Shown here piece after piece: positions 1-64,000 of a stretch of 64,000 nt of DNA. Location: positions 1,426,001 through 1,490,000 of the forward strand of contig NZ_CP114598.1 in the NCBI RefSeq assembly GCF_030848305.1, written 5' to 3'. The position numbers were made by a program, and so were the translations under genes. Position 1 is the stretch's first letter. The number at the start of each line of letters is the position of its first letter. The notes under the pieces were generated by a model. That model had not been told where the DNA came from. It searched no databases and saw only the letters and a list, made by a program, of their open reading frames with translations. The stretch comes from Akkermansia muciniphila (GTDB lineage: Bacteria; Verrucomicrobiota; Verrucomicrobiia; Verrucomicrobiales; Akkermansiaceae).

Positions 1-2
1 CG

Positions 3-152
3 ACTGGCGTGGAAAATAAGAATAATGTTTACAGGCTGGAATTGAAGAAGTACAGAACCAACCTTGATTCCTATACTCTGAAGGCAGAAGTTAGCGGTGT
101 TTCTCAAGGTGCTTCCAAAGGAGAAATGATGTTGAAAAGGCCGGTGAATTAA
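3..152 (+). CDS. C-terminal end of an unidentified protein (partial)
   Basis: The window opens inside a plus-strand reading frame of 49 codons that closes with TAA at 150-152. The visible tail is hydrophilic and alternates charged and hydrophobic residues (RLELKKYRTNLDSYTLKAEV is a stretch of it), as in a beta-rich domain. I recognise no family motif and there is too little to assign a function. The start lies outside the window. That it is coding is inferred from the open frame reaching the window edge. Confidence 0.5.
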   Translation, partial: TGVENKNNVYRLELKKYRTNLDSYTLKAEVSGVSQGASKGEMMLKRPVN

Positions 153-258
153 GAAGCGGGCAAATTGTTGCGGAAAGGAGAGGCAAGGCGGTTATACGTG
201 TGGGTTCTGCCGTTTTCTGTCTTCCGTTTTTTCCGGAATCAGTTTGTTCACCTTGCCG

Positions 259-293
259 AAAAAAGGGAGAAGAGGAATTCCCTCTTCTCCCTT
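259..293 (-). terminator. Rho-independent terminator (minus strand)
   Basis: A perfect 13-bp inverted repeat (263-275 with 281-293, 5-nt loop) is followed, in the minus-strand direction, by a run of six T (plus-strand A at 259-264). It would end transcripts coming from the OPT transporter gene and the PEP-CTERM remnant. The stem could also stop plus-strand transcription from the gene ending at 152, but there is no T-run on that side. Confidence 0.85.
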
Positions 294-316
294 GAAAGAT
301 GGCTTGATGGTGAAAT

Positions 317-597
317 TTATCGGCGGCGGCGCAATAATAGAGCTCCTAGGCCGAGCAATCCCAGTGTAGCGGTTGCCGGTTCCGCTGGGCAGGACGACGG
401 TATTATGGGACATGGAGAGGGAGGCGGAGACGGCATGATTTCTGTAAGCCGCCATATTCTCTGTGTCGGCCGTCAGGGTCAGGTCTTCCCAAGCGGTATT
501 GGTAGTGGTCATGATGGGGGAAGCCATAGGGTCGCAAAACCGAAGTAGTTGCTGCCTGCGCTGCTGGCTGGAATTTTCTGAGGGAGAACGTTTCCGT
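317..597 (-). pseudogene. Frameshifted C-terminal remnant of a PEP-CTERM surface protein
   Basis: Three pieces of one protein C-terminus appear in three successive frames on the minus strand. About 597-515 reads a segment containing SSAGSNYFGFATL; about 527-395 reads one containing AWEDLTLTADTENMAAYRNH; and 317-391 reads PAEPATATLGLLGLGALLL followed by four Arg and TAA. The last piece is a PEP-CTERM sorting signal (PxEP motif, hydrophobic helix, basic end), which an exosortase recognises. At least two frame changes are needed to join the pieces. The remnant starts immediately after the OPT transporter stop codon, so its N-terminal part is gone. Sequencing error could explain the shifts but not the missing N-terminus. 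Confidence 0.7.
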
Positions 598-2466
598 TCA
601 GTGTGCCGCCTGGTAAATGCTGAACATCAGAATGGCCATTCCCGTGAGGGCTGCCCCTGCAATGATGCCGGAGGCGGAGGGAATTTTATATTCCCGTGAT
701 TTGTCCTTGAAAAGACGGTCCGCAGTCCAGCCGAGCACAGCCCCTGCAAAGAAGAGGAAGGAATCATTCCACTGGATGGCCCAGGCCAGACCGAAGCCGA
801 TGGGAGTGGGGAGCCATTTTCCTGTCCGGGGAAGATAGCGGGGGATAAGTACCAGAATGAGCCCGAGAATGCCGCCTGCGATGATGGAAAGGACCTTGAT
901 GCTATGCAAATGGCTGAATCCCATGCCCAGCGCTTCCGCCGTGGCTGCCCATGTTCTGGCTCCCGGGGCATTGAAAGACTGGAGAGCGTTCGCATCCGGA
1001 ACCATGGAGCGGAAGGCCAGCACGGAAACGAGGGTCCCCAGAAAAATTCCGGAAAACTGGGCGATAAATTGTTTGCGGGGGTTGGCTCCCAGCAGGTAGC
1101 CTACTTTGAGGTCTACGAGCAGGTCTGCCGAGGAACTGGACGCTCCGGAAGTGATGTTGGCCGCCATCAGGTTGGCCGTTACATGCCCAGGTGCAATCCC
1201 TCCGAAGATGAGCTGGGTAACTTTTCCCATGGCTCCGGTGGGTGTAATATTGGCTTCTCCGGTGATTCGGCATACGACCAGCGCCAGGAAGAAAGATATG
1301 ACTACTGCGATGCAGCTCATCCAGTACGGAACGTCAAAGGATGCATGAGCCAGATAGCCGAGAGCCGCCAGGGAGATAAGCTGGCCTGCCAGGAACCAGC
1401 TCATGGGCGTTTCTATTTTTTCCACATCCGTCAATTCACGTTTTTTGCTCAGGGAGAACATGGCCCCCAGGGAAGAAAAGGAACGAACAATACTTTTCCA
1501 TTGGAACAGGAAGGCCACAATGCTGGCGACGACCATGCAGGCGGTTCCTCCCCACAAGGTCCAGCTTACGCTTTCCCGATAGCCTGCTCCCGCAGGAAGC
1601 AGTTCCTGGCTTTCCAGCCACGGTACGTAAAGGGCCCAGCAAACAGTCCCTCCGATGAAGAGACTGAGGGATGTTTTCATGCCTATCAGAGCTCCCGCGC
1701 CCACGAACATGAGATCCCATTTGAAGAAGATAGTACGCTGGTACCAGTTGCCGAAGATATGTTGCTGGACCACTCCAAGCCATCGTTCTCCCCCTGCAGC
1801 CATGGCGATGGCGTTGGCGGCGGAGAAAAGGGCGGAGTAAAGAAGGGCCTTGGCCTGTCCTGCCGCCTTTTTGCCTTCCGAATAGAGAACCTTGAGAGTT
1901 TCCGCCGTGGCAATGCTGTCCGGGAATCTGATTTGTTCAATGTTGATCATTTGGCGTTTCATTGGAATGGCCATGGTGACGCCCAGTACGGCAATGAAAA
2001 ATATCCAGGCAAAGGTGGTGCCAAGAGGCATGTGCTGTCCTGTCAACAGAAGCAGGGCTGCTACGGCGGAAGTGAGGGTTCCTCCTGTAGAATAGCCTGC
2101 GGAGCTGGCGGCGGACTGCATGCATGTGTTTTCCAGAATAGTCATGGGGGATTTGGAGATGCCCAGGCGCACAAAGGCGTTCCAGAGGGCAAAAGAGATA
2201 ACTCCCGCCGTCAGAGCTACCCCAAAGGACCATCCCATTTTAAGGTTGGCATACAGATTAGTGAGGGAAAGGATGGAGCCGAGGAGCATGCCGACGATGA
2301 CGGCTCTCCAGGTAAGCTGCTTCATTCTGTCTCCGGAACCCAGGTAGACTTGATCGTACCATTGCTGTTCTACTTCATCCGGAGTGCCTTGGAATCCCTC
2401 CAGAGGCAGTGGTTTTTCCAGACAGGAGGGGAGAGAGCTGGGCGACTGGGGAGACGTGGATGACAT
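598..2466 (-). CDS. OPT-family oligopeptide transporter
   Basis: A 622-residue polytopic membrane protein of the OPT (oligopeptide transporter) family, which imports small peptides or, in some members, metal chelates by proton symport. About 50 hydrophilic N-terminal residues precede the first membrane helix (about 54-75), and many further helices run to the C-terminus. The segment ITGEANITPTGAMGKVTQ at 401-418 is the family's typical conserved loop. It is transcribed divergently from pyrF, with about 110 bp between the start codons. A strong terminator lies past the downstream PEP-CTERM remnant. The family call is secure; the substrate cannot be told from sequence. Confidence 0.9.
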   Translation of the reverse strand: MSSTSPQSPSSLPSCLEKPLPLEGFQGTPDEVEQQWYDQVYLGSGDRMKQLTWRAVIVGMLLGSILSLTNLYANLKMGWSFGVALTAGVISFALWNAFVRLGISKSPMTILENTCMQSAASSAGYSTGGTLTSAVAALLLLTGQHMPLGTTFAWIFFIAVLGVTMAIPMKRQMINIEQIRFPDSIATAETLKVLYSEGKKAAGQAKALLYSALFSAANAIAMAAGGERWLGVVQQHIFGNWYQRTIFFKWDLMFVGAGALIGMKTSLSLFIGGTVCWALYVPWLESQELLPAGAGYRESVSWTLWGGTACMVVASIVAFLFQWKSIVRSFSSLGAMFSLSKKRELTDVEKIETPMSWFLAGQLISLAALGYLAHASFDVPYWMSCIAVVISFFLALVVCRITGEANITPTGAMGKVTQLIFGGIAPGHVTANLMAANITSGASSSSADLLVDLKVGYLLGANPRKQFIAQFSGIFLGTLVSVLAFRSMVPDANALQSFNAPGARTWAATAEALGMGFSHLHSIKVLSIIAGGILGLILVLIPRYLPRTGKWLPTPIGFGLAWAIQWNDSFLFFAGAVLGWTADRLFKDKSREYKIPSASGIIAGAALTGMAILMFSIYQAAH

Positions 2467-2586
2467 ATGATCTATAAAATACCATTTACGGCCGTGGCGG
2501 AAAAGTCGTATCTGTCTTTCCTTGCTTTCGGAGCATCCTCCGCTTGGGACTTGCCTGCCTGTGACGGCCGTGGTTTAATGGACGTC

Positions 2587-3372
2587 ATGAGCCAATCTTT
2601 TACGGATAAACTTGCCGCCCGCATTAAGGAGACCGGTTCCGCCTTGTGCGTCGGGTTGGATCCGCGCCCCGGCATGGATGATTTGGAGGCGATTCCTGCG
2701 CTGTTGCGGAAGGTTGTGGAGGAAACCGCCCCGTATGCGGCGGCGTTTAAGCCGAATATTGCCTATTTTGAAGCCATGGGGCTGCGGGGACTGGAAATAC
2801 TTGAGGATTTACTTCCGGATATGCCTGAGGATGTTCCGGTGGTACTGGATGCCAAGCGTGGAGATATTGGAGAGACTCAGAAGTATTATGCGCGTGCTTA
2901 TTTTGAACGCCTGGGCGTGGACGCTGTGACGTTGAGCCCCTTTATGGGATATGATACGCTGGAGCCTTTTCTGGATTATGAAGGTAAAGGTATTTACCTG
3001 CTGGCGGTTACTTCCAATCCCGGTTCTGCGGATGTGGAACGGCAGGAACTGGCAGGGGGCCGCAGGGTTTTTGAACTGGTGGGAGACATGGTGCTCCGCT
3101 CTGTCCGGGAAGGATGTAAAACTTCCGTAGGCATGGTGGTTGGGTTGACCAATGCGGATTCCAGTATTTTGGAGCGTATTCCGGATGCTCCTTTGCTCAT
3201 TCCCGGTCTGGGAGCTCAAGGCGGCGATCTTTCCTGCCTGAGTGGCTCCGGTCATGTGGCTCCTCCCCTGATTAACGTCTCTCGAGGCATCATGTACCAG
3301 AATCCGGAATTGGGTTTTGCAGAGAAGGCCGCCGGATTTGCGCAGCGCATTCGGGAAGCATTGAATTATTGA
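2587..3372 (+). CDS. pyrF: Orotidine 5'-phosphate decarboxylase (PyrF)
   Basis: Catalyses the last step of UMP synthesis, decarboxylating OMP. From the chosen start the protein has 261 residues. It shows CVGLDPRP (about 21-28), FKPNIAYFE (54-62), and DAKRGDIGET (88-97) with the catalytic Lys/Asp of the long-form (type 2) enzymes. The frame is open back to 2467, but the first 40 codons do not resemble the family. ATG at 2578 or 2587 fits the usual N-terminus (MSQSFTDKLAARIKETGS); neither has a clear Shine-Dalgarno. It is divergent from the OPT transporter. The other pyrimidine genes in the window, carB and carA, are 30 kb away. Confidence 0.93.
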   Translation: MSQSFTDKLAARIKETGSALCVGLDPRPGMDDLEAIPALLRKVVEETAPYAAAFKPNIAYFEAMGLRGLEILEDLLPDMPEDVPVVLDAKRGDIGETQKYYARAYFERLGVDAVTLSPFMGYDTLEPFLDYEGKGIYLLAVTSNPGSADVERQELAGGRRVFELVGDMVLRSVREGCKTSVGMVVGLTNADSSILERIPDAPLLIPGLGAQGGDLSCLSGSGHVAPPLINVSRGIMYQNPELGFAEKAAGFAQRIREALNY

Positions 3373-3494
3373 TGTTCACGTATTTTTTGCAAATCACAAA
3401 ACGATAACGGCCTGCTTATGGCTATGCATGCGCTTGTCAAAGGGAGAGGGCTGGTATATTGAACAGGTGTTCCCCCGTTCCCTGCCCGTTTTTT

Positions 3495-4268
3495 ATGGAT
3501 GAAAAGCCTGGAATTGTAAAATTCACTCCCCATTCCACTTCCAGATCCGCAGTATTGATTGCGATGGCTGTGGCAGTGGGCGTGCAGGTAGCTTTGTGTG
3601 CCGTGCTTGTAGCCATACATTTGCAGGATATGTGGTTTCCCTCCGTCCAGGGCGGGGAGGTGGAAATGACGTTTGTGTCTCCGTCCAAAGAAGCCCCTCA
3701 GGAGCAGGAAGAGGTTCAGCCTGTATCTGTTGTTCCTGTTGCACCTCCTTCAACAGTCAGCCCCGTTCCGGAAATTGCATCAGATGAAGACCTGCTGGCG
3801 ATCAAGCTGCCGGAAAATGAAGATTGTTCCAAAATGAAGGATTTTCTTTTGGATGAGGCTTCTTCGGAACTCTTGCCGGAAGAACTCGCCGTCATGCGGA
3901 TTTCCATGAATGAGGTAAAGCGCAGGCAACCCGTGAAGAGCCCGGAGGTATCCCCGCCGGGGCGTCCAGACCCGGAGCAGAATATTTCCCCTGATAAAAA
4001 GGTGCGTTATAAACATGCTCCGTCCTTGCCCAATTCCGTCAATTCTTCTAAAGTCGGGAAGGTGAATGCCGTGGTGAAAGTGGTGGTTGGAGTGAATTCC
4101 CGAGGGGAACCTTCATCCGTCAATCTTCTTCAGTCAACGGGGAATGCGGAATTGGACCGCCTTTTCATGCGTTGGGTGAGAGAGAATTGGACTTTTTATC
4201 CGGCGGAAAAGGACGGAGTGCCCATTGCTTCCAAGGTGGTGGTGCCCGTCAGGCTGAATATAGATTAA
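3495..4268 (+). CDS. TonB-like energy transducer protein
   Basis: A 257-residue protein with the TonB plan: a short cytoplasmic N-terminus, one membrane helix (about 17-40), a Pro/Glu/Val-rich periplasmic stretch, and a C-terminal domain of about 80 residues with the typical pattern (KVNAVVKVVVGVNSRGEPSS, then LDRLFMRWVRENWTFYPA). TonB proteins pass proton-motive force from ExbB/ExbD to outer-membrane receptors. The exbB/exbD pair of this window lies 14 kb away, so a partnership is only a guess. I chose ATG 3495 because the 12 residues before it do not look like part of the protein. It ends 22 bp before the pyrophosphatase gene. Confidence 0.75.
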   Translation: MDEKPGIVKFTPHSTSRSAVLIAMAVAVGVQVALCAVLVAIHLQDMWFPSVQGGEVEMTFVSPSKEAPQEQEEVQPVSVVPVAPPSTVSPVPEIASDEDLLAIKLPENEDCSKMKDFLLDEASSELLPEELAVMRISMNEVKRRQPVKSPEVSPPGRPDPEQNISPDKKVRYKHAPSLPNSVNSSKVGKVNAVVKVVVGVNSRGEPSSVNLLQSTGNAELDRLFMRWVRENWTFYPAEKDGVPIASKVVVPVRLNID

Positions 4269-4290
4269 CCTGTGCAAGGAAAAAAGAAAG

Positions 4291-5982
4291 ATGCTTCCGG
4301 AGAAGACAGAGAATAGGCCCGTTTATGTGATCGGCCACCAGAACCCGGACACGGATGCTATTTGTTCAGCCATAGGGAACGCGGAGTTTTTAAGAACTCA
4401 TGGCGAACCTGACGCGGTTGCCGCCAGATGCGGGGAGATGACGCTGAGAACATCCTGGGTGCTGGAAAAGGCAGGAGTGCCGGAGCCGATACTGATTCAT
4501 GACGTGACGCCCACCGCCGGAACAATCTGCCGTCGTGATGTGATTAGCGTAAGCCCGGACGATACATTCCTGACGGCGTATCGAAGGATGACGGAGAATT
4601 CTCTGCAAACCATACCGGTAATTGACGCTGATCACAATCTTCACGGCCTGTTGCGTTATTTTGATTTGTTGAGCCTGCTCATGCCTTTGAATATGACGGA
4701 GATGAATGTTCGCTCCGTCTTTTCCAGCCTGAGCAATATTGCCACCACCATTGACGGCAAATGTCTGACCGGGGAATCCTTGAGCGAGGAAGAAACGCAG
4801 AATATCCTGCTGGTAGGAGCTTCCAGTGAACCCAGTGTCCGGACAAGGCTCGCAAATTACAGGAGAAAAGGGATGGTCCGGGATCTGATCGTTATTTGCG
4901 GAGACCGTCCGAATGTGCAACTATATGCGGTGGAACATGGCGTACGCGCTTTGGTGACCACGTCTGGCGCGTTCCCTTCCCTGGACATTATTGAGACGGC
5001 CCAGACGACGGGAACATGTATTTTAAGCACTCCGTGGGATACGGCCAGTGTTGGTCAGTTGATCCGTTGTTCTCGGAAGGTGAGGGAACAGGTTCAGAAG
5101 GATTATACAGTTTTTCCGGAAAATATGCTGTTGCCCGAGTTGAGGCAGGCTGCCGTGAAGCGCAAACAGACATTGTTTCCTGTGATGAGCCTCAAGACGG
5201 ACAAGATCATTGGTGTTCTGAGCAAGACGGATTTGGTGGATCCGCCCCGTACGCGCGTGGCTTTGGTGGATCACAATGAATTTTCACAGGCCGTCAAGGG
5301 AGTGGAGGAGGCGGAAATTGTGGAGGTAATGGATCACCATCGTTTGGGCACCCAGCTTTCTACGCGTGATCCCATCCGTTTTCTGAATGAACCCGTAGGT
5401 TCTACATCTACTTTGGTGGCGCGCAGGTTTTACCATCGTAATGTGGAGCCTTCCCAGGCTGTAGCGGTTTGCCTTTGCGCGGGGATTCTTTCAGATACCT
5501 TGAATTTGACGTCTCCTACGGCGGCACGGGCGGATAGGGAAATGTTGGAATGGCTGACAGGTATCGCCAAAATAGATGCCAAGCAGTTTACAGAGGAGTT
5601 TTTTGCCACTGGTTCTCTGTTGCGTTCCAAAACCGAACCTTCCGTTATTATTCAGGCGGACAGGAAGACTTTTACGGAGTACGGCTACAAGATCAGTATT
5701 TCCCAGATTGAGGAAATTGGCATGTTTGGCCTGGAAGAGGTTCAGGAAGGTTTAGTGAGGGAGCTTTGGAAGCTGGTGGAGAAGGAGGGGCTGAAGCTTG
5801 CCTGCCTTTTGGTTACGGATATTGTCACCCATGATTCTATGTTGCTGGCCGTCGGGGATGAAGACGCTTTGGAAAATATTGAGTACGAGCGGCTTGGTCC
5901 TAATCTATTTTCCGCCACTGATGTAGTAAGCCGGAAGAAGCAGCTTTTCCCTGCCATTTCCCGTGCATTAAAAACGTTGTAG
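4291..5982 (+). CDS. ppaC: Family II Mn-dependent inorganic pyrophosphatase with CBS and DRTGG domains
   Basis: A 563-residue DHH-family pyrophosphatase that hydrolyses PPi to phosphate. Catalytic metal-binding motifs are GHQNPDTDAI (15-24), DHN (327-329) and DHH (348-350); a DHHA2 domain follows to the end. Between motif 1 and DHN lies an insertion of roughly 250 residues that holds paired CBS modules (first near 85-130) split by a DRTGG-like segment. This is the regulatory arrangement known from adenine-nucleotide-controlled bacterial PPases. The length matches that long form rather than the plain form of about 310 residues. It sits just downstream of the TonB-like gene on the same strand. 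Confidence 0.92.
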   Translation: MLPEKTENRPVYVIGHQNPDTDAICSAIGNAEFLRTHGEPDAVAARCGEMTLRTSWVLEKAGVPEPILIHDVTPTAGTICRRDVISVSPDDTFLTAYRRMTENSLQTIPVIDADHNLHGLLRYFDLLSLLMPLNMTEMNVRSVFSSLSNIATTIDGKCLTGESLSEEETQNILLVGASSEPSVRTRLANYRRKGMVRDLIVICGDRPNVQLYAVEHGVRALVTTSGAFPSLDIIETAQTTGTCILSTPWDTASVGQLIRCSRKVREQVQKDYTVFPENMLLPELRQAAVKRKQTLFPVMSLKTDKIIGVLSKTDLVDPPRTRVALVDHNEFSQAVKGVEEAEIVEVMDHHRLGTQLSTRDPIRFLNEPVGSTSTLVARRFYHRNVEPSQAVAVCLCAGILSDTLNLTSPTAARADREMLEWLTGIAKIDAKQFTEEFFATGSLLRSKTEPSVIIQADRKTFTEYGYKISISQIEEIGMFGLEEVQEGLVRELWKLVEKEGLKLACLLVTDIVTHDSMLLAVGDEDALENIEYERLGPNLFSATDVVSRKKQLFPAISRALKTL

Positions 5983-6061
5983 ATGCCGAGAATCTTTGAT
6001 TTTTAAAGGCAAAATCTTTCCTGCAGAGGAGGGCCGGCGTTGCTGCGCAGTAAAGGATAGC

Positions 6062-7102
6062 TCAGGGGATTGCGATGTCTGCCACGATGGACCGGCGAAT
6101 AGTATCCGGTATCAGCACAGTACTGGCTCTTTCAGGTTTAAGCGGCGGTGTGCAAAAAACTCGGTCCAGGCGCAATAGAGGGAATCTGACAGGCTGCGTA
6201 GCTCCATAACCGGCGCCTTTCAGTTTGAAACAATCCTGAAAGTCGGAACTGAATTTGGAAAAAATGGGGGATTGAGGGGCGGCGCTGAAGTTTCCGGCCA
6301 TGATAATGGGAAGTTCTCCATGTTGGGTTCCTACTTCCTTCAGGGTGTCAAACAGGTATTGAAGTTGTTTGCGGTGGATGAACCGGAGTGTATGGAAATA
6401 TTTCCAGCAGGCAGGGGCGTACAGGTCGAACCGATGTTCAAAAGGTTCCAGACTGATGTTGATGAGCCGAATTGCCAGGGAGGAATTTTCCGGTATCCAG
6501 TCTACAATCAAACCGGCTGTGTCCGTGATGTTCTGGGCCGGACCAATCTGACCGTGCCTCACGATAATGGCGCAACTTCCTATTTGCTTGATATAAGAGG
6601 TTCTACCGAAAATACTGTAGGCAAATTTGAGCGTTCGGTTATAATTGCTGCAGCCTTGGACGAAAATAACGTCTGCACGGAGTTTGGATATTTGTTCAAT
6701 GGGAGGAGGTTCCTCACTCCTCTCGTACAAGGTAAGAACCCTGATTTGCTTGGCGTTCGGAGCCAGAGGCATCTTGTAGTACTCCATTCCGGTTCTGGAA
6801 ATGGGAGGGAGAAAGTCTGTAATGACGATGCCGTACGCAAACCAGACGGTGATGCCAAGCAGACCGATCCGGGAACCGAAGACCAGCCATGCAATGAGCG
6901 CCGGAAAGGAGAAAATGAGGCAGCAAGCCCATATGGGCAGTGACGTTGCAAATGCCATCGTGTCCGAACCGGTCCAGAAGATGGTGACGACGATGACCCA
7001 CAGGCACAGAGAGACACCGCCCAACGCTATTCCCAAGTGGTTGACTCCGGATAGCGTTGGTTGAGGTTCCTCCAGATGTTTGCGTCTTCTGAGTCGATGC
7101 AC
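6062..7102 (-). CDS. Membrane-anchored exonuclease/endonuclease/phosphatase-fold protein, catalytic residues missing
   Basis: 346 residues: basic N-terminus, three closely packed membrane helices (about 24-44, 52-76, 79-98), then a soluble domain of the EEP (DNase I/sphingomyelinase-like) superfamily. The fold's landmarks align but the active-site residues do not. The usual QE after the first strand is VQG (Glu replaced by Gly150), GDFN is GNFS (270-273), and the terminal SDH is replaced near 335-338 (IRRS before IVADI). RLDRVF (311-316) is kept. The known EEP mechanism needs these acidic and His residues, so I infer a non-catalytic protein. It lies 12 bp after ybaB, at the end of the dnaX-ybaB group. 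Confidence 0.65.
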   Translation of the reverse strand: MHRLRRRKHLEEPQPTLSGVNHLGIALGGVSLCLWVIVVTIFWTGSDTMAFATSLPIWACCLIFSFPALIAWLVFGSRIGLLGITVWFAYGIVITDFLPPISRTGMEYYKMPLAPNAKQIRVLTLYERSEEPPPIEQISKLRADVIFVQGCSNYNRTLKFAYSIFGRTSYIKQIGSCAIIVRHGQIGPAQNITDTAGLIVDWIPENSSLAIRLINISLEPFEHRFDLYAPACWKYFHTLRFIHRKQLQYLFDTLKEVGTQHGELPIIMAGNFSAAPQSPIFSKFSSDFQDCFKLKGAGYGATQPVRFPLLRLDRVFCTPPLKPERASTVLIPDTIRRSIVADIAIP

Positions 7103-7114
7103 TGAGGTGACAGA

Positions 7115-7429
7115 TTAAAAGCCCATGCCGGGAGGGAGATCCAGGCCTCCTGTCAGTTTTTTCATTTCCGTCGCTGCTGTTTCCTTGCCCTTGGCAATAG
7201 CGGCATTGATGGTTTGAAGGAGCAGATCCTGAAGGAATTCAGAATCGGACGGGTCAATGATGGAAGGATCAATGAGCAGTTCCGTGAGGTTTCCGTCGCA
7301 GGTGGCGGTTACTTTCAATTTCCCGCCCGCCCCTTCCGTTGTAACGGTTTGCGAGGCGAGTTTTTCTTGGGCAGCTGCAAGTCCGGCCTGCATCTGCTGA
7401 ACCTGCTTCATCATTTTCATTATGTTCAT
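7115..7429 (-). CDS. ybaB: YbaB/EbfC nucleoid-associated protein
   Basis: 104 residues, the usual length of this small dimeric DNA-binding family. The Met-rich helical N-terminus (MNIMKMMKQVQQMQAGLAAA), the central strand segment (GGKLKVTATCDGNLTELLID) and the C-terminal helix with the Gly/Leu/Pro tail ending PPGMGF are typical. It is 29 bp downstream of dnaX, the classic dnaX-ybaB order of many bacteria. The usual recR is absent; an inactive EEP-fold protein gene follows instead. Confidence 0.95.
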   Translation of the reverse strand: MNIMKMMKQVQQMQAGLAAAQEKLASQTVTTEGAGGKLKVTATCDGNLTELLIDPSIIDPSDSEFLQDLLLQTINAAIAKGKETAATEMKKLTGGLDLPPGMGF

Positions 7430-7458
7430 GGTCGTTGTATCTGGGTGAATGAGTTGGC

Positions 7459-9657
7459 TTATTGGGAAATGATACGGGCCCGGAAAATCTCCATGGCGGC
7501 ATCAATCAGCGGATCCGTATAATAAGAGTTATCTTCATTTTCCTTTTTGGTGGTTTCCTGAACAGGCTCTACAGTTTTTTCCCGCTGGGTATGGGGTTTG
7601 GGTGCAGGAACCGGGGATGCCGGGGGAGGCGGTGCAGGCAGAGGATCCAGCTCTTCCTGGACCGGTTCGGGAATGGAAGAATCCTGACGGACAGAAATAG
7701 TAACAGGGGTTCCAATATATTGAGAAAGAGTAGTTTCCAGAGCCGTTCGAAGAGGGCCGGCTCCAAGGCTGTCCATCCCTTGGCGGTCAGAAGGATGAAA
7801 AGAAATGGCGGCTACTACGCCGTCATAGCCGGAAAAAACGCTGTTGGTCAGAAAGTCCGCTTGAAGAGGGAATTTGACGGCTACTTGTTCCAGAACCGTT
7901 TTCCAATCTTCCTCCGTGATAGTCTTTCCGGTTTGTTGGGACGGAACTGCCGGTTCCTCTTTTTCTATCGGAACCTGGGAGTGGGATGATGAGCTTGGAG
8001 TATCGAATAGATTGTCAAAGAAGCTTTTGGTCCGTCTTTCCGGAGGAAGATTTTCCTCTGGATCCATGAAAGTAGGCTCTGGAGAATCCGTAGGGAGTTC
8101 CGACACATCGGAGACAGCGGAACTCGGGTGCCGGGTGGCTTCCTTGGGCACGGGTACGGTTTCTGTCCGCAATTTAGTGGCGGAGTAGGGAATCTCTTCC
8201 TCTGCAACGGCAAGGGATGGAGCTTCTGCAGCAGGTGTGAAAGTGTTTTGTTGCGGTTCGATTTCCTGCGCGGCATAGGGAGAAGCTTGCGTGTCGATCC
8301 CCTGATTTTTCTGTACTGCGGGGGATAAGCAGGGAGGAGCCGCGGAAAAATCCGGAACCGGATCCATTAAGTGTTCTTCCGGAGCCGGGGATGGTTTTGT
8401 TGCAGCAACAGGAGGCCGGACATTGGATTGGGGGGACGGAGTGGGAGCTGTAGCGGAAGGAGTGAATGCACTTGGTTTTTGCAGTGAAACAGAATCTGAA
8501 GAAGATGCCGGGGGCACGGCGGCTAACGGAGCACCTTCCAACGCCATGATAATATCACTGATGCTGGCCTCAGCCAGAGTATGGACGGCCTTGATCAGGC
8601 CCATTTCCAGATGAAGTCTTTTATTGGTGGACCAGCGCATCTTATCTTCCGTTTCCGCCAGAACTTCCACCAAGCGCAGGATTTTGTCCGTGTGGGTGCG
8701 TTTGACCAATCCGGCAAGTTCTTCCTTGGAGGATTCCGGGAGAGAGTCAAAGCTGGCTTCCGGATCTACTTTAGAGACCAGAATTTCACGTACGGCGGAG
8801 ATAATTTCGGAAAGGAACTGACTCATATCCCTTCCTGCTTCCGCCTGTTCATGCAGAAGATGCAGGAGGGAGGGAAGCTCCTTGTTTAAAATAAGTGTCA
8901 GAGCGTGGGCCACGGTCTCCCGGGAAGTAATGCCGAAAATGTGGAGTACCTGCCGTTCTTCAATATGATCTCCACAGAAGGAAACAAGCTGGTCCAGCAT
9001 GGATTGTGCATCCCGCATACCACCATCTGCCACTTTAGCGACGGCAAAGGCTGCTTCCCGGCTCAGATTTACTCCCTCTGCAGAAGCGATATGAAGCAGG
9101 TGTTCTGCAATGATTTCAGAAGGAATGGGGCGCAGGTCGAAGCGCTGGCATCGTGATAGAATGGTTGGCAGTATTTTGTGGGGTTCCGTGGTCGCGAAAA
9201 TAAATTTGACATGAGGTGGCGGTTCTTCCAGCGTTTTGAGCAGGGCGTTGAAAGATTCTTTAGTGAGCATGTGCACTTCGTCTATATAGACGATACGGAA
9301 ATTGCCTCTGCTTGGAGCGAACCGTACGTTGTCCCTGAGATCCCGGATGTGATCGATGCCACGGTTGGATGCTCCGTCTATTTCAAGGACATCAAGGCTT
9401 CGTCCTTCCGCGATTTCTTCACATATATCTTCATGCGGGTCAAAATCCACTTTGGGACCACCGCTGCAATTTAGAGCTTTTGCAAAAATTCTTGCGGTTG
9501 ATGTCTTTCCCGTTCCACGGGGACCTACAAAGAGATAGGCATGGGCAAGGCGGTTGTGCTCAATGGCGTTTTTCAACGTCTGGACGACATGATCCTGTCC
9601 AAGGACGTCATTGAATGTCAGAGGACGGTATTTTCTGGCAAAGACCTGGTAACTCAC
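7459..9657 (-). CDS. dnaX: DNA polymerase III subunit gamma/tau
   Basis: 732 residues; the clamp-loader ATPase that loads the beta clamp. The N-terminal AAA+ domain has Walker A GPRGTGKTS (45-53), Walker B VYIDEVHML and sensor 1 ATTEPHKI. A Pro/Ser/Glu-rich linker (about 385-580) leads to a C-terminal tau-like domain. The zinc module seen in other DnaX proteins has four Cys; here only Cys64 and Cys79 remain, and the two middle positions align with Asp and Glu. No obvious slippery heptamer for a gamma frameshift was noticed. It is divergent from the coiled-coil gene at 9877 and heads the dnaX-ybaB group. Confidence 0.97.
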   Translation of the reverse strand: MSYQVFARKYRPLTFNDVLGQDHVVQTLKNAIEHNRLAHAYLFVGPRGTGKTSTARIFAKALNCSGGPKVDFDPHEDICEEIAEGRSLDVLEIDGASNRGIDHIRDLRDNVRFAPSRGNFRIVYIDEVHMLTKESFNALLKTLEEPPPHVKFIFATTEPHKILPTILSRCQRFDLRPIPSEIIAEHLLHIASAEGVNLSREAAFAVAKVADGGMRDAQSMLDQLVSFCGDHIEERQVLHIFGITSRETVAHALTLILNKELPSLLHLLHEQAEAGRDMSQFLSEIISAVREILVSKVDPEASFDSLPESSKEELAGLVKRTHTDKILRLVEVLAETEDKMRWSTNKRLHLEMGLIKAVHTLAEASISDIIMALEGAPLAAVPPASSSDSVSLQKPSAFTPSATAPTPSPQSNVRPPVAATKPSPAPEEHLMDPVPDFSAAPPCLSPAVQKNQGIDTQASPYAAQEIEPQQNTFTPAAEAPSLAVAEEEIPYSATKLRTETVPVPKEATRHPSSAVSDVSELPTDSPEPTFMDPEENLPPERRTKSFFDNLFDTPSSSSHSQVPIEKEEPAVPSQQTGKTITEEDWKTVLEQVAVKFPLQADFLTNSVFSGYDGVVAAISFHPSDRQGMDSLGAGPLRTALETTLSQYIGTPVTISVRQDSSIPEPVQEELDPLPAPPPPASPVPAPKPHTQREKTVEPVQETTKKENEDNSYYTDPLIDAAMEIFRARIISQ

Positions 9658-9876
9658 GGTTCAGAAAGACTAGAAGATGAGTTCCCGTTTGAAAAGAAAA
9701 TAGAGAGTAATTGTTTTAAAATGTTGATAAAACGCTTCTTGGAGGGGCTCGTTACGGAGCCTGTCCGAAAAAAATATCAAGAAAACAATGAGGATGTTAT
9801 TTTGATGTTGAAATCTGAAAATGTTCATGCCAATCTCACAAAAGTAACAGGAACCTTCTCATCTCTATAATTTCCT

Positions 9877-10653
9877 ATGTGGGTCAAAGTATCAATAGCA
9901 GCCTTGGTCATTGCTCTTCTCGGGGGAGCCATGTATTATCTTGATAACGAGGAAGCTCTAACCAAGGAGCGTAAGGAATGCGCCTCCCGCTATAAGAACC
10001 TGAACGGTCTTCGTGGTGAGTTCACGGAAGAAAAGACAAAATATGTCGATTTTCTGGTGAAAAATGAGGCTTTGACGAATGACATCAATGCTCTAACCAA
10101 GGAAAAAGATGAGCTGGAAGTAAAGAATCAGGAGCTGGCGGCAGCCAATGAGGCCAAAAAATCTGATCTTCAAACGCAGCAAACCGCGTTGGCGGAATTG
10201 CAATCCAAGAGTAAGGATATGGAAAGCATTCAGGCCATTGCTGACAGAATCAAGGGGCTGGAAGAAGAGTCCAAACAGTTGGAAGTGGTTAAGCAGGCGG
10301 AACAGGGAAAACATGATGCTATCGTTGCTGAGACTGAACAGCTTGTCGTGAATAATGCTGCCCTCCGTCAGCTCAAGGCTGACCAGGATGCCCGTCTTTC
10401 TCCGCCTAACCTGAAAACGAGGGTGTCCCAGGTGATAGATGATTTTAATGTAGTTGTGATTGACGGAGGAGCCGCTGATCTGGGCGTGGTGCCCGGTTCC
10501 AAGTTGGCCGTGATGAGGGACGGCAACAAGATTGCCGAACTTGACGTAAACGCTGTTGAATCCCGTGTTTCCACGGCTACTATTTTACCAAGTACGGTAA
10601 CCGCCGGCGAACGTGTTGAAGCCGGAGACGTCGTTGTATCTGTTCGTCCCTAG
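9877..10653 (+). CDS. Membrane-anchored coiled-coil protein, first of a tandem pair
   Basis: 258 residues. An N-terminal hydrophobic helix (about 4-22) acts as anchor or signal. It is followed by a long Lys/Glu/Gln-rich coiled coil (about 30-170) and a C-terminal domain of about 80 residues with alternating hydrophobics (SQVIDDFNVVVIDGGAADLG, then VPGSKLAVMRDGNKIAELDV). That domain ends in a GERVEAGDVVVSV segment and resembles the small beta domain at the C-terminus of FlgT-like proteins. The next gene has the same plan. I do not recognise a named family. Function unknown; an envelope role is inferred from the anchor and coiled coil. Confidence 0.7.
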   Translation: MWVKVSIAALVIALLGGAMYYLDNEEALTKERKECASRYKNLNGLRGEFTEEKTKYVDFLVKNEALTNDINALTKEKDELEVKNQELAAANEAKKSDLQTQQTALAELQSKSKDMESIQAIADRIKGLEEESKQLEVVKQAEQGKHDAIVAETEQLVVNNAALRQLKADQDARLSPPNLKTRVSQVIDDFNVVVIDGGAADLGVVPGSKLAVMRDGNKIAELDVNAVESRVSTATILPSTVTAGERVEAGDVVVSVRP

Positions 10654-10700
10654 CATTTTCTCGGTTCAATACATTCCATACACTCTCACATATATACACA

Positions 10701-11516
10701 ATGAAAACTGTTTTAGTAGTTTTATTGATTCTTGCAGCAGGGGCGGGTGCCTGGTTCTCCGGTCTTAGCGGCCTTTTCGGCATTAATGGCCAGTACCAGG
10801 ATTTTAAAGAAATGATTTCGTATCGTAAAACCTTGGACAAGGAAATTCGTACTTGGACAGGCCTGCGCAACGATATGATTAAGAATCGTGGATTGGCTGC
10901 GGAAGAAAACCTTAGTCTGATTTCCAACAAGGCTTCCGTGACTCAGCAGCGCGATGAACAGCTTTCCAAGGAAGCGGAGTTGAAGGAGGAAGAAGTACAA
11001 TTGAATGCAGACTTGTCCAAAATCAATAAACAAATTGAGGAATTAAAGAGCAAGTTGCAAGATTTTGGTGTTTCCAGCGTACAGGAAATCCAAGAGAAGA
11101 TGGAATCTCTGGAAGCTTCCAATAAAAAGCTTCAGGAAGATATTGACCAGATTAAAAGTGCTACGGAAGTGGCTGCCAAGAAACGGGCAGAACAAGCCAG
11201 TGAGCTGGCTAGCCGCCAGAAGGAACAGGCTGAATATCGAGCTGCTCTTGCCAAAAATGGGGAGGAATATCCCGTTTTGTCTGTGGATCCGCAGTGGGGG
11301 TTTGTCGTGATTGGAGCTGGACAGGGTAGTAGCATTGATCCAAATACGGTTCTGCTTGTTACCCGTAACGGTCGCAGCATTGGTAAATTGAAGGTAACTT
11401 CCTTGGAAAAGAATCAGACGGTAGCTGACATTATTAAAGACAGCGTGCCTTCCGGTATGAGTATTCAACCTGGTGACAGAGTACAGCTTCTGCGTCCTCG
11501 CCAGTCCGCTAAATAA
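10701..11516 (+). CDS. Membrane-anchored coiled-coil protein, second of a tandem pair
   Basis: 271 residues with the architecture of the preceding gene: N-terminal hydrophobic helix (about 3-25), coiled coil (about 65-185) and a C-terminal beta-type domain (VDPQWGFVVIGAGQGSSIDP, then VLLVTRNGRSIGKLKVTSLE and IQPGDRVQLLRP). The two C-terminal domains align in order (G-x-V-PGS/IDPN, R-x-G-x-x-I, GD-V), so the pair probably arose by duplication. The coiled coils have diverged, which would suit a heteromer. It starts 47 bp after its partner and is followed by a strong terminator. Function unknown. Confidence 0.7.
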   Translation: MKTVLVVLLILAAGAGAWFSGLSGLFGINGQYQDFKEMISYRKTLDKEIRTWTGLRNDMIKNRGLAAEENLSLISNKASVTQQRDEQLSKEAELKEEEVQLNADLSKINKQIEELKSKLQDFGVSSVQEIQEKMESLEASNKKLQEDIDQIKSATEVAAKKRAEQASELASRQKEQAEYRAALAKNGEEYPVLSVDPQWGFVVIGAGQGSSIDPNTVLLVTRNGRSIGKLKVTSLEKNQTVADIIKDSVPSGMSIQPGDRVQLLRPRQSAK

Positions 11517-11539
11517 GGTTTTTTGTCACGTATTTTCCT

Positions 11540-11582
11540 TGAACCCCAGTATGTCTTTCGGCATAGTGGGGTTCAACTTTTT
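11540..11582 (+). terminator. Rho-independent terminator after the coiled-coil pair
   Basis: A 9-bp perfect inverted repeat (11540-11548 with 11567-11575, TGAACCCCA/TGGGGTTCA), extended by several weaker pairs toward the loop, is followed by a T-run at 11578-11582. It closes the two-gene coiled-coil unit and separates it from the small lipoprotein gene. Confidence 0.85.
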
Positions 11583-11590
11583 AAAAGGAA

Positions 11591-11797
11591 ATGATGAAAC
11601 ACTTTACAATCTCCTTTTTGTTTGTATTTTTCCCTCTTTTTCTGCTTTCTTCCTGTTCCTGGTTGATGGAGCCGCAGGAGAGGGAGCGTGTGCCGCAGCC
11701 TCCTCCCGGTCCGGAAAAGAGTGCACTCCCTCATAATAAGACTCAAAGATTTGAGGCGGAGGCAACGCTCGGGCCGCTGGCGTCGCCAAGACGTTAA
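11591..11797 (+). CDS. Small lipoprotein
   Basis: A 68-residue product with a lipoprotein signal peptide: MMKHF start, a very hydrophobic Phe/Leu core, and the lipobox LSSC with Cys at 22. The mature part is only about 46 residues, rich in Pro, Glu and Arg. No family recognised. It begins just after the terminator of the coiled-coil genes and ends 80 bp before the tRNA gene. A complete signal peptide with a correctly placed Cys is the main evidence that this short frame is real; the function is unknown. Confidence 0.55.
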   Translation: MMKHFTISFLFVFFPLFLLSSCSWLMEPQERERVPQPPPGPEKSALPHNKTQRFEAEATLGPLASPRR

Positions 11798-11877
11798 GGC
11801 TTTCAAATGACGTGGGCGGTGATTCTGTTCTTTACAGTATTCGGCAAACCGGGTACAACCGCCTATGTCTTCCAGGT

Positions 11878-11970
11878 GGAGAGATGGCTGAGCTGGTCTA
11901 AGGCACTCGACTCGAAATCGAACGTGGGCTTTAAAACCCACCGTGGGTTCGAATCCCACTCTCTCCGCCA
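11878..11970 (+). tRNA. tRNA-Ser (CGA)
   Basis: A 93-nt class II tRNA. The acceptor arms GGAGAGA and TCTCTCC pair fully, with discriminator G and an encoded CCA. A long variable arm (GTGGG/CCCAC) marks serine. The T arm GTGGGTTCGAATCCCAC is regular. The anticodon loop CTCGAAA (11911-11917) gives anticodon CGA, reading UCG. The outermost pair of the anticodon stem (11906-11922) is a C-A mismatch. Confidence 0.95.
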
Positions 11971-11977
11971 GTTTTTT

Positions 11978-12014
11978 AATAAAAGCTCCGTGTTATGCCG
12001 GGGCTTTTATTTTT
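11978..12014 (+). terminator. Terminator after tRNA-Ser
   Basis: A 13-bp stem (11978-11990 with 11999-12011, one G-T pair) enclosing CGGGG/CTCCG is followed by a T-run. It lies 8 nt after the tRNA CCA end. The stem starts with AATAAAAG, so it may also stop the minus-strand radC transcript. Confidence 0.85.
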
Positions 12015-12052
12015 GGAAGGGGAACAGACCGGAAATTTGGATGAACGGCTGT

Positions 12053-12793
12053 TTAGTGGTAAAGGGGGTGTTCTTGACCGGGATCTTTAAGGCGATCTCC
12101 ATTAGGATGATTGTAACTATAATAATTTTTATGGGCCGTCTCGGTAGGTTTACCAATGATTACATGATCCAGAAAGCGAATGCCTAATAATTTGGAGCAT
12201 TCCCGCACGCGTTCGGTCAGGAGGTTGTCCGTACGGCTGGGGGAGGGGTTTCCGCTGGGATGGTTGTGGGCAAGGATGAAGCCATAGGCGTTGTGGATGA
12301 CGGTGGGGCGTAAGATGTCGCGGGGATGAGCAATGGATTCGTTTAAGGTGCCACTGGAGATTTCCACAGGTTTAATGAGGCGACATTTGGTATCCAGCAG
12401 CAGAACGAGTACCGTTTCCTTTTCTTTCCAGCGCATGGCTGTTGTCAGATAATCATAGACGTCTTCCGGTGTTTGAATGGGCTGACGCGACAAAGTTTCG
12501 CGAAGAGCCCTCGCGCCCAGTTCAAAGGCCGCGCTCAGCGTAGCGGCTTTCGCCATGCCTATTCCCTTGCAAATGTTCGCTATTTCAGCAGCTTCCATAT
12601 GAGCTAGGGCGTCTAGAGATCCAGCAGACTGAATCAGGTCCGAGGACAAGTCCAATACATTTTTTCCCTTGATGCCCATTCGGAGGAAGATGGCAAGCAG
12701 TTCCGCATTGCTGAGGCTGTGCCTTCCCTGATGAAGCAGTTTTTCCCTGGGCAAAGACTGGGAGGGCAGTTCCTGAAGTTTGCGGTAGGTCAT
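12053..12793 (-). CDS. radC: RadC-family JAB/JAMM-domain protein
   Basis: 246 residues. An N-terminal helix-hairpin-helix region (about 25-90) is followed by the MPN/JAMM domain with HNHPSG at 176-181 and the third metal ligand Asp at 189, the intact metalloprotease-type signature of RadC. The family was once linked to DNA repair, but its biochemical role is not settled. A short C-terminal extension beyond the domain (SYNHPNG, then LKDPGQEHPLYH) is unusual. It starts 1 bp after the NAD(P)HX repair gene, so the two are almost certainly cotranscribed. Confidence 0.93.
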   Translation of the reverse strand: MTYRKLQELPSQSLPREKLLHQGRHSLSNAELLAIFLRMGIKGKNVLDLSSDLIQSAGSLDALAHMEAAEIANICKGIGMAKAATLSAAFELGARALRETLSRQPIQTPEDVYDYLTTAMRWKEKETVLVLLLDTKCRLIKPVEISSGTLNESIAHPRDILRPTVIHNAYGFILAHNHPSGNPSPSRTDNLLTERVRECSKLLGIRFLDHVIIGKPTETAHKNYYSYNHPNGDRLKDPGQEHPLYH

Positions 12794-12794
12794 T

Positions 12795-14285
12795 TCAATA
12801 GCAGAGGCGTGCGGTGGAAAGAATGGCGGCAGGCAGATGTCGCAGCGTATCCCCTGCCGTCAGCGTTTGCTGGGTTGCTTCCCCGACGGAGATTGCCATT
12901 TCGGAAGCTCGGCCGCACAGGTAGACACCCAGAACGGCGGAAACCAGAAGGGATTCCCCCTGGCTTATGAAACCTCCGCAGATACCTGCCAGCACGTCTC
13001 CCTGTCCAGCAGTTGCCATGCCGGGATCTCCGGTGATGTTATAAAAGAGAGGTTTTCCCCGTTGGGTGACGATGGTGCGAGCTCCTTTGTAAATCAGAGC
13101 CGCTTCATGTTCCGCCAGAAAGCAGTCGGCAATGTCTGCCCGGATGGCATAGTTGTCTGCATCCGGCAGAAGTCTGCGAATTTCTCCGTGGTGGGGGGTA
13201 GCCAGAATATGTTCTTCCAAGTTCCACTGCATGGCCGCGGCCAGATTCAGCCCGTCCGCATCCAGAACGGTGGGAGTACCTGTTTCCAGGATAAGGCGGA
13301 TAGCTTCTGCGTCTTCCTCTGATACGGAGCCGATGCCGGGGCCAATGAGGAAAGCGCTAAATGTACGGATGGAGATATCTGCGTAACTGTTCACGGGCCT
13401 GACCATGATTTCGGGAGGCATGGATGGAGCAATCAGGGGATAGACATTCTTGTGGACGTGCAGCGTAACCAATCCGGCACCTGCCCGAAGAGCTGCTTCA
13501 CAGCAGAGACGGGCCGCGCCCAGCATTCCTTCCGAGCCTGCTATGACGCCAATGTGCCCGCGTTTGTTCTTATAATCCGTATAGGGTCTTGCAGAAAGGA
13601 ATTTGGTGAGCCTTGAAGAGGTAATAAGTTCCGTGGCGGGGATCGCCTGTACATGAAGACCGGGAAGGTCGATGCAGACCAAACGTCCGGCAAACAGGGT
13701 GGCATCATCGTCCAGCAGGCCCTGCTTAACGGCTCCTATGCACATGGTGAAATCTGCTTCCACAGCATTTTGTTGAGGCATCCCCGTGTCTGGATCTACT
13801 CCGGTGGGAATATCGATAGCCACGGTACGTACGGCCCCGCAGCGGTTTCTTATATAGTTTATTTCTGCGCAAAGCTCGGAGATTTCCCTGCGGAGCATTC
13901 CCTTTGCGCCAATTCCCAGCAGGCCGTCCAGCAAAATCATAGGTTTTTCCACACGGGGAAGGGGGGGGGCCTGGTATTCCTGAGGGGGGGGAGATATTTC
14001 CGCCAACTGCCGCATAGAAAGTTCACTCCATTCGGTGCGCGGGTAAGCGGTTCGGAAGCCTATTTCCCAACCATGTTGTTTCAGTAGGTTGAGAACGGTG
14101 AGGGCGTCTCCCCCGTTGTTTCCTTTGCCTACATAGGCTATGCACAGACCCGGGACGGGGAAGAACTGCATGAGGGATTCCGCAATACCGGCTGCGGCCA
14201 GGTTCATCAGTGTTCTGGCCGGTGTTCCGCTAACGATGAGCTCGCGTTCCGCGATCTGCATATTTTCCGTGGAGCAAATTTTCAT
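12795..14285 (-). CDS. nnrD: Bifunctional NAD(P)HX epimerase/dehydratase
   Basis: 496 residues fusing the two enzymes that repair hydrated NAD(P)H. The N-terminal YjeF_N epimerase domain (about 1-215) has GKGNNGGD at 53-60 and AIDIPTGVDPDTG. The C-terminal carbohydrate-kinase-like dehydratase domain (about 225-490) has GHIGVIAGSEGMLGAARL, GPGIG, VLDADGLNL and the ADP-binding GQGDVLAGICGG. This is the usual fused NnrE-NnrD form of E. coli-type proteins. It follows infA and its terminator, and precedes radC by 1 bp. Confidence 0.95.
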   Translation of the reverse strand: MKICSTENMQIAERELIVSGTPARTLMNLAAAGIAESLMQFFPVPGLCIAYVGKGNNGGDALTVLNLLKQHGWEIGFRTAYPRTEWSELSMRQLAEISPPPQEYQAPPLPRVEKPMILLDGLLGIGAKGMLRREISELCAEINYIRNRCGAVRTVAIDIPTGVDPDTGMPQQNAVEADFTMCIGAVKQGLLDDDATLFAGRLVCIDLPGLHVQAIPATELITSSRLTKFLSARPYTDYKNKRGHIGVIAGSEGMLGAARLCCEAALRAGAGLVTLHVHKNVYPLIAPSMPPEIMVRPVNSYADISIRTFSAFLIGPGIGSVSEEDAEAIRLILETGTPTVLDADGLNLAAAMQWNLEEHILATPHHGEIRRLLPDADNYAIRADIADCFLAEHEAALIYKGARTIVTQRGKPLFYNITGDPGMATAGQGDVLAGICGGFISQGESLLVSAVLGVYLCGRASEMAISVGEATQQTLTAGDTLRHLPAAILSTARLCY

Positions 14286-14319
14286 GGCACGCTGATGGAG
14301 ACAACCTTTACTGTAAGCT

Positions 14320-14354
14320 AAAAAACCTTCCCCTGCAAGCCGGAGAAGGTTTTT
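14320..14354 (-). terminator. Terminator after infA
   Basis: A 13-bp stem (14321-14333 with 14342-14354, one G-T pair) with A-rich and T-rich flanks lies between the infA stop codon and the start of the NAD(P)HX repair gene. It has features of a bidirectional terminator. For the minus strand it would limit read-through from infA. Confidence 0.75.
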
Positions 14355-14378
14355 ACAAAAGGAACGAGCCGGGAACGG

Positions 14379-14876
14379 TTAACCGATGCGGAACGTGATG
14401 CGCGCTTTAGTCATGTCATAAGGAGACATTTCCATACGCACCTTGTCTCCTACCACGATTTTAATAAAGCGCTTGCGCATTTTTCCGGAAATATGGGCCA
14501 GCACTTCGTGCCCGTTGGGAAGGCGCACCTTGAACATGGTTCCTGCCAGTACGGCGCAGATGGTTCCTTCCACTTCAATTTCGCTTTCGGAATTTTCTTC
14601 CTTGGGTTCCGATTTGCTAAAATGCTTTCTGCCCTTGGTGTGGCGTCCTCCGCTTCCTTGCGGGCGCTGCCTGTTGGCGTTACCTCCGGGACGGCTCCCC
14701 CCTCCTGTTCTGGGATTTCCCGGTCCTGCGGACTGTCCGGCCGGTCGTGACGCTCCTGTGCCATTGCCGGAAGACCGGGATTGTCCGGGACGGTTGCCGG
14801 TGCCGGTCGGTCTGGAACCGGTGCGGGAATTCTGACCGCCGCTGGGACGGCTGCTGGATCTTGGATTCGGGCTGAT
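14379..14876 (-). CDS. infA: Translation initiation factor IF-1 with a possible RG-rich N-terminal extension
   Basis: The IF-1 OB fold is clear: [20 protein letters not shown], then [20 protein letters not shown] and [15 protein letters not shown], matching the whole canonical factor, which binds the ribosomal A site. The only conventional start in frame is GTG at 14573, which would cut off the IEVEG beginning (64 residues). The frame is open without a stop for 101 further codons. It encodes a Gly/Arg/Ser/Pro-rich segment and then an acidic-basic [12 protein letters not shown] linker. It contains no ATG, GTG, TTG or CTG. AAGGAG (14888-14883) lies 6 nt before an ATC codon at 14876, so I place the tentative start there (165 residues). 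The core is certain; the start is not. Confidence 0.6.
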
Positions 14877-14882
14877 AGGTCT

Positions 14883-14888
14883 CTCCTT
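14883..14888 (-). promoter_or_regulatory. Shine-Dalgarno-like AAGGAG before the ATC codon of infA
   Basis: A perfect AAGGAG, rare in this window, stands with 6-nt spacing before an ATC codon in frame with IF-1. The nearest upstream in-frame stop (TAA) is at 14897-14895, so this is almost the earliest possible start. The position makes a non-AUG start plausible but does not prove it. Confidence 0.45.
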
Positions 14889-15040
14889 GTAAGGTTAAAT
14901 GAACGCGCGTGTGCAAATTTCGCGCAGGCGTATGATAGACCATATTTTCGCAAGAGCAAGCCCTGAATGCGGAAGTTGCGCAATTAAACCGCAATTCTAT
15001 GGAGAGGGACGGGAAAAAGGCCGGAAAAGAGAAAAAGTAT

Positions 15041-15069
15041 TTGACATTTACGTGAATAATCATTAGGAA
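15041..15069 (+). promoter_or_regulatory. Candidate sigma-70 promoter for rplM-rpsI
   Basis: A perfect -35 TTGACA at 15041-15046, then 17 bp, then TAGGAA at 15064-15069, a weak match to the -10 consensus. It lies about 60 bp before the rplM start. The rest of the 254-bp space to infA (14877-15130) shows no gene. Confidence 0.45.
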
Positions 15070-15130
15070 TGCGCCCCCGAATTGGAAGATAACGGCAGGA
15101 TGCCGAAAAACGAGAACGAAGAATTGAACC

Positions 15131-15559
15131 ATGAAGACCTTCTCAGCCAAACCGCAAGAAGTAGAGCGCAAATGGTATGTTATAGACGCTGCCGACAAGG
15201 TGCTCGGCCGTGTTGCCGTTGAAGCGGCTAACATTTTGCGTGGCAAGAATAAGACGATTTTTACTCCCCACGTTGATTGTGGCGATTTTGTCATTATCGT
15301 GAACGCGGACAAGGTGGTGTTGACCGGAAATAAGGAAAATGCCAAAATTTATACCCGTTTCTCCGGTTACGTCGGCGGTAAGCAGGTGGACACTCCCCGT
15401 AAAATTCGCGCTCGCCGTCCTGAACTTCTTCTGGAACTGGCTGTTAAAGGCATGGTTCCTCACACTCGCCTGGGCCGTCAGCAAATGACCAAGCTGAAGG
15501 TTTATGCCGGAGCCAGCCATCCGCATGAAGCCCAGCAGCCCACCGCCATTACTCTCTAA
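15131..15559 (+). CDS. rplM: Ribosomal protein L13
   Basis: 142 residues, the standard length. The N-terminus ([20 protein letters not shown]), [33 protein letters not shown], the [19 protein letters not shown] segment and the final HPHEAQQP are all classic L13. It is a component of the 50S subunit. rpsI follows after 15 bp, the conserved rplM-rpsI pair. Confidence 0.98.
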
Positions 15560-15574
15560 TTGATTTTTCAGAAC

Positions 15575-15970
15575 ATGAGTCAGACAACCCCATACAACGC
15601 CACCGGCCGTCGTAAGACCGCCATTGCACACGCTTGGCTTACTGAAGGTTCCGGCCGCATTACCATCAACCGCCGCGGTTTTGAGGAATATCTTCCTACC
15701 GTTCAGTTACAGAACGCTGTTCTTCAGCCCTTTCAGGTTACCAACACCATGAACAAGTTTGATGTGAACGTCGTTACCAAGGGCGGCGGGATTCACGGAC
15801 AGGTGGGAGCCATTCGCATGGCGATCGCCCGTGCTCTCGTTCAGGTTGATGAAGCTTCCCGTTCCCAGCTCCGTGAATTCGGTCTTCTGACCCGTGATTC
15901 CCGCATGAAGGAACGTAAAAAGCCCGGCCGTCCTGGGGCCCGCAAGCGTTATCAGTTCTCCAAGCGTTAA
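15575..15970 (+). CDS. rpsI: Ribosomal protein S9
   Basis: 131 residues from ATG 15575 (MSQTTPYNATGRRKTAIAHA). The frame opens five codons earlier but those residues are not part of the family. TGRRKTA, GGGIHGQVGAIRMAIARALV, LLTRDSRMKERKKPG and the basic C-terminus ending YQFSKR, which reaches the P site of the 30S subunit, are all present. A strong terminator follows. Confidence 0.98.
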   Translation: MSQTTPYNATGRRKTAIAHAWLTEGSGRITINRRGFEEYLPTVQLQNAVLQPFQVTNTMNKFDVNVVTKGGGIHGQVGAIRMAIARALVQVDEASRSQLREFGLLTRDSRMKERKKPGRPGARKRYQFSKR

Positions 15971-16016
15971 GCTTGGCTGGTTGCGAAGGAACTGGCTTTA
16001 CCATTTCTTTCTCGGA

Positions 16017-16049
16017 AAAGGAGTACTCCTTGTGGAGTGCTCCTTTTTT
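16017..16049 (+). terminator. Rho-independent terminator after rpsI
   Basis: A 13-bp stem (16017-16029 with 16034-16046, one G-T pair) and a 4-nt loop are followed by T to 16049. It closes the rplM-rpsI operon. Nothing further is recognised up to the rlmH stop at 16197. Confidence 0.92.
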
Positions 16050-16196
16050 GTTGCAGAAAGAACTTTGTTTTTACTGTTTTATACGTCTTTAAACAGCCTT
16101 TTCTGGTCGGATTGCTTACGGCGGCTTCAATGATTTTCCTGCATTTGCCGTGAAGGGAACAGGTTTTCCTGTACAGGAATGTCTGGCCGACGAGGG

Positions 16197-16634
16197 TTAC
16201 CGATGGTATGGTGTTCCTGCCAGAATAGTATGGCAGCGGTAAATCTGTTCCAGCAGGACAACAAGCGCCAGTTCATGTTGAAGGGTGAATTTGCTCAAGG
16301 ACAGGATATGGTTGCACCGGGATCGTAATTCTTCCGTATGACCGTCCGAGGCTCCGATGAGAAACGCGATGCGGCGCACGGAATGCATTTGCCAGTCCTT
16401 CGCCAGATCGACCAGCTTTTTTGTGGTCCAGAGTTCTCCGCGTTCGTCCATGGCGATGCGCAGACAGCCTTCGCTGGCTGCCAGCAGGCGTTTTGAAACG
16501 TCCTGGGAGTTTCCATCCCTGACAAGTTTGAGTTCCGTTTTGCCGAAAGGTCTGAGGCGGTTGAGATAAAATTCCACGCCTTCCTTGGCGTAGCCTAGAG
16601 AAGGCTTTCCTGCGGCCAGAATCAGGAATTGCAT
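16197..16634 (-). CDS. rlmH: 23S rRNA pseudouridine(1915) N3-methyltransferase RlmH
   Basis: 145 residues of the SPOUT methyltransferase RlmH, which methylates pseudouridine 1915 in helix 69. Family marks are the middle segment [20 protein letters not shown] (the knot region), [20 protein letters not shown] and the C-terminal GTPYHR. It lies 6 bp downstream of uvrC and is likely cotranscribed with it. Confidence 0.95.
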
Positions 16635-16640
16635 GGGGAG

Positions 16641-18209
16641 TCAGGAGTTGGAAGATGAATTAAGGTAGTTCAGCAGGGCGCGGGCCCAGGTTTCCGAAAT
16701 GCCGCGGATGGCGGCGATAGAAACCGGGTCCGCCTTTTTAATGGCAGTTACGGATTTGAATTTTTCCAGCAACAGTCTTTTTTTTGAGGCGCTCATGCCC
16801 GGTGCGTCGTCCAAGGCGCTTTCCCGCATGCGTTTACGGTAGAGCAGTTCGTTATAGCCGTTGGCGAAGCGGTGGGCTTCGTCGCGGATGCGCTGCATGA
16901 GTTTGAGGGCTCCCGTGCTGTGAGGCAGGCAAAGGGGCTGGGACTGGTGGGGGAAAAATATTTCTTCCCTCTGCTTGGCCAGGCCTACGATGGGCATGTC
17001 TCCCAGGCCGATGGCTTCCAAATCGGCCAGAGCGGAGGAAAGCTGTCCTTTACCTCCGTCCACCACTACCAGATCCGGAACTTTGATGGGGGCTTTTCCT
17101 TCCGCGCTGAGTTTCTTAAGCCACTGGTACAGGGTCATGTCCGCCTGCCGTGAGGCTACGGCATCGCTCTCCGCCAGAATGCGGGAGTAACGCCTCCGGA
17201 TGACTTCCGACATGGAGGCGAAGTCATTTTGTCCGTCTACAGTGCGTATACGGTACCGCCGGTAGGCCTTGTTGTCCGGCCTGCCGTTGGTGAAGCGCAC
17301 CATGGAGGCCACGATATGGTTGGAAGAGACATTGGAAATGTCAAAGCATTCCATAATGAGTGGGGGAGATTCTAATCCCAGGGCTACCCCCAGTTCCTTC
17401 ATGTCTTCTTCCGGGTGAACGGTGCCGGGAAGATCGGGAGTTCCTTTTCGGAACCTCCGGGCGGGTTCCAGTACCTTGACCAGATTGTCCCGGATGTCCC
17501 GCAGATATGCCGCGCGTTCAAAGTCCAGTTCATCGGCAGCTTCCATCATTTCCCTGGTAAGTTCGTCCAGAGCGCTTTTTTTTCCCGTCCCTTCCAGCAG
17601 ACGCACCGCCTGGTCAAAGTTCCGGTTGTAATCATTGATGGAAATGCGGCCAACGCACGGAGCGGAGCAGTTGCGAATCACATCCGCATGGCAGTGCCTG
17701 AAGTCATGGATACCCGGATTTTTTGTCTTGCAGGTTCGCAGCCGGAAATGCCGGTTGAGCCATTCCTGCGTGGCGTAAAGAGCCTGGGAGTGGACAAAGG
17801 GGCCGAAGTAGCGCGCTCCGTCATCTTTGCGCACCCGCGCCAGCTGGAAACGAGGCAGTTTTTCCCCCTTCGGAATTTTCAGCAGGGGGTAGCGCTTGTC
17901 GTCCTTCATCTGGATATTGTAATGCGGGCGATATTGTTTAATCAGTTTGCTTTCCAGCAGAAAAGCCTCCTGGTCATTTCTGGTTTCAAAATAATCAAAT
18001 GACGCAATAGCATTAATGAGCGCTCTTGTCTTATGATTGGAGAGTGTGGCTCCCGTAGGAGAAAAATAATTGCCCAGGCGGCGGTGAAGGTCCTTGGCTT
18101 TGCCCACGTAGATGGTATTTCCCCGGGCGTCTTTCATGATATAAACGCCTGGTTTGTGCGGAGTTTCCCTCCAGAGTTCTTTCAGGGTTGGTTGCTCGCG
18201 GTCTGCCAC
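16641..18209 (-). CDS. uvrC: UvrABC excinuclease subunit C
   Basis: 522 residues. The GIY-YIG nuclease domain is N-terminal (PGVYIMKDARGNTIYVGKAK). The four-Cys-type segment follows near 158-187 (CKTKNPGIHDFRHCHADVIR, then CSAPC), then a UVR motif (ELDFERAAYLRDIRD). The RNase H-like domain has MECFDISN, VVDGGKGQL and RDEAHRFA, and a C-terminal helix-hairpin-helix ends the protein. It is about 85 residues shorter than E. coli UvrC, mostly through trimmed linkers, and all catalytic blocks are kept. It makes the dual incisions of nucleotide excision repair. Confidence 0.95.
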   Translation of the reverse strand: MADREQPTLKELWRETPHKPGVYIMKDARGNTIYVGKAKDLHRRLGNYFSPTGATLSNHKTRALINAIASFDYFETRNDQEAFLLESKLIKQYRPHYNIQMKDDKRYPLLKIPKGEKLPRFQLARVRKDDGARYFGPFVHSQALYATQEWLNRHFRLRTCKTKNPGIHDFRHCHADVIRNCSAPCVGRISINDYNRNFDQAVRLLEGTGKKSALDELTREMMEAADELDFERAAYLRDIRDNLVKVLEPARRFRKGTPDLPGTVHPEEDMKELGVALGLESPPLIMECFDISNVSSNHIVASMVRFTNGRPDNKAYRRYRIRTVDGQNDFASMSEVIRRRYSRILAESDAVASRQADMTLYQWLKKLSAEGKAPIKVPDLVVVDGGKGQLSSALADLEAIGLGDMPIVGLAKQREEIFFPHQSQPLCLPHSTGALKLMQRIRDEAHRFANGYNELLYRKRMRESALDDAPGMSASKKRLLLEKFKSVTAIKKADPVSIAAIRGISETWARALLNYLNSSSNS

Positions 18210-18320
18210 GCAGGCATTATGCCATATGAGGCAAGAAATGGAACTGCGGAAACGTACTGTATTACGGCTACTTGGCTTGCCTAGGAAAACTTCTTCTGTA
18301 TAATCCCCTATGTCTTTTGT

Positions 18321-19112
18321 ATGAACCCTGTACCGTTTACCACGTTGGCCGCCGCCATGGATTTTGTGGTGGGAGATAGAAATTATCCCCTTTCTGAGCT
18401 GTTCATGAAAGGCGGTTTCATCATGTGGCCGCTGCTTCTGTTATCCATCGCCGGAGTAGTGGTGCTGGTCATGTGCTGCTTTTCTACCCGTGCTGCCGCC
18501 GTTTTGCCTACCAAACTGGTGGAACAGGCGGAATCTTTCATCCGCAAGCGGGATTACACGGGGCTTTCCATCCTCTGCAAGAATGGAGATTCCTGCTACG
18601 CTCGCGTGATGTTGACTGTAGCCAACTTCATGTTGCGCAACCCCTCCGCCCAGTTTGAGGAGGTGAGGGAGATAGCCTCTGCGGAAGGAGGACGGCAGGC
18701 GGGGTTCCTAAGCCGCCAGATTTCCTGGCTGTCGGATATTGGCGCCGTAGCCCCCATGCTGGGGCTGTTGGGGACCGTGGTCGGGATGATGAAAACCTTT
18801 TTTGAGATTGCCAACGGTGATTTTTCCGGGGGCAAGCAACGTATTGACATGGCGGGCGGCGTGGCGGAAGCCTTGATTACGACGGCGGGCGGCCTGATGC
18901 TTGGGATTCCCGCCATCCTGGCTTATGTATATTTCCGCAGCCGTGTACACAAACGGGTAGGAGACCTGGAGGCAGCCGTCACGCACAGTGTTTCCGTAGT
19001 TGCCACCCAGCTTCAGAAGCCACGAGCCGGTGCAGCTGGGGCTTTTCATGAAGAGGAACTTCCCAGAGTCCCCGTAGATCCCACTTCCCTGCGCGATGTG
19101 CGTGGGCTCTAG
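18321..19112 (+). CDS. exbB: ExbB/TolQ/MotA-family proton channel protein
   Basis: 263 residues with three membrane helices (about 31-52, 136-158 and 182-204). The last two are the conserved MotA/TolQ/ExbB core (DIGAVAPMLGLLGTVVGMMK and GGVAEALITTAGGLMLGIPA). With ExbD it forms an inner-membrane proton-driven motor. It starts a six-gene plus-strand run in which gaps are at most 39 bp: exbB, exbD, a TPR protein, a glycosyltransferase, an IMPase-like gene and ispF. Whether it energises TonB, Tol-Pal or something else cannot be told; no receptor or Tol gene is adjacent. Confidence 0.9.
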   Translation: MNPVPFTTLAAAMDFVVGDRNYPLSELFMKGGFIMWPLLLLSIAGVVVLVMCCFSTRAAAVLPTKLVEQAESFIRKRDYTGLSILCKNGDSCYARVMLTVANFMLRNPSAQFEEVREIASAEGGRQAGFLSRQISWLSDIGAVAPMLGLLGTVVGMMKTFFEIANGDFSGGKQRIDMAGGVAEALITTAGGLMLGIPAILAYVYFRSRVHKRVGDLEAAVTHSVSVVATQLQKPRAGAAGAFHEEELPRVPVDPTSLRDVRGL

Positions 19113-19151
19113 CCGGAACGCATCTACTTCTCCACCTCACCGGAAGATTGT

Positions 19152-19598
19152 ATGAAATTTCATTATAAAATGCCCAGTCCTATCGGGTTCCAATTAGCCC
19201 CCATGCTGGACATCGTATTTCTGCTGCTGGTGTTTTTCATCGTAACCCAGACATTTGAGGATGATGAACCGGATCTTTCCATCAATCTTCCTTCAGCAGA
19301 GACTCCCAAGCCCGGTGAAAATGTGTCCAATGAAATTATCGTGAATATCCGTAAAGATGGTACCGTGGTAATCAACCGCCAGCCGTACACAATGCCGCAG
19401 CTGGAAGACAAGCTTTTTTCCGTTGCCCGCTTGGACAAAACTATGCTCGTCCGTATCCGCGTGGATGAGAAGGCGGAATCCGGCGTGGTGGTGCATGTGA
19501 TGGACGCATGTCTGAAGGCCGGGCTGAATAACGTTTCTTTTTCCACGCGTCCTCCGGCTCCATCTTCCATCAATGTTTCCAATTTCCAGGCTTCATGA
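19152..19598 (+). CDS. exbD: ExbD/TolR-family biopolymer transport protein
   Basis: 148 residues: a short cytoplasmic N-terminus, one membrane helix (about 17-33) beginning with the essential acidic residue (LAPMLDIVFLLLVFFI, Asp20), and a periplasmic domain of about 100 residues of the ExbD/TolR type. It partners the ExbB homologue 39 bp upstream. Its TGA overlaps the ATG of the TPR protein gene by 4 bp (ATGA), which points to coupled translation of the two. Confidence 0.92.
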   Translation: MKFHYKMPSPIGFQLAPMLDIVFLLLVFFIVTQTFEDDEPDLSINLPSAETPKPGENVSNEIIVNIRKDGTVVINRQPYTMPQLEDKLFSVARLDKTMLVRIRVDEKAESGVVVHVMDACLKAGLNNVSFSTRPPAPSSINVSNFQAS

Positions 19599-22027
19599 AA
19601 GCGTTCTTTTCCATTAATGCAGGTTTAATAACTTTGGCGATGTTTTCTGCCGCCCAAGAAAATATTCCGGATGCCGCTCCTATCGCGGATGGTCCGCTGG
19701 TCGCTAATCCGGAGCTGGATACGCTGGATATGGCGGACATGCTGTACAAGCAGGCCCAGGCTCCGGCTACGAAGGAGAACCGGCAGGAATATGGACGCCT
19801 TCTTGATTTAAGCTTGCGTAAATATCTGGAATTTACCCAACGTTTCCCCCAGTCTGCCCAGGCTCCTCTGGCAGAGTATCGTGCTGCCATGTGTTTGGAG
19901 GAGCTGGGCAGGAAAGATGAGGCACACGGCCTGTTCCTCAGATTGATTCAGACGGGCAGCCCCGCTCTGGTTGCCGCCTCTGCCTACCGTCTGGCGACGG
20001 ATGCTTCTTCTGCCGGGGAGATAGATAAGGCCATCCAGTATTACCAGCTCGTGATTCGCAATGCGGAACAGAATGATTTGAAGGTGGACGCCCAGTACCG
20101 TCTGGGACGCCTGTTTCTTTCCAACGGTAATCCGGAGTCAGCCGCCACCATGTTTTGCGCGGTGATGGGCAATCCGGAAGCGGATGCCAAGTTTGTTCTG
20201 GTGTCCCGGATGGGATATGCCGCCCTGTGTGCGGATACGGGACGCTTGGGAGAAGCCTATTCCGAATATCGCAAGGTGCTGGAAACGCCCGGTGTGGATA
20301 ACAGGAACCGGGGAATCGCCACTCTTCAGGCCGCCATGCTGGCCACCAAACTGAAAAAGACTGCGGAAGCCCAGGGCCTTTATGAACGGCTTTTGAAGGA
20401 CGAGTCCCTGAAGGAGATGGCGCCGGAGGCCCGAATGGGGCTTCTTCTGGGGCTGTACAATATGGGCAAGTACAGGGAGATACTTTCCCAGTATGAGCAG
20501 CAGAAGGGAATAAAGATGCCGACAAAGGACGGCCAGGTGCGTCTGCTGATGCTGCTGGGGCAGTCCGCCTATAAATTGAAGGAGTATCGGAAAGCGGCGG
20601 ATTTCTTTCTGGAAGCGGAAAAGTCCGTCCCTTATACGCAGGAGGCCATGCAAGCCTCCTTTTACCGGTTGTTGTGTTATAATGAACTCAAGCAGAAAGA
20701 TCTTCCCCAGCGGGCTCAGAGCTTCCTGAACCATTATGCCAAGGCTTTTCCTACCAGTGAACTGCATGATATGGTGCGCCTGATGGCTGCAGAGAACCTG
20801 TTCAGCTCCAATCCGGCGGATGCCGCCCGGTTTTATGCCAGCATTGATTTTGACAAGGTGCCTCCGAAGATGCGCGCGGATATTTTATATAAGAGCGCGT
20901 GGGCGATTGCCCAGGCCGGGAACAGAGGTGTGGCCGCCAAGCTGCTGACTGATTTTATCAATGATTTTCCGAAGGATCCCCGCATTTGTGAGGCATTGAC
21001 ATTGCGTGGAGACATGTATGCCAAGACCAAGAAGGAAGCTGAGGCTCTGATGGATTTTGACCGTGTGATTGCCCGTTGGCCGAAAGCTGAATCAGCTGCC
21101 GCCGCATGGCAGAGAGCCGCTCAGATTTATGCGGGACGCCAGGATATGGCGAACATGGCGAAGTATTATGAAGGCCTGATCCAGAATTTTCCGAAGGCGT
21201 CTCCTGCCGCTCTGGCTGAAGCCCATTTCCTGCTGGGGCGTGCGGCGTTTGACCAGGGAGATTTCAAGTCTTCTATCAGCCATATGGCGGAGGCCAAGAC
21301 GCTGGATCCCCAGAAATACGGAGAACAGGTTAATGTGCTTTCCGTCCTGTCCTATCACAAGCTCCAGGACATGAATAAACTGAAGGAAGCCCTGGAAACC
21401 CTGCAAAAGGAAAATCCTTCCGCCGTGGCTCGTGTGCCGGATGTCATTCCCGCATGGCTGGGTCTTCAGGCCTATGGGATGAAGGATCTGGAAACGGCGG
21501 ACAAGTATATGACCTGGGCTACGCAGAACGACCAGCTTCAGAATGTGAAGAAGGTGATTTGGCGTAATTTGGCGAAGGTGCGCCTGGCGCTCAGAAAGTA
21601 TGACCGCGCCTTGGTGGCTTCCAACAATTTCCTGAAGGATGAGGATCAGCCTTACCGCCGTGCGGACGGCATGCTGGACAAGGCTTCCATTTTGCTGGGG
21701 CTGGGCAAGTATGCGGATGCCAGAAAGACGGCGGAAGATGCGCTGGCTCTGGGCGTGGAAGGTCCTTTGATGGCTTCCTTGAAAATTGTTCTGGGGGATA
21801 TTTCCTATGCGGAGAAAAAGTTTGATGAAGCGGCCAAGCATTACGGTGTTACGGCCGAGCTGTTTGTCAATGACGCTGAACTGAAACCCAAGGCTCTGTT
21901 CAAGGCGGCAGAAGCTTTGGACAAGGCCGGCCGCAAATCGGAGGCTTCCCAATATCGGGGCCGCCTGCAAAAGGAATTCCCGGATTGGAAACAGGATGGA
22001 GAGTCTTTGCCTCCGGACGCACGATAA
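19595..22027 (+). CDS. Secreted TPR-repeat protein of the ExbB/ExbD operon
   Basis: 810 residues with a likely signal peptide (about 1-20) and about 15 or more helical repeats of the TPR type over the rest. Examples are ALVAASAYRLATDASSAGEI, then DKAIQYYQLVIRNAEQNDLK, and AEAHFLLGRAAFDQGDFKSS. The plan resembles very large YbgF/CpoB-like proteins, which in other bacteria link Tol energy to peptidoglycan synthases. The 4-bp overlap with exbD and 23-bp gap to a peptidoglycan glycosyltransferase fit that idea here, but this is inference. The protein is much longer than CpoB (about 260). Confidence 0.8.
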   Translation: MKAFFSINAGLITLAMFSAAQENIPDAAPIADGPLVANPELDTLDMADMLYKQAQAPATKENRQEYGRLLDLSLRKYLEFTQRFPQSAQAPLAEYRAAMCLEELGRKDEAHGLFLRLIQTGSPALVAASAYRLATDASSAGEIDKAIQYYQLVIRNAEQNDLKVDAQYRLGRLFLSNGNPESAATMFCAVMGNPEADAKFVLVSRMGYAALCADTGRLGEAYSEYRKVLETPGVDNRNRGIATLQAAMLATKLKKTAEAQGLYERLLKDESLKEMAPEARMGLLLGLYNMGKYREILSQYEQQKGIKMPTKDGQVRLLMLLGQSAYKLKEYRKAADFFLEAEKSVPYTQEAMQASFYRLLCYNELKQKDLPQRAQSFLNHYAKAFPTSELHDMVRLMAAENLFSSNPADAARFYASIDFDKVPPKMRADILYKSAWAIAQAGNRGVAAKLLTDFINDFPKDPRICEALTLRGDMYAKTKKEAEALMDFDRVIARWPKAESAAAAWQRAAQIYAGRQDMANMAKYYEGLIQNFPKASPAALAEAHFLLGRAAFDQGDFKSSISHMAEAKTLDPQKYGEQVNVLSVLSYHKLQDMNKLKEALETLQKENPSAVARVPDVIPAWLGLQAYGMKDLETADKYMTWATQNDQLQNVKKVIWRNLAKVRLALRKYDRALVASNNFLKDEDQPYRRADGMLDKASILLGLGKYADARKTAEDALALGVEGPLMASLKIVLGDISYAEKKFDEAAKHYGVTAELFVNDAELKPKALFKAAEALDKAGRKSEASQYRGRLQKEFPDWKQDGESLPPDAR

Positions 22028-22050
22028 GCGTTTAAGGATTGAACCCGGAA

Positions 22051-23844
22051 ATGGAAAACAGGCGTAAAAGATGGTATGATCTGTTTGGATTGCTGCCTCG
22101 CAATCTGGGCCGTCTGTTGTTGTGGTTCAGCCTCATTCCTATCGCTTTCATCATCGTTCTTCTCGTTTATGCATGGAGGGCGGACCAGTATGAGCTGGAC
22201 GAGGTTTTGGCGCCGTTGGAAAATTGTGCCGCATATGATCGCAACGGCCAGTGGATAGGCACCTTGACAGATCATGACCGGGTGTATGTAGCGCGCAATG
22301 AACTGCCCGATAATCTGGTGAATGCTTTCATTGCGCGGGAAGATGAAGACTTTTTCGAACATGGCGGCATTGTGTACTCTTCCATTATCCGCTCCATTTG
22401 CCGGAATCTGACTACGTTGTCCTATGCCCAGGGTGCTTCCACGATTACGATGCAGCTGGCGCGGAATTGTTATGAGCTGGGGGGGAAGACCCTGGATCGC
22501 AAGGTTTTGGAAATGGCCGTGGCCCGCCGCATTGAGGGCAAGTATTCCAAGGATGAAATTCTGACGGCTTACCTGAACCGCATTTATTTTGGCCAGCAAT
22601 GCTATGGGATTGCGCAGGCGGCGGATTTGTATTTCGGCAAAAAAGTGGCGGATCTGACGCTGGCGGAGTGCGCTACCCTGGCCGGTCTGGTGCGCGGACC
22701 TTCCATCTACAATCCTGTTTACAGCCCGGAGGCTGCTGCCAAGGTCCGCAATGCGACGCTGGAAAGGATGTTTGAGTGTGAATTCATTACCCAGGAACAA
22801 TTATGGCAGGCGCTCCGCGAACCGATGGCGGTGGCCGGTAAACGGGAAGCTCGGCCCGGTTCTTATCCCGTTCTGGTCGTTTCCCGCGAGTTGGGAGACC
22901 TGGATTGCTGCGACGAGCAGGAGGGAACCTCCAGCATTTTTGTAATGACCACGCTGGATTTGGAATTCCAGCGGATGGTTGAAGATGTAAGCGAGCCTAT
23001 GCTGGCCGCTCTGGAATCTTCTTCTGTGTGGGCAGGGTTGCCCAAAAGGGTGGACAACCAGTTGAATCGTTGTGTGCAAGCGGCCATATTGTGTGTGGAT
23101 TCCCGTAAAGGGGAGTTGCTGGCCGTAACAGGGGGACGCTCCGCCCAGGACGGTCTGGACCGATGGCAGTCCAGGGTAATGCCCGGCGATCTGTTCACTC
23201 CCATCGTCAATTTATGCGCCGTCGACCAGCGTAGAACCGTTATTCGCAGCAATCCGGAAGTCACTGGCCGCGGGGTAGGTTTCAATACAGTAATAGAAAC
23301 GGCACAAAAGGCCGGTTACAAAGGGGAACTTCCCCGTTCTTCGGACTTGTATACCGGCAGGTTTTCCGTGCCTCTTTCGCATGCCGTCAATGCCCTGTAT
23401 CTCATCGGCAATGACGGGCTCAATGTGAGTATTTCCTCCGTCAGGCAGGTGGGCACCACCAAAAAGAACCTGGTGATGGTGAATGCTCCCTCTCCGGAAG
23501 AAAGCCGCCGGGAAATCCTGCCTAGGGAATCCGCTCACCTGGTGGCGTCCCTTCCTCCCTTCCGCTACGACGAACGAACCAGGAAAACCTTCGTCAATGT
23601 CAAACTTCCGGGAAATACGGGACATTTTTCCGCCGTCATGGGGCGTTATTTCACGGTTTTTGCCTGGGTGGGCTTTGATTCTCCGGAGGCCGCCGTCTAT
23701 GAAAAGAAAGGGGTTTCCGCGGCGTTGGCAAAAACCTGTTCCTCCCTGGCCGGGGAGGTGTATGACCGTGCGGAGGAAGGCCGCAGAAAAGCTGTCCGGG
23801 AACGTCGGGAGCGGGAAAATGCTGCAGAGCAGGGCCCCCAATGA
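22051..23844 (+). CDS. Class A PBP-type peptidoglycan glycosyltransferase with a degenerate transpeptidase domain
   Basis: About 597 residues from ATG 22051 (a TTG lies 12 bp earlier). One membrane helix (about 24-44) is followed by an intact GT51 domain: EDEDFFEHGG with the catalytic Glu near 97, QGASTITMQLARN, KDEILTAYLNRIYFG. The second half aligns with a penicillin-binding transpeptidase domain, but its SxxK site reads PGDLFTPIV (Ser to Asp, Lys to Thr). No KTG box is seen; KLPGNTGHFS stands in its place. The known mechanism needs that Ser and Lys, so I infer a polymerase without cross-linking activity. It sits in the exbB-exbD-TPR operon, 23 bp after the TPR gene. Confidence 0.85.
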   Translation: MENRRKRWYDLFGLLPRNLGRLLLWFSLIPIAFIIVLLVYAWRADQYELDEVLAPLENCAAYDRNGQWIGTLTDHDRVYVARNELPDNLVNAFIAREDEDFFEHGGIVYSSIIRSICRNLTTLSYAQGASTITMQLARNCYELGGKTLDRKVLEMAVARRIEGKYSKDEILTAYLNRIYFGQQCYGIAQAADLYFGKKVADLTLAECATLAGLVRGPSIYNPVYSPEAAAKVRNATLERMFECEFITQEQLWQALREPMAVAGKREARPGSYPVLVVSRELGDLDCCDEQEGTSSIFVMTTLDLEFQRMVEDVSEPMLAALESSSVWAGLPKRVDNQLNRCVQAAILCVDSRKGELLAVTGGRSAQDGLDRWQSRVMPGDLFTPIVNLCAVDQRRTVIRSNPEVTGRGVGFNTVIETAQKAGYKGELPRSSDLYTGRFSVPLSHAVNALYLIGNDGLNVSISSVRQVGTTKKNLVMVNAPSPEESRREILPRESAHLVASLPPFRYDERTRKTFVNVKLPGNTGHFSAVMGRYFTVFAWVGFDSPEAAVYEKKGVSAALAKTCSSLAGEVYDRAEEGRRKAVRERRERENAAEQGPQ

Positions 23845-23872
23845 AGTTCAATTTTCCATTAGTAGAAGCATC

Positions 23873-24637
23873 ATGAGACACTCACTTGAAATGACCACGG
23901 CCATCCAGGCCGCCAAATCCGCCGGAGCTTTCCTGAAGAAGCATTTTTATGAGCAAAAGAAGGTGGATGAAGCCAGCCAGAATGATATCAAGCTGGAGCT
24001 GGACAAGCTTTCCCAGAAACTGATTACGGAGGAAATTCTTTCCGTGTTTCCCAACCACGCTGTTTTGGGAGAAGAAGGATACACCGGGGACAGGAACAGC
24101 GAGTATGAATGGATTGTAGACCCCATTGACGGGACGGTGAATTATTTTTACACGATTCCCTGGTTCTGCGTCTCCATAGCTTTGCGCCGCCGCGGGGAAG
24201 TGGTGCTGGGCGTGATTTACGATCCCATGATGGATGAATGCTGGCATGTGGAAAAGGGCGGGATTCCGTACATGAATGATCATCCCATGCATTGCAGCCG
24301 GCGGGAACGCATGGCGGAAGCCGTGGTATTCGTGGGGCACGGCAAGACGGACGGTTCCAAGGAAAAGGGGATTGAACGTTTCGCCAGGATCGCCTGGCAG
24401 GTACGCAAGGTGCGCAATAACGGTTCTGCGGCTCTGGCCCTGGCTTATATTGCCTGCGGCAGATTTGACGCCTATGTGGAAAGCGTCATTTCCATCTGGG
24501 ATGTCGCCGCTGGGGTTTTGCTGGTGGAAGCAGCCGGCGGCAAGGTTGTTTTGGAACCGAAGGAAGATAATCCGGAACAATTCGCCATTGTCGCATGGAA
24601 CGGCCGCATCCCTATCATGGAGGCGCTGGGAGAGTAA
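23873..24637 (+). CDS. Inositol monophosphatase-family phosphatase
   Basis: 254 residues from ATG 23873; the frame is open far upstream but that part overlaps the preceding gene in another frame. IMPase motifs are present: GEEGYTG (metal-binding Glu), WIVDPIDGTVNYFY, and WDVAAGVLLVEAAGG near the C-terminus. Members dephosphorylate inositol phosphate, fructose-1,6-bisphosphate, 3'-phosphoadenosine 5'-phosphate or histidinol phosphate. The phenylalanine/tyrosine-rich NYFYTIPWF replaces the commoner NF-HG-P, so the substrate is uncertain. It lies 28 bp after the glycosyltransferase gene and 26 bp before ispF. Confidence 0.88.
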   Translation: MRHSLEMTTAIQAAKSAGAFLKKHFYEQKKVDEASQNDIKLELDKLSQKLITEEILSVFPNHAVLGEEGYTGDRNSEYEWIVDPIDGTVNYFYTIPWFCVSIALRRRGEVVLGVIYDPMMDECWHVEKGGIPYMNDHPMHCSRRERMAEAVVFVGHGKTDGSKEKGIERFARIAWQVRKVRNNGSAALALAYIACGRFDAYVESVISIWDVAAGVLLVEAAGGKVVLEPKEDNPEQFAIVAWNGRIPIMEALGE

Positions 24638-24663
24638 CCCGAACATTATTGCCGCAGTACCGT

Positions 24664-25173
24664 ATGAAAAACATGATCGCTTTGACCGGGATCGGGTATG
24701 ATATCCACCGTTTTGCGGAAGTTCCGCGCCCCTTGATGCTGGGCGGTGTGCATATTCCTTCCTCCCGCGGCCTGGACGGCCATTCCGACGCGGATGTTTT
24801 ATGCCACGCCATTGCGGATGCCCTGCTGGGCGCTGCCGGGTTGCCGGACATCGGCTACTGGTTTCCGCCGGGCGATCCTGCCTGCAAGGACATCCCTTCC
24901 CTGGATATTGTGGCGAAAGCCGTTTCTCTGATCCGGGAGCGCGGCGGCCGCATCGTGAATGTGGACTCGTCCCTTATTGCAGAATCTCCCCGTATTTCCC
25001 CTTATTTGGAGCAGATGAAGGGAGCTTTGGGGACCGCTCTGGGAATCTCTCCGGTCCGCGTGGGCATCAAGGCCACTACCAATGAACAGCTTGGCTCGCT
25101 GGGCCGCAGGGAAGGCATTGCCGCTTTTGCCGTGGCGTCTATTCTGATGCCGGAGGATCCGGTCATGCCATAA
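24664..25173 (+). CDS. ispF: 2-C-methyl-D-erythritol 2,4-cyclodiphosphate synthase
   Basis: 169 residues from ATG 24664 (MKNMIALTGIGYDIHRFAEV). IspF marks are the zinc ligands in GYDIHRF, DGHSDADVLCHAIADALLGA and GLPDIGYWFPP, and the C-terminal ATTNEQLGSLGRREGIAA. It carries out the cyclisation step of the MEP isoprenoid pathway. Its products feed the prenyl synthase ispA at 56205. It is the last gene of the exbB operon, followed by a long imperfect hairpin. Confidence 0.96.
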   Translation: MKNMIALTGIGYDIHRFAEVPRPLMLGGVHIPSSRGLDGHSDADVLCHAIADALLGAAGLPDIGYWFPPGDPACKDIPSLDIVAKAVSLIRERGGRIVNVDSSLIAESPRISPYLEQMKGALGTALGISPVRVGIKATTNEQLGSLGRREGIAAFAVASILMPEDPVMP

Positions 25174-25181
25174 GGCGAATT

Positions 25182-25236
25182 GCCCCGGTTCTTTTTCTGG
25201 AAGTCTTTTCCAGAAAGGGAACCGAATCGGGGCTCT
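25182..25236. terminator. Long imperfect hairpin between ispF and the amidase gene
   Basis: Nested inverted repeats share one axis: GCCCCG with CGGGGC, CGGTTC with GAACCG, and TTTCTGGAA with TTCCAGAAA around a 5-nt loop. There is no clean T-run at either end. Because ispF and the amidase gene converge here, a bidirectional transcript end is the simplest reading. The rest of the space to 25419 holds only a doubtful short minus-strand frame (25163-25387). Confidence 0.5.
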
Positions 25237-25419
25237 GGAAAGGAATATGCTTCAGAAATAACGGGCAGGAGGGAACGGCTTTTTGGAGAGGCATTTTCCC
25301 CAAAGCGGTTTTAATGAAATGGCGAGAGATTGTTAACCGTTCTCCGTCGGCAAAGCCGTTGTAGGCCGCATGATAAATATTCCCCATCTTCCTGCGCAGG
25401 GGGGAAGTATTGTCCGGTA

Positions 25420-26070
25420 TCAGCTGATGCAGCGGTAATAGTAATCCACGCGGGAGATGAACCAGGACCATTTGAAGCCGGGTTTGCCATTGTCCAGCAG
25501 AAGATGGGGGCAACGCTTGCCGGTCCAGTAGTAGTGGGGCACAACATTCCGCAGGGGAATATCGTGGGCATACATGTTGTAGGCCGCCAGTTTGGCGGCG
25601 CGGTCAAAGGTTTTGACGATGCTTTGTCCTCGCTTCTCACACATTTCAATGCCGATGGAGTACATGTCTCCGGGGCCGCCCCGGTCCGCATGGCGCCCTG
25701 TTTCATTCAGGGGGATATGCTGCATGGTCACGTACGGATCTACTGTATAATGCCAGTTGCAGCGCAAAGCTCCGTTATTCAGGGCGCGCGCGTGCTGCAT
25801 GGCGTCTGCGGACGGGTTTTCCGTGTTGTGCATGGTGATGAAGCGCGGCTTCATTCGGGAAGAACGGCGGCGGAGCGGAGAAGATTTAGGCATGAACATA
25901 GGCCGGACGTTGCATTCCGCCAGCAACTGGCGCGGAGAACGTTTCACCACGGGGACTCCGGAGGGCTTAAAAGAGATCATGGGTGCCATTCCTGCTTTTC
26001 CGGAAGGTCCCGAACAACTGGTCAGGGCAAGCAGGGCGGCGGTTTCCAGCAGAAAAGTTCTGCGGTCCAT
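25420..26070 (-). CDS. N-acetylmuramoyl-L-alanine amidase-like lipoprotein (Amidase_2 fold)
   Basis: 216 residues from ATG 26070: MDRRTFLLETAALLALTSC gives an Arg-Arg signal with a lipobox (LTSC, Cys19), so a Tat or Sec lipoprotein. The body has the Amidase_2/PGRP pattern with zinc ligands in FITMHNTENP, NWHYTVDPYVTMQHIPLNE and RCPHLLL. Family members cut the bond between muramic acid and the stem peptide. A further 27 codons are open upstream to 26151, but they would bury the signal peptide. The 228 bp from 26071 to 26298 hold no gene. Confidence 0.85.
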   Translation of the reverse strand: MDRRTFLLETAALLALTSCSGPSGKAGMAPMISFKPSGVPVVKRSPRQLLAECNVRPMFMPKSSPLRRRSSRMKPRFITMHNTENPSADAMQHARALNNGALRCNWHYTVDPYVTMQHIPLNETGRHADRGGPGDMYSIGIEMCEKRGQSIVKTFDRAAKLAAYNMYAHDIPLRNVVPHYYWTGKRCPHLLLDNGKPGFKWSWFISRVDYYYRCIS

Positions 26071-26298
26071 GCCCTGGACTTTCTCCAGCATGGGCTGGAG
26101 CTGACCGGAAAAGCGGGCAAGATAAGCGGCGATGGTGGAAATATTGCTCATACAAAGGCCGGAAGATGGGGAATTTTCAGCACGGATGCGGGAAAAGTTA
26201 AGTCCACGCTAAGATTCGCCCTTCTTCTTTGCAACGAAAAAGTGCGAAAGCTTCAGCATTGTGCCGAATTCTTCGCTTTTTTTGTCATATTGATCTGT

Positions 26299-27219
26299 TT
26301 AAACCGTTGTTAAGAGTAAAACAGTCTCTGCTTCTGCCGCAGTGACAGCATCCGCACCTGCCGGGGATAGGATGAATTCGCCCTTCCGGGCCGTTTTCCC
26401 GTCCCAGCACACGGAACCGTGGAGAACCGTGAAGACGGCGAAGCGGGATGAGTCCGGCTGGGTGAACCGTTCTCCCTTATCCAGACGGTATTCCTTTGTG
26501 GTGAAATGCGGCATTTCCGTCAGGTAGCCGGGGCGCTGGCAGAGTTCCCGGAATTCCCCGATGGAATCCAATGCCTGTTCCAGATGCAGTTCCCGCCCTC
26601 GTCCGGAGGCATCCGTGCGGTTCCAGTCATAAAGGCGGTAGGTGGTATCGCTGTTCTGCTGGATTTCCGCAATGAGATGTCCGGCGCCGATGGCATGAAC
26701 CAGTCCCGCCGGAATGTAAAGATGTTCCCCCGGTTCCAGATGGGCGGAGCTTATCAACTGCTCCATTTGTCCCGTTTCCGCCGCATGACGGATGTCCGGA
26801 AGTGAGGCGTTCTCCTTCATTCCCCCGTAAATCCGGGCATCCGGAGTTGCGTGCAGTACGTACCATATCTCATTTTTTACTTCTCCCTGCCGGGCTGCCG
26901 CCGTGCGTTCCGGGGGATGCACCTGGACGGAAAGGTTTTCGCGGGCATCCAGAATTTTGCAGAGCAGGGGAAATCGAGGGAAACGTTCGTAGCCGGGCCC
27001 GAAAATTTCCTGCCGGCGTTCTTCCCACAGCCGGTGCAGGGGCATTCCTGCCCATTCGCCGTCTTTTACGATGCTCATGGCTTCCGGGCGGTCGCTGATT
27101 TCCCACGCCTCCCCATAGGCTGTTTCCCGGTCGGGCAGTTCCCGTCCCAGCATGGTTCTCATGCTCTGGCCGCCCCAGATGCGCGGCTGGTAGATGGAAT
27201 GAAAGCGAAAAGGCTGCAT
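26299..27219 (-). CDS. manA: Mannose-6-phosphate isomerase, class I (short type)
   Basis: 306 residues, the compact Bacillus-like form. It has an N-terminal IYQPRIWGGQSM, EAWEISDRPE, the metal ligands in LSVQVHPPE and EPGEHLYIPAGLVHAIGAG, and a C-terminal cupin half. It interconverts fructose-6-P and mannose-6-P. With gmd and fcl 4 kb away it would supply the mannose branch toward GDP-fucose; the mannose-phosphate mutase and GDP-mannose pyrophosphorylase needed between them are not in the window. Confidence 0.93.
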   Translation of the reverse strand: MQPFRFHSIYQPRIWGGQSMRTMLGRELPDRETAYGEAWEISDRPEAMSIVKDGEWAGMPLHRLWEERRQEIFGPGYERFPRFPLLCKILDARENLSVQVHPPERTAAARQGEVKNEIWYVLHATPDARIYGGMKENASLPDIRHAAETGQMEQLISSAHLEPGEHLYIPAGLVHAIGAGHLIAEIQQNSDTTYRLYDWNRTDASGRGRELHLEQALDSIGEFRELCQRPGYLTEMPHFTTKEYRLDKGERFTQPDSSRFAVFTVLHGSVCWDGKTARKGEFILSPAGADAVTAAEAETVLLLTTV

Positions 27220-27261
27220 GGCTGTGGCGGAAGCGTAGGCTATCTTTTATGGGCGGGCAAG

Positions 27262-27291
27262 CAAAATGCCCACAGGGTTTCCTGTGGGCAT
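27262..27291 (-). terminator. Hairpin terminator after the PA14-like gene
   Basis: A perfect 11-bp inverted repeat (27266-27276 with 27281-27291, ATGCCCACAGG/CCTGTGGGCAT) with a 4-nt loop. In the minus-strand direction the stem is followed by a short TTTT. It lies between the PA14-like gene and manA, so manA probably has its own promoter. Confidence 0.7.
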
Positions 27292-27312
27292 GGAAAGGGA
27301 GGAACTGACGGG

Positions 27313-28557
27313 TTATTTGATGGATTCCCAAACAATGCCGATTTCGTCAAATGGCACGTGTTCCTTGTTCTTGTCCGGCTTCGGGACGCCGTAGTTGGTC
27401 CGGAACAGAGGCAGGATGGGGGCTCCCGTTTTAGGATCCTTGTTCAGGGGGGGCATGCCCACTTCCTCCAGAAGCAGGGCCATGCCGAATTCTCCCCCAG
27501 GAATTTCGCTAATCAGAATTTCAATAGGGTATACCTTTCCCTGTTCCACTTTGAATGTTTTACCAGCCGCAACGCCTCCTAGCGAGCTGTTCCAGTGTCC
27601 GGAGGAAGAGTACTTATAGAAAGTGACCGGTGGGGTATTGATGCCCACACTCTTAAGCTCCTTTTTCAGGTCGTCGTTTCCAGGTTTGTTTTCCATGGCT
27701 GCTATCCATTTTGGATTAGCGGTTATTTTCCCTAGTGATGCCTGGAACCAGCCATAATCAAACACATTTTCGTTATTGAAGCGTACGGCAATGACGTCGT
27801 CACCAGCTCCGACAAAGCGGAATGTTCCGGATTTTGGAGCGCGCACTTTGCCGCGATAGATGGCAATCCATCGGCTTGGTTTGACTTTGTCCGCGCAACC
27901 GTAGGCCTTAGGCGCGTCATTGGCGGATGTTCTGGGAACGTAGAACTGTGCTGCGTAAAGCTGTTGGGGCGCCTTATAGAAACGGTTCATATCCTTTTCA
28001 TCCCACCCTCGATTAATGAAGCGGGAAAGAACGGAACAAAACTGTTCCTGAGACAGATTGGTAGGACGTCCGCCAGGAGTTTGCTTGGTGTCGTAAAAGG
28101 TCCCTACCAGCGTGCTTCCGGAGGGTTGGGACGTACCGAAGGCGGAAGTGGCGTCCCCCAGGTCGGGGCCGAAGCCGTCTCCCATGCCAAGGGCGGTTCC
28201 TTCCTCCAGCATGACGGGTTCATCAGGCGCGTCAATGTCAATCTTGGGGAGGTTCACCGGAGCGGCGGCCGCTGCCACCACAACCTTGACGGGCGTCTCC
28301 GCGTGGGAAGAAGAGGAAGTTTCCCTCTGCACTTCCGGCGGCGGAGGCGTGTCCGACGGCGGAGCATCGTCCGGCGTAATGTAGCCGACGACCTTGGGCT
28401 CTTCCGGGGGGGCGATGATGATCGTCAGAGAGTAGAGAATGGCTCCTGCCAAAACGACGGAGAGAATGGATGTCGCGAATGCGGCAATATAATTTTTCCG
28501 CCTTTCCTTGCGCAGGGTGTCCACTGCGTCTTCCGTGGGTTCTATATGAAGGCTCAT
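27313..28557 (-). CDS. Membrane-anchored protein with a PA14-like domain
   Basis: 414 residues from ATG 28557 (MSLHIEPTEDAVDTLRKERR); nine upstream codons are open but unlikely. One membrane helix (about 24-48) is followed by a Pro/Ser/Ala-rich periplasmic linker (about 55-110). A domain then resembles PA14 or related carbohydrate-binding beta barrels: WIAIYRGKVRAPKSGTFRFV, AGDDVIAVRFNNENVFDYG, and later YPIEILISEIPGGEFGMALL. PA14 domains bind glycans in many surface proteins. The N-terminal layout is like TonB without its C-terminal domain. Function unknown; a role in glycan handling at the envelope is a guess. Confidence 0.65.
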   Translation of the reverse strand: MSLHIEPTEDAVDTLRKERRKNYIAAFATSILSVVLAGAILYSLTIIIAPPEEPKVVGYITPDDAPPSDTPPPPEVQRETSSSSHAETPVKVVVAAAAAPVNLPKIDIDAPDEPVMLEEGTALGMGDGFGPDLGDATSAFGTSQPSGSTLVGTFYDTKQTPGGRPTNLSQEQFCSVLSRFINRGWDEKDMNRFYKAPQQLYAAQFYVPRTSANDAPKAYGCADKVKPSRWIAIYRGKVRAPKSGTFRFVGAGDDVIAVRFNNENVFDYGWFQASLGKITANPKWIAAMENKPGNDDLKKELKSVGINTPPVTFYKYSSSGHWNSSLGGVAAGKTFKVEQGKVYPIEILISEIPGGEFGMALLLEEVGMPPLNKDPKTGAPILPLFRTNYGVPKPDKNKEHVPFDEIGIVWESIK

Positions 28558-28668
28558 ACATGTATGATAGCATAAGAATCCCATCTGTTGAGTAACATGA
28601 GGATAACAAGGATAACATGTCGGTAACGAAAAAGGCTGCCTTTGCCGTCCTTTTCCCTCATGGGCTTT

Positions 28669-29994
28669 TCAGCGTTTCCGCCGTCTTCCCTTTCCTCCCC
28701 GGGGCAGCGCAATGGCAAGGGTGGCGCAGACGCCCAGAATCAGGGGATAATACAGGTATTCCATGATCAGCAGGGGGGAGACCTGGGAGATTCCGGCGGC
28801 CATGAGCATTTGAGCCCCGTAAGGGATGACTCCCTGAACCAGGCAGGAAAAAGTGTCCAGAATGCTCGCGCTGCGCTTGGGAGGGATATGGAATTTATCG
28901 CTGATTTCCTTGGCGATGGGGCCAGCCGTGATGATGGCGATCGTATTGTTGGCCGTGCAGAGGTTGGCTAGGGAGACCAGTCCGGCAATGCTGAATTCCG
29001 CGCCGCGCCTGCTGCGGATATGGGCCGTGATTTTTTCGATAATGTACGCGATGCCCCCGTTGAAACGGATGAGGGACAGCACGCCGCCTGCCAGCAGAGT
29101 AACGATAATCAGTTCTCCCATGCCGGTCATTCCGCTGCCCATGGCTTGGAACCAGGCGATGAAGGAGAAATAACCCATGCCGATTCCAATCAGTCCCGTG
29201 GCAAGGAGTCCCAGGGTCAGAACGGTCATGACGTGGATTCCTGCCAGGGCCGTCGCCAGCACGAGCAGATAGGGGAATACTTTCATCCATTCAATGGAGG
29301 TGTCCGCCGTGGAGGGGGACTGCACGTTCCATCCGAGCAGGATGTAGCAGGCCAGGGCCAGCAGGGCGGCGGGAAGCACTACCTTGAGGTTGGCCTGAAA
29401 TTTGTCCCGCATGGAGCAGCCCTGCGTACGGGTGGCGGCGATCGTGGTGTCTGAAATGAAGGAAAGATTGTCTCCGAAGAATGCTCCTCCCACCACAATG
29501 GCCGTCATCATGCCGGCGCTGACCTGAGTGGCCTGCGCCAGCCCCGTGGCTACGGGAGCCAGGGCGACAATGGTGCCTACGGAAGTTCCTACGGAGAGGG
29601 AGATGAAGCAGGAGGCGATGAAAACGCTGGCAAGCAGCAGATTGTCCGGCAGGAGCCGCAGCGTGAGCTGGACGGTAGCGTCAATGGCCCCCATGTCCCT
29701 GGCCGCCTGGGCGAAGGCTCCTGCCAGCACGAAAATCCAGATCATCATCAGGATGTTCCGGTTGGCCACTCCGGAGGAAAACAGATCCACCCGTTCCGCC
29801 ATGCTTTTTCCGCGGGTAATGAAAACGGCCCAGACGGCCGCCGCCGTAAAGGCCACCGTTACCGGGACGGCGTAAAAATCCTGTACGGCTATGGAGATGA
29901 CCAGGTAAAGCAGGAAGAAAACCAGCAGGGGGCTTAACGCCCACAAGCTGGCTTTGGCGGGGGGTGGATTTTGCTTGTCCGGGTGGCTGGTCAT
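28669..29994 (-). CDS. nhaC: Na+/H+ antiporter, NhaC family
   Basis: 441 residues with about 10-12 membrane helices. The family's central block is present (FISLSVGTSVGTIVALAPVA, GGAFFGDNLSFISDTTIAAT), as is a late NTIAIITAGPIAKEIS-type segment. NhaC proteins exchange sodium for protons; some relatives exchange amino acids or malate/lactate. It begins 28 bp after the fcl stop codon, so it may be cotranscribed with the GDP-fucose genes, although no functional link is obvious. Confidence 0.85.
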   Translation of the reverse strand: MTSHPDKQNPPPAKASLWALSPLLVFFLLYLVISIAVQDFYAVPVTVAFTAAAVWAVFITRGKSMAERVDLFSSGVANRNILMMIWIFVLAGAFAQAARDMGAIDATVQLTLRLLPDNLLLASVFIASCFISLSVGTSVGTIVALAPVATGLAQATQVSAGMMTAIVVGGAFFGDNLSFISDTTIAATRTQGCSMRDKFQANLKVVLPAALLALACYILLGWNVQSPSTADTSIEWMKVFPYLLVLATALAGIHVMTVLTLGLLATGLIGIGMGYFSFIAWFQAMGSGMTGMGELIIVTLLAGGVLSLIRFNGGIAYIIEKITAHIRSRRGAEFSIAGLVSLANLCTANNTIAIITAGPIAKEISDKFHIPPKRSASILDTFSCLVQGVIPYGAQMLMAAGISQVSPLLIMEYLYYPLILGVCATLAIALPRGGKGRRRKR

Positions 29995-30022
29995 GGGGTG
30001 AGGGGGGGAGCCGACGGAAAGG

Positions 30023-31111
30023 TCAGTTGCCGGCAGCGCACATCCGGCTCAGATACCACCGGTAAATGCGTTCCACTCCTTCTTCCAGCTCCACCCGGTG
30101 TTTCCAGCCCAGGGAATGCAGCCTGGAGACGTCCGTCAGCTTGCGCATGGTGCCGTCCGGCTTGTCTGCGTTGAACACCAGATTGCCCCGGTAGCCTTCC
30201 GTAGCGGCAATCAGCCGGGCCAGTCCGCCGATGGAGATTTCCTTCCCGGTTCCGATATTGATATGGCAGTTCCGCACTTCCCTGCCTCCTTCTTGCAACT
30301 GGCTGAAATCCACTTGCTCCATCACATGGACGCAGGCGTCCGCCATGTCCTCGCTCCACAGGAATTCGCGCAGGGGTGTTCCCGTACCCCACAGTTCCAC
30401 GGAACCGGGGGTGATGCCGTATTTGTCCAGCACGGCCAGGATTTCCCTTTCTTCAGTCGTTCCGTCCACCTGTTCCACAGGGCGCATATCCAGATCTTTC
30501 CGCACGGCGTTCCAGTCTCCTTCCATCAGGCACTTGGCCAGGTGTATCTTGCGCACCATGGCGGGCAGCACATGACTGTTTTCCAGGTGGAAATTGTCAT
30601 TGGGGCCGTACAGGTTCGTAGGCATGACGGCGATGTAGTTGGTGCCGTATTGCAGGTTGAAGCTTTCGCACATCTTCAGCCCCGCTATTTTGGCGATGGC
30701 ATAAGGTTCGTTGGTGTATTCCAGCGGGGAGGTAAGCAGGGCGTTTTCCTTCATGGGCTGGGGCGCTTCGCGCGGGTAGATGCAGGTGCTCCCCAGGAAG
30801 AGGAGCTTGGATACGCCATGCCGGAAACTTTCCCCGATAACGTTCTGCTGAATCTGGAGGTTGCGGAAGATGAAGTCCGCCCGGTAGCGGGAATTGGCGA
30901 TGATGCCGCCCACAAACGCCGCCGCCAGAAAGACGTATTCCGGCTTTTCCCGGTCAAAGAATTCCCGGACGGCCGCAGGATCTTCCAGGTCCAGTTCTTG
31001 GTGCGTCCGTCCAATCAGGTTGGAATAGCCTTTGTTTTCCAGAGATTTCCAGATGGCGGAACCAACGAGGCCGCGGTGTCCGGCCACAAAGATTCTGCTG
31101 TTTTTGTTCAT
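30023..31111 (-). CDS. fcl: GDP-L-fucose synthase
   Basis: 362 residues from ATG 31111, which lies 1 bp after the gmd stop. Extended SDR family: GHRGLVGSAIW (NADP-binding), GSTCIYP, YAIAKIAGLKMCE (catalytic Tyr/Lys) and a C-terminal substrate domain. An insert of about 40 residues (near 215-255, DLDMRPVEQVDGTTEEREIL) makes it longer than E. coli WcaG. It converts GDP-4-keto-6-deoxymannose to GDP-L-fucose, the donor for fucosylated surface glycans. Confidence 0.95.
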   Translation of the reverse strand: MNKNSRIFVAGHRGLVGSAIWKSLENKGYSNLIGRTHQELDLEDPAAVREFFDREKPEYVFLAAAFVGGIIANSRYRADFIFRNLQIQQNVIGESFRHGVSKLLFLGSTCIYPREAPQPMKENALLTSPLEYTNEPYAIAKIAGLKMCESFNLQYGTNYIAVMPTNLYGPNDNFHLENSHVLPAMVRKIHLAKCLMEGDWNAVRKDLDMRPVEQVDGTTEEREILAVLDKYGITPGSVELWGTGTPLREFLWSEDMADACVHVMEQVDFSQLQEGGREVRNCHINIGTGKEISIGGLARLIAATEGYRGNLVFNADKPDGTMRKLTDVSRLHSLGWKHRVELEEGVERIYRWYLSRMCAAGN

Positions 31112-31112
31112 C

Positions 31113-32180
31113 TCAGAAACGGACGGGAGTTTTGACGTATTCCATGTCGTGGCGCACCATGATGCGCACGAGCTCCTCAAACGGCGTGGAGGTGGGGTTC
31201 CAGCCAAGAAGGGTTTTGGCCTTGGTGGGGTCTCCCAGCAGTTGTTCAACTTCGGCAGGGCGGAAATATTTGGGATCCACTTCCACCAGGATATTGCCCG
31301 TCTTCCTGTCGCGGCCGCGTTCTTCCACGCCTTCCCCTTCCCATTCCAGCTCTATTCCGGCTTCACGGAAGGCCAGCGTGCAGAATTCCCGTACCGTGTG
31401 CATTTCCCCGGTGGCGATGACGAAGTCTTCCGGCTTGTCGTGCTGGAGAATCAGCCACATGCATTCCACGTAATCCTTCGCGTACCCCCAGTCGCGCAGG
31501 GCGTTCAAGTTGCCCAGGTAAAGCTTGTCCTGCATGCCCTGGGCAATGCGGGCCGCCGCCAGCGTGATCTTGCGGGTAACGAAGTTTTCCCCGCGGCGTT
31601 CGCTTTCGTGGTTGAACAGGATGCCGTTGACGGCGAACATGCCGTAGGATTCCCGGTAATTCTTGGTGATCCAGAATCCGTATTGCTTGGCTACGCCGTA
31701 AGGGGAGCGGGGATAAAACGGCGTGGTTTCCTTCTGGGGAACTTCTTGCACCAGCCCGAAGAGCTCGGACGTGGAGGCCTGGTAAATGCGGCATTTCTTT
31801 TCCATGCCCAGAATGCGGACGGCTTCCAGCATGCGGAGGGTTCCCACGGCGTCCGTTTCCGCCGTGTATTCCGGTACGTCAAAGCTGACTTTCACATGGC
31901 TCTGGGCTGCCAGATTGTAGATTTCATCCGGCTGCACGGTCTGGATGATGCGGATGAGGGAACTGGAATCCGTCATGTCTCCGTAATGAAGGTTGACCAG
32001 CCGGTTCTTTTTCATGTCCCGCACCCATTCGTCCAGGTAAAGGTGTTCGATGCGTCCCGTGTTGAAGGAGGAGGACCGTCGCAGGATGCCGTGTACTTCA
32101 TACCCTTTATCAATCAGGAATTCTGCGAGAAAGGAGCCGTCCTGACCCGTAATGCCGGAGATTAATGCGATTTTGCTCAT
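31113..32180 (-). CDS. gmd: GDP-mannose 4,6-dehydratase
   Basis: 355 residues. [20 protein letters not shown] gives the NADP site; [10 protein letters not shown] and [15 protein letters not shown] hold the catalytic Thr/Glu and Tyr/Lys. [15 protein letters not shown] is family-specific. It makes GDP-4-keto-6-deoxy-D-mannose, the substrate of fcl, which follows with 1 bp between. A terminator-like hairpin separates gmd from carA upstream. Confidence 0.96.
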
Positions 32181-32266
32181 GTGGTGTGTAGGTGGTTTGC
32201 TGGCGGGAGTGATTGATGAAAGGAACCCTCTCCCAGAGCATGAAATTCATGCGCTTCGGTGCATAA

Positions 32267-32302
32267 ATAAAGCATTTTTCCCTGTGAGGCGAGAAAAATG
32301 CT
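32267..32302 (-). terminator. Terminator between carA and gmd
   Basis: A 10-bp stem (32271-32280 with 32293-32302, AGCATTTTTC/GAAAAATGCT) is followed in the minus direction by TTTATTTATG. It would end the carB-carA transcript. The remainder of 32181-32328 shows no gene. Confidence 0.7.
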
Positions 32303-32328
32303 CTGGTCTTGAAGGTGGTCCGTATGGC

Positions 32329-33447
32329 TCAGCGTACCTCCTGCCGCCTGGTGGAGGCGATCATCTGCTTGAAGTCCCGGAACAGGTACTGGGGATCCCT
32401 GGGGCCGGGAGCCGCTTCCGGGTGGTATTGCACGCTGAATACGGGAAGCGTCCTGTGGGCGATGCCCTCCACGGTATTGTCATTCAGATTGATCAGCGTT
32501 ATTTCCACGTCGTCCGGAACGGTGGCCGGATCCACGGCAAAACCGTGGTTCTGGGATGTGATGCTGATTTTACCCGTTTTCAGGTCTTTGACCGGATGGT
32601 TCGCGCCCCGGTGCCCGAATTTCAGCTTGAAGGTTTTCGCTCCCAGCGCGTGGGAAATAATCTGATGGCCCAGGCAGATGCCGAACATGGGCACTTTCCC
32701 AATCAAGGCAGCCACTTCCCGGTGAATGTCCGTCAGCGTGGCGGGATCTCCCGGACCATTGGAAAGAAAAACTCCGTCCGGGTTCATGGCCAGCACTTCC
32801 TCCGCCTTCGTATGGGCGGGAACTACGGTTACGCGGAAGCCGTTTTCCCTCAACTGGCGCAGGATGTTGTATTTAATGCCGAAGTCAAAGGCTACGATAT
32901 CGTATTCCGCAGGGGGCAGAGCTTTTTCCGTAACCAGCGCATCCACTTCCTCCGGCGCCATGGGGCGGGAACCGATTTTGTCCACGATGTTGCAGCCTTC
33001 CATGGAGGGGGCGTTTCTGGCTGCTTCCACGGCTTCCTCAGGAGTCAGCTCCGTGGTGAGGCAGGCGCGCATGGCACCGGCGGAGCGCAGATGCTTGGCG
33101 ATTTTGCGTGTATCCACCCCTTCAATGCCGATGACGCCCTGTTTTTCCAGCCACGGGCCCAGGGATTCCGTGGCCCGCCAGTTGGAGTGAACCTTCGCCA
33201 GCTCCGCCACCACAAAACCGCTGACCTGCGCTTTGTCTGATTCCCCGTCTTCCGGATTGACACCGTAATTGCCGATCAGGGGATAGGTCATGGTGACGAT
33301 CTGGCCGCTGTAGGACGGATCCGTCAATACTTCCTGATAGCCGGTCATGGACGTGTTGAAGCAGGCTTCCCCCACTTCCGTGCCCGTGGCCCCGAAGTGC
33401 GAACCGATGAAGACGCTTCCGTCTTCCAGTGCGAGAATGGCTCTCAT
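32329..33447 (-). CDS. carA: Carbamoyl-phosphate synthase small subunit
   Basis: 372 residues from ATG 33447 (MRAILALEDGSVFIG). The N-terminal CarA domain and a class I glutamine amidotransferase are clear: FLSNGPGDP, the nucleophile Cys in MFGICLGHQ, and FSVQYHPEAAPGP with the catalytic His/Glu. It releases ammonia from glutamine for carB. It is transcribed after carB (32 bp gap), the reverse of the common carA-carB order. Confidence 0.97.
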   Translation of the reverse strand: MRAILALEDGSVFIGSHFGATGTEVGEACFNTSMTGYQEVLTDPSYSGQIVTMTYPLIGNYGVNPEDGESDKAQVSGFVVAELAKVHSNWRATESLGPWLEKQGVIGIEGVDTRKIAKHLRSAGAMRACLTTELTPEEAVEAARNAPSMEGCNIVDKIGSRPMAPEEVDALVTEKALPPAEYDIVAFDFGIKYNILRQLRENGFRVTVVPAHTKAEEVLAMNPDGVFLSNGPGDPATLTDIHREVAALIGKVPMFGICLGHQIISHALGAKTFKLKFGHRGANHPVKDLKTGKISITSQNHGFAVDPATVPDDVEITLINLNDNTVEGIAHRTLPVFSVQYHPEAAPGPRDPQYLFRDFKQMIASTRRQEVR

Positions 33448-33479
33448 GGTGATGTAAGTATGCTGTAGGTGGTGCGGGA

Positions 33480-36400
33480 TTAAAGGTTTTGGGCGTGGTA
33501 TTCCTGAATGGTGCACACCTGAAGATTTTTGTTCTTCAGCGCCTCAATGGCATTCACGCAGGCCTGCGCGGAAGCCAGGTTGGTGCAATAGGAGGTTTTG
33601 GCGGCAATGGCGGAGGAACGGATGATGATGTCGTCCGCTCGCGCGTCGTGGGAGCCGGGCGTGTTGATGATGAAATCAATGTCCCCGTTTTTAATATGGT
33701 CCACGATGTTGGGGCGGCGCGCCTCGTTGACTTTGTAGGCGCGTTCGCATTCAATGTCGTGCTGGAGCAGGTGAATCATCGTGCCGCGCGTGGCGCACAG
33801 CGTGAATCCCATGTCCGCCAGCTGCCGGGCCATGTGAAGCACCCGGTCCTTGTCCCGGTCATTTACGGAAATGAAGACTTTGCCTTCCGTCGGCAGGGGA
33901 TTGAATGCGCTGACCTGGGATTTTGCGAAGGCGATGTCCGGGTCGGGATCAATGCCCATTACCTCTCCGGTGGATTTCATCTCCGGCCCCAGCACCACGT
34001 CGATGCCCGGGAAGCGGCCCCATGGGAAAACGGCTTCCTTCACGCAATAGTATTCCGGAGTGATTTCCCGGGTAAAGCCCAGTTCCGCCAGCGTTTTGCC
34101 GGCCATGACCTGTGCGGCCAGCTTGGCGAGGGGCCTTCCGATGGATTTGGAGACGAACGGCACGGTGCGGGAAGCGCGCGGATTCACCTCAATGACGTAA
34201 AGCTGTTCATCTTTTACGGCAAACTGGATGTTCATCAGCCCGCAGACGTTCAGTTTGCGCGCCAGCTCCTTGGAAGCCCGCGTGATTTCCTTGTGCATTT
34301 TCATGGAAATGCCCATGGCGGGAATCATGCTGGCGGAGTCCCCGGAATGGATGCCCGCCGGTTCCACATGCTGCATGATGGCTCCGATGACGGCGCGCTC
34401 CCTGTCCGCGATGACATCCACGTCAATCTCCACGGCATTTTCCAGGAAACGGTCAATCAGCACGGGGCGTTCTTCGGAAGCTTCCACGGCTTCATTCATG
34501 TACCGGCGCAGTTCTTTTTCCTCATATACAATGATCATGCCGCGTCCGCCCAGCACGAAGGAGGGGCGCAGCAGCACCGGGTAACCGATGCGCGCGGCAA
34601 TGGCGGCGGCGTCTTCCACATTGGTGGCCGTTCCTGCATCCGCCTGTTTCAGCCCCAGTTCCTTCAACAGGGCGGAGAAATGTTCGCGGTCTTCCGCCAG
34701 GTCAATGGCCTTGGGGCTGGTGCCGATGATGGGCACGCCGTGGGCTTCCAGAGCGTTGGCCAGGTTCAGCGGAGTCTGGCCTCCGAACTGGACGATGACT
34801 CCGTCCGGCTTCTCCTGCTCGCAGATATGAAGCACGTCTTCCAGCGTCAGGGGTTCAAAGAAAAGCTTGTCGGAGGAATCGTAGTCCGTGGAGACGGTTT
34901 CCGGGTTGGAGTTTACGATGATGGTTTCATAACCCATTTCCCGCAGAGCTATGGAGGCGTGCACGCAGCAGTAGTCGAATTCAATCCCCTGGCCAATGCG
35001 GTTCGGGCCGCCGCCCAGGATGAGGATTTTTTTTCTGCCTGTTTCGCGGGCTTCATTTTCATCTCCATAGGTGGAATAAAAGTAGGGGGTGTAGGCTTCG
35101 AACTCCGCGGCGCAGGTATCCACCAGCCGGTATCCGGGCACAATGCCCTGTTCCAGACGTTCCTTCCGGATGTTTTCTTCCGTGGTTCCCCGGGCCAGGG
35201 CGATTTGCCGGTCGGAAAAGCCCAGCTTCTTGGCTTCCCGCAAATCCAGCTTGTCCAGGCTGTCGCCCGCTCTGGCCAGGTCCTGCATTTGCGCCAGGAA
35301 CCAGGGATCAATCTGGGTAAGCTGCTGCACTTCATCCAGGGAAAATCCGTTGCTGAACGCCGTTTGAATCCAGAAAATGCGTTCCGCCGTGGGAACAGCC
35401 AGTTTCCGCGTGATCTCTTCTGCGGAAGGCGCCTGCGGAGCCTTCGCGTCAAATCCCCAGCCCCAGCGTCCCGTTTCCAGGGAACGCAGGGCCTTTTGCA
35501 GGGATTCCTTGAAAGTGCGTCCGATGGCCATGGCCTCCCCTACGGACTTCATGGACGTGGTCAGGTGTTCGTCCGCCTGCTTGAACTTTTCAAACGTGAA
35601 GCGGGGGACCTTGGTAACCACATAGTCGATGGTGGGCTCAAAGCAGGCGGGCGTTTCCCGCGTGATGTCATTCCGCAGTTCGTCCAGCGTGTAGCCCACG
35701 GCCAGTTTGGCGGCCAGTTTGGCAATGGGGAACCCCGTGGCCTTGGAAGCCAGCGCGGAGGAACGGGAAACGCGGGGGTTCATTTCAATGACAATCATGC
35801 GGCCGTTGGCCGGATTAATGGCGAACTGGATGTTGGAACCGCCCGTCTCCACGCCGATCTCCCGGATGACGGCGAAGGAAGCGTCCCGCATGGCCTGGTA
35901 TTCACGGTCCGTGAGGGTCTGGATGGGGGCTACGGTGATGGAATCCCCTGTATGCACGCCCATGGGGTCGATGTTTTCAATGGAGCAAATGACCACGCAA
36001 TTGTCCGCGCGGTCCCTCATTACCTCCATTTCAAATTCTTTCCAGCCGATCAGGGACTCTTCAATCAGGATTTCGGAAACGGGGGAAAGATCCAGCCCCC
36101 GGGCGCATATCTCCTCAAATTCCGTTTTATTGTACGCCACGCCGCCTCCCATGCCGCCCAGCGTGAAGGCGGGGCGGACAATCAGGGGAAAGGAACCGAT
36201 GTCCCCGGCTACCCGGCGCGCTTCCTCCATGGTGTGCGCAATGCCGGAACGCGGCACGTCCAAGCCAATGCGGAGCATGGCTTCCTTGAACAGGTTGCGG
36301 TCCTCCCCGCGGTCAATGGCGTCCGCGTTGGCTCCGATCATACGCACCTTTTCCCTCTCCAGCACGCCGCTGCGGTGCAGTTCCATGGCGCAGTTCAGGG

Positions 36401-36683
36401 CCGTCTGCCCGCCCAGGGTCGGGAGAAGGGCATCCGGTTTTTCCCGGATGATGATTTTCTCCACGAACTCCGGGGTGATCGGTTCAATATAAGTGCGCGG
36501 GGAGGTCTCCGGATCCGTCATGATGGTGGCGGGATTGGAGTTCACCAGCACTACTTCATAACCTTCTTCCCGGAGGGCTTTGCAGGCTTGGGTGCCGGAG
36601 TAGTCGAATTCGCAGCCCTGGCCGATGACGATCGGGCCGGACCCGATCACGAGAATCTTTTTAATGGAGGTGTCTTTAGGCAT
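33480..36683 (-). CDS. carB: Carbamoyl-phosphate synthase large subunit
   Basis: 1067 residues, the usual full length. Two homologous halves each carry an ATP-grasp synthase domain ([20 protein letters not shown] near the N-terminus; [20 protein letters not shown] near 557). A C-terminal MGS-like allosteric domain lies at about 940-1067 ([20 protein letters not shown]), the site where UMP or IMP and ornithine act in other bacteria. It makes carbamoyl phosphate for pyrimidines and arginine. It follows glnN with a 252-bp spacer containing a large hairpin, so glutamine supply and use are neighbours. Confidence 0.97.
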
Positions 36684-36842
36684 AATGGCGATGGAAGAAT
36701 CCTGTGATCCTGGACCGCGGATTTCCGCCGGGGGAATTAAGTGCCCGCCGGGCTCCGGAGGAAAGTTTTTTTACGGTCAATGACGCGGATTTTCAGGGTG
36801 TGGGGATCAGTTGAACATGGTGGGGAAAGGAGGCCGGAACAA

Positions 36843-36933
36843 GGTGCGCCAAGGCTCCGGAGCCGTGCCGCCCCCTGCGGACAGAGGCTTGACCCGCGAG
36901 GGGGGGCATAACTCCGGAGCCCGTCGGTGCACC
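36843..36933 (-). repeat. Large GC-rich hairpin between glnN and carB
   Basis: The minus-strand transcript just after the glnN stop can fold into one rod. GGTGC pairs with GCACC at the base, then GGCTCCGGAG with CTCCGGAGCC, then TGCC-C-CCCCCT with AGGGGG-C-GGCA, then GCGG with CCGC at the tip. CTCCGGAG is itself palindromic and a third copy lies at 36752-36759. No T-run follows directly, so it is not a plain terminator. It could be a 3' stabilising structure, a REP-like element or a leader for carB. The remaining part of 36684-36935 shows no gene. Confidence 0.5.
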
Positions 36934-36935
36934 CT

Positions 36936-39071
36936 CTAATAGATGAACAGCATTTCCCGGTACTTGGGGAGAGGCCAGGACCGGTCGTTCACCAGGGTTT
37001 CTGCGGCATCGACGCTGGTTCTCAATCGGGACATCGCAACGAGGATGTCCTCATGGCAGCTCGTAAGCGCCGTTTCCAGGGTATCCAGGTCGGATACGAT
37101 GGAATCCAGGGCGTCGCCCAGCTTGTCCGCCAGCTTCTGCAGGGCGGCGGTGCCGCTGGTCCGCTTGGCGTCCAGCGCCCTGGAGAGCGCGGAAACGGTT
37201 TGCTCGTATTCATTGCGCAGAGCGGGGAGAATGATGGTGGCGGCCATTTCCCAGGACAGGCGGCCTTCAATGCGGATGCGCCTGTGGTATTCTTCCAGGA
37301 AAATCTCAAACCTGGATTCCAGCTCCCGCCTGGAAAAGACGCCGTATTTTTCAAACAGGGCCACATTCTTTTCATTCACCAGGGTGTGAAGGGCCGTCAT
37401 CGTATTTTTCAGGTTGGGGAGGCCGCGGCGTTCCGCTTCTTTCACCCATTCTTCCGAATAATTGTCCCCGTTGAAGATGATTCTCTTGTGTTCGGAAATC
37501 CTGCGCTTGAGCGTTTCCTGGAGCTGCGGCAGGAATGTTTCCGGAGCGAAGGAGGAAAGTTCTTCCGCCAGGGAATCGAGGGATTCCGCCACAATGGTGT
37601 TCAGGGTCATCATGGGACCCGCGCAGGATTGAGATGAGCCCGGTGCGCGGAATTCAAACTTGTTGCCGGTGAAGGCGAACGGGCTGGTGCGGTTGCGGTC
37701 CGTCGCGTCCCGGGGAAGGACGGGCAGCGTGTCCACGCCGATCTTGAGCGTATCGTTGCGCTTGCCGCAGCCGGAAGAGCCGTTGATCATATTCTCAATT
37801 ACTTCATTGAGCTGGGCGCCCAGGAAAATGGAGATAATGGCCGGGGGGGCTTCGTTCGCGCCAAGGCGGTGGTCGTTCCCGGCGCTGGCCACGGAATTTC
37901 GCAGCAAGTCGCTGTGTTTGTCAACGGCCTCGATGATGGCGGTCAGGACGGTCAGGAAAATGGCGTTTTGCTGCGGATCCGAGCCGGGGTCAAGCAGGTT
38001 CTTGTTCCCGTAGGAAATGGACCAGTTGTTATGCTTGCCGGAACCGTTGACGCCAGCAAAGGGCTTTTCATGAAGCAGGCATACCAGGCCGTGCTTGCTG
38101 GCCTGCTGGCGCAGAACCTCCATCACCAGCATGTTGTGGTCGATCGCCAGGTTCACGTCCTCAAACAGAGGGGCCAGTTCAAATTGCGCGGGCGCCACTT
38201 CGTTGTGGCGGGTCTTGGCCGGGATCCCCAGTCTCCAGAGTTCCTGTTCCACGTCGCTCATGAAATTAAGGACGCGGGGTTTGATGGAGCCGAAATAATG
38301 GTCTTCCAGCTGCTGGTGCTTGGCGGGAGGTGCGCCGAAAAGGGTGCGCCCTGTCTGGACCAGGTCCGGGCGGTTCAGGTAGAAGTTCTTGTCAATGAGG
38401 AAGTACTCCTGTTCCGGCCCCAGCGTGATGGTCACGTGTTCATCCGGAAGGCCGAAGCACTTCATCAGCTTCTTGACGGCGTTGCCCAATGCCTGGCGGG
38501 AGCGCAGCAGCGGAGTCTTCTTATCCAGCGCGTCTCCCGTATAGGAACAGTAGGCGGTAGGGATGCAGAGCGTGGCTCCGTTCCCGTGCCTCTTGATGAA
38601 GGCGGGGCTGGTGGGGTCCCAGGCGGTGTATCCGCGGGCCTCAAAGGTGCAGCGCAGGCCGCCGGAAGGGAAACTGGACGCGTCCGGTTCGCTCACAATC
38701 AGGTTTTTGCCGGAGAAGCTCATGATGGGTTCCATTCCCTTGGGGTCCAGGAAGGAATCGTGCTTCTCCGCCGTGGAGCCCGTCATGGGCTGGAACCAGT
38801 GCGTATAGTGAGTGGCTCCCCGTTCCAGAGCCCACTGCTTCATGGCGTGGGCCACATCCGCGGCAATGTCCGCGTTCAGAGGAAGTCCGTCCTGGATAGT
38901 GGCCAGGAGGGTTTTTGCCGTATCTTTGGGCAGGTACTTCTTCATCACTTCCGTGCTGAAGACATCCGCTCCGTAATAATCAATGCTGACCGGGGCGCTT
39001 TCGCTTGCTCCGCCCACGGGCAGGGAAGCGATGGCGCTGATGGCTTGTGTTCGTGTCGAGTCACTCATCAT
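36936..39071 (-). CDS. glnN: Glutamine synthetase type III (first copy)
   Basis: 711 residues. GSIII marks: GLRCTFEARGYTAWDPTSPA, EQEYFLID, GKHNNWS, GNDHRLGANEAPPAIISIFL and NRTSPFAFTGNKFEFRAPGS. It makes glutamine from glutamate, ammonia and ATP, as a large dodecamer in characterised members. An open frame reaches 39134, but a near-perfect sigma-54 promoter lies at 39096-39112, inside that extension. Translation must therefore start at ATG 39071 or 39068 (MMSDSTRTQ). It is divergent from gltB and shares its control region. A second copy lies at 47496. Confidence 0.95.
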   Translation of the reverse strand: MMSDSTRTQAISAIASLPVGGASESAPVSIDYYGADVFSTEVMKKYLPKDTAKTLLATIQDGLPLNADIAADVAHAMKQWALERGATHYTHWFQPMTGSTAEKHDSFLDPKGMEPIMSFSGKNLIVSEPDASSFPSGGLRCTFEARGYTAWDPTSPAFIKRHGNGATLCIPTAYCSYTGDALDKKTPLLRSRQALGNAVKKLMKCFGLPDEHVTITLGPEQEYFLIDKNFYLNRPDLVQTGRTLFGAPPAKHQQLEDHYFGSIKPRVLNFMSDVEQELWRLGIPAKTRHNEVAPAQFELAPLFEDVNLAIDHNMLVMEVLRQQASKHGLVCLLHEKPFAGVNGSGKHNNWSISYGNKNLLDPGSDPQQNAIFLTVLTAIIEAVDKHSDLLRNSVASAGNDHRLGANEAPPAIISIFLGAQLNEVIENMINGSSGCGKRNDTLKIGVDTLPVLPRDATDRNRTSPFAFTGNKFEFRAPGSSQSCAGPMMTLNTIVAESLDSLAEELSSFAPETFLPQLQETLKRRISEHKRIIFNGDNYSEEWVKEAERRGLPNLKNTMTALHTLVNEKNVALFEKYGVFSRRELESRFEIFLEEYHRRIRIEGRLSWEMAATIILPALRNEYEQTVSALSRALDAKRTSGTAALQKLADKLGDALDSIVSDLDTLETALTSCHEDILVAMSRLRTSVDAAETLVNDRSWPLPKYREMLFIY

Positions 39072-39095
39072 GGTTAACTGTTGTACCTTTTCTTC

Positions 39096-39112
39096 AGCAA
39101 GAAGCGTGCCAA
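39096..39112 (-). promoter_or_regulatory. Sigma-54 promoter of glnN
   Basis: On the minus strand the site reads TTGGCACG-CTTC-TTGCT, with the -24 GG and -12 GC exactly 10 nt apart. All positions match the sigma-54 consensus (YTGGCACG-N4-TTGCW). Transcription would begin near 39085, about 14 nt before the ATG at 39071. Sigma-54 promoters need an enhancer-binding ATPase; candidate sites are at 39235-39281. Confidence 0.9.
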
Positions 39113-39234
39113 CTTTCCAGGTAAATGTTCTCATGAATATATTGTTAATTTTAATTTATTGATTATTAGTGAAATATGAATATTGTGGCAAAGGGGCTGC
39201 AAAAAAGGGAAACAAAACTGCGCATAAGAATGAA

Positions 39235-39248
39235 TTACAAAAATGTAA
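39235..39248. promoter_or_regulatory. Palindromic operator/enhancer copy 1 (TTACA-N4-TGTAA)
   Basis: A 5-bp dyad TTACA/TGTAA with AAAA spacer. It is identical to copy 2, and both continue with the same AAs. It lies about 156 bp upstream of the predicted glnN start site and 198 bp upstream of that of gltB, the distance range of enhancers for sigma-54 activators. The bound protein is not known from this window. Confidence 0.75.
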
Positions 39249-39267
39249 AATCGCAACAAAGGGGTGA

Positions 39268-39281
39268 TTACAAAAATGTAA
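39268..39281. promoter_or_regulatory. Palindromic operator/enhancer copy 2 (TTACA-N4-TGTAA)
   Basis: Same 14-bp sequence as copy 1, displaced by 33 bp, close to three helical turns, so two dimers could bind on one face. Its distance is about 189 bp to the glnN start site and 165 bp to the gltB start site. The two copies together are centred almost exactly between the divergent promoters. Confidence 0.75.
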
Positions 39282-39412
39282 AAAATTCTTCTCGGGGGGA
39301 ACGATATTTTTATTCCGCTTCAAAATGTCCTGTTATGCCGGCAGCCGCGTCAGTCTTTGTAAAACGGGGGTAAAACAGTTTGAAAGCGGGAAAATAGGAA
39401 GTCTGGGCAATG

Positions 39413-39429
39413 TTGGCACGGTTTTTGCT
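39413..39429 (+). promoter_or_regulatory. Sigma-54 promoter of gltB
   Basis: TTGGCACG-GTTT-TTGCT, a full match to the sigma-54 consensus with 10 nt between the GG and GC dinucleotides. Transcription would start near 39440, about 29 nt before the gltB ATG. It mirrors the glnN promoter across the 397-bp space 39072-39468, which holds no gene. Confidence 0.92.
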
Positions 39430-39468
39430 GCAAATAAGTCAGCTTAACCCAAACAAAACAGCAAACTG

Positions 39469-42400
39469 ATGAATAGCGATCAATTTGAGACAGGCATTCC
39501 TGCGCCGCAGGGATTGTATGATTTTGAACAGGAGAGGGACGCCTGCGGCGTGGGCCTGGTGGCTGACCTGAAAAATGAACCGAGCCACAAAATCATTGAA
39601 ATGGGAATTACTGTTCTCAAGAGGCTCATGCACCGCGGAGCCGTGGGAAGCGATCCGGATACCGGGGACGGCGCGGGCATTCTGCTGGCCCTTCCGGATG
39701 AATTTTTCCGCCTGGCGCTTCCCAACAAGCTTCCCGCCAGAGGCAAATACGGGGTGGCCATGATGTTCGGCGGATGCGGCCATGAAGAGGAATTGGAAGC
39801 CGCCGTTACGGAAAACGGCAGCAGCGTGATTGCGTGGAGGCAGGTTCCTATGGACCGGGACAGCATCGGTAAAAACGCCCAGCGCACATGTCCCCTGATC
39901 CGTCAGTTATTCATTGACGGCAGCGGTTTTGCGGATCAGGCGGAATTTGAACGCAAGCTGTTTGTGATGCGCCGGGAAATGGAACGGCGCGTGGAAGGCT
40001 GTTATGTGTGCAGCTGCTCCAGCCGCAGCATTGTGTACAAGGGGCTGTTCCTCGGCACGCAGATTGAAGGATTTTACGGAGACCTGGCCAGCGAGCATTT
40101 TAAATCCCCTCTGGCCCTTGTCCACCAGCGCTACAGCACGAATACGTTCCCAACCTGGAGCCTGGCCCATCCCTTCAGGTATCTGGCACACAACGGGGAA
40201 ATCAACACCCTGCGCGGGAACCTGAACCACCTGAGCGTGCGTGAGCCGCATTTGTCCTCCACCCTGCTGGGGGATGACCTGCAGAAGCTGCTGCCCCTTA
40301 TTTCCCCCGGCCAGAGCGATTCCGCCTGTCTGGACAACATGGTTGAGCTGCTGGCCGCCGCCGGGCGGGACCTGCGCCATGTCATGCTCATGCTCATGCC
40401 GCAGGCCTGGGGCGTCAACTACCATTTAGGGCCGGATGTGCGCGGTTTCTTTGAATACCACTCCGCCATGATGGAACCCTGGGACGGCCCGACCGCCGTC
40501 GTTTTTTCCGATGGTATCAATGCAGGAGCCATGCTGGACCGCAACGGCCTGCGCCCTGCGCGCTATACGCTGACCACGGATGACATTTTCATTCTGGCTT
40601 CGGAAACGGGCGTGGCGGACATTCCCGCGGAAAAAGTAGCCCGCAAAGGCCGCCTCCGTCCCGGGGAAATGATTTATTGCGACCTGGTGCACCACCGGCT
40701 GGTATCCGATGCTGAAACCAAGAATGAAATGGCCAGGCGCATGCCCTACCGCCGCTGGGTGGAGAAAAACAAGATTTCCGTCCGTTCCCTGTTTGATTCC
40801 ATTTCCGCCTCTGCGGAAATGCCGGACCTCGTGGGCCGCCAGCGCCAGTTCGGATTCACCCAGGAGGATGTGGAGCTGATCATCCGCCCCATGATGCTGA
40901 AAGGCGCGGAACCTCTCGGCTCCATGGGAAATGACGCGCCGCTGGCCGTCCTCTCCGGAAAGGCTCCCCTCCTGTTCAATTATTTCAAGCAGCTCTTCGC
41001 CCAGGTGACCAACCCTCCCATCGACCCCATCCGGGAGGAGCTGGTCATGAGCCTGACCACATACATAGGCAACCATCCCAACATTCTGGAAGAAACGCCG
41101 GAGCATGCCCGTCTTATCAAGATGGCGCGTCCCGTCATTACGGATGAAGAGCTCAACCGCCTCTGCAATATTCGGGAGGCCGGCTTCCCCTCCGCCAGGC
41201 TTCCCCTCCAGTTCCCGGAAGGCGGGGACGGGAAAGCCCTGCGGGAGACGCTGGAAAGCCTGGCGGAATCCGCCGTGGGCCTGGTCAGGTCTGGCGTGCG
41301 CATTCTGGTGCTGACGGACCGCAACATAGGGAACGGCTACCTTCCCGTTCCCAGCCTTCTGGCCTGTTCCGTGGTGAACCGCGCGCTGGCTTCCGCCGGG
41401 CTGCGTTCCGACGTGGGGCTGATTCTGGAAACCGGGGAGGCGAGGGAAACAATGCATTTTGCGCTTCTGCTGGGCTTCGGAGCCACGGCGGTCAATCCGT
41501 ACCTGGCTCTGGCGACGGTTACTTCCCTGGCCGCGCCGCAGGACTGCCCGCTGGATGTGGTGAAAGCCTCCGGAAACTACATCAATGCCATAGACAAGGG
41601 ATTGCTCAAAATCATGTCCAAGATGGGCATTTCCACGTTGCGCAGCTACCGCTCCTCCCAGCTGTTCGAGGCTGTGGGGCTGAACCGGGAACTGATTGAC
41701 GAATTCTTTCCCGGCACCGTCAGCCGCGTAGGCGGCATAGGGCTGGATGAAATAGCCGCGGAATGCAACCAGCGCGCCGCTCAACACGCGGAACACGGAG
41801 ACAAGCTGGATGCGGGAGGGCAGTACAAGTATAAAAAAGGCGGGGAGAACCATCTCTGGAATCCGCAGACGCTTCAGGCTTTCCGCGCTGCCGTGCGTGA
41901 CAATGACGAACGGAAATACCGGGAATTCGCGGATTACAGCAATCGGCAGGCGCAGCATCTCTGCACCCTGCGCGGCCTGTTTGAATTTGCTCCGGCGGAC
42001 GCTATCCCCCTGGAAGAAGTGGAAAGCGTGGATTCCATCTTGCGCCGTTTCGTTTCCGGGGCCATGTCTTTGGGTTCCCTCAGTCCGGAAGCCCATGAAA
42101 CCATCGCCATTGCGATGAACAAAATAGGAGCCAAGAGCAATTCCGGGGAAGGGGGGGAAGATGAAGCCCGCTATGAACCCAACGCCCGGGGCGAAGTTCG
42201 CTACAGCGCCATCAAGCAGGTGGCGAGCGGGCGTTTTGGCGTGACTATTAATTATCTGCGCCACGCTTCCGAGCTCCAGATTAAGATGGCCCAGGGGGCC
42301 AAGCCCGGGGAAGGGGGGCAGCTCCCGGCGCACAAGGTGGATCCGTACATCGCCCGGCTGCGCCATTCCATGCCGAACGTCAGCCTCATTTCTCCTCCTC

Positions 42401-43908
42401 CGCATCATGACATTTACTCCATTGAAGACCTGGCCCAGTTAATTTACGACCTGCGCAACTCCAATCCGGATGCCCGTGTCTCCGTCAAGCTTGTTTCCGA
42501 GGTGGGCATCGGCGCGGTTGCCGCGGGCGTGGTGAAGGCCCATGCGGATGTGGTTGTGGTCAGCGGCCACGACGGCGGAACGGGAGCTTCTCCTCTCACC
42601 AGCGTGAAGCACGCCGGGCTGCCGTGGGAGCTGGGGCTGGCGGAAACGCAGCAGACGCTTGTGCTCAACAAGCTCCGTTCCCGCGTCCGTCTCCAGGTGG
42701 ACGGCCAGCTGCGCACCGGGAGGGACGTCGTGATGGCCGCCCTGCTGGGGGCGGAGGAATTCGGTTTTGGAACCGCCATTCTGATCTCCATCGGTTGCGC
42801 CATGCTCCGCAGGTGCCATGAAAATACGTGTCCGGTAGGCGTCGCTACGCAGGATCCGGCCCTGAGGGCCAAATTCAGCGGCAAGCCGGAATACGTCATC
42901 AACTACCTCCGCTTTGTGGCCCGGGAAACGCGGGAAATCCTGGCTTCCTTGGGGCTTCGTTCCCTGGATGAAGCCGTAGGCAGGACGGATCTGCTTTCCG
43001 TCAACCGCGCCATAGATTTTTACAAGGCCCGGCATTTGGATTTCTCCTCCATCCTGCATGCGGCAGAGGGGGACGGACGCAGATTTGACCCCTCTTTTGA
43101 AAAGGAACCGCTGGACAACTACGACCGCCGCCATTTGCTGCCGGCATTGAAGCCCCTGCTGGAAAAGGGGGAAAAGATGGAACTCTGCCGCGACGTCCGC
43201 AATGTGGACCGGACGGTGGGGACGGAGCTTTCCGGCGAACTGGTGATGAAATTCGGGCCGCGCGGCCTGGCGGAAGATACGCTGACGGTGCACTTCACCG
43301 GATGCGCGGGGCAAAGCTTCGGGGCTTTTCTGGCTCCCGGCGTTACCTTTGAACTTGTCGGGGAAGCGAATGACTTTGTCGGGAAGGGCCTGTCCGGCGG
43401 CAAAATCATCGTGCGCCCCCCGGACCATATTTCCTACGTACCGTCGGACAACGTCATCGCCGGAAACGTCATCGGCTATGGGGCCACTTCCGGCAGCATC
43501 TTCCTTCACGGTCAGGCCGGGGAACGTTTCGCCATCCGCAACAGCGGCGCCAAAATGGTGGTGGAAGGCATCGGCGACCACGGCTGTGAATACATGACCG
43601 GGGGCCGTGTGGCGGTGCTCGGCAAGGTGGGCGTCAATTTCGCCGCGGGGATGACCGGCGGCCTGGCCTACGTGTATGATGCGGACAACAACTTCGATCA
43701 GAAATGCAACCTGGGCAGCGTGGACCTGGAAACAGTCATGCCGCATTCCGCTGATGAAGCGGAACTGCTTCAGCTCATTTACGAGCATTACATGGCTACC
43801 AGGAGCCGCAGGGCTTACGACCTGTTAAATAACTGGCCGGAAGAACGCGGCAAATTCATCAAGGTATTCCCGGTGGAATACCGGCATGCCCTGGCTATGC
43901 ATTCCTGA
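39469..43908 (+). CDS. gltB: Glutamate synthase large subunit
   Basis: 1479 residues. The class II glutaminase nucleophile is in ERDACGVGLVADL (Cys about 26), so a short propeptide is removed. Central and FMN-binding synthase domains follow (SLSPEAHETIAIAMNKIGAK, GHDGGTGASPLTSVKHAGLP), with the 3Fe-4S cysteines in CAMLRRCHENTCPVG and a C-terminal GXGXG beta-helix (GGLAYVYDAD). It makes two glutamates from 2-oxoglutarate and glutamine. No gltD small subunit is adjacent. It is divergent from glnN under a shared sigma-54 control region. Confidence 0.97.
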   Translation: MNSDQFETGIPAPQGLYDFEQERDACGVGLVADLKNEPSHKIIEMGITVLKRLMHRGAVGSDPDTGDGAGILLALPDEFFRLALPNKLPARGKYGVAMMFGGCGHEEELEAAVTENGSSVIAWRQVPMDRDSIGKNAQRTCPLIRQLFIDGSGFADQAEFERKLFVMRREMERRVEGCYVCSCSSRSIVYKGLFLGTQIEGFYGDLASEHFKSPLALVHQRYSTNTFPTWSLAHPFRYLAHNGEINTLRGNLNHLSVREPHLSSTLLGDDLQKLLPLISPGQSDSACLDNMVELLAAAGRDLRHVMLMLMPQAWGVNYHLGPDVRGFFEYHSAMMEPWDGPTAVVFSDGINAGAMLDRNGLRPARYTLTTDDIFILASETGVADIPAEKVARKGRLRPGEMIYCDLVHHRLVSDAETKNEMARRMPYRRWVEKNKISVRSLFDSISASAEMPDLVGRQRQFGFTQEDVELIIRPMMLKGAEPLGSMGNDAPLAVLSGKAPLLFNYFKQLFAQVTNPPIDPIREELVMSLTTYIGNHPNILEETPEHARLIKMARPVITDEELNRLCNIREAGFPSARLPLQFPEGGDGKALRETLESLAESAVGLVRSGVRILVLTDRNIGNGYLPVPSLLACSVVNRALASAGLRSDVGLILETGEARETMHFALLLGFGATAVNPYLALATVTSLAAPQDCPLDVVKASGNYINAIDKGLLKIMSKMGISTLRSYRSSQLFEAVGLNRELIDEFFPGTVSRVGGIGLDEIAAECNQRAAQHAEHGDKLDAGGQYKYKKGGENHLWNPQTLQAFRAAVRDNDERKYREFADYSNRQAQHLCTLRGLFEFAPADAIPLEEVESVDSILRRFVSGAMSLGSLSPEAHETIAIAMNKIGAKSNSGEGGEDEARYEPNARGEVRYSAIKQVASGRFGVTINYLRHASELQIKMAQGAKPGEGGQLPAHKVDPYIARLRHSMPNVSLISPPPHHDIYSIEDLAQLIYDLRNSNPDARVSVKLVSEVGIGAVAAGVVKAHADVVVVSGHDGGTGASPLTSVKHAGLPWELGLAETQQTLVLNKLRSRVRLQVDGQLRTGRDVVMAALLGAEEFGFGTAILISIGCAMLRRCHENTCPVGVATQDPALRAKFSGKPEYVINYLRFVARETREILASLGLRSLDEAVGRTDLLSVNRAIDFYKARHLDFSSILHAAEGDGRRFDPSFEKEPLDNYDRRHLLPALKPLLEKGEKMELCRDVRNVDRTVGTELSGELVMKFGPRGLAEDTLTVHFTGCAGQSFGAFLAPGVTFELVGEANDFVGKGLSGGKIIVRPPDHISYVPSDNVIAGNVIGYGATSGSIFLHGQAGERFAIRNSGAKMVVEGIGDHGCEYMTGGRVAVLGKVGVNFAAGMTGGLAYVYDADNNFDQKCNLGSVDLETVMPHSADEAELLQLIYEHYMATRSRRAYDLLNNWPEERGKFIKVFPVEYRHALAMHS

Positions 43909-43948
43909 AAGAAGCATGCAGCAGTTTTCTGTTGTTTGGGGTAAGGCT

Positions 43949-43982
43949 GGGGCCTCCGCGGGTGTGGAGGCCCCCATTTTTT
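43949..43982 (+). terminator. Terminator after gltB
   Basis: A 9-bp GC-rich stem (GGGGCCTCC at 43949-43957 with GGAGGCCCC at 43966-43974) is followed by a T-run (43977-43982). It lies 41 bp after the gltB stop, so gltB is a single-gene unit. Confidence 0.9.
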
Positions 43983-44052
43983 CAGAGGCGTGCACGCTGT
44001 TTCATGGCCGGGTCATTTGGAGACAAATGTTCCAGGAATACCCGGTTCTGTA

Positions 44053-44222
44053 CGGATTACGAATTCGAAGTCAACCGGAAAGTTTGAATAGAAATGTGTT
44101 AGTGGAGTTTTGGTTTTGAAAATTCGAGAGAATGGCAATTAATAAAAAAATAAATTGGAAGGTAACTGACTGATGGTTTTGTTATTCAGGCGATCAGAGA
44201 ATGGCCGCGAATTCGTAATCCG
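44053..44222. repeat. 15-bp inverted repeat spanning 170 bp downstream of gltB
   Basis: CGGATTACGAATTCG at 44053-44067 recurs exactly inverted at 44208-44222. The 140 bp between are A+T-rich with no reading frame of note. The left copy sits inside a smaller CCGGTT/AACCGG dyad (44042-44078). A decayed mobile element (MITE-like ends) or arms of a transcribed RNA are possible; no target-site duplication was found. Confidence 0.45.
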
Positions 44223-44301
44223 CTAGGTTTGCTTCAACGGGTGTTTGGCTTTTTCTGCCAAGCCGCTCCAATTAACTACGCAAATGAATATATGACGAGG
44301 A

Positions 44302-44337
44302 AACCGGCCCTCTCCATCAGGAAAGGGCCGGTTTTTT
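44302..44337 (+). terminator. Orphan plus-strand terminator
   Basis: Stem AACCGGCCCT (44302-44311) with AGGGCCGGTT (44324-44333) followed by TTTT. No protein gene lies between it and the gltB terminator 320 bp upstream, so it either backs up gltB or ends a small RNA. The stretch 43983-44301 otherwise shows only the inverted repeat. Confidence 0.8.
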
Positions 44338-44415
44338 GCGGAATTTCTGTAAGGGAGTTCCCTTTCCTTTTTTGAGGCTTGCGCCGGCAAAATATCTTTT
44401 TCTGCTCCTTTCCAT

Positions 44416-44447
44416 GAAAAAAGTGCGGCCGCGGGGCGGTCGCACTT
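44416..44447 (-). terminator. Terminator after yidC
   Basis: An 11-bp stem (44421-44431 with 44437-44447, one G-T pair) precedes a T-run in the minus direction (plus-strand A at 44417-44422). It ends the rpmH-rnpA-yidD-yidC transcript. Confidence 0.88.
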
Positions 44448-44475
44448 GAAGAGGCGGAAGGAAAAACAGGGATTC

Positions 44476-46362
44476 CTACTTTTTAGGCGTTATATTGCGC
44501 ATATTGCGGCCTTTAGCTTGGCGCTGCTGTTCTTCCAGGGCCGCGCGCTGCTGCTCCATCATCTTTTGGAAAAAGCCCGACTTCTTCTTTTTGGCGGGGG
44601 AAAGCACGGGCATGGGCAGGCGGCGGATAAGGGCCGTTTGTCCTATGGAGATCAAATTCTGCGTGGTCCAGTACAGGGCCAGGGCGGAAGCGAAATTGTA
44701 ACAGAACAGGAAGAACATCACAGGCATCAGGTTCATGATAATGCGCTGGGAGCGTTCCCCCGCCTGAGGCGTCATCCTCATCTGGATAATCATGGTTACG
44801 GCCATGATGAGGGGCAGAATATTGATGGGAATGCCGAACAGGTGGCCCACGGTATCAGGCAGGGAGAGATCCGTCATCCACAGGCAGAAGGGCTGGCCCC
44901 TCAGTTCCGCGGAATACTGGAGCACTCGGTAGAAGGCGAAGAAGATGGGAATCTGGATGAGCATGGGGACGCAGCCGCTGGCCGGGTTGATGCCGTATTT
45001 TTGGTACAGCTTCATCATTTCCATGTTCACCTTTTGAGGGTCGTCCGGATATTTCTCCTTGAGTTTGACCATCTCCGGCTGAACCAGGGACATGCGTTTC
45101 ATGGCCATATAGGATTTTTTGTGCAGCGGCCAGATAAGAGCGCGGACAACGATGGTCATGCAGATGATGGCCACGCCCCAGTTGCCGAACCACCCGTGGA
45201 AGAGGTTGAGCAGCCAGTTCATCGGAACGCTCAGGAATACGAGCCAGCCGTATGCCATGATATCGCTGATGGCGGGATAGGAGAGATTCAGGTCACGCAG
45301 GTAGGCGTTGAATTTGGGGCCGGTGTAAATGTCATAGGTGAGTGTCTTGATTTCATTGGGGGCCATGGTCAGATTGGGGATTCCCATGGCTACGGTGACG
45401 CCGGGCACCAGGGCGTTGCCTTCATGCGTCAGAGGGAATTCCTGGCGGGTGGCGTACACCGTGGAGCCCCTGGACTGATCCTGGGGAAGAAGAATGGTGG
45501 CGTAATACTGGCTCATGACGCCGGCATAAGTCAGGTCCTGAAGGGGGCCTTCCAGGACGCGGGCCTTGGCGCTGCTGAAAAAGCCGCCCGTGAAATAGGA
45601 AGGCACTTCCTGTTCCAGGGAGCCGTCCGCGTGGTAAAAGAAATGGGTGTAGGTATCTTTGGGTTCGCTTTTGGCGATGGGGTAGGCGCTCCCGCCGAAG
45701 ATGCCCATATAGCGCAGATCCTGGACATTGGGAGATTTATTGAGCAGGGAGACAGTCAGGCGAATGAGGTATTTGCTGCCGGGCAGTACTTCCCCTTCCA
45801 GATTTTTGACGGGGTGCAGGGTGTACGTTTTGGAGATGAAAAGCTGCCGTGCGGGGTCATAGCCTTCCAGGGTTACGGAGTCAGCCGTGCGTTTCACTTC
45901 CTTATACACGGTATTGTCATAGGAAGGATCCTGGGTGGCGTCCATGTTGAAGACGAGTTCTCCGATGCCCCGCTGCTGGGCTTCGTTGATCGTGATGTTA
46001 TGGTCCGCGACTTTTTGGGAGTCCACAATGTCGTTGTGCAGGGTAACCGTACCGATAGAGCCTCCTATGCGGTTGAACTTGTAAGTGATGAAAGGTTCCT
46101 GCCTGCCGTTCACTTCCTGCGTGGCTACCAGAGTGATTGGAGCGGTTTTGTCTTCTTCAAGGGCTTTATTGACGGAGGGCTGTTCCGGGGCGGAGGTCCC
46201 AGCTCCGGGGAGGCCACCGGTAACCGGGGCATTGGTTGCGGCGGCAGCCGTCTGCGGTGCGGGAATGGTGGCGGTTTCAGCCTTTTTATTGTTGCCCATG
46301 TAAATATTCAGGCCCAGAAGGGCGGCGCAAATGCCAATGATGATCCATGCTGTGCGATCCAT
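44476..46362 (-). CDS. yidC: Membrane protein insertase YidC
   Basis: 628 residues. It has an N-terminal membrane helix (about 5-22), an Ala/Pro/Thr-rich linker, a large periplasmic domain (about 75-365), then the conserved insertase core. The core includes GNWGVAIICMTIVVRALIWP with the hydrophilic-groove Arg, YGINPASGCVPMLIQIPIFF and a Lys-rich C-terminal tail. It inserts inner-membrane proteins with or without SecYEG. It is last in rpmH-rnpA-yidD-yidC, 56 bp after yidD. Confidence 0.96.
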   Translation of the reverse strand: MDRTAWIIIGICAALLGLNIYMGNNKKAETATIPAPQTAAAATNAPVTGGLPGAGTSAPEQPSVNKALEEDKTAPITLVATQEVNGRQEPFITYKFNRIGGSIGTVTLHNDIVDSQKVADHNITINEAQQRGIGELVFNMDATQDPSYDNTVYKEVKRTADSVTLEGYDPARQLFISKTYTLHPVKNLEGEVLPGSKYLIRLTVSLLNKSPNVQDLRYMGIFGGSAYPIAKSEPKDTYTHFFYHADGSLEQEVPSYFTGGFFSSAKARVLEGPLQDLTYAGVMSQYYATILLPQDQSRGSTVYATRQEFPLTHEGNALVPGVTVAMGIPNLTMAPNEIKTLTYDIYTGPKFNAYLRDLNLSYPAISDIMAYGWLVFLSVPMNWLLNLFHGWFGNWGVAIICMTIVVRALIWPLHKKSYMAMKRMSLVQPEMVKLKEKYPDDPQKVNMEMMKLYQKYGINPASGCVPMLIQIPIFFAFYRVLQYSAELRGQPFCLWMTDLSLPDTVGHLFGIPINILPLIMAVTMIIQMRMTPQAGERSQRIIMNLMPVMFFLFCYNFASALALYWTTQNLISIGQTALIRRLPMPVLSPAKKKKSGFFQKMMEQQRAALEEQQRQAKGRNMRNITPKK

Positions 46363-46418
46363 AATGTGATATAGCTTGATTGGAGTTGGTGAAAGGAAAA
46401 GGAAAGAAGGGTAATTGA

Positions 46419-46667
46419 TCAGCGTGGGGGACGCGCCGGGGGCACAGGATCATAACCTGATCCGCCCCACGGGTTGCATCTTAAAATACGCCATGTGCCA
46501 AGAAGAAAGCCGCGCCAGGCGCCGTGGATGCGGACGGCCTGGATGAAGTACTGGGAACAGGTGGGCGTATAGCGGCAGCCGCTCCCGGGCCCCCCCAGGG
46601 CATGCAGGGGAGCGCTGATGAAGGTTTGGTACCCCTTCACAAGGGTGATGAGCAGCCATTTCATCAT
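46419..46667 (-). CDS. yidD: Membrane protein insertion efficiency factor YidD
   Basis: 82 residues from ATG 46667, whose ATGA overlaps the rnpA stop. The family's Cys/Pro signature is complete: [20 protein letters not shown], then [20 protein letters not shown]. It is thought to help YidC-dependent insertion. Upstream in-frame codons to 46781 lie inside rnpA and are not used. Confidence 0.95.
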
Positions 46668-47035
46668 GTCTTGTCTTGTTCCCGGGAAAGAAGTTGCAGT
46701 TTGAGTTTGCGGGCGGCTTTCCGCCAGTCCCGTTCCAGGTCGGCGTAGCTGGCTTTCACGGCCCGCCAGCGGAGGACGCACACCAGGTGTACGCCGTTTT
46801 CAAAAGGAGCCCCGTGCGCCCTCAGTATTTCCCTCACGCGCCTTCGCAGTTTGTTGCGGACAACGGCGCAGCCGATTTTTTTCGTACAGATGATGCCGAA
46901 TTTGGAGGGTTCCTCCGGGCGCTCCAACGGGGCCGCGCTTAAAACAATAAGCCGACCTGCTACGGATGGTCCCTCGTTGCGTACCCGGGCAAATTGAAAT
47001 GCCCTGGTCATGCTTTGTTGACGAGTAAGACGCAT
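46664..47035 (-). CDS. rnpA: Ribonuclease P protein component
   Basis: 123 residues from ATG 47035 ([20 protein letters not shown]); the open frame extends to 47227 but overlaps rpmH. RnpA marks are [20 protein letters not shown] with RRRVREILR, the RNA-binding RNR-type motif, and a C-terminal [11 protein letters not shown]. It assists the RNase P RNA in tRNA 5' maturation. Its stop codon overlaps the yidD start by 4 bp. Confidence 0.93.
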
Positions 47036-47099
47036 CTCCCGCGGGTCGGCCCGTGAAAAGAAGTTCCAAGGAGGCGTTAACCGGATCCTTGCGGCTGGA

Positions 47100-47285
47100 T
47101 TAACGGCCGTGCTGGATGGTGTGGCGCTTGTACTGGATTTCGGCTCCCTTGGGAAGCAGGCGCTTGCGGCCTTTAGCGCGGCGGCGGCGGATGATGTCCG
47201 CTCCGTTCTTGGTGGCCATGCGTGCACGGAATCCGAACTGACGCTTGCGGCAACGCTTGGATGGTTGATAAGTCCTCTTGCTCAT
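47100..47285 (-). CDS. rpmH: Ribosomal protein L34
   Basis: 61 residues, basic throughout: [20 protein letters not shown] opens as in nearly all L34 proteins, but the C-terminal tail ([16 protein letters not shown]) is about 15 residues longer than usual. It starts the conserved rpmH-rnpA-yidD-yidC block. dnaA, the common upstream neighbour, is absent; glnN copy 2 lies there. Confidence 0.96.
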
Positions 47286-47495
47286 GATGTTGAAAGATGC
47301 TTCTTGTGAATTACTAGATTCAGTGCCGTCCGTCTAAGCGGCCTATGCACAACCGGACGGAAAGGATAACTATTTTGATTGTTTTGTCAATCCGTCAGGC
47401 GATTAATTTGCCGTTTTTCTTGGGGAAAGCACGGGGATAAGTAATCTTTATGATTGATAGACAGTGTTTTTCTATTTCAGAAAAGACCGCTTGCT

Positions 47496-49607
47496 TTACA
47501 GGAAGAGCAGTTCCGCATATGTGGGAACGGGCCAAAGGTTTGCGTCCGTCAAGCCTTCCAGCATATCAATGGTGCTTCTCAAATTGTCCATGCCCGTCTG
47601 GATGGCCTTGGTATCGGCTTCATCCACGGCGCGGCGCAGTTCCCGCACCTGGTCGGGGAGAAGGTCCAGCAGCGTGCCGATTTGGTTGGCGCGGTCCGTA
47701 GTGGCTTTTATTCCCGCCTTGATGCCGGATGCCTTCATCTGGGCAATGGCGTTGGTAAGCTGCGTGAGCTGTTCCGTTACGGCGGGGATGTAAAGGGTTT
47801 CCACCATCAGGAGGGCCGTTTCCGCTTCAATGTTGATTTCCTTGTGGAATATTTCCGTCTGGATTTCATGGCGGGCGTGGAGTTCTACGGGGCTGACCAC
47901 TTTATATTTTTCAAAAAGCGCCCTGGCCTTGGGCGTTTCCAGAGCGGCCAGAGCTTCAATGGTGCCGGGGATGTTGGGGAGATTGCGGCGTTCCGCTTCC
48001 TCGACCCAGGCTTCTCCGTAGCCGTCTCCGCTGAATAGAATGCGCTTATGCTTCTTGATGATGTTTTGAAGAAGCTTGTTGAGGGTGGCGTGGAATTCCT
48101 CGGGCTTGTCCTTGACGGGTTCCAGGATGGTGCAGATTTCATCCAGGCTTTCCGCTACAATGGTGTTGAGCACCGTCATGGGCCATGCACAGGTTTGGGA
48201 GGAACCTACGGCGCGGAATTCGAATTTGTTGCCCGTGAAGGCGAAGGGGCTGGTGCGGTTCCGGTCGGAGGCGTCCAGGGGGAACATGGGCAGGGTGTCC
48301 ACGCCGATGTTGATGGTCTTTTGAGTGCGCGCTTTTTTAGCGCTTCCTTTCTCAATTTGCTCAATGATGTCATCCAGCAAATCTCCCAGGAAGATGGAAA
48401 TGATGGCCGGAGGCGCTTCATGAGCGCCCAGGCGGTGTTCATTGCCGGATTTGGCGACGGAGGCGCGCAGCAGATCCGCATGTTCGTCCACGGCCTTGAT
48501 GGTTGCGCAGAGCAGGGTGAGGAAGATGGCGTTTTCCTGCGGGCTGGAACCGGGATTGAGCAGGCTCCCGTAACCGGGGGCGGAGAGGGACCAGTTGTTG
48601 TGCTTGCCGGAGCCGTTCATGCCGGAGAAGGGCTTTTCATGCAGCAGGCAGACCATATCATGCTTGTTGGCGGTTTTCCGGAGCACCTCCATGACCAGCA
48701 TATTGTGATCCACGGCCAGGTTCTGGCTTTCAAAAATGGGCGCGATTTCAAACTGGCCAGGAGCGACTTCATTGTGGCGCGTTTTGGCGGGGATGCCGAG
48801 TTTCCAGAGGGCTTCGTCCACGTCCACCATGAATTCCAGCACGCGGTCCTTGATGGAGCCGAAGTAGTGGTCTTCCATCTGCTGGTGCTTGGGGGGCACA
48901 TTGCCGAAAAGGGTGCGTCCGCACATCATCAGGTCCGGGCGCAGGGCATAAAGCTGTTTGTCCACCAGGAAGTATTCCTGTTCCGCCCCCAGGTCGGCGC
49001 TGACGTGAATGTTGTCCGGACCGCCGAAGCAGGAAAGCAGCCGCTTGGCCTGCCGGGTGACGGCAGTCATGGATCTCAGGAGCGGCGTTTTTTTGTCCAG
49101 CGCCTGTCCCTTGTAAGAGCAGAAGGCGGTAGGGATGCAGAGCGTGGCGCCGTTTTCCGTCCGTTTGATGAAGGCGGGGCTGGTGGGGTCCCATGCGGTA
49201 TAGCCGCGTGCTTCAAAGGTGGCGCGGAGACCGCCGGAAGGGAAGCTGGAGGCGTCCGGTTCGCCCTGAACCAGGCTCTTGCCGGAAAATTTGAGTTCCA
49301 GATTTCCTTCCGGGTCCACGTCCACAAAAGAGTCGTGCTTTTCCGCCGTGCTTCCATTGAGAGGCTGGAACCAGTGCGTGTAGTGGCTGGCTCCCTTTTC
49401 CAGAGCCCACGTCATCATGGCCTGAGCCACTTCATTGGCGATGTCGGGGTCCAGTTTTTCGTCCTTGCGGATGGTAGCCAGCAGTTTTTTGTAAACGGGC
49501 CGGGGCAGGTAATTGCGCATGGTCTCCATGTTGAAGACATCCTGACCGTAAATTTCCGCAATAAAGGTTGCGGCGTTGCCAACATCGGAAGGTGGGTTTG
49601 TATGCAT
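47496..49607 (-). CDS. glnN: Glutamine synthetase type III (second copy)
   Basis: 703 residues from ATG 49607 (MHTNPPSDVGNAATFIAEIY). All GSIII blocks are present (GLRATFEARGYTAWDPTSPA, EQEYFLVDK, GKHNNWSLSAPG, NEHRLGAHEAPPAIISIFLG, NRTSPFAFTGNKFEFRAVGS), and it is closely similar to the first copy throughout. The N-terminus and the C-terminal helical region differ most. It is divergent from the three-domain esterase gene. A weak sigma-54-like site lies just upstream. Two near-full-length paralogues suggest different regulation or subunit mixing. Confidence 0.94.
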   Translation of the reverse strand: MHTNPPSDVGNAATFIAEIYGQDVFNMETMRNYLPRPVYKKLLATIRKDEKLDPDIANEVAQAMMTWALEKGASHYTHWFQPLNGSTAEKHDSFVDVDPEGNLELKFSGKSLVQGEPDASSFPSGGLRATFEARGYTAWDPTSPAFIKRTENGATLCIPTAFCSYKGQALDKKTPLLRSMTAVTRQAKRLLSCFGGPDNIHVSADLGAEQEYFLVDKQLYALRPDLMMCGRTLFGNVPPKHQQMEDHYFGSIKDRVLEFMVDVDEALWKLGIPAKTRHNEVAPGQFEIAPIFESQNLAVDHNMLVMEVLRKTANKHDMVCLLHEKPFSGMNGSGKHNNWSLSAPGYGSLLNPGSSPQENAIFLTLLCATIKAVDEHADLLRASVAKSGNEHRLGAHEAPPAIISIFLGDLLDDIIEQIEKGSAKKARTQKTINIGVDTLPMFPLDASDRNRTSPFAFTGNKFEFRAVGSSQTCAWPMTVLNTIVAESLDEICTILEPVKDKPEEFHATLNKLLQNIIKKHKRILFSGDGYGEAWVEEAERRNLPNIPGTIEALAALETPKARALFEKYKVVSPVELHARHEIQTEIFHKEINIEAETALLMVETLYIPAVTEQLTQLTNAIAQMKASGIKAGIKATTDRANQIGTLLDLLPDQVRELRRAVDEADTKAIQTGMDNLRSTIDMLEGLTDANLWPVPTYAELLFL

Positions 49608-49630
49608 CTTGATAGGGAACGCGCCAAAAG

Positions 49631-49647
49631 GCTCGGAACATACCAAA
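49631..49647 (-). promoter_or_regulatory. Weak sigma-54-like site before glnN copy 2
   Basis: On the minus strand TTGGTATG-TTCC-GAGCC keeps the GG-N10-GC core but misses several consensus bases. It lies at the same distance from the ATG (about 24 nt) as the strong site of the first glnN. The rest of 49608-49979 (372 bp, divergent to the esterase gene) shows no gene and no TTACA-N4-TGTAA copy. Confidence 0.3.
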
Positions 49648-49979
49648 CCTTAAAAGAGACTTTTTGGCAAGCCGAATCCTGCCCTATTTCTTCAGGACAA
49701 GGACTTCTTCCGCCTCCATCCGTTTTCGGGAGGAAGCGTAAACGGTTTTCCGGTTTTTATGGGTCTCCGGCGGCAATGGGGAAATTGGGGAAGGGGGGGA
49801 CGCTGTAAAGGAAGGAATAGTCCGTGATTGTCGGGAAGTGGGCAGGGCCGGAATTGGTGAAATGCCGGGTTTTTTGTTTCATGAAACGGTACAGGAACTT
49901 GCCGATCGGCATTTTCCCGTATCTTGAAAGAAATCTATTTCGTTTTCAGTAGTAATAAGTACAACCATATTATTGTGAA

Positions 49980-52193
49980 ATGCGTTTATTGTTAATGCTA
50001 AATTGTTTATTGTCGGTCCTGCTGTGTTTTTCGGGAGGGGGTATGCTGCTTCATGCCCAACCTTTGAATAAGAGCCGGATTGCCATTCTGGGTGACAGTA
50101 TTGCTTATGCGGGCCCATGGGCGAATGAGGTGGAAAACGCCTTGAAAGCCGATAAAAAGTTTGCGGGCTGCGAGATTGTCAACTTTGCCGTTCCCAGCGA
50201 GACGGTAGCCGGGTTGAGCGAGTATGGCCATGCGGGCGGCAGATTCCCCCGCCCGTGCCTGCATGAGCGCCTTGACCGGGTTCTCAAGATGTACCGCCCA
50301 CAACTGATTCTGGCATGCTACGGGATGAATGACGGCCTTATGCAGGCATTTGACAAGGCGCGTTTTCAAGCGTACCAGGAAGGGAATATCCGCCTTAAAG
50401 AGGCTGCCGACGCGGTAAAAGCGGAGGTTGTCTTCATTACTCCTCCATTGTTCCGGGGAGATTCCGCTGAACAGGCTGAGTACGACGCCGTATTGGGCAA
50501 GTACGCGGAATGGCTGGTTTCTAAAAGAAAAAATGGCTGGAAGGTCATTGATATCCGTCCCGGACTTCGGAAGCTCATTGCCAGTGAGAAGTCCGGAAAT
50601 CCCGGGTTCAGGTATTCCGGTGACGGCGTGCACCCCGGCCCGGAAGGGCACCACATGATTGCCCGGGAGGTTATTGCCGGGTTGGTTCCGGAGCTCGGCC
50701 TTGATGCGGAAGTCGCGAAAAAAGAGAACCGCCCGACGCCGGAGACGATGAAAAAACATGAAGAAGCCCGAAACGCATGGCTGGTCAAAACAAAACATGC
50801 ACGCCCGGAGATTCCGGGGTATGATCGGGAGATGGCCAGGCGCCAATTCCCTAAAACGGTTTCCTCCTGGAACGGTTTTCTGCGGGAGGAGTTTACCATA
50901 GGAGGCCGCAGGGCATTCATCGTCTTTCCCGACAAGCCTGCTGCCCCAGGAAAAGAACAGTTGTGGATATGGCGCCCGCAATTTTTCGATTATAAGCCTG
51001 TCGCGGATCTTGAATTGGTGAAACGCGGTTACGCGGCGGTATTTATCAGCATGGAAGACCTTTACGGTTCTCCCAAGGCCATGGGGGTTATGGATCAATT
51101 TTACAAGTACCTGGTGGATGAACGCCAATTTTCCGGAAAACCGGTATTGATCGGACTGAGCCGTGGAGGCCTTTATGCGCTGAACTGGGCGGAAAAGAAT
51201 CCTTTGTGCGTGGCTGGAGTTTATGTGGATGCCCCCGTCTGTGATTTCAAAAGCTGGCCGGCGGGCAGAGGCAAGGGCAAAGGTTCGCCGGATGACTGGA
51301 ACAAATGCCTGCGCGCTTATGGCTTTAATGAACAGCAGGCTTTGTCCTATCAAGGTAATCCCGTGGACAATATGCGCGGCATGGCTAAAGCCGGAATTCC
51401 TTTGTTGTTCATTTCCCGGACGGAAGATGATGTAGTCCCTATTGAAGAGAATACGGATATTTTCGCCAAGCGTTACGCCAGGCTGGGAGGCCCCGTAAAA
51501 GTTGTCCGCCGTCCCGGCGGCCACCATCCGCACGGTTTTGACAACCCTGCCCATATTGTAGACTTTGTTCTTTCCGTTACCGGACAGCCTGTCCCCTTGC
51601 GCATTGCGTGCCTGGGAGACAGCAATACGTTCGGGGCGGGAGTGGCCGGAGCCAATAAGGACGTTTTACGCTGGAGCCATCTTCTGGAGCAAAAGCTGAA
51701 GAAGGAATTCAAACAGAAGGAAGTGGATGTGCTGAATTGTGGGATAAACGGGCGTACCCTTTTAACCAGGGGGGACCTTCCGTATATCAAAACAGGCGAG
51801 TACCGGAACGCGCTCAATTCTCATGCGCAGATTGCCATTATCGCTTTAGGCACCAATGACGCCAAACCGCAGAACAGGAAATTCCTGTCCGAGTTTAAGC
51901 AGAATTATTCCGACATCATCGCCAAACTGAGGGAAAACATGCCCGGCATTCAAATCTATTGCGCAATACCTCTTCCCTCATGGCAGTCTCCCAGCCAAAT
52001 TGACAAGGAAACGGTGGAAACTAAGATCGTCCCTCTTGTGAAGCAGGTCGCGAGGGATAACCAATGTAAAACCATCGACTTCTTTACCCCTTTTCAGAAT
52101 AAACCGGAACTTTTTCCCGATGGCGTTCATCCCGATGCCAATGGGCAGGTGATCATGGCTGATATTGCATTCCGGGAACTTCTGAAAAAATAA
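49980..52193 (+). CDS. Secreted three-domain esterase: SGNH + alpha/beta hydrolase + SGNH
   Basis: 737 residues with a signal peptide (about 1-26). Domain 1 (about 30-240) is an SGNH hydrolase: GDS (Ser40), GMND 115-118, DGVHP 215-219. Domain 2 (about 285-535) is an alpha/beta hydrolase: GLSRGG with Ser394, an acidic residue near 483 (EDDVVP) and HH at 515-516. Domain 3 (about 540-737) is a second SGNH hydrolase: GDS (Ser548), GTND 624-627, DGVHP 714-718. All three catalytic sets look complete. Such domains remove acyl groups such as O-acetyl from glycans. The glycosidase gene 25 bp downstream supports a glycan substrate, but which one is unknown. Confidence 0.85.
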   Translation: MRLLLMLNCLLSVLLCFSGGGMLLHAQPLNKSRIAILGDSIAYAGPWANEVENALKADKKFAGCEIVNFAVPSETVAGLSEYGHAGGRFPRPCLHERLDRVLKMYRPQLILACYGMNDGLMQAFDKARFQAYQEGNIRLKEAADAVKAEVVFITPPLFRGDSAEQAEYDAVLGKYAEWLVSKRKNGWKVIDIRPGLRKLIASEKSGNPGFRYSGDGVHPGPEGHHMIAREVIAGLVPELGLDAEVAKKENRPTPETMKKHEEARNAWLVKTKHARPEIPGYDREMARRQFPKTVSSWNGFLREEFTIGGRRAFIVFPDKPAAPGKEQLWIWRPQFFDYKPVADLELVKRGYAAVFISMEDLYGSPKAMGVMDQFYKYLVDERQFSGKPVLIGLSRGGLYALNWAEKNPLCVAGVYVDAPVCDFKSWPAGRGKGKGSPDDWNKCLRAYGFNEQQALSYQGNPVDNMRGMAKAGIPLLFISRTEDDVVPIEENTDIFAKRYARLGGPVKVVRRPGGHHPHGFDNPAHIVDFVLSVTGQPVPLRIACLGDSNTFGAGVAGANKDVLRWSHLLEQKLKKEFKQKEVDVLNCGINGRTLLTRGDLPYIKTGEYRNALNSHAQIAIIALGTNDAKPQNRKFLSEFKQNYSDIIAKLRENMPGIQIYCAIPLPSWQSPSQIDKETVETKIVPLVKQVARDNQCKTIDFFTPFQNKPELFPDGVHPDANGQVIMADIAFRELLKK

Positions 52194-52218
52194 CCTTTAA
52201 TTCAGTAAACAAAAAATA

Positions 52219-53745
52219 ATGATGAACACTAAACTATCGGCAATCACAGGTTCGGTTCTCCTGCTGTCAGCCCCGTTGCAGGGATTTTCCGCGACAACCC
52301 ATCCGGATTCCTGCATTAACCGGGATTGGAAAAAAGAGATTCCCCTTCCGGTGCATCCAAACCGGGAAATGGTGGATCTTTATCATAAGACATGGGAAAT
52401 TGCGGCAGGCCGCGTCAGAAAAGGGCCGGAAGGCCTTCCCGCGTCCCCTTATATGGATGAGAATTGCTATGAAGATCAAATATGGATATGGGATACCTGT
52501 TTCATGGTGCTTTTCGCCAAATATGCGCCCAGGTCATTTCCCGGAGTTGAGAGTTTGGATAACCTTTACAAGCCTGTTCACGAAAAAGCCGTTACTCCGC
52601 TTAAGGTCCATTTGGTGGACAATCCCCCGTTATTTGCGTGGGTGGAGAAAGAATATTTTGACTTCACCGGTGATAAGAACCGCCTGGATGATCTCTTGAA
52701 TAAGAAGCAATATCTGCAAAAGCACTTCAACTGGTTTGCCCAGGCCAAATCAGGGGAACGGTTTGCGTGTTCTCCTCAGAACATCCACTTGAATTCCATC
52801 GGCGCTGACGGATTTACCTGGACGGGGGGAGCGAGCGGAATGGATAATACTCCCCGCGGGCGTGACGCCGGCGGCTATCGTAACGTTTTATGGGTGGATG
52901 CCATTTCCCAGCAGGCGCTCAGCGCCCGCTGCATTGCCGATATGGAGCAGGCTCTGGGCAATGCGGACGAAGCTAAGAAATGGAATATTGAATATGAAGC
53001 GCTTAAGAACAAGATTAACCATCTTTACTGGGATAAGAAGGAGGGATTTTACTACGATGTAACCATCTCGGACAAACAGCCCTGCCGCGTTAAAACCATT
53101 GCATCCTACTGGCCCCTTCTGGCTCAGGTCGCCTCCAGGGAACAGGCTCAAAGCATGGTCAGGCATTTGATGAATCCCGAAGAATTCGGAGGCAGTTATC
53201 CGACTCCTTCCCTGGCCCGTTCAGATAAGGATTATCATCATCAGACCGGGGATTATTGGAGAGGGGGGATTTGGCTGCCGACGACGTATATGACCATTAA
53301 GGCTATTGAAAAGTATGGCTATCATGAAGAAGCCGACGCTATTGCCGAGAAGGTTATCAGCCAGCAGCTTGCCGCTTACAGGAACATAGAGCCGCATACC
53401 ATCTGGGAGTGCTATAGCCCAAGCGGAAATGCTCCTTCCACGGAACACGGACGCCGTGTAAGACCGGAATTTTGCGGCTGGTCAGCCCTAGGGCCGATTT
53501 CCCTGTTTATTGAAAATGTGCTGGGATTCAAGGAAGTGTCCGCAGCCAGAAAAGAAGTGCGGTGGAGGTTGAAAAAAAACAAGGGCCGTCATGGGATCAA
53601 AAATTTGAGATTTGGCGGCATTGCAACCGATATTGTTTTTGATGGGAAAGGCACGGTATCGGTCAGGTCGAATGCCTCTTACTCTTTAATCATTAATGAC
53701 AGTAATTATTCAGTGAAGAAAGGGGATACTGAAATTCAACTGTAA
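52219..53745 (+). CDS. Secreted (alpha/alpha)6 glycosidase, trehalase/GH63-like
   Basis: 508 residues with a signal peptide (about 1-25). The barrel shows motifs of the GH63/GH37-like (mannosylglycerate hydrolase or trehalase-type) group: DQIWIWDTCF near 90-99, GGASGMDNTPR, LWVDAISQQALSARCIADME, HHQTGDYWRGGIWLPTTYM and IEPHTIWECYSP, with a small C-terminal beta part. The Asp in MDNTPR and the Glu in IWECYS are likely catalytic. It is translated 25 bp after the three-domain esterase, so the two probably act on one decorated glycan. The linkage cannot be predicted. Confidence 0.8.
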   Translation: MMNTKLSAITGSVLLLSAPLQGFSATTHPDSCINRDWKKEIPLPVHPNREMVDLYHKTWEIAAGRVRKGPEGLPASPYMDENCYEDQIWIWDTCFMVLFAKYAPRSFPGVESLDNLYKPVHEKAVTPLKVHLVDNPPLFAWVEKEYFDFTGDKNRLDDLLNKKQYLQKHFNWFAQAKSGERFACSPQNIHLNSIGADGFTWTGGASGMDNTPRGRDAGGYRNVLWVDAISQQALSARCIADMEQALGNADEAKKWNIEYEALKNKINHLYWDKKEGFYYDVTISDKQPCRVKTIASYWPLLAQVASREQAQSMVRHLMNPEEFGGSYPTPSLARSDKDYHHQTGDYWRGGIWLPTTYMTIKAIEKYGYHEEADAIAEKVISQQLAAYRNIEPHTIWECYSPSGNAPSTEHGRRVRPEFCGWSALGPISLFIENVLGFKEVSAARKEVRWRLKKNKGRHGIKNLRFGGIATDIVFDGKGTVSVRSNASYSLIINDSNYSVKKGDTEIQL

Positions 53746-53814
53746 GGGCTTTTCAGGAAGGTCAACAAGGGGGTGCCCCGGAATGTTACTGGAGAGGTAA
53801 TGCTGCCTGCCGTT

Positions 53815-54669
53815 TTAACAAGGGGAACAAGCTTCCTCCATATGCTTTACGGAAATTTTCTGATAAAGGGTATGGGTCTGCCCGGGAGCAAGGGAAATGG
53901 AACGGGGCGCCGCATTCCCCGTTTCAATGCACAGGAATTTATTCCAGGATTCCGCGCCCAGGTCCGCCATGTTGCCGGCGCCCTGTTGTCCGGGATTCCA
54001 GACGATGACGGAAGAGGCATGGTTCCGCTCCACCGTGATGGCACGGTTCAACATAAGGTCTTCCAGTATTGTTTTTCCCGAATAGGAAGGGATGTCGTAA
54101 ACGCGGTCCAGACACCCCAACGGCGCCAGCGGGCGTTCTCCGTGTTTCATGGGCTGGGCGGCTTCTTCCCGGAACGGGATGTCTTCCAGCCCGTGAACGC
54201 GGCATTTGGTCAGGTTGCCGACGGCAAAATAGTTGTGGAAGGCTTCCGTGAGTTTGCAGGGCTGCGTGCGCGCCGTGGTTTCCAGTTTCATGGTCAGCGT
54301 GCTGCCCAGTGTAAGGCGCAGGATGGCGGCGGGATAGGATTCCTCTTCCGGATAGAAAGCGAGGGAAAGCAGGACATTGCCGCGCTTGTCCATTTCCTGG
54401 TGGTGGAGGCGCCATTCCGAAATGCGCGCTATGCCGTGGGACGGCGCGCCTTTCCGGGGGCCGAACCAGGGCCAGCAGACGGGAATTCCTCCGCGGATGG
54501 CTTTGCCGGGGGCAAAGGCTGCATTGGGAGAAAGAAAGAGGCATTCCTCATGCCCTTCCGGCTTCCATGAGGTGAGGTGCGCTCCCTGAAGGCACAGGGA
54601 TGCCGTGCAGAGCGGTGTTGCCACGTCCAGGAAAGAAAGGCCCTGGGTTGTTGTGCGCCGGGAGATCAT
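53815..54669 (-). CDS. D-hexose-6-phosphate mutarotase (aldose-1-epimerase-like)
   Basis: 284 residues of the YeaD-type aldose-1-epimerase fold: QGAHLTSWKP, GKAIRGGIPVCWPWFGPRKG, the His-containing PSHGIARISEW, TEAFHNYFAVG and a final ETGNA. Members interconvert the anomers of glucose-6-P or similar sugars. Its ATG overlaps the pdxH stop codon by 4 bp. It closes the asd-ispA-nadC-pdxH unit. Confidence 0.9.
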   Translation of the reverse strand: MISRRTTTQGLSFLDVATPLCTASLCLQGAHLTSWKPEGHEECLFLSPNAAFAPGKAIRGGIPVCWPWFGPRKGAPSHGIARISEWRLHHQEMDKRGNVLLSLAFYPEEESYPAAILRLTLGSTLTMKLETTARTQPCKLTEAFHNYFAVGNLTKCRVHGLEDIPFREEAAQPMKHGERPLAPLGCLDRVYDIPSYSGKTILEDLMLNRAITVERNHASSVIVWNPGQQGAGNMADLGAESWNKFLCIETGNAAPRSISLAPGQTHTLYQKISVKHMEEACSPC

Positions 54670-55304
54670 GGCTGAAGGCGTTCAATGGTCCAGGAACCGT
54701 TTTCCTGAAGTTTGTACATGAAACGGTCATGCACGCGGCCGGGGCCGCCCTGCCAGAATTCAAAGGTGTCCGGGATGATTCGGTAGCCGCCCCAGAAGGA
54801 GGGCAGGGGAATTTCCCCCTTGGAGAATTTGTTTTTCAGCTCCATCAGCTTCATTTCCAACAGTTTTCTCCCGGAGATGACGGAGCTCTGGTGTGAAACC
54901 CACGCTCCAAGCTGGGATTCCTTGGGGCGGGTGAGGAAATATTTCAGGGATTCCGCGCGGGAAACTTTAACGGCTTTTCCGTAAATGATGATCTGGCGTT
55001 CCAGCATGACCCAGGGAAGCATCATGCAGACCTGCGGATTTTCTTCAATGTCACGGGCCTTGTGGCTGCCGTAGTTGGTGAAGAAAACAAAGCCCGTCCT
55101 GTCAAAATATTTGAGCAGCACGGTGCGCAGGGACGGTCTGCCCTGCGCATCCGCCGTGGCCAGGGAAAAAGCGTTGGGTTCCGGAATATCCGCTTTCAGG
55201 GCCTGTTCAAACCAGGTTTGAAATTGTTCAAAGGGATTTTCCGCCAGATCTTTTCTGTGCAGCTGGCCTTTGAGGTATTCTTCTCTGAAATTAGACAGGT
55301 CCAT
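54666..55304 (-). CDS. pdxH: Pyridoxamine 5'-phosphate oxidase
   Basis: 212 residues, standard length. FMN- and substrate-binding segments are present: NAFSLATADAQGRPSLRTVL, FFTNYGSHKARDIEENP, SHQSSVISGR and FWGGYRIIPDTFEFWQGGPG, then RVHDRF. It oxidises pyridoxamine- or pyridoxine-phosphate to PLP. It lies 21 bp after nadC. Confidence 0.96.
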   Translation of the reverse strand: MDLSNFREEYLKGQLHRKDLAENPFEQFQTWFEQALKADIPEPNAFSLATADAQGRPSLRTVLLKYFDRTGFVFFTNYGSHKARDIEENPQVCMMLPWVMLERQIIIYGKAVKVSRAESLKYFLTRPKESQLGAWVSHQSSVISGRKLLEMKLMELKNKFSKGEIPLPSFWGGYRIIPDTFEFWQGGPGRVHDRFMYKLQENGSWTIERLQP

Positions 55305-55325
55305 GACGTAGGGAATGATGAGGGG

Positions 55326-56189
55326 TTATTCTACGCTGAAATCCAGCCCCAGATCCAGGGAGGGGGCGGAGTGGGTCACATAGCCTACGGAGACAAAATC
55401 TACGCCGGATTCCGCAATGGCGGCTACCGTGTCCAGATGAACGCCTCCGCTGGCCTCCATCAGGGGGGTGGTGCGTTCTCCGCGCATGGCGACGGCCTGT
55501 TTCAGCATTTCCGGCGTCATATTGTCCAGAAGGATATGGTCCACGCCTTCCAGTTTAAGGAAGGTAGCCACCTGTTCCAGGGTGTCCGCTTCCAGCTGGA
55601 TTTCCACGCCGGGCTTTTCCTTCCGCAGCCTGTTGATGCATTCCTGAAGGTGTCCCGTATTCCCGTCCGTCATCAGGTGGTTGTCTTTCACCATGGCGCG
55701 GTCATAAAGGCCCATGCGGTGGTTGGTGCCTCCGCCATGAACGACGGCCGCTTTTTCCAGCAGACGGTAACCGGGGGTGGTTTTGCGGGTATCCAGAATG
55801 CGGGCGCTGGTGTGGGAAACGGCTTTCACGTATTGTCTGGTGAGCGTAGCTACTCCGGAAAGACGCTGGATGAAGTTAAGGGCGGTGCGTTCCGCCCCCA
55901 GGATGGAGCGGGCGGAGCCTTCAATGAGCATCACCACGGCGCCGGGCGCCACGGCTTCCCCGTCGTGCAGGTAAACTTCCACCTTCAGGGAGGGATCCAC
56001 CTTGCGGAAAACTTCCGCCGCGACATTGACGCCGGAAAGAACGCCTTTTTTCCGGGGAGTCAAAATAGCCCTGGCTGTCAGATGTTCCGGGACGAAATAG
56101 GTGGAAGTCACGTCGCCGGAGCCGAAGTCTTCGGCCAGCGCCAGATTGATCAGGGTTTCTACGTTGTCGGATACGGTTTCTGAGGACAT
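55326..56189 (-). CDS. nadC: Nicotinate-nucleotide pyrophosphorylase (carboxylating)
   Basis: 287 residues. Typical QPRTase features: LAEDFGSGDVTSTYFVPEH, AERTALNFIQRLSGVATLTR, ARILDTRKTTPGYRLLEKAA, GGGTNHRMGLYDRAMVKDNH and a C-terminal EASGGVHLDTVAAIAESGVD. It turns quinolinate and PRPP into nicotinate mononucleotide. It is 15 bp after ispA. nadA and nadB are not nearby. Confidence 0.97.
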   Translation of the reverse strand: MSSETVSDNVETLINLALAEDFGSGDVTSTYFVPEHLTARAILTPRKKGVLSGVNVAAEVFRKVDPSLKVEVYLHDGEAVAPGAVVMLIEGSARSILGAERTALNFIQRLSGVATLTRQYVKAVSHTSARILDTRKTTPGYRLLEKAAVVHGGGTNHRMGLYDRAMVKDNHLMTDGNTGHLQECINRLRKEKPGVEIQLEADTLEQVATFLKLEGVDHILLDNMTPEMLKQAVAMRGERTTPLMEASGGVHLDTVAAIAESGVDFVSVGYVTHSAPSLDLGLDFSVE

Positions 56190-56204
56190 GAAAGAAGAAG
56201 CGGC

Positions 56205-57098
56205 TTAATATTCGCGGTTAAGAAGATAATTGGCCAGTTCCACCAGGCGGGCGCGGCGTTCTTCCGGGAAGATCATCAGGGCATCCAGAGCCGCTTGGGT
56301 GCGGCATTTGGCTTCGGAACGGGCGCCATCCAGGCCGATCAGGGACGGACAGGTGGATTTCCGGGAATTGACGTCCTTGCCGGCGGTCTTGCCGAGTTTT
56401 TCCGTGGACGCCGTCAGATCCAGAATGTCGTCAATCACCTGGAAAGCCAGTCCCAGGTTGTAACCGAAGTCCGTCAGAGCTTCCAACTGGGCTTCCGTGG
56501 CGTTTGCGGACATGCCGCCGAAGCGAAGGGCCGTGGTCAGCAGGGCGGCCGTCTTCCCTTCGTACACGGTGCGCACTTCCGGCTCGGAGAGCTGCTTGCG
56601 CTCTCCCTCCAAATCCAGAATCTGGCCTCCAATGAGCATGGTGCTGCCGCCGGTGGCTGCCAGTTCCCTTACGTAGTCCCTGACGGTATAGCGTTCCGTG
56701 TCGTCCACCTGGGCGATTACGGCAAAAGCTTCCGTCAGCAGAGCGTCTCCCGCCAGAATGGCGACGCCTTCTCCGAAAGCCTTGTGGCTGGTGGGCTTCC
56801 CGCGGCGCAAATCATCGTTGTCCATGGCTGGCAGGTCGTCATGGATGAGGGAGTACGTATGCATCATTTCCACGGCGCAGGCGGGAACCAGGGCGTCCAC
56901 CGCCAGGCCTCCGCAGGCCTCCGCCGCCGCCAGGCAAAGGACGGGGCGCATTCTTTTCCCACCCGCAAATATGCTGTAGCGCATGGCTTTATGGATGGTT
57001 TCGGGACTTTCGTCCTCTGCGGGCAACAGCCTGTCCAGCGCCGCGTCAATCAGGGCGCATTGTTCCGTGATGTAGTCGTTCAGAGATTGTTCACACAT
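56205..57098 (-). CDS. ispA: Polyprenyl (farnesyl) diphosphate synthase
   Basis: 297 residues. Both Asp-rich metal sites are present: LIHDDLPAMDNDDLRRGKPT and FQVIDDILD, with GGKRMRPVLCLAAAEA before and a C-terminal RRARLVELANYLLNREY. Length and motif spacing suit farnesyl or geranylgeranyl diphosphate synthase; chain length is not certain. It would use the C5 units from the MEP pathway of which ispF (24664) is part. Confidence 0.93.
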   Translation of the reverse strand: MCEQSLNDYITEQCALIDAALDRLLPAEDESPETIHKAMRYSIFAGGKRMRPVLCLAAAEACGGLAVDALVPACAVEMMHTYSLIHDDLPAMDNDDLRRGKPTSHKAFGEGVAILAGDALLTEAFAVIAQVDDTERYTVRDYVRELAATGGSTMLIGGQILDLEGERKQLSEPEVRTVYEGKTAALLTTALRFGGMSANATEAQLEALTDFGYNLGLAFQVIDDILDLTASTEKLGKTAGKDVNSRKSTCPSLIGLDGARSEAKCRTQAALDALMIFPEERRARLVELANYLLNREY

Positions 57099-57132
57099 GG
57101 CGTTATGGGATAGGTGCGGGGGAGGAAGCGGT

Positions 57133-58143
57133 TCAGCGGTTGACCAGCAATTCCGCGATTTGTACGGCGTTGAGGGCGGCTCCTTTCCGGACCTGGTCGC
57201 CCACGACCCAGAGGGTCAGGGCATTGTCGATCGCCATGTCCATGCGCATGCGCCCCACGTAGCAGGTGTCTCCGTTGGTGCTGTCCAGCGGGGTAGGCCA
57301 CACGCCCTCCGCAGGGTTGTCCATCAGGGCGACTCCGGGTTTGCCTTTATAGGCGCTGCGGGCCGTTTCCACGTCCACGGGTTTTTCAAACTGGGCGGTA
57401 ACGGCGATGGAATGGGAACGGTAAACGGGCACGCGTACGCAGGTGCATGTTACCTTGAGTTCGGGCAGGGAGAGAATTTTACGGCCTTCATTGAGCATTT
57501 TAAGCTCTTCCTTGGTATAGCCGTTTTCCGCAAAGGAGTCGATCTGGGGAAGAAGGTTGAAGGCTATCTGGTGAGGATAAACATTTTTCACTACAGGGTG
57601 GCCGTCCACGACGGCGCGAACCTGGGCTTCCAGTTCCGCGATGCCGTGCTGGCCGCTGCCGGAAACCGCCTGGTAACTGGAGGCAATGACGGTTTTCAAC
57701 CCGAAACGCTGATGCAGAGGGAAGAGGGCCATCAACGTGATGATGGTGGTGCAGTTCGGGTTGGCGATGATATTGCGGGGGTGGTTGAAAGCCGCTTCCG
57801 GGTTGATTTCCGGCACCACCAGGGGCACGTCCGGCTCCTGCCGGAAGGCGGAGGAATTATCAATGACCACGCAGCCCGCAGCAGCCGCGACAGGAGCGAA
57901 TTTCAGGGAAATGCCTCCGCCTGCGCTGAACAGGGCGATGTCCACCCCATCAAAGGATTTTTCCGTCAATTCTTCCACAGTCAGCATTTTCCCGCGGAAA
58001 GCAACCTGTTTTCCGGCGGACCGGGCGGAGGCCAGAAGCTTCAGGGAACCTACGGGAAAATTGCGTGTTTCCAGGCAGGACAGGATTTCAACGCCCACCG
58101 CTCCGGTGGCGCCGACGATGGCAACATGGGGTGCTTGGTTCAT
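57133..58143 (-). CDS. asd: Aspartate-semialdehyde dehydrogenase
   Basis: 336 residues. NADP-binding GATGAVGVEIL at the N-terminus, active-site Cys131 in NPNCTTI, SYQAVSGSGQHG and the C-terminal GDQVRKGAALNAVQIAE are all present. It makes aspartate semialdehyde for lysine/DAP, threonine and methionine. It is first of a five-gene run (asd, ispA, nadC, pdxH, mutarotase) with gaps no greater than 34 bp. Confidence 0.96.
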   Translation of the reverse strand: MNQAPHVAIVGATGAVGVEILSCLETRNFPVGSLKLLASARSAGKQVAFRGKMLTVEELTEKSFDGVDIALFSAGGGISLKFAPVAAAAGCVVIDNSSAFRQEPDVPLVVPEINPEAAFNHPRNIIANPNCTTIITLMALFPLHQRFGLKTVIASSYQAVSGSGQHGIAELEAQVRAVVDGHPVVKNVYPHQIAFNLLPQIDSFAENGYTKEELKMLNEGRKILSLPELKVTCTCVRVPVYRSHSIAVTAQFEKPVDVETARSAYKGKPGVALMDNPAEGVWPTPLDSTNGDTCYVGRMRMDMAIDNALTLWVVGDQVRKGAALNAVQIAELLVNR

Positions 58144-58242
58144 GATTGTTGTCAGAGAATGACGGATGTTTTCCGTCCGCCCTCATTATACGGCAGCCCG
58201 GTCATATGGCAATACGATTGCAAGCCTTCAGGCTTAAAAATG

Positions 58243-58277
58243 AAAAAACTGCCCGAGATTTTACACCTCGGACAGTT
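58243..58277 (-). terminator. Minus-strand terminator upstream of asd
   Basis: An 11-bp stem with one mismatch (58247-58257 with 58267-58277) is followed by a T-rich stretch in the minus direction. The nearest certain minus-strand gene ends 348 bp away, at 58625. The span 58278-58624 holds a short minus-strand frame (58350-58619, 89 codons, basic and aromatic-rich) that I cannot support as a gene. The terminator therefore serves a long 3' end, that frame, or a small RNA. Confidence 0.7.
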
Positions 58278-58624
58278 GTTGAAAAACGGGAAAGATCGTG
58301 TTTTTTATTTCAGCGCTCAAGTCCAAGGACAAGTTCATATCTGTTTGACTCAGGCTGGAGGCGTGGTCGGCCAGTTGGCTGATTTGCCATTTTCCGTCTG
58401 GAAAACGATGTTAAGGGGCGCGAAGTTGACGCTAAATCTCCGCTGTTGATATCTTCTGGCCAGACAATGCAAGGTATTGTAGAAAATATCCTTTCTACAG
58501 TAGCGTCCCCCTTTATGTGACTTGTAGTTGCTATGGGGCATTTCAACGCCGCAACGCAACGCCGTAAACCTGAAGAGAATTAATCGGGAAGCGGTTTTTG
58601 AAGGAAAAGGGCGGTGCAAGACTG

Positions 58625-59314
58625 CTATTTAACCCATTTTCCCGCGCCTTCCGGCAGCCTGCCGTCAGAGACGGGGCCGTAGCGGGTGGATTCCGTGTTG
58701 CCCCAGAGGGGGACGCCTATGATGCGCTTCCACCAGCGGGACATGCTGGCCCCCGTATAGCAGCCGAAGCTCCAGCAATCGGACTGCGGCGTGAAAATAT
58801 CCCGCCGTATCCTGTTCAGGTCCGTCTCATGGATCCATTCCGTGGAAACGGCCATGATATTGTTGCCGTAATCCAGCATCCACGCATAGCAGTTGGAATG
58901 GCCGAAGTAGTAAAAGGATTCCACCTTGTCGCCGCGGAAGCGCGGGGAGGCATTCAGCGCCCGGATGGCCTGGTCGGCGCTGTCCGCCCAGACGAGCTTG
59001 ATTTTGTACTTGGAAGCCAGGTCCGCAATCCAGCGGGTGTAAGGTTTGCCGTCTTCCTTCCCCCGGGTTGCGTAACCGGGGCGGTAAACAATCCAGGTGA
59101 TTCTGGCGGCAGGGTCTTGCTGCTGGATCTGGGCGATGCGAATGGTGGAGGCCCTGACAAAGTTGGCCCACCAGTTGTCATGCCTGTCAGGCTGTATTCT
59201 CAGTCCTTCCCATTGCCTGAGCGCGGGGCCGCCGCACATGACGACGTGAACGGCCCGGGACAGTCCCGTGCCGCCCAGCAACAGGGCCAGAGCGAGAAAG
59301 AGGCGTGAAAGCAT
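58625..59314 (-). CDS. Secreted protein with a caspase-like His/Cys pattern
   Basis: 229 residues with a signal peptide (about 1-21). The mature protein alternates strands and helices. It has FYYFGHSN with His139 after a hydrophobic strand and, 46 residues later, CWSFGCYTGASMS with Cys185. A strand-His-Gly/Ser ... strand-Gly/Ala-Cys order is typical of clan CD peptidases (caspase, CHAT, C11, C25), so a peptidase or lost-function relative is possible. No full family match is recognised. It lies 101 bp after sdaA on the same strand. Confidence 0.5.
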   Translation of the reverse strand: MLSRLFLALALLLGGTGLSRAVHVVMCGGPALRQWEGLRIQPDRHDNWWANFVRASTIRIAQIQQQDPAARITWIVYRPGYATRGKEDGKPYTRWIADLASKYKIKLVWADSADQAIRALNASPRFRGDKVESFYYFGHSNCYAWMLDYGNNIMAVSTEWIHETDLNRIRRDIFTPQSDCWSFGCYTGASMSRWWKRIIGVPLWGNTESTRYGPVSDGRLPEGAGKWVK

Positions 59315-59415
59315 GACCGCACCCTACCTTTGCTCCCCGTATCTGTCAATCCGGCGGAGCGTTTTTTACGGGAACAGACGCGCTTGGAAAACCAAGGGAG
59401 GATGTTCTTGCCTTC

Positions 59416-60795
59416 TCAGCAATTCACCACGTTGACGGCCAAGCCGCCCTGGGCGGTCTCCTTGTATTTGGATTGCATGTCCCTTCCGGTATCCAGCATG
59501 GTGCGGATGACTTTGTCCAGCGGGACAAAATGGGCGCCCGTTCCGCCCAGGGCCATGCGGGCGGCGTTGATGGCCTTGATGGCGGCAATGGCGTTGCGTT
59601 CGATGCAGGGTATCTGGACGAGGCCCGCAATAGGATCGCAGGTGAGCCCCAGATTGTGTTCCATGCCTATTTCCGCGGCGTTTTCCACCTGGTGGGGAGT
59701 TCCCCCCAGGTACTCCGCAAGCGCGGCGGCAGCCATGGAACAGGCTACGCCCACTTCTCCCTGGCAGCCTACGTCCGCGCCGGAAATGGAGGCGTTTTTC
59801 TTGTACAGGATGGCGATCCCCCCGGCGGTGAGCAGGAAACGATGCACGGCATCCGGGTACGGTGAAACACAGAATTTGGTGGCGTAATTAAGAACGGCCG
59901 GAACAATTCCCGCCGCTCCATTGGTCGGCGCGGTGACGATGCGGCCGCCAGCCGCGTTTTCCTCACTTACGGCAATGGCGTACAGATTGATCCAGTCCAT
60001 AATGGAGAGAGGATCTTTCAAGGCCGATTCTCCGTGCACCAGAAGATTTTTGCGCAAAGTTTTGGCCCGGCGCGGAACCTGCAGAACGCCCGGCAGATTG
60101 CCGCGCGCGCTCATGCCGTTGGAGATGGACTGCTTCATCGTCGTCCAGATCAGATCCAGTTGTTCACGGACTTCCCGTTCCGGGAGCATGGCGCATTCGT
60201 TCGCCATGACAATGGAGGAAAGAGGGCATCCGCGCTCATCAGCCATGTGCAGCAGTTCATCCGCGGATTCATAAGGAAAAGGAAAGGTTTCCCGTTCCTT
60301 TTCCTCCGGATGCAGAAGTTCCTGTTCGGAAGAGACGAACCCGCCCCCCGTGGAATAAAATACCGCATCTTCAACCGGTTCTCCGTCCCGGTTGACGGCA
60401 GTGAACTGCATCCCGTTCGGATGCAGGCGCAGGGGCTGGTAGTGGGAAAGATCTAGGTCGCGGGAAGGAGAGAAACGGACGGTTTTTTCTTCCGTGACGG
60501 ATAACGTTTCCTGCTGGTGCAGGCGGGCGATTTTACCGGGAATGCTGCGCGGCTCCACCGTATGGGGTTCCTCTCCCAGCAGCCCCAGCATGATGGCCGT
60601 ATCCGTGCCGTGCCCATGTCCGGTAGCAGCCAGGGAGCCGTAGCATTCGCAGCGGATGCCTGAGATTTCCGCCAAACGCGGGGAGTGGCGTATTTGTTCC
60701 AGAAAGCGGTGCGCCGCCCGCATGGGCCCTACGGTATGGGAGGATGAGGGACCTATGCCGATGCTGAAAAGCTCAAAAATGCTGTAATGGTGCAT
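59416..60795 (-). CDS. sdaA: L-serine ammonia-lyase (iron-sulfur)
   Basis: 459 residues from ATG 60795 (MHHYSIFELFSIGIGPSSSH); 34 earlier codons are open but unlike the family. The single-chain form has the beta domain first (SHTVGPMRAAHRFL, GHGHGTDTAIMLGLLG) and the alpha domain second (GAAGIVPAVLNY, SGADVGCQGEVGVACSMAAA, GLTCDPIAGLVQIPCIERNA). The cysteines of those segments hold the 4Fe-4S cluster. It deaminates serine to pyruvate. It is 70 bp after trxB. Confidence 0.95.
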   Translation of the reverse strand: MHHYSIFELFSIGIGPSSSHTVGPMRAAHRFLEQIRHSPRLAEISGIRCECYGSLAATGHGHGTDTAIMLGLLGEEPHTVEPRSIPGKIARLHQQETLSVTEEKTVRFSPSRDLDLSHYQPLRLHPNGMQFTAVNRDGEPVEDAVFYSTGGGFVSSEQELLHPEEKERETFPFPYESADELLHMADERGCPLSSIVMANECAMLPEREVREQLDLIWTTMKQSISNGMSARGNLPGVLQVPRRAKTLRKNLLVHGESALKDPLSIMDWINLYAIAVSEENAAGGRIVTAPTNGAAGIVPAVLNYATKFCVSPYPDAVHRFLLTAGGIAILYKKNASISGADVGCQGEVGVACSMAAAALAEYLGGTPHQVENAAEIGMEHNLGLTCDPIAGLVQIPCIERNAIAAIKAINAARMALGGTGAHFVPLDKVIRTMLDTGRDMQSKYKETAQGGLAVNVVNC

Positions 60796-60865
60796 GTCCG
60801 TTTTCCTGTAGCGGGGAAGGGCCGGAATTCCCAATGGGACTTCCGGCCCGTTCCGAAAGATGGGT

Positions 60866-61795
60866 TTACAGCCCCAGCAGGTAGCGTTCCGCTTCAATGG
60901 CGGCGCTGCAGCCCATCCCGGCGGAAGAAATGGCCTGGCGGTAATGAGGGTCCGCCACGTCTCCGGCAGCGAACAATCCCGGCGTCCTGGTCGCCATCAG
61001 CCCTGTTTCCCGGATGATGTAGCCGGCATCGTCCCGGTCCACCAGATCTCCCAGGAAAGAAGTGTTCGGCGTGTGCCCGATCGCCATGAAGACGCATTTG
61101 ACGGGAAGCTCCGTTTCATCCCCTTCCACTACGTCCTTCAGCATGACGGCTTCCAGTTCTCCCTTGTCGTCCGTCTTATAGCTTACGATGGTGGAATTCC
61201 ACATGGGGAAAATCTTTTCATTGGACAGCGTCCGTTCCGCCATGATTTTGGAAGCGCGGAGCGTGTCGCGGCGGTGGATCAGATACACCCGGGAGGCGAA
61301 GCGCGTCAGGAACATGGCTTCTTCACAGGCGCTGTCTCCTCCGCCAACCACGCACACAGGCACGTCACGGTAAAAGGCTCCGTCACAGGTCGCGCAGGCG
61401 GTGAGGCCGTGGCCTACCAGCCCTTCCTCTCCCGGGATGCCCAGATAGCGGGCGGACGCCCCCGTAGCTACAATGATGCTCCGGGTTTCGTAATTCTGGC
61501 CGCTGGTCTTCACGGTGAACAGTCCGGTGGCTTCATCCCTGACGACGCTCTTGACGTCCTCATATGCAAACCGGGTGCCGAATTTTTCCGCCTGCTGCTG
61601 CATCAGGAACATCAGGTCCGGCCCCATCACGCCGTCCGGAAAGCCGGGGAAGTTTTCCACTTCCGTCGTGGTGGTCAGCTGGCCGCCGATTTGAGAACCC
61701 GTGATCAGAAGCGGAGAGAGGTTGGCGCGGGCGGTGTAAATGGCCGCCGTGTAGCCGGCGCAACCGGCGCCGATGATAATGACTTGTTCGCTCAT
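60866..61795 (-). CDS. trxB: Thioredoxin reductase
   Basis: 309 residues from ATG 61795 (MSEQVIIIGAGCAGYTAAIY). FAD site at the N-terminus, redox pair CATC at 134-137 followed by DGAFYRD, NADPH site VCVVGGGDSACEEA, and the C-terminal TPGLFAAGDVADPHYRQAIS. It reduces thioredoxin with NADPH. The first Gly-rich loop has GAGCAG in place of the commoner GSGPAG. The 377 bp from 61796 to 62172 show no convincing gene. Confidence 0.96.
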   Translation of the reverse strand: MSEQVIIIGAGCAGYTAAIYTARANLSPLLITGSQIGGQLTTTTEVENFPGFPDGVMGPDLMFLMQQQAEKFGTRFAYEDVKSVVRDEATGLFTVKTSGQNYETRSIIVATGASARYLGIPGEEGLVGHGLTACATCDGAFYRDVPVCVVGGGDSACEEAMFLTRFASRVYLIHRRDTLRASKIMAERTLSNEKIFPMWNSTIVSYKTDDKGELEAVMLKDVVEGDETELPVKCVFMAIGHTPNTSFLGDLVDRDDAGYIIRETGLMATRTPGLFAAGDVADPHYRQAISSAGMGCSAAIEAERYLLGL

Positions 61796-62172
61796 AATAG
61801 TATGTATGTCCGTTGCCATGGTAAAGGGGGCGTGCCTGTTTTGCGAGTAGATTTTGCGCTATGCGGCGACAGTGCGGCGACCTGTAATCCGGCGGTTGCG
61901 GAAAAGAACCGTCTGCATGTATTCCGGGCGACGAATGCAATATTCTGGCCCTGTCTGCGGGAAGATTGCCCGGCCGCGTGCCTTTCAAGAACAATCCGTC
62001 AAGAAGGACAGGGATTTCCTTGTCGCCGTATCCGGCGTGCGGGGATATTTTTCTTCCTTCTCCTGGGCTGGGAAACGCTGCATCAATTTGAGCCGGAACA
62101 GCTGGTTGTATGACTGGGGAAGGCTTTCCGGGGGGCTTGCCGAACGGAGACGGGTGTGGTTGGATATGGTTC

Positions 62173-62718
62173 ATGACGTCGGAATTGCTGACCAAGCGCC
62201 GTGTGACGGGTGTGGATGATCCGTTATTCCTGGATTCTCTGGATATTTACCGGACAAGTTTTCCTGTGCATGAACAGCGAAGGGTGCAGGATTTTCCGCT
62301 GGCGTTTCAAGATCCCGGTTTTTGTTATGAAGTATTTTTAAATGGGGAAGGCCGGGTGGTTGCGATGCTGGTGACGTGGCGTCGGGAACAATTCGTGTAT
62401 CTGGAGTATTTTGCCGTGGCTGCCACCCTGCGCGGCCGGGGCGCTGGGCAAAGGATTCTGGAAGAATTGAGGGATGCGTTTCCGCGCAAAGTTATTCTGG
62501 AAATTGATCCTCCGGAGGACGGGATTTCACGCCGGAGGCTGGGGTTTTATCAGAGGCACGGCTTTGTTCCCAATCCGCAGTTTGATTATGTCCATCCTCC
62601 TTATACGGATGAGGGCGAATCTTTTCCGCTTCTGTTGATGACGCATGGAGATCTGCTGGATGAGGAGACATACCGGAGCTTTGTGGATTTCCACCATCGT
62701 CACGTAGTGGCAAGGTGA
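62173..62718 (+). CDS. GNAT-family N-acetyltransferase
   Basis: 181 residues from ATG 62173 (MTSELLTKRRVTGVDDPLFL). The acetyl-CoA-binding motif A is clear: YLEYFAVAATLRGRGAGQRILEEL in the usual strand-loop-helix order with R/Q-x-x-G-x-G/A, followed by ILEIDPPEDG and a YQRHGFVPNP segment. The substrate is unknown. An open 21-codon extension upstream is not family-like. A hairpin follows the gene. Confidence 0.85.
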   Translation: MTSELLTKRRVTGVDDPLFLDSLDIYRTSFPVHEQRRVQDFPLAFQDPGFCYEVFLNGEGRVVAMLVTWRREQFVYLEYFAVAATLRGRGAGQRILEELRDAFPRKVILEIDPPEDGISRRRLGFYQRHGFVPNPQFDYVHPPYTDEGESFPLLLMTHGDLLDEETYRSFVDFHHRHVVAR

Positions 62719-62729
62719 ATGAATGACCG

Positions 62730-62763
62730 GGAAAAATCCGCGCCATGAGGGATTTTTCCTCCC
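62730..62763 (+). terminator. Hairpin after the GNAT gene
   Basis: A perfect 10-bp repeat (GGAAAAATCC at 62730-62739, GGATTTTTCC at 62750-62759) 12 bp after the stop codon; no long T-run follows. The remaining 200 bp up to 62962 contain only a 15-bp palindrome (TGTTTTC-T-GAAAACA, 62920-62934). Confidence 0.6.
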
Positions 62764-62962
62764 CCTTGAGGCGAATTATTCTAGGGGGGCTTGCTGATAT
62801 GAGCCGGTAGGGCATCAGGCGCATGCTGCGGTTTTGCCTGTTTAAGGAATGCCCCTGTTCCTTTCCGGAGTACGATGCGTGGCGGCGTTCCTTATGCCCG
62901 GTAAACGCCCCTGGGCCCGTGTTTTCTGAAAACATGCGGCGGGTTGGGATACGCCGGAAGAA

Positions 62963-63799
62963 TCAGCTCCATGCCCGGTCCACGGTCTCCTGTTCTTCCG
63001 GGGCAAGGTATCTGGAGAGCCGTTCTTTCATGCGCTGCCGGTATTCGGGAATACTCCAGGAATGAAGCGGCTGAACGGCGGAGTTGGTGAATTGCCAGGA
63101 GGGGACGGGCACGACCACGTCCAGGACTTCTCCGGCTCTGGAGGGCATCCCGGCCAGTACCGCCGCGATGGTGGGGGAAAGCTCCGGATGTTCATCCAGA
63201 AGATCCAGCAGCCAGCCGCAGCCCAGGTCCGTGGGAATGGCTTCCGTTCCGGCCAGCAGGTCCGTGAGGCGTTCGGGAGGAAGATTTTTGGAAATGAAAG
63301 ACAGATAAGGGGCAAACCGCATGTCACCCAGGCTCATCAGGGCGTCCAGCGCCGGAGCCATGGACGCCTGTCCGGGGCAGGGAGAAGCGCAGATGACCTT
63401 CGCCAGTCCGGCAATTCCGGGAAACCGCTCCTCCGGCTGGGGCGCGGCCAGCGTATAAATAAGGAAAGCGGATTGCCTGCGGATATCCGGCGTCTCATCC
63501 GCCATGGCAAAAGGCAGCAGGGCCCTCCATCCGTCCCCTTTCCGCTGCCGGATAAAAGCTGCCAGTTGCAGAGCGCATTTGCGGCGGGCGTCCGGAGCGC
63601 AGCGGGATTGAAACATCTGGTAAATGGTGACGCCTTCTTCTTCTCTTCCCGTTTCATTGCAGGTGACCAGTCCATAGGCGATCATGGCCAGAGGCCATTG
63701 ATCCGGACCGATTTCCCCCCTGCGGGAGGGATCCATGACAAGGGCGGCAAGCCGCTTGATTTCCGACAAAGAGCTGGTTTGATCCTGAAAAAGGCCCAT
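62963..63799 (-). CDS. HEAT-like helical repeat protein of unknown function
   Basis: 278 residues, almost all helical by composition, with repeated Leu/Ala-rich helix pairs. Examples are RRKCALQLAAFIRQRKGDGW, RRQSAFLIYTLAAPQPEERF and GCGWLLDLLDEHPELSPTIA, which resemble HEAT or TPR-like solenoids. There is no signal peptide and no catalytic motif. I do not recognise a named family. The 201 bp between its start and the window end hold a 14-bp palindrome (63912-63925) and a GCGATT/AATCGC hairpin, possibly its control region, but no gene. Confidence 0.65.
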   Translation of the reverse strand: MGLFQDQTSSLSEIKRLAALVMDPSRRGEIGPDQWPLAMIAYGLVTCNETGREEEGVTIYQMFQSRCAPDARRKCALQLAAFIRQRKGDGWRALLPFAMADETPDIRRQSAFLIYTLAAPQPEERFPGIAGLAKVICASPCPGQASMAPALDALMSLGDMRFAPYLSFISKNLPPERLTDLLAGTEAIPTDLGCGWLLDLLDEHPELSPTIAAVLAGMPSRAGEVLDVVVPVPSWQFTNSAVQPLHSWSIPEYRQRMKERLSRYLAPEEQETVDRAWS

Positions 63800-64000
63800 G
63801 CCCGCATGATAGCCGGAGGCGGAAACCTGCCAAGGAAAAACCGTGGATTACTTACAGGCGCCCGGAGTTTTCCGGTACGGAGCCTTTTTCTTCTTCTGGA
63901 ATATAAATTGGGCAGAGTACTCTGCTGCCTGCGATTCGATGCGCAATCGCCTCATTTTTATTTTCTGAAAAAATAATTGAATAAAAAATCAATGGAAATA

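Follow-up and report, generated by a model that had tools for sequence, protein, structure and literature searches.

A predicted shared enhancer between the divergent sigma-54 promoters of glnN1 and gltB in Akkermansia muciniphila, and its candidate AnfA-type activator

In Akkermansia muciniphila the genes for a type III glutamine synthetase (glnN1) and for the large subunit of glutamate synthase (gltB) are transcribed away from each other, and the space between them probably holds a shared enhancer that lies between two sigma-54 promoters and is worked by an AnfA-type activator, with glnN1 and gltB activated together. We put the probability of this reading at roughly 0.8. The locus was found in a stretch of 64,000 nucleotides (contig NZ_CP114598.1, positions 1,426,001 to 1,490,000), referred to here as the window; its features, together with those of the candidate activator gene, are given in Table 1.

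Table 1. Features of the glnN1/gltB locus and of the candidate activator gene (positions without a prefix are window positions)
Feature	Position	Strand	Basis or remark
glnN1, type III glutamine synthetase, 711 aa from ATG 39071	36936..39071	-	ORF; orthologues in relatives
glnN1 promoter, TGGCACGCTTCTTGCT	39096..39111	-	0 mismatches to TGGCACG-N4-TTGCW; conserved in relatives
Box 1, TTACAAAAATGTAA, TTAC-N6-GTAA, AnfA-type	39235..39248	.	exact match; conservation
Box 2, TTACAAAAATGTAA, 33 bp from box 1	39268..39281	.	exact match; conservation
gltB promoter, TGGCACGGTTTTTGCT	39414..39429	+	0 mismatches to TGGCACG-N4-TTGCW; conserved in relatives
gltB, glutamate synthase large subunit, 1479 aa	39469..43908	+	ORF; relatives
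glnN2, second type III glutamine synthetase	47496..49646	-	69% identical to glnN1 over searched part
Gene of GAF-AAA+-Fis activator P0001	C1:459518-461089	-	same genome, outside window, 1 Mb from glnN1/gltB
Third box	C1:461199-461212 (L013:1501-1514)		exact match; 110 bp upstream of P0001 ORF

Results

Two sigma-54 promoters and a pair of identical boxes

The -24 and -12 elements of both promoters have the form GG-N10-GC and satisfy the consensus TGGCACG-N4-TTGCW, and a genome-wide pattern scan found no other promoter without a mismatch in the 2.65 Mb genome. The initial annotation had described full-consensus sigma-54 promoters with exact spacing, set back to back, and that description holds; rpoN, which it had proposed to look for, is present in the same genome. 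Judged from the -12 elements, transcription would start at about 39085 for glnN1 and about 39440 for gltB, with leaders of 14 nt (to the ATG at 39071) and 29 nt, respectively. (Note that a longer listed glnN ORF, to 39134, was rejected as it begins upstream of the promoter; the ATG at 39071, with the translation MMSDSTRTQ..., is the fitting start.) Eleven matches with one mismatch elsewhere in the genome were set aside, there being no box support near them and several lying inside coding sequence; the sole box in their vicinity is one weak match with two mismatches, about 400 bp away. A dnaK-like gene is preceded, at roughly 100 bp, by a sigma-54-like site, TGGCATGCCATTTGCA (G000:C1:1625681-1625696, L024), with no boxes.

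The pattern TTAC-N6-GTAA occurs three times in the window against 0.20 expected, and no shuffle reached three. In its longer form, TTACA-N4-TGTAA, it has exactly three copies in the 2.65 Mb genome (about one would be expected by chance, as estimated from base composition). Two of these lie between glnN1 and gltB; the third, recovered by a genome scan that had been suggested for further copies, lies upstream of the gene for a GAF-domain sigma-54 activator. From the box centres the distances are 157 and 190 bp to the predicted glnN start and 199 and 166 bp to the predicted gltB start, which agrees with the earlier description of identical palindromes 33 bp apart, midway between the promoters and 156-198 bp from the starts.

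We aligned the spacer of the window locus with those of four relatives of the same layout. Each promoter is invariant in 15 of 16 columns and the boxes in 12 of 14 and 10 of 14, against 45 of 274 columns in the remaining spacer. The promoters and boxes are thus conserved islands in a spacer that has otherwise diverged, and both kinds of element are kept, as the initial annotation had asked of related genomes. In more distant species of the genus (GltB about 56% identical) the divergent promoters are also kept and flank TTACAAAATTGTAA. Other species have either a solitary glnN or the order glnN-gltB; the promoter then lies upstream of glnN, with boxes at about -163, -150 and -120. In 21 such upstream regions 23 boxes were counted when one mismatch was allowed, compared to 0.4 in shuffles.

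It is conceivable, if unlikely, that each box mainly serves one promoter, with the same protein acting on both genes and no joint complex, and box 1 is indeed the closer to glnN and box 2 the closer to gltB. However, box pairs 29-30 bp apart are also found upstream of single promoters, which makes the pair look like a single unit. Moreover, only one box was detected between the two promoters in genomes G007, G023 and G035, and in Rhodobacter capsulatus the full activity of a single promoter requires both AnfA sites (PMC7294313).

G004 (L239:1497-1832) and G059 (L240) each have an additional sigma-54 promoter, accompanied by two boxes 29 bp apart. Behind it comes a short basic ORF of 40-49 codons, alike in G004 (LSALLHFFHRPGRIRTAEERERRAAEHLKSMILHARMRSF) and G059; a small protein or an RNA is a possible target. 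In G067 (L241:1720-4245) boxes and a sigma-54 promoter also precede a gene for diaminopimelate epimerase, which is followed by an aminotransferase gene, and this locus adjoins glnN-activator-gltB.

A GAF-AAA+-Fis protein as the candidate activator

Two genuine sigma-54 activators are encoded in the genome: a response regulator resembling NtrC, and P0001, a one-component GAF-AAA+-Fis protein that is 100% identical to the one in an A. muciniphila record. A copy of the box lies upstream of the P0001 gene, and the listing proposed in the initial annotation has in this way yielded a specific candidate. In a domain search P0001 read GAF-AAA+-HTH_8. It has no receiver domain, this domain being found only in the other activator, which sets P0001 apart from NtrC. 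Its GAFTGA loop reads GSFTGA, as in some AnfA-type relatives. The third box is invariant in 14 of 14 columns across seven sequences, compared to 6 of 30 and 20 of 100 columns in its flanks, and its place in front of the gene for P0001 itself points to possible feedback. No sigma-54 promoter was found beside this box in the P0001 upstream region. A sigma-70-like TTGGT...TAATAT lies nearer than the box to the P0001 start codon. As far as these comparisons of sequence go, P0001 is a strong candidate for the activator of glnN1 and gltB.

NifA sites have the form TGT-N10-ACA, which is absent at the two boxes, where TTAC-N6-GTAA is read instead. TTACA-N4-TGTAA is a case of TTAC-N6-GTAA and, by sequence match, includes TAC-N6-GTA, the consensus shown by experiment for the two sites of R. 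capsulatus AnfA that are both required for full expression of anfH (PMC7294313); it is also close to GT(T/A)C-N6-GTAC, the motif of VnfA1 from Azotobacter vinelandii (PMC9542535). The palindrome had earlier been set apart from the NtrC, NtcA and TnrA/GlnR boxes; the reading of it as an unknown class is withdrawn. Since the box fits the AnfA consensus, the candidate activator would accordingly be AnfA-type. (Of the suggested "novel enhancer-binding protein", the likely user as an enhancer-binding protein stands; the unknown class does not, the candidate being an AnfA-type GAF-AAA+-Fis protein.)

The relatives of P0001 point the same way. Outside Lentisphaerota, Kiritimatiellota and Planctomycetota its best sampled relatives are mostly alphaproteobacterial AnfA-type proteins with 45-49% identity, and in a tree built without NifA these form a clade neighbouring the group of P0001. 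One relative is a protein of R. capsulatus, taken here as AnfA. A scan that preceded the comparison with the published consensus found two sites beside its gene, TTACCGAACGGTAA and TTACATAACGGTAA, which agree with that consensus and precede a gene whose start resembles that of a nitrogenase iron protein. Against the NCBIfam NifA equivalog P0001 scored 464 bits, under the cut-off of 528.85, and the R. capsulatus relative was also below it; P0001 matches the solved structure 9qq6_C, a 'Nif-specific regulatory protein', over its full length. Note that a few targets were detected besides glnN and gltB; the genes of alternative nitrogenases are not among the detected targets, and we therefore use the label "AnfA-type" rather than AnfA.

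The promoters and boxes occur together with the activator

In 76 genomes of the genus we compared the presence of a signature, defined as a sigma-54 promoter with ACA-W4-TGT at 75-135 bp, with that of the activator as found by GAF-domain search. Both were present in 35 genomes and neither in 28, whereas 11 had the activator only and two the signature only (p=9.6e-10; the genomes are phylogenetically non-independent, the Akkermansia activators nonetheless falling into at least three separate clades). Among 39 genomes left out of the definition of the signature the corresponding numbers were 17, 14, eight and zero (p=2.5e-5). Since almost all genomes of the genus have rpoN (57 of 59), the variable part is the activator, not rpoN. 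Moreover, no correctly oriented sigma-54 promoter or box was found at glnN in 13 genomes of the genus that have glnN and lack both the activator and gltB.

As for the exceptions, the signature was present and the activator not found in G008 and G024, in the latter of which gltB runs off the contig. Of the genomes with the activator only, two (G071 and G079) show the whole layout, their boxes departing slightly from the pattern, G028 has a promoter with one mismatch, and several of the remainder are limited by their contigs.

In six species gltB is immediately followed by the activator gene. In G067 this gene sits between glnN and gltB, and in others it follows gltB at a distance of 9-14 kb. 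G063 (L245) has a second activator copy beside a glutamine amidotransferase-like gene that is preceded by a sigma-54 promoter. The second synthetase gene, glnN2, never had a sigma-54 promoter in the genomes examined; in the window its upstream region has neither such a promoter nor a box. (This copy is also present in relatives without the activator.)

Both promoters might instead be driven by the NtrC-like response regulator (C1:408600-409598, with an adjacent histidine kinase), in the manner of NtrC in Proteobacteria. This regulator is a genuine sigma-54 activator, and glnA is under NtrC control in Proteobacteria. However, this protein or a close homologue also occurs in genomes without the promoters and boxes, which track the GAF protein, and the boxes fit AnfA and not the known NtrC box; the pattern of co-occurrence leaves this protein a very improbable activator. 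Least probable, by a little, is that the boxes belong to an unrelated regulator such as a repressor and lie between the promoters by coincidence: simple palindromes are common to many regulator families and the third box is not beside a sigma-54 promoter, but sigma-54 promoters depend on an activator, the box is found together with promoter and GAF activator across genomes and phyla, and it agrees with the AnfA consensus.

The arrangement recurs in other phyla

In Victivallis (Lentisphaerota) and in Kiritimatiellota we found divergent glnN and gltB near the activator gene; sigma-54 promoters are present there, as are pairs of boxes spaced by about 30 bp. In rumen Planctomycetota, box pairs 30-31 bp apart lie between divergent glnN and gltB; the glnN promoter there has two mismatches, and no gltB promoter scored above threshold. 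Across the three groups the spacing of the pair is 29-31 bp, and boxes situated between both promoters, as first described in the window, are found in several lineages. A Verrucomicrobiota metagenome-assembled genome (L258) has the divergent promoters, yet no box within two mismatches.

In the activator tree the Akkermansia proteins form at least three clades interleaved with those of Lentisphaerota, Kiritimatiellota and Planctomycetota, and the GltB tree has the same main groupings, which fits horizontal movement of the module. The module appears to have moved between lineages. We consider it rather likely, with less confidence than we place in the shared enhancer, that glnN, gltB and the activator, along with their promoters and boxes, are a portable module governed by an undescribed branch of AnfA-type activators, that AnfA-type control serves nitrogen assimilation in general and not nitrogenase alone, and that the module has been exchanged repeatedly among gut Akkermansia, Lentisphaerota, Kiritimatiellota and Planctomycetota.

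Discussion

We propose that two dimers of P0001 occupy the pair of TTAC-N6-GTAA boxes, on almost the same helix face. The assembled activator would then reach sigma-54 RNA polymerase at glnN1 and at gltB by looping of some 155-200 bp of DNA in either direction and remodel it, and glutamine synthetase and glutamate synthase would thereby be made together. Ordinary two-dimer enhancer action would be consistent with boxes about three helical turns apart, with distances of 90-200 bp and with a GSFTGA loop, and it is plausible that one bound assembly serves both promoters at once. Feedback, of either sign, could act through the third box upstream of the activator's own gene. The GAF domain is probably a sensor of nitrogen or carbon status, with 2-oxoglutarate the likeliest ligand by analogy with NifA; that the signal is nitrogen, we infer from the targets and, again by analogy, from NifA. 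A transcriptomic study of A. muciniphila reports glutamine synthetase and glutamate synthase both up at low mucin (0.05%), with the synthetase copy unspecified in the passage concerned (PMC8079684).

Nitrogen assimilation in Akkermansia now has a named candidate activator, with its box and its targets; a literature search found nothing on sigma-54 or on nitrogen-assimilation regulators in the Akkermansia lineage. An AnfA-type activator would here control ammonia assimilation instead of nitrogenase, extending to this process a class known for the latter. Our findings also suggest that gut bacteria of four phyla trade enzymes of ammonia assimilation along with their own switch.

The control of glnA by NtrC in Proteobacteria is similar in that a glutamine synthetase is under sigma-54 control from distant sites. 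It differs in that the activator has a receiver domain, the box is another, the synthetase is not type III and glutamate synthase is not included. NifA has the same domain order as P0001, which falls below the NifA cut-off and whose boxes are not TGT-N10-ACA. The VnfA1 regulon of A. vinelandii has a related activator, usually two motifs with similar spacing, and one or more intergenic regions where divergent sigma-54 promoters come with a single ChIP peak; its targets are instead vanadium nitrogenase and transport genes, and the outer base of the box is another (PMC9542535). AnfA and anfH of R. capsulatus offer a close parallel, with a GAF-AAA+-Fis activator, a sigma-54 promoter and a pair of TAC-N6-GTA dyads that precede the promoter element by roughly 105-125 bp and are both required for full activity (PMC7294313). 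There the target is the Fe-nitrogenase and the dyads are spaced by 18 bp, whereas the Akkermansia-type targets are glnN and gltB, with boxes spaced by 29-33 bp that are AT-rich and lie as a pair between two promoters, and P0001 and AnfA are about 47% identical as proteins.
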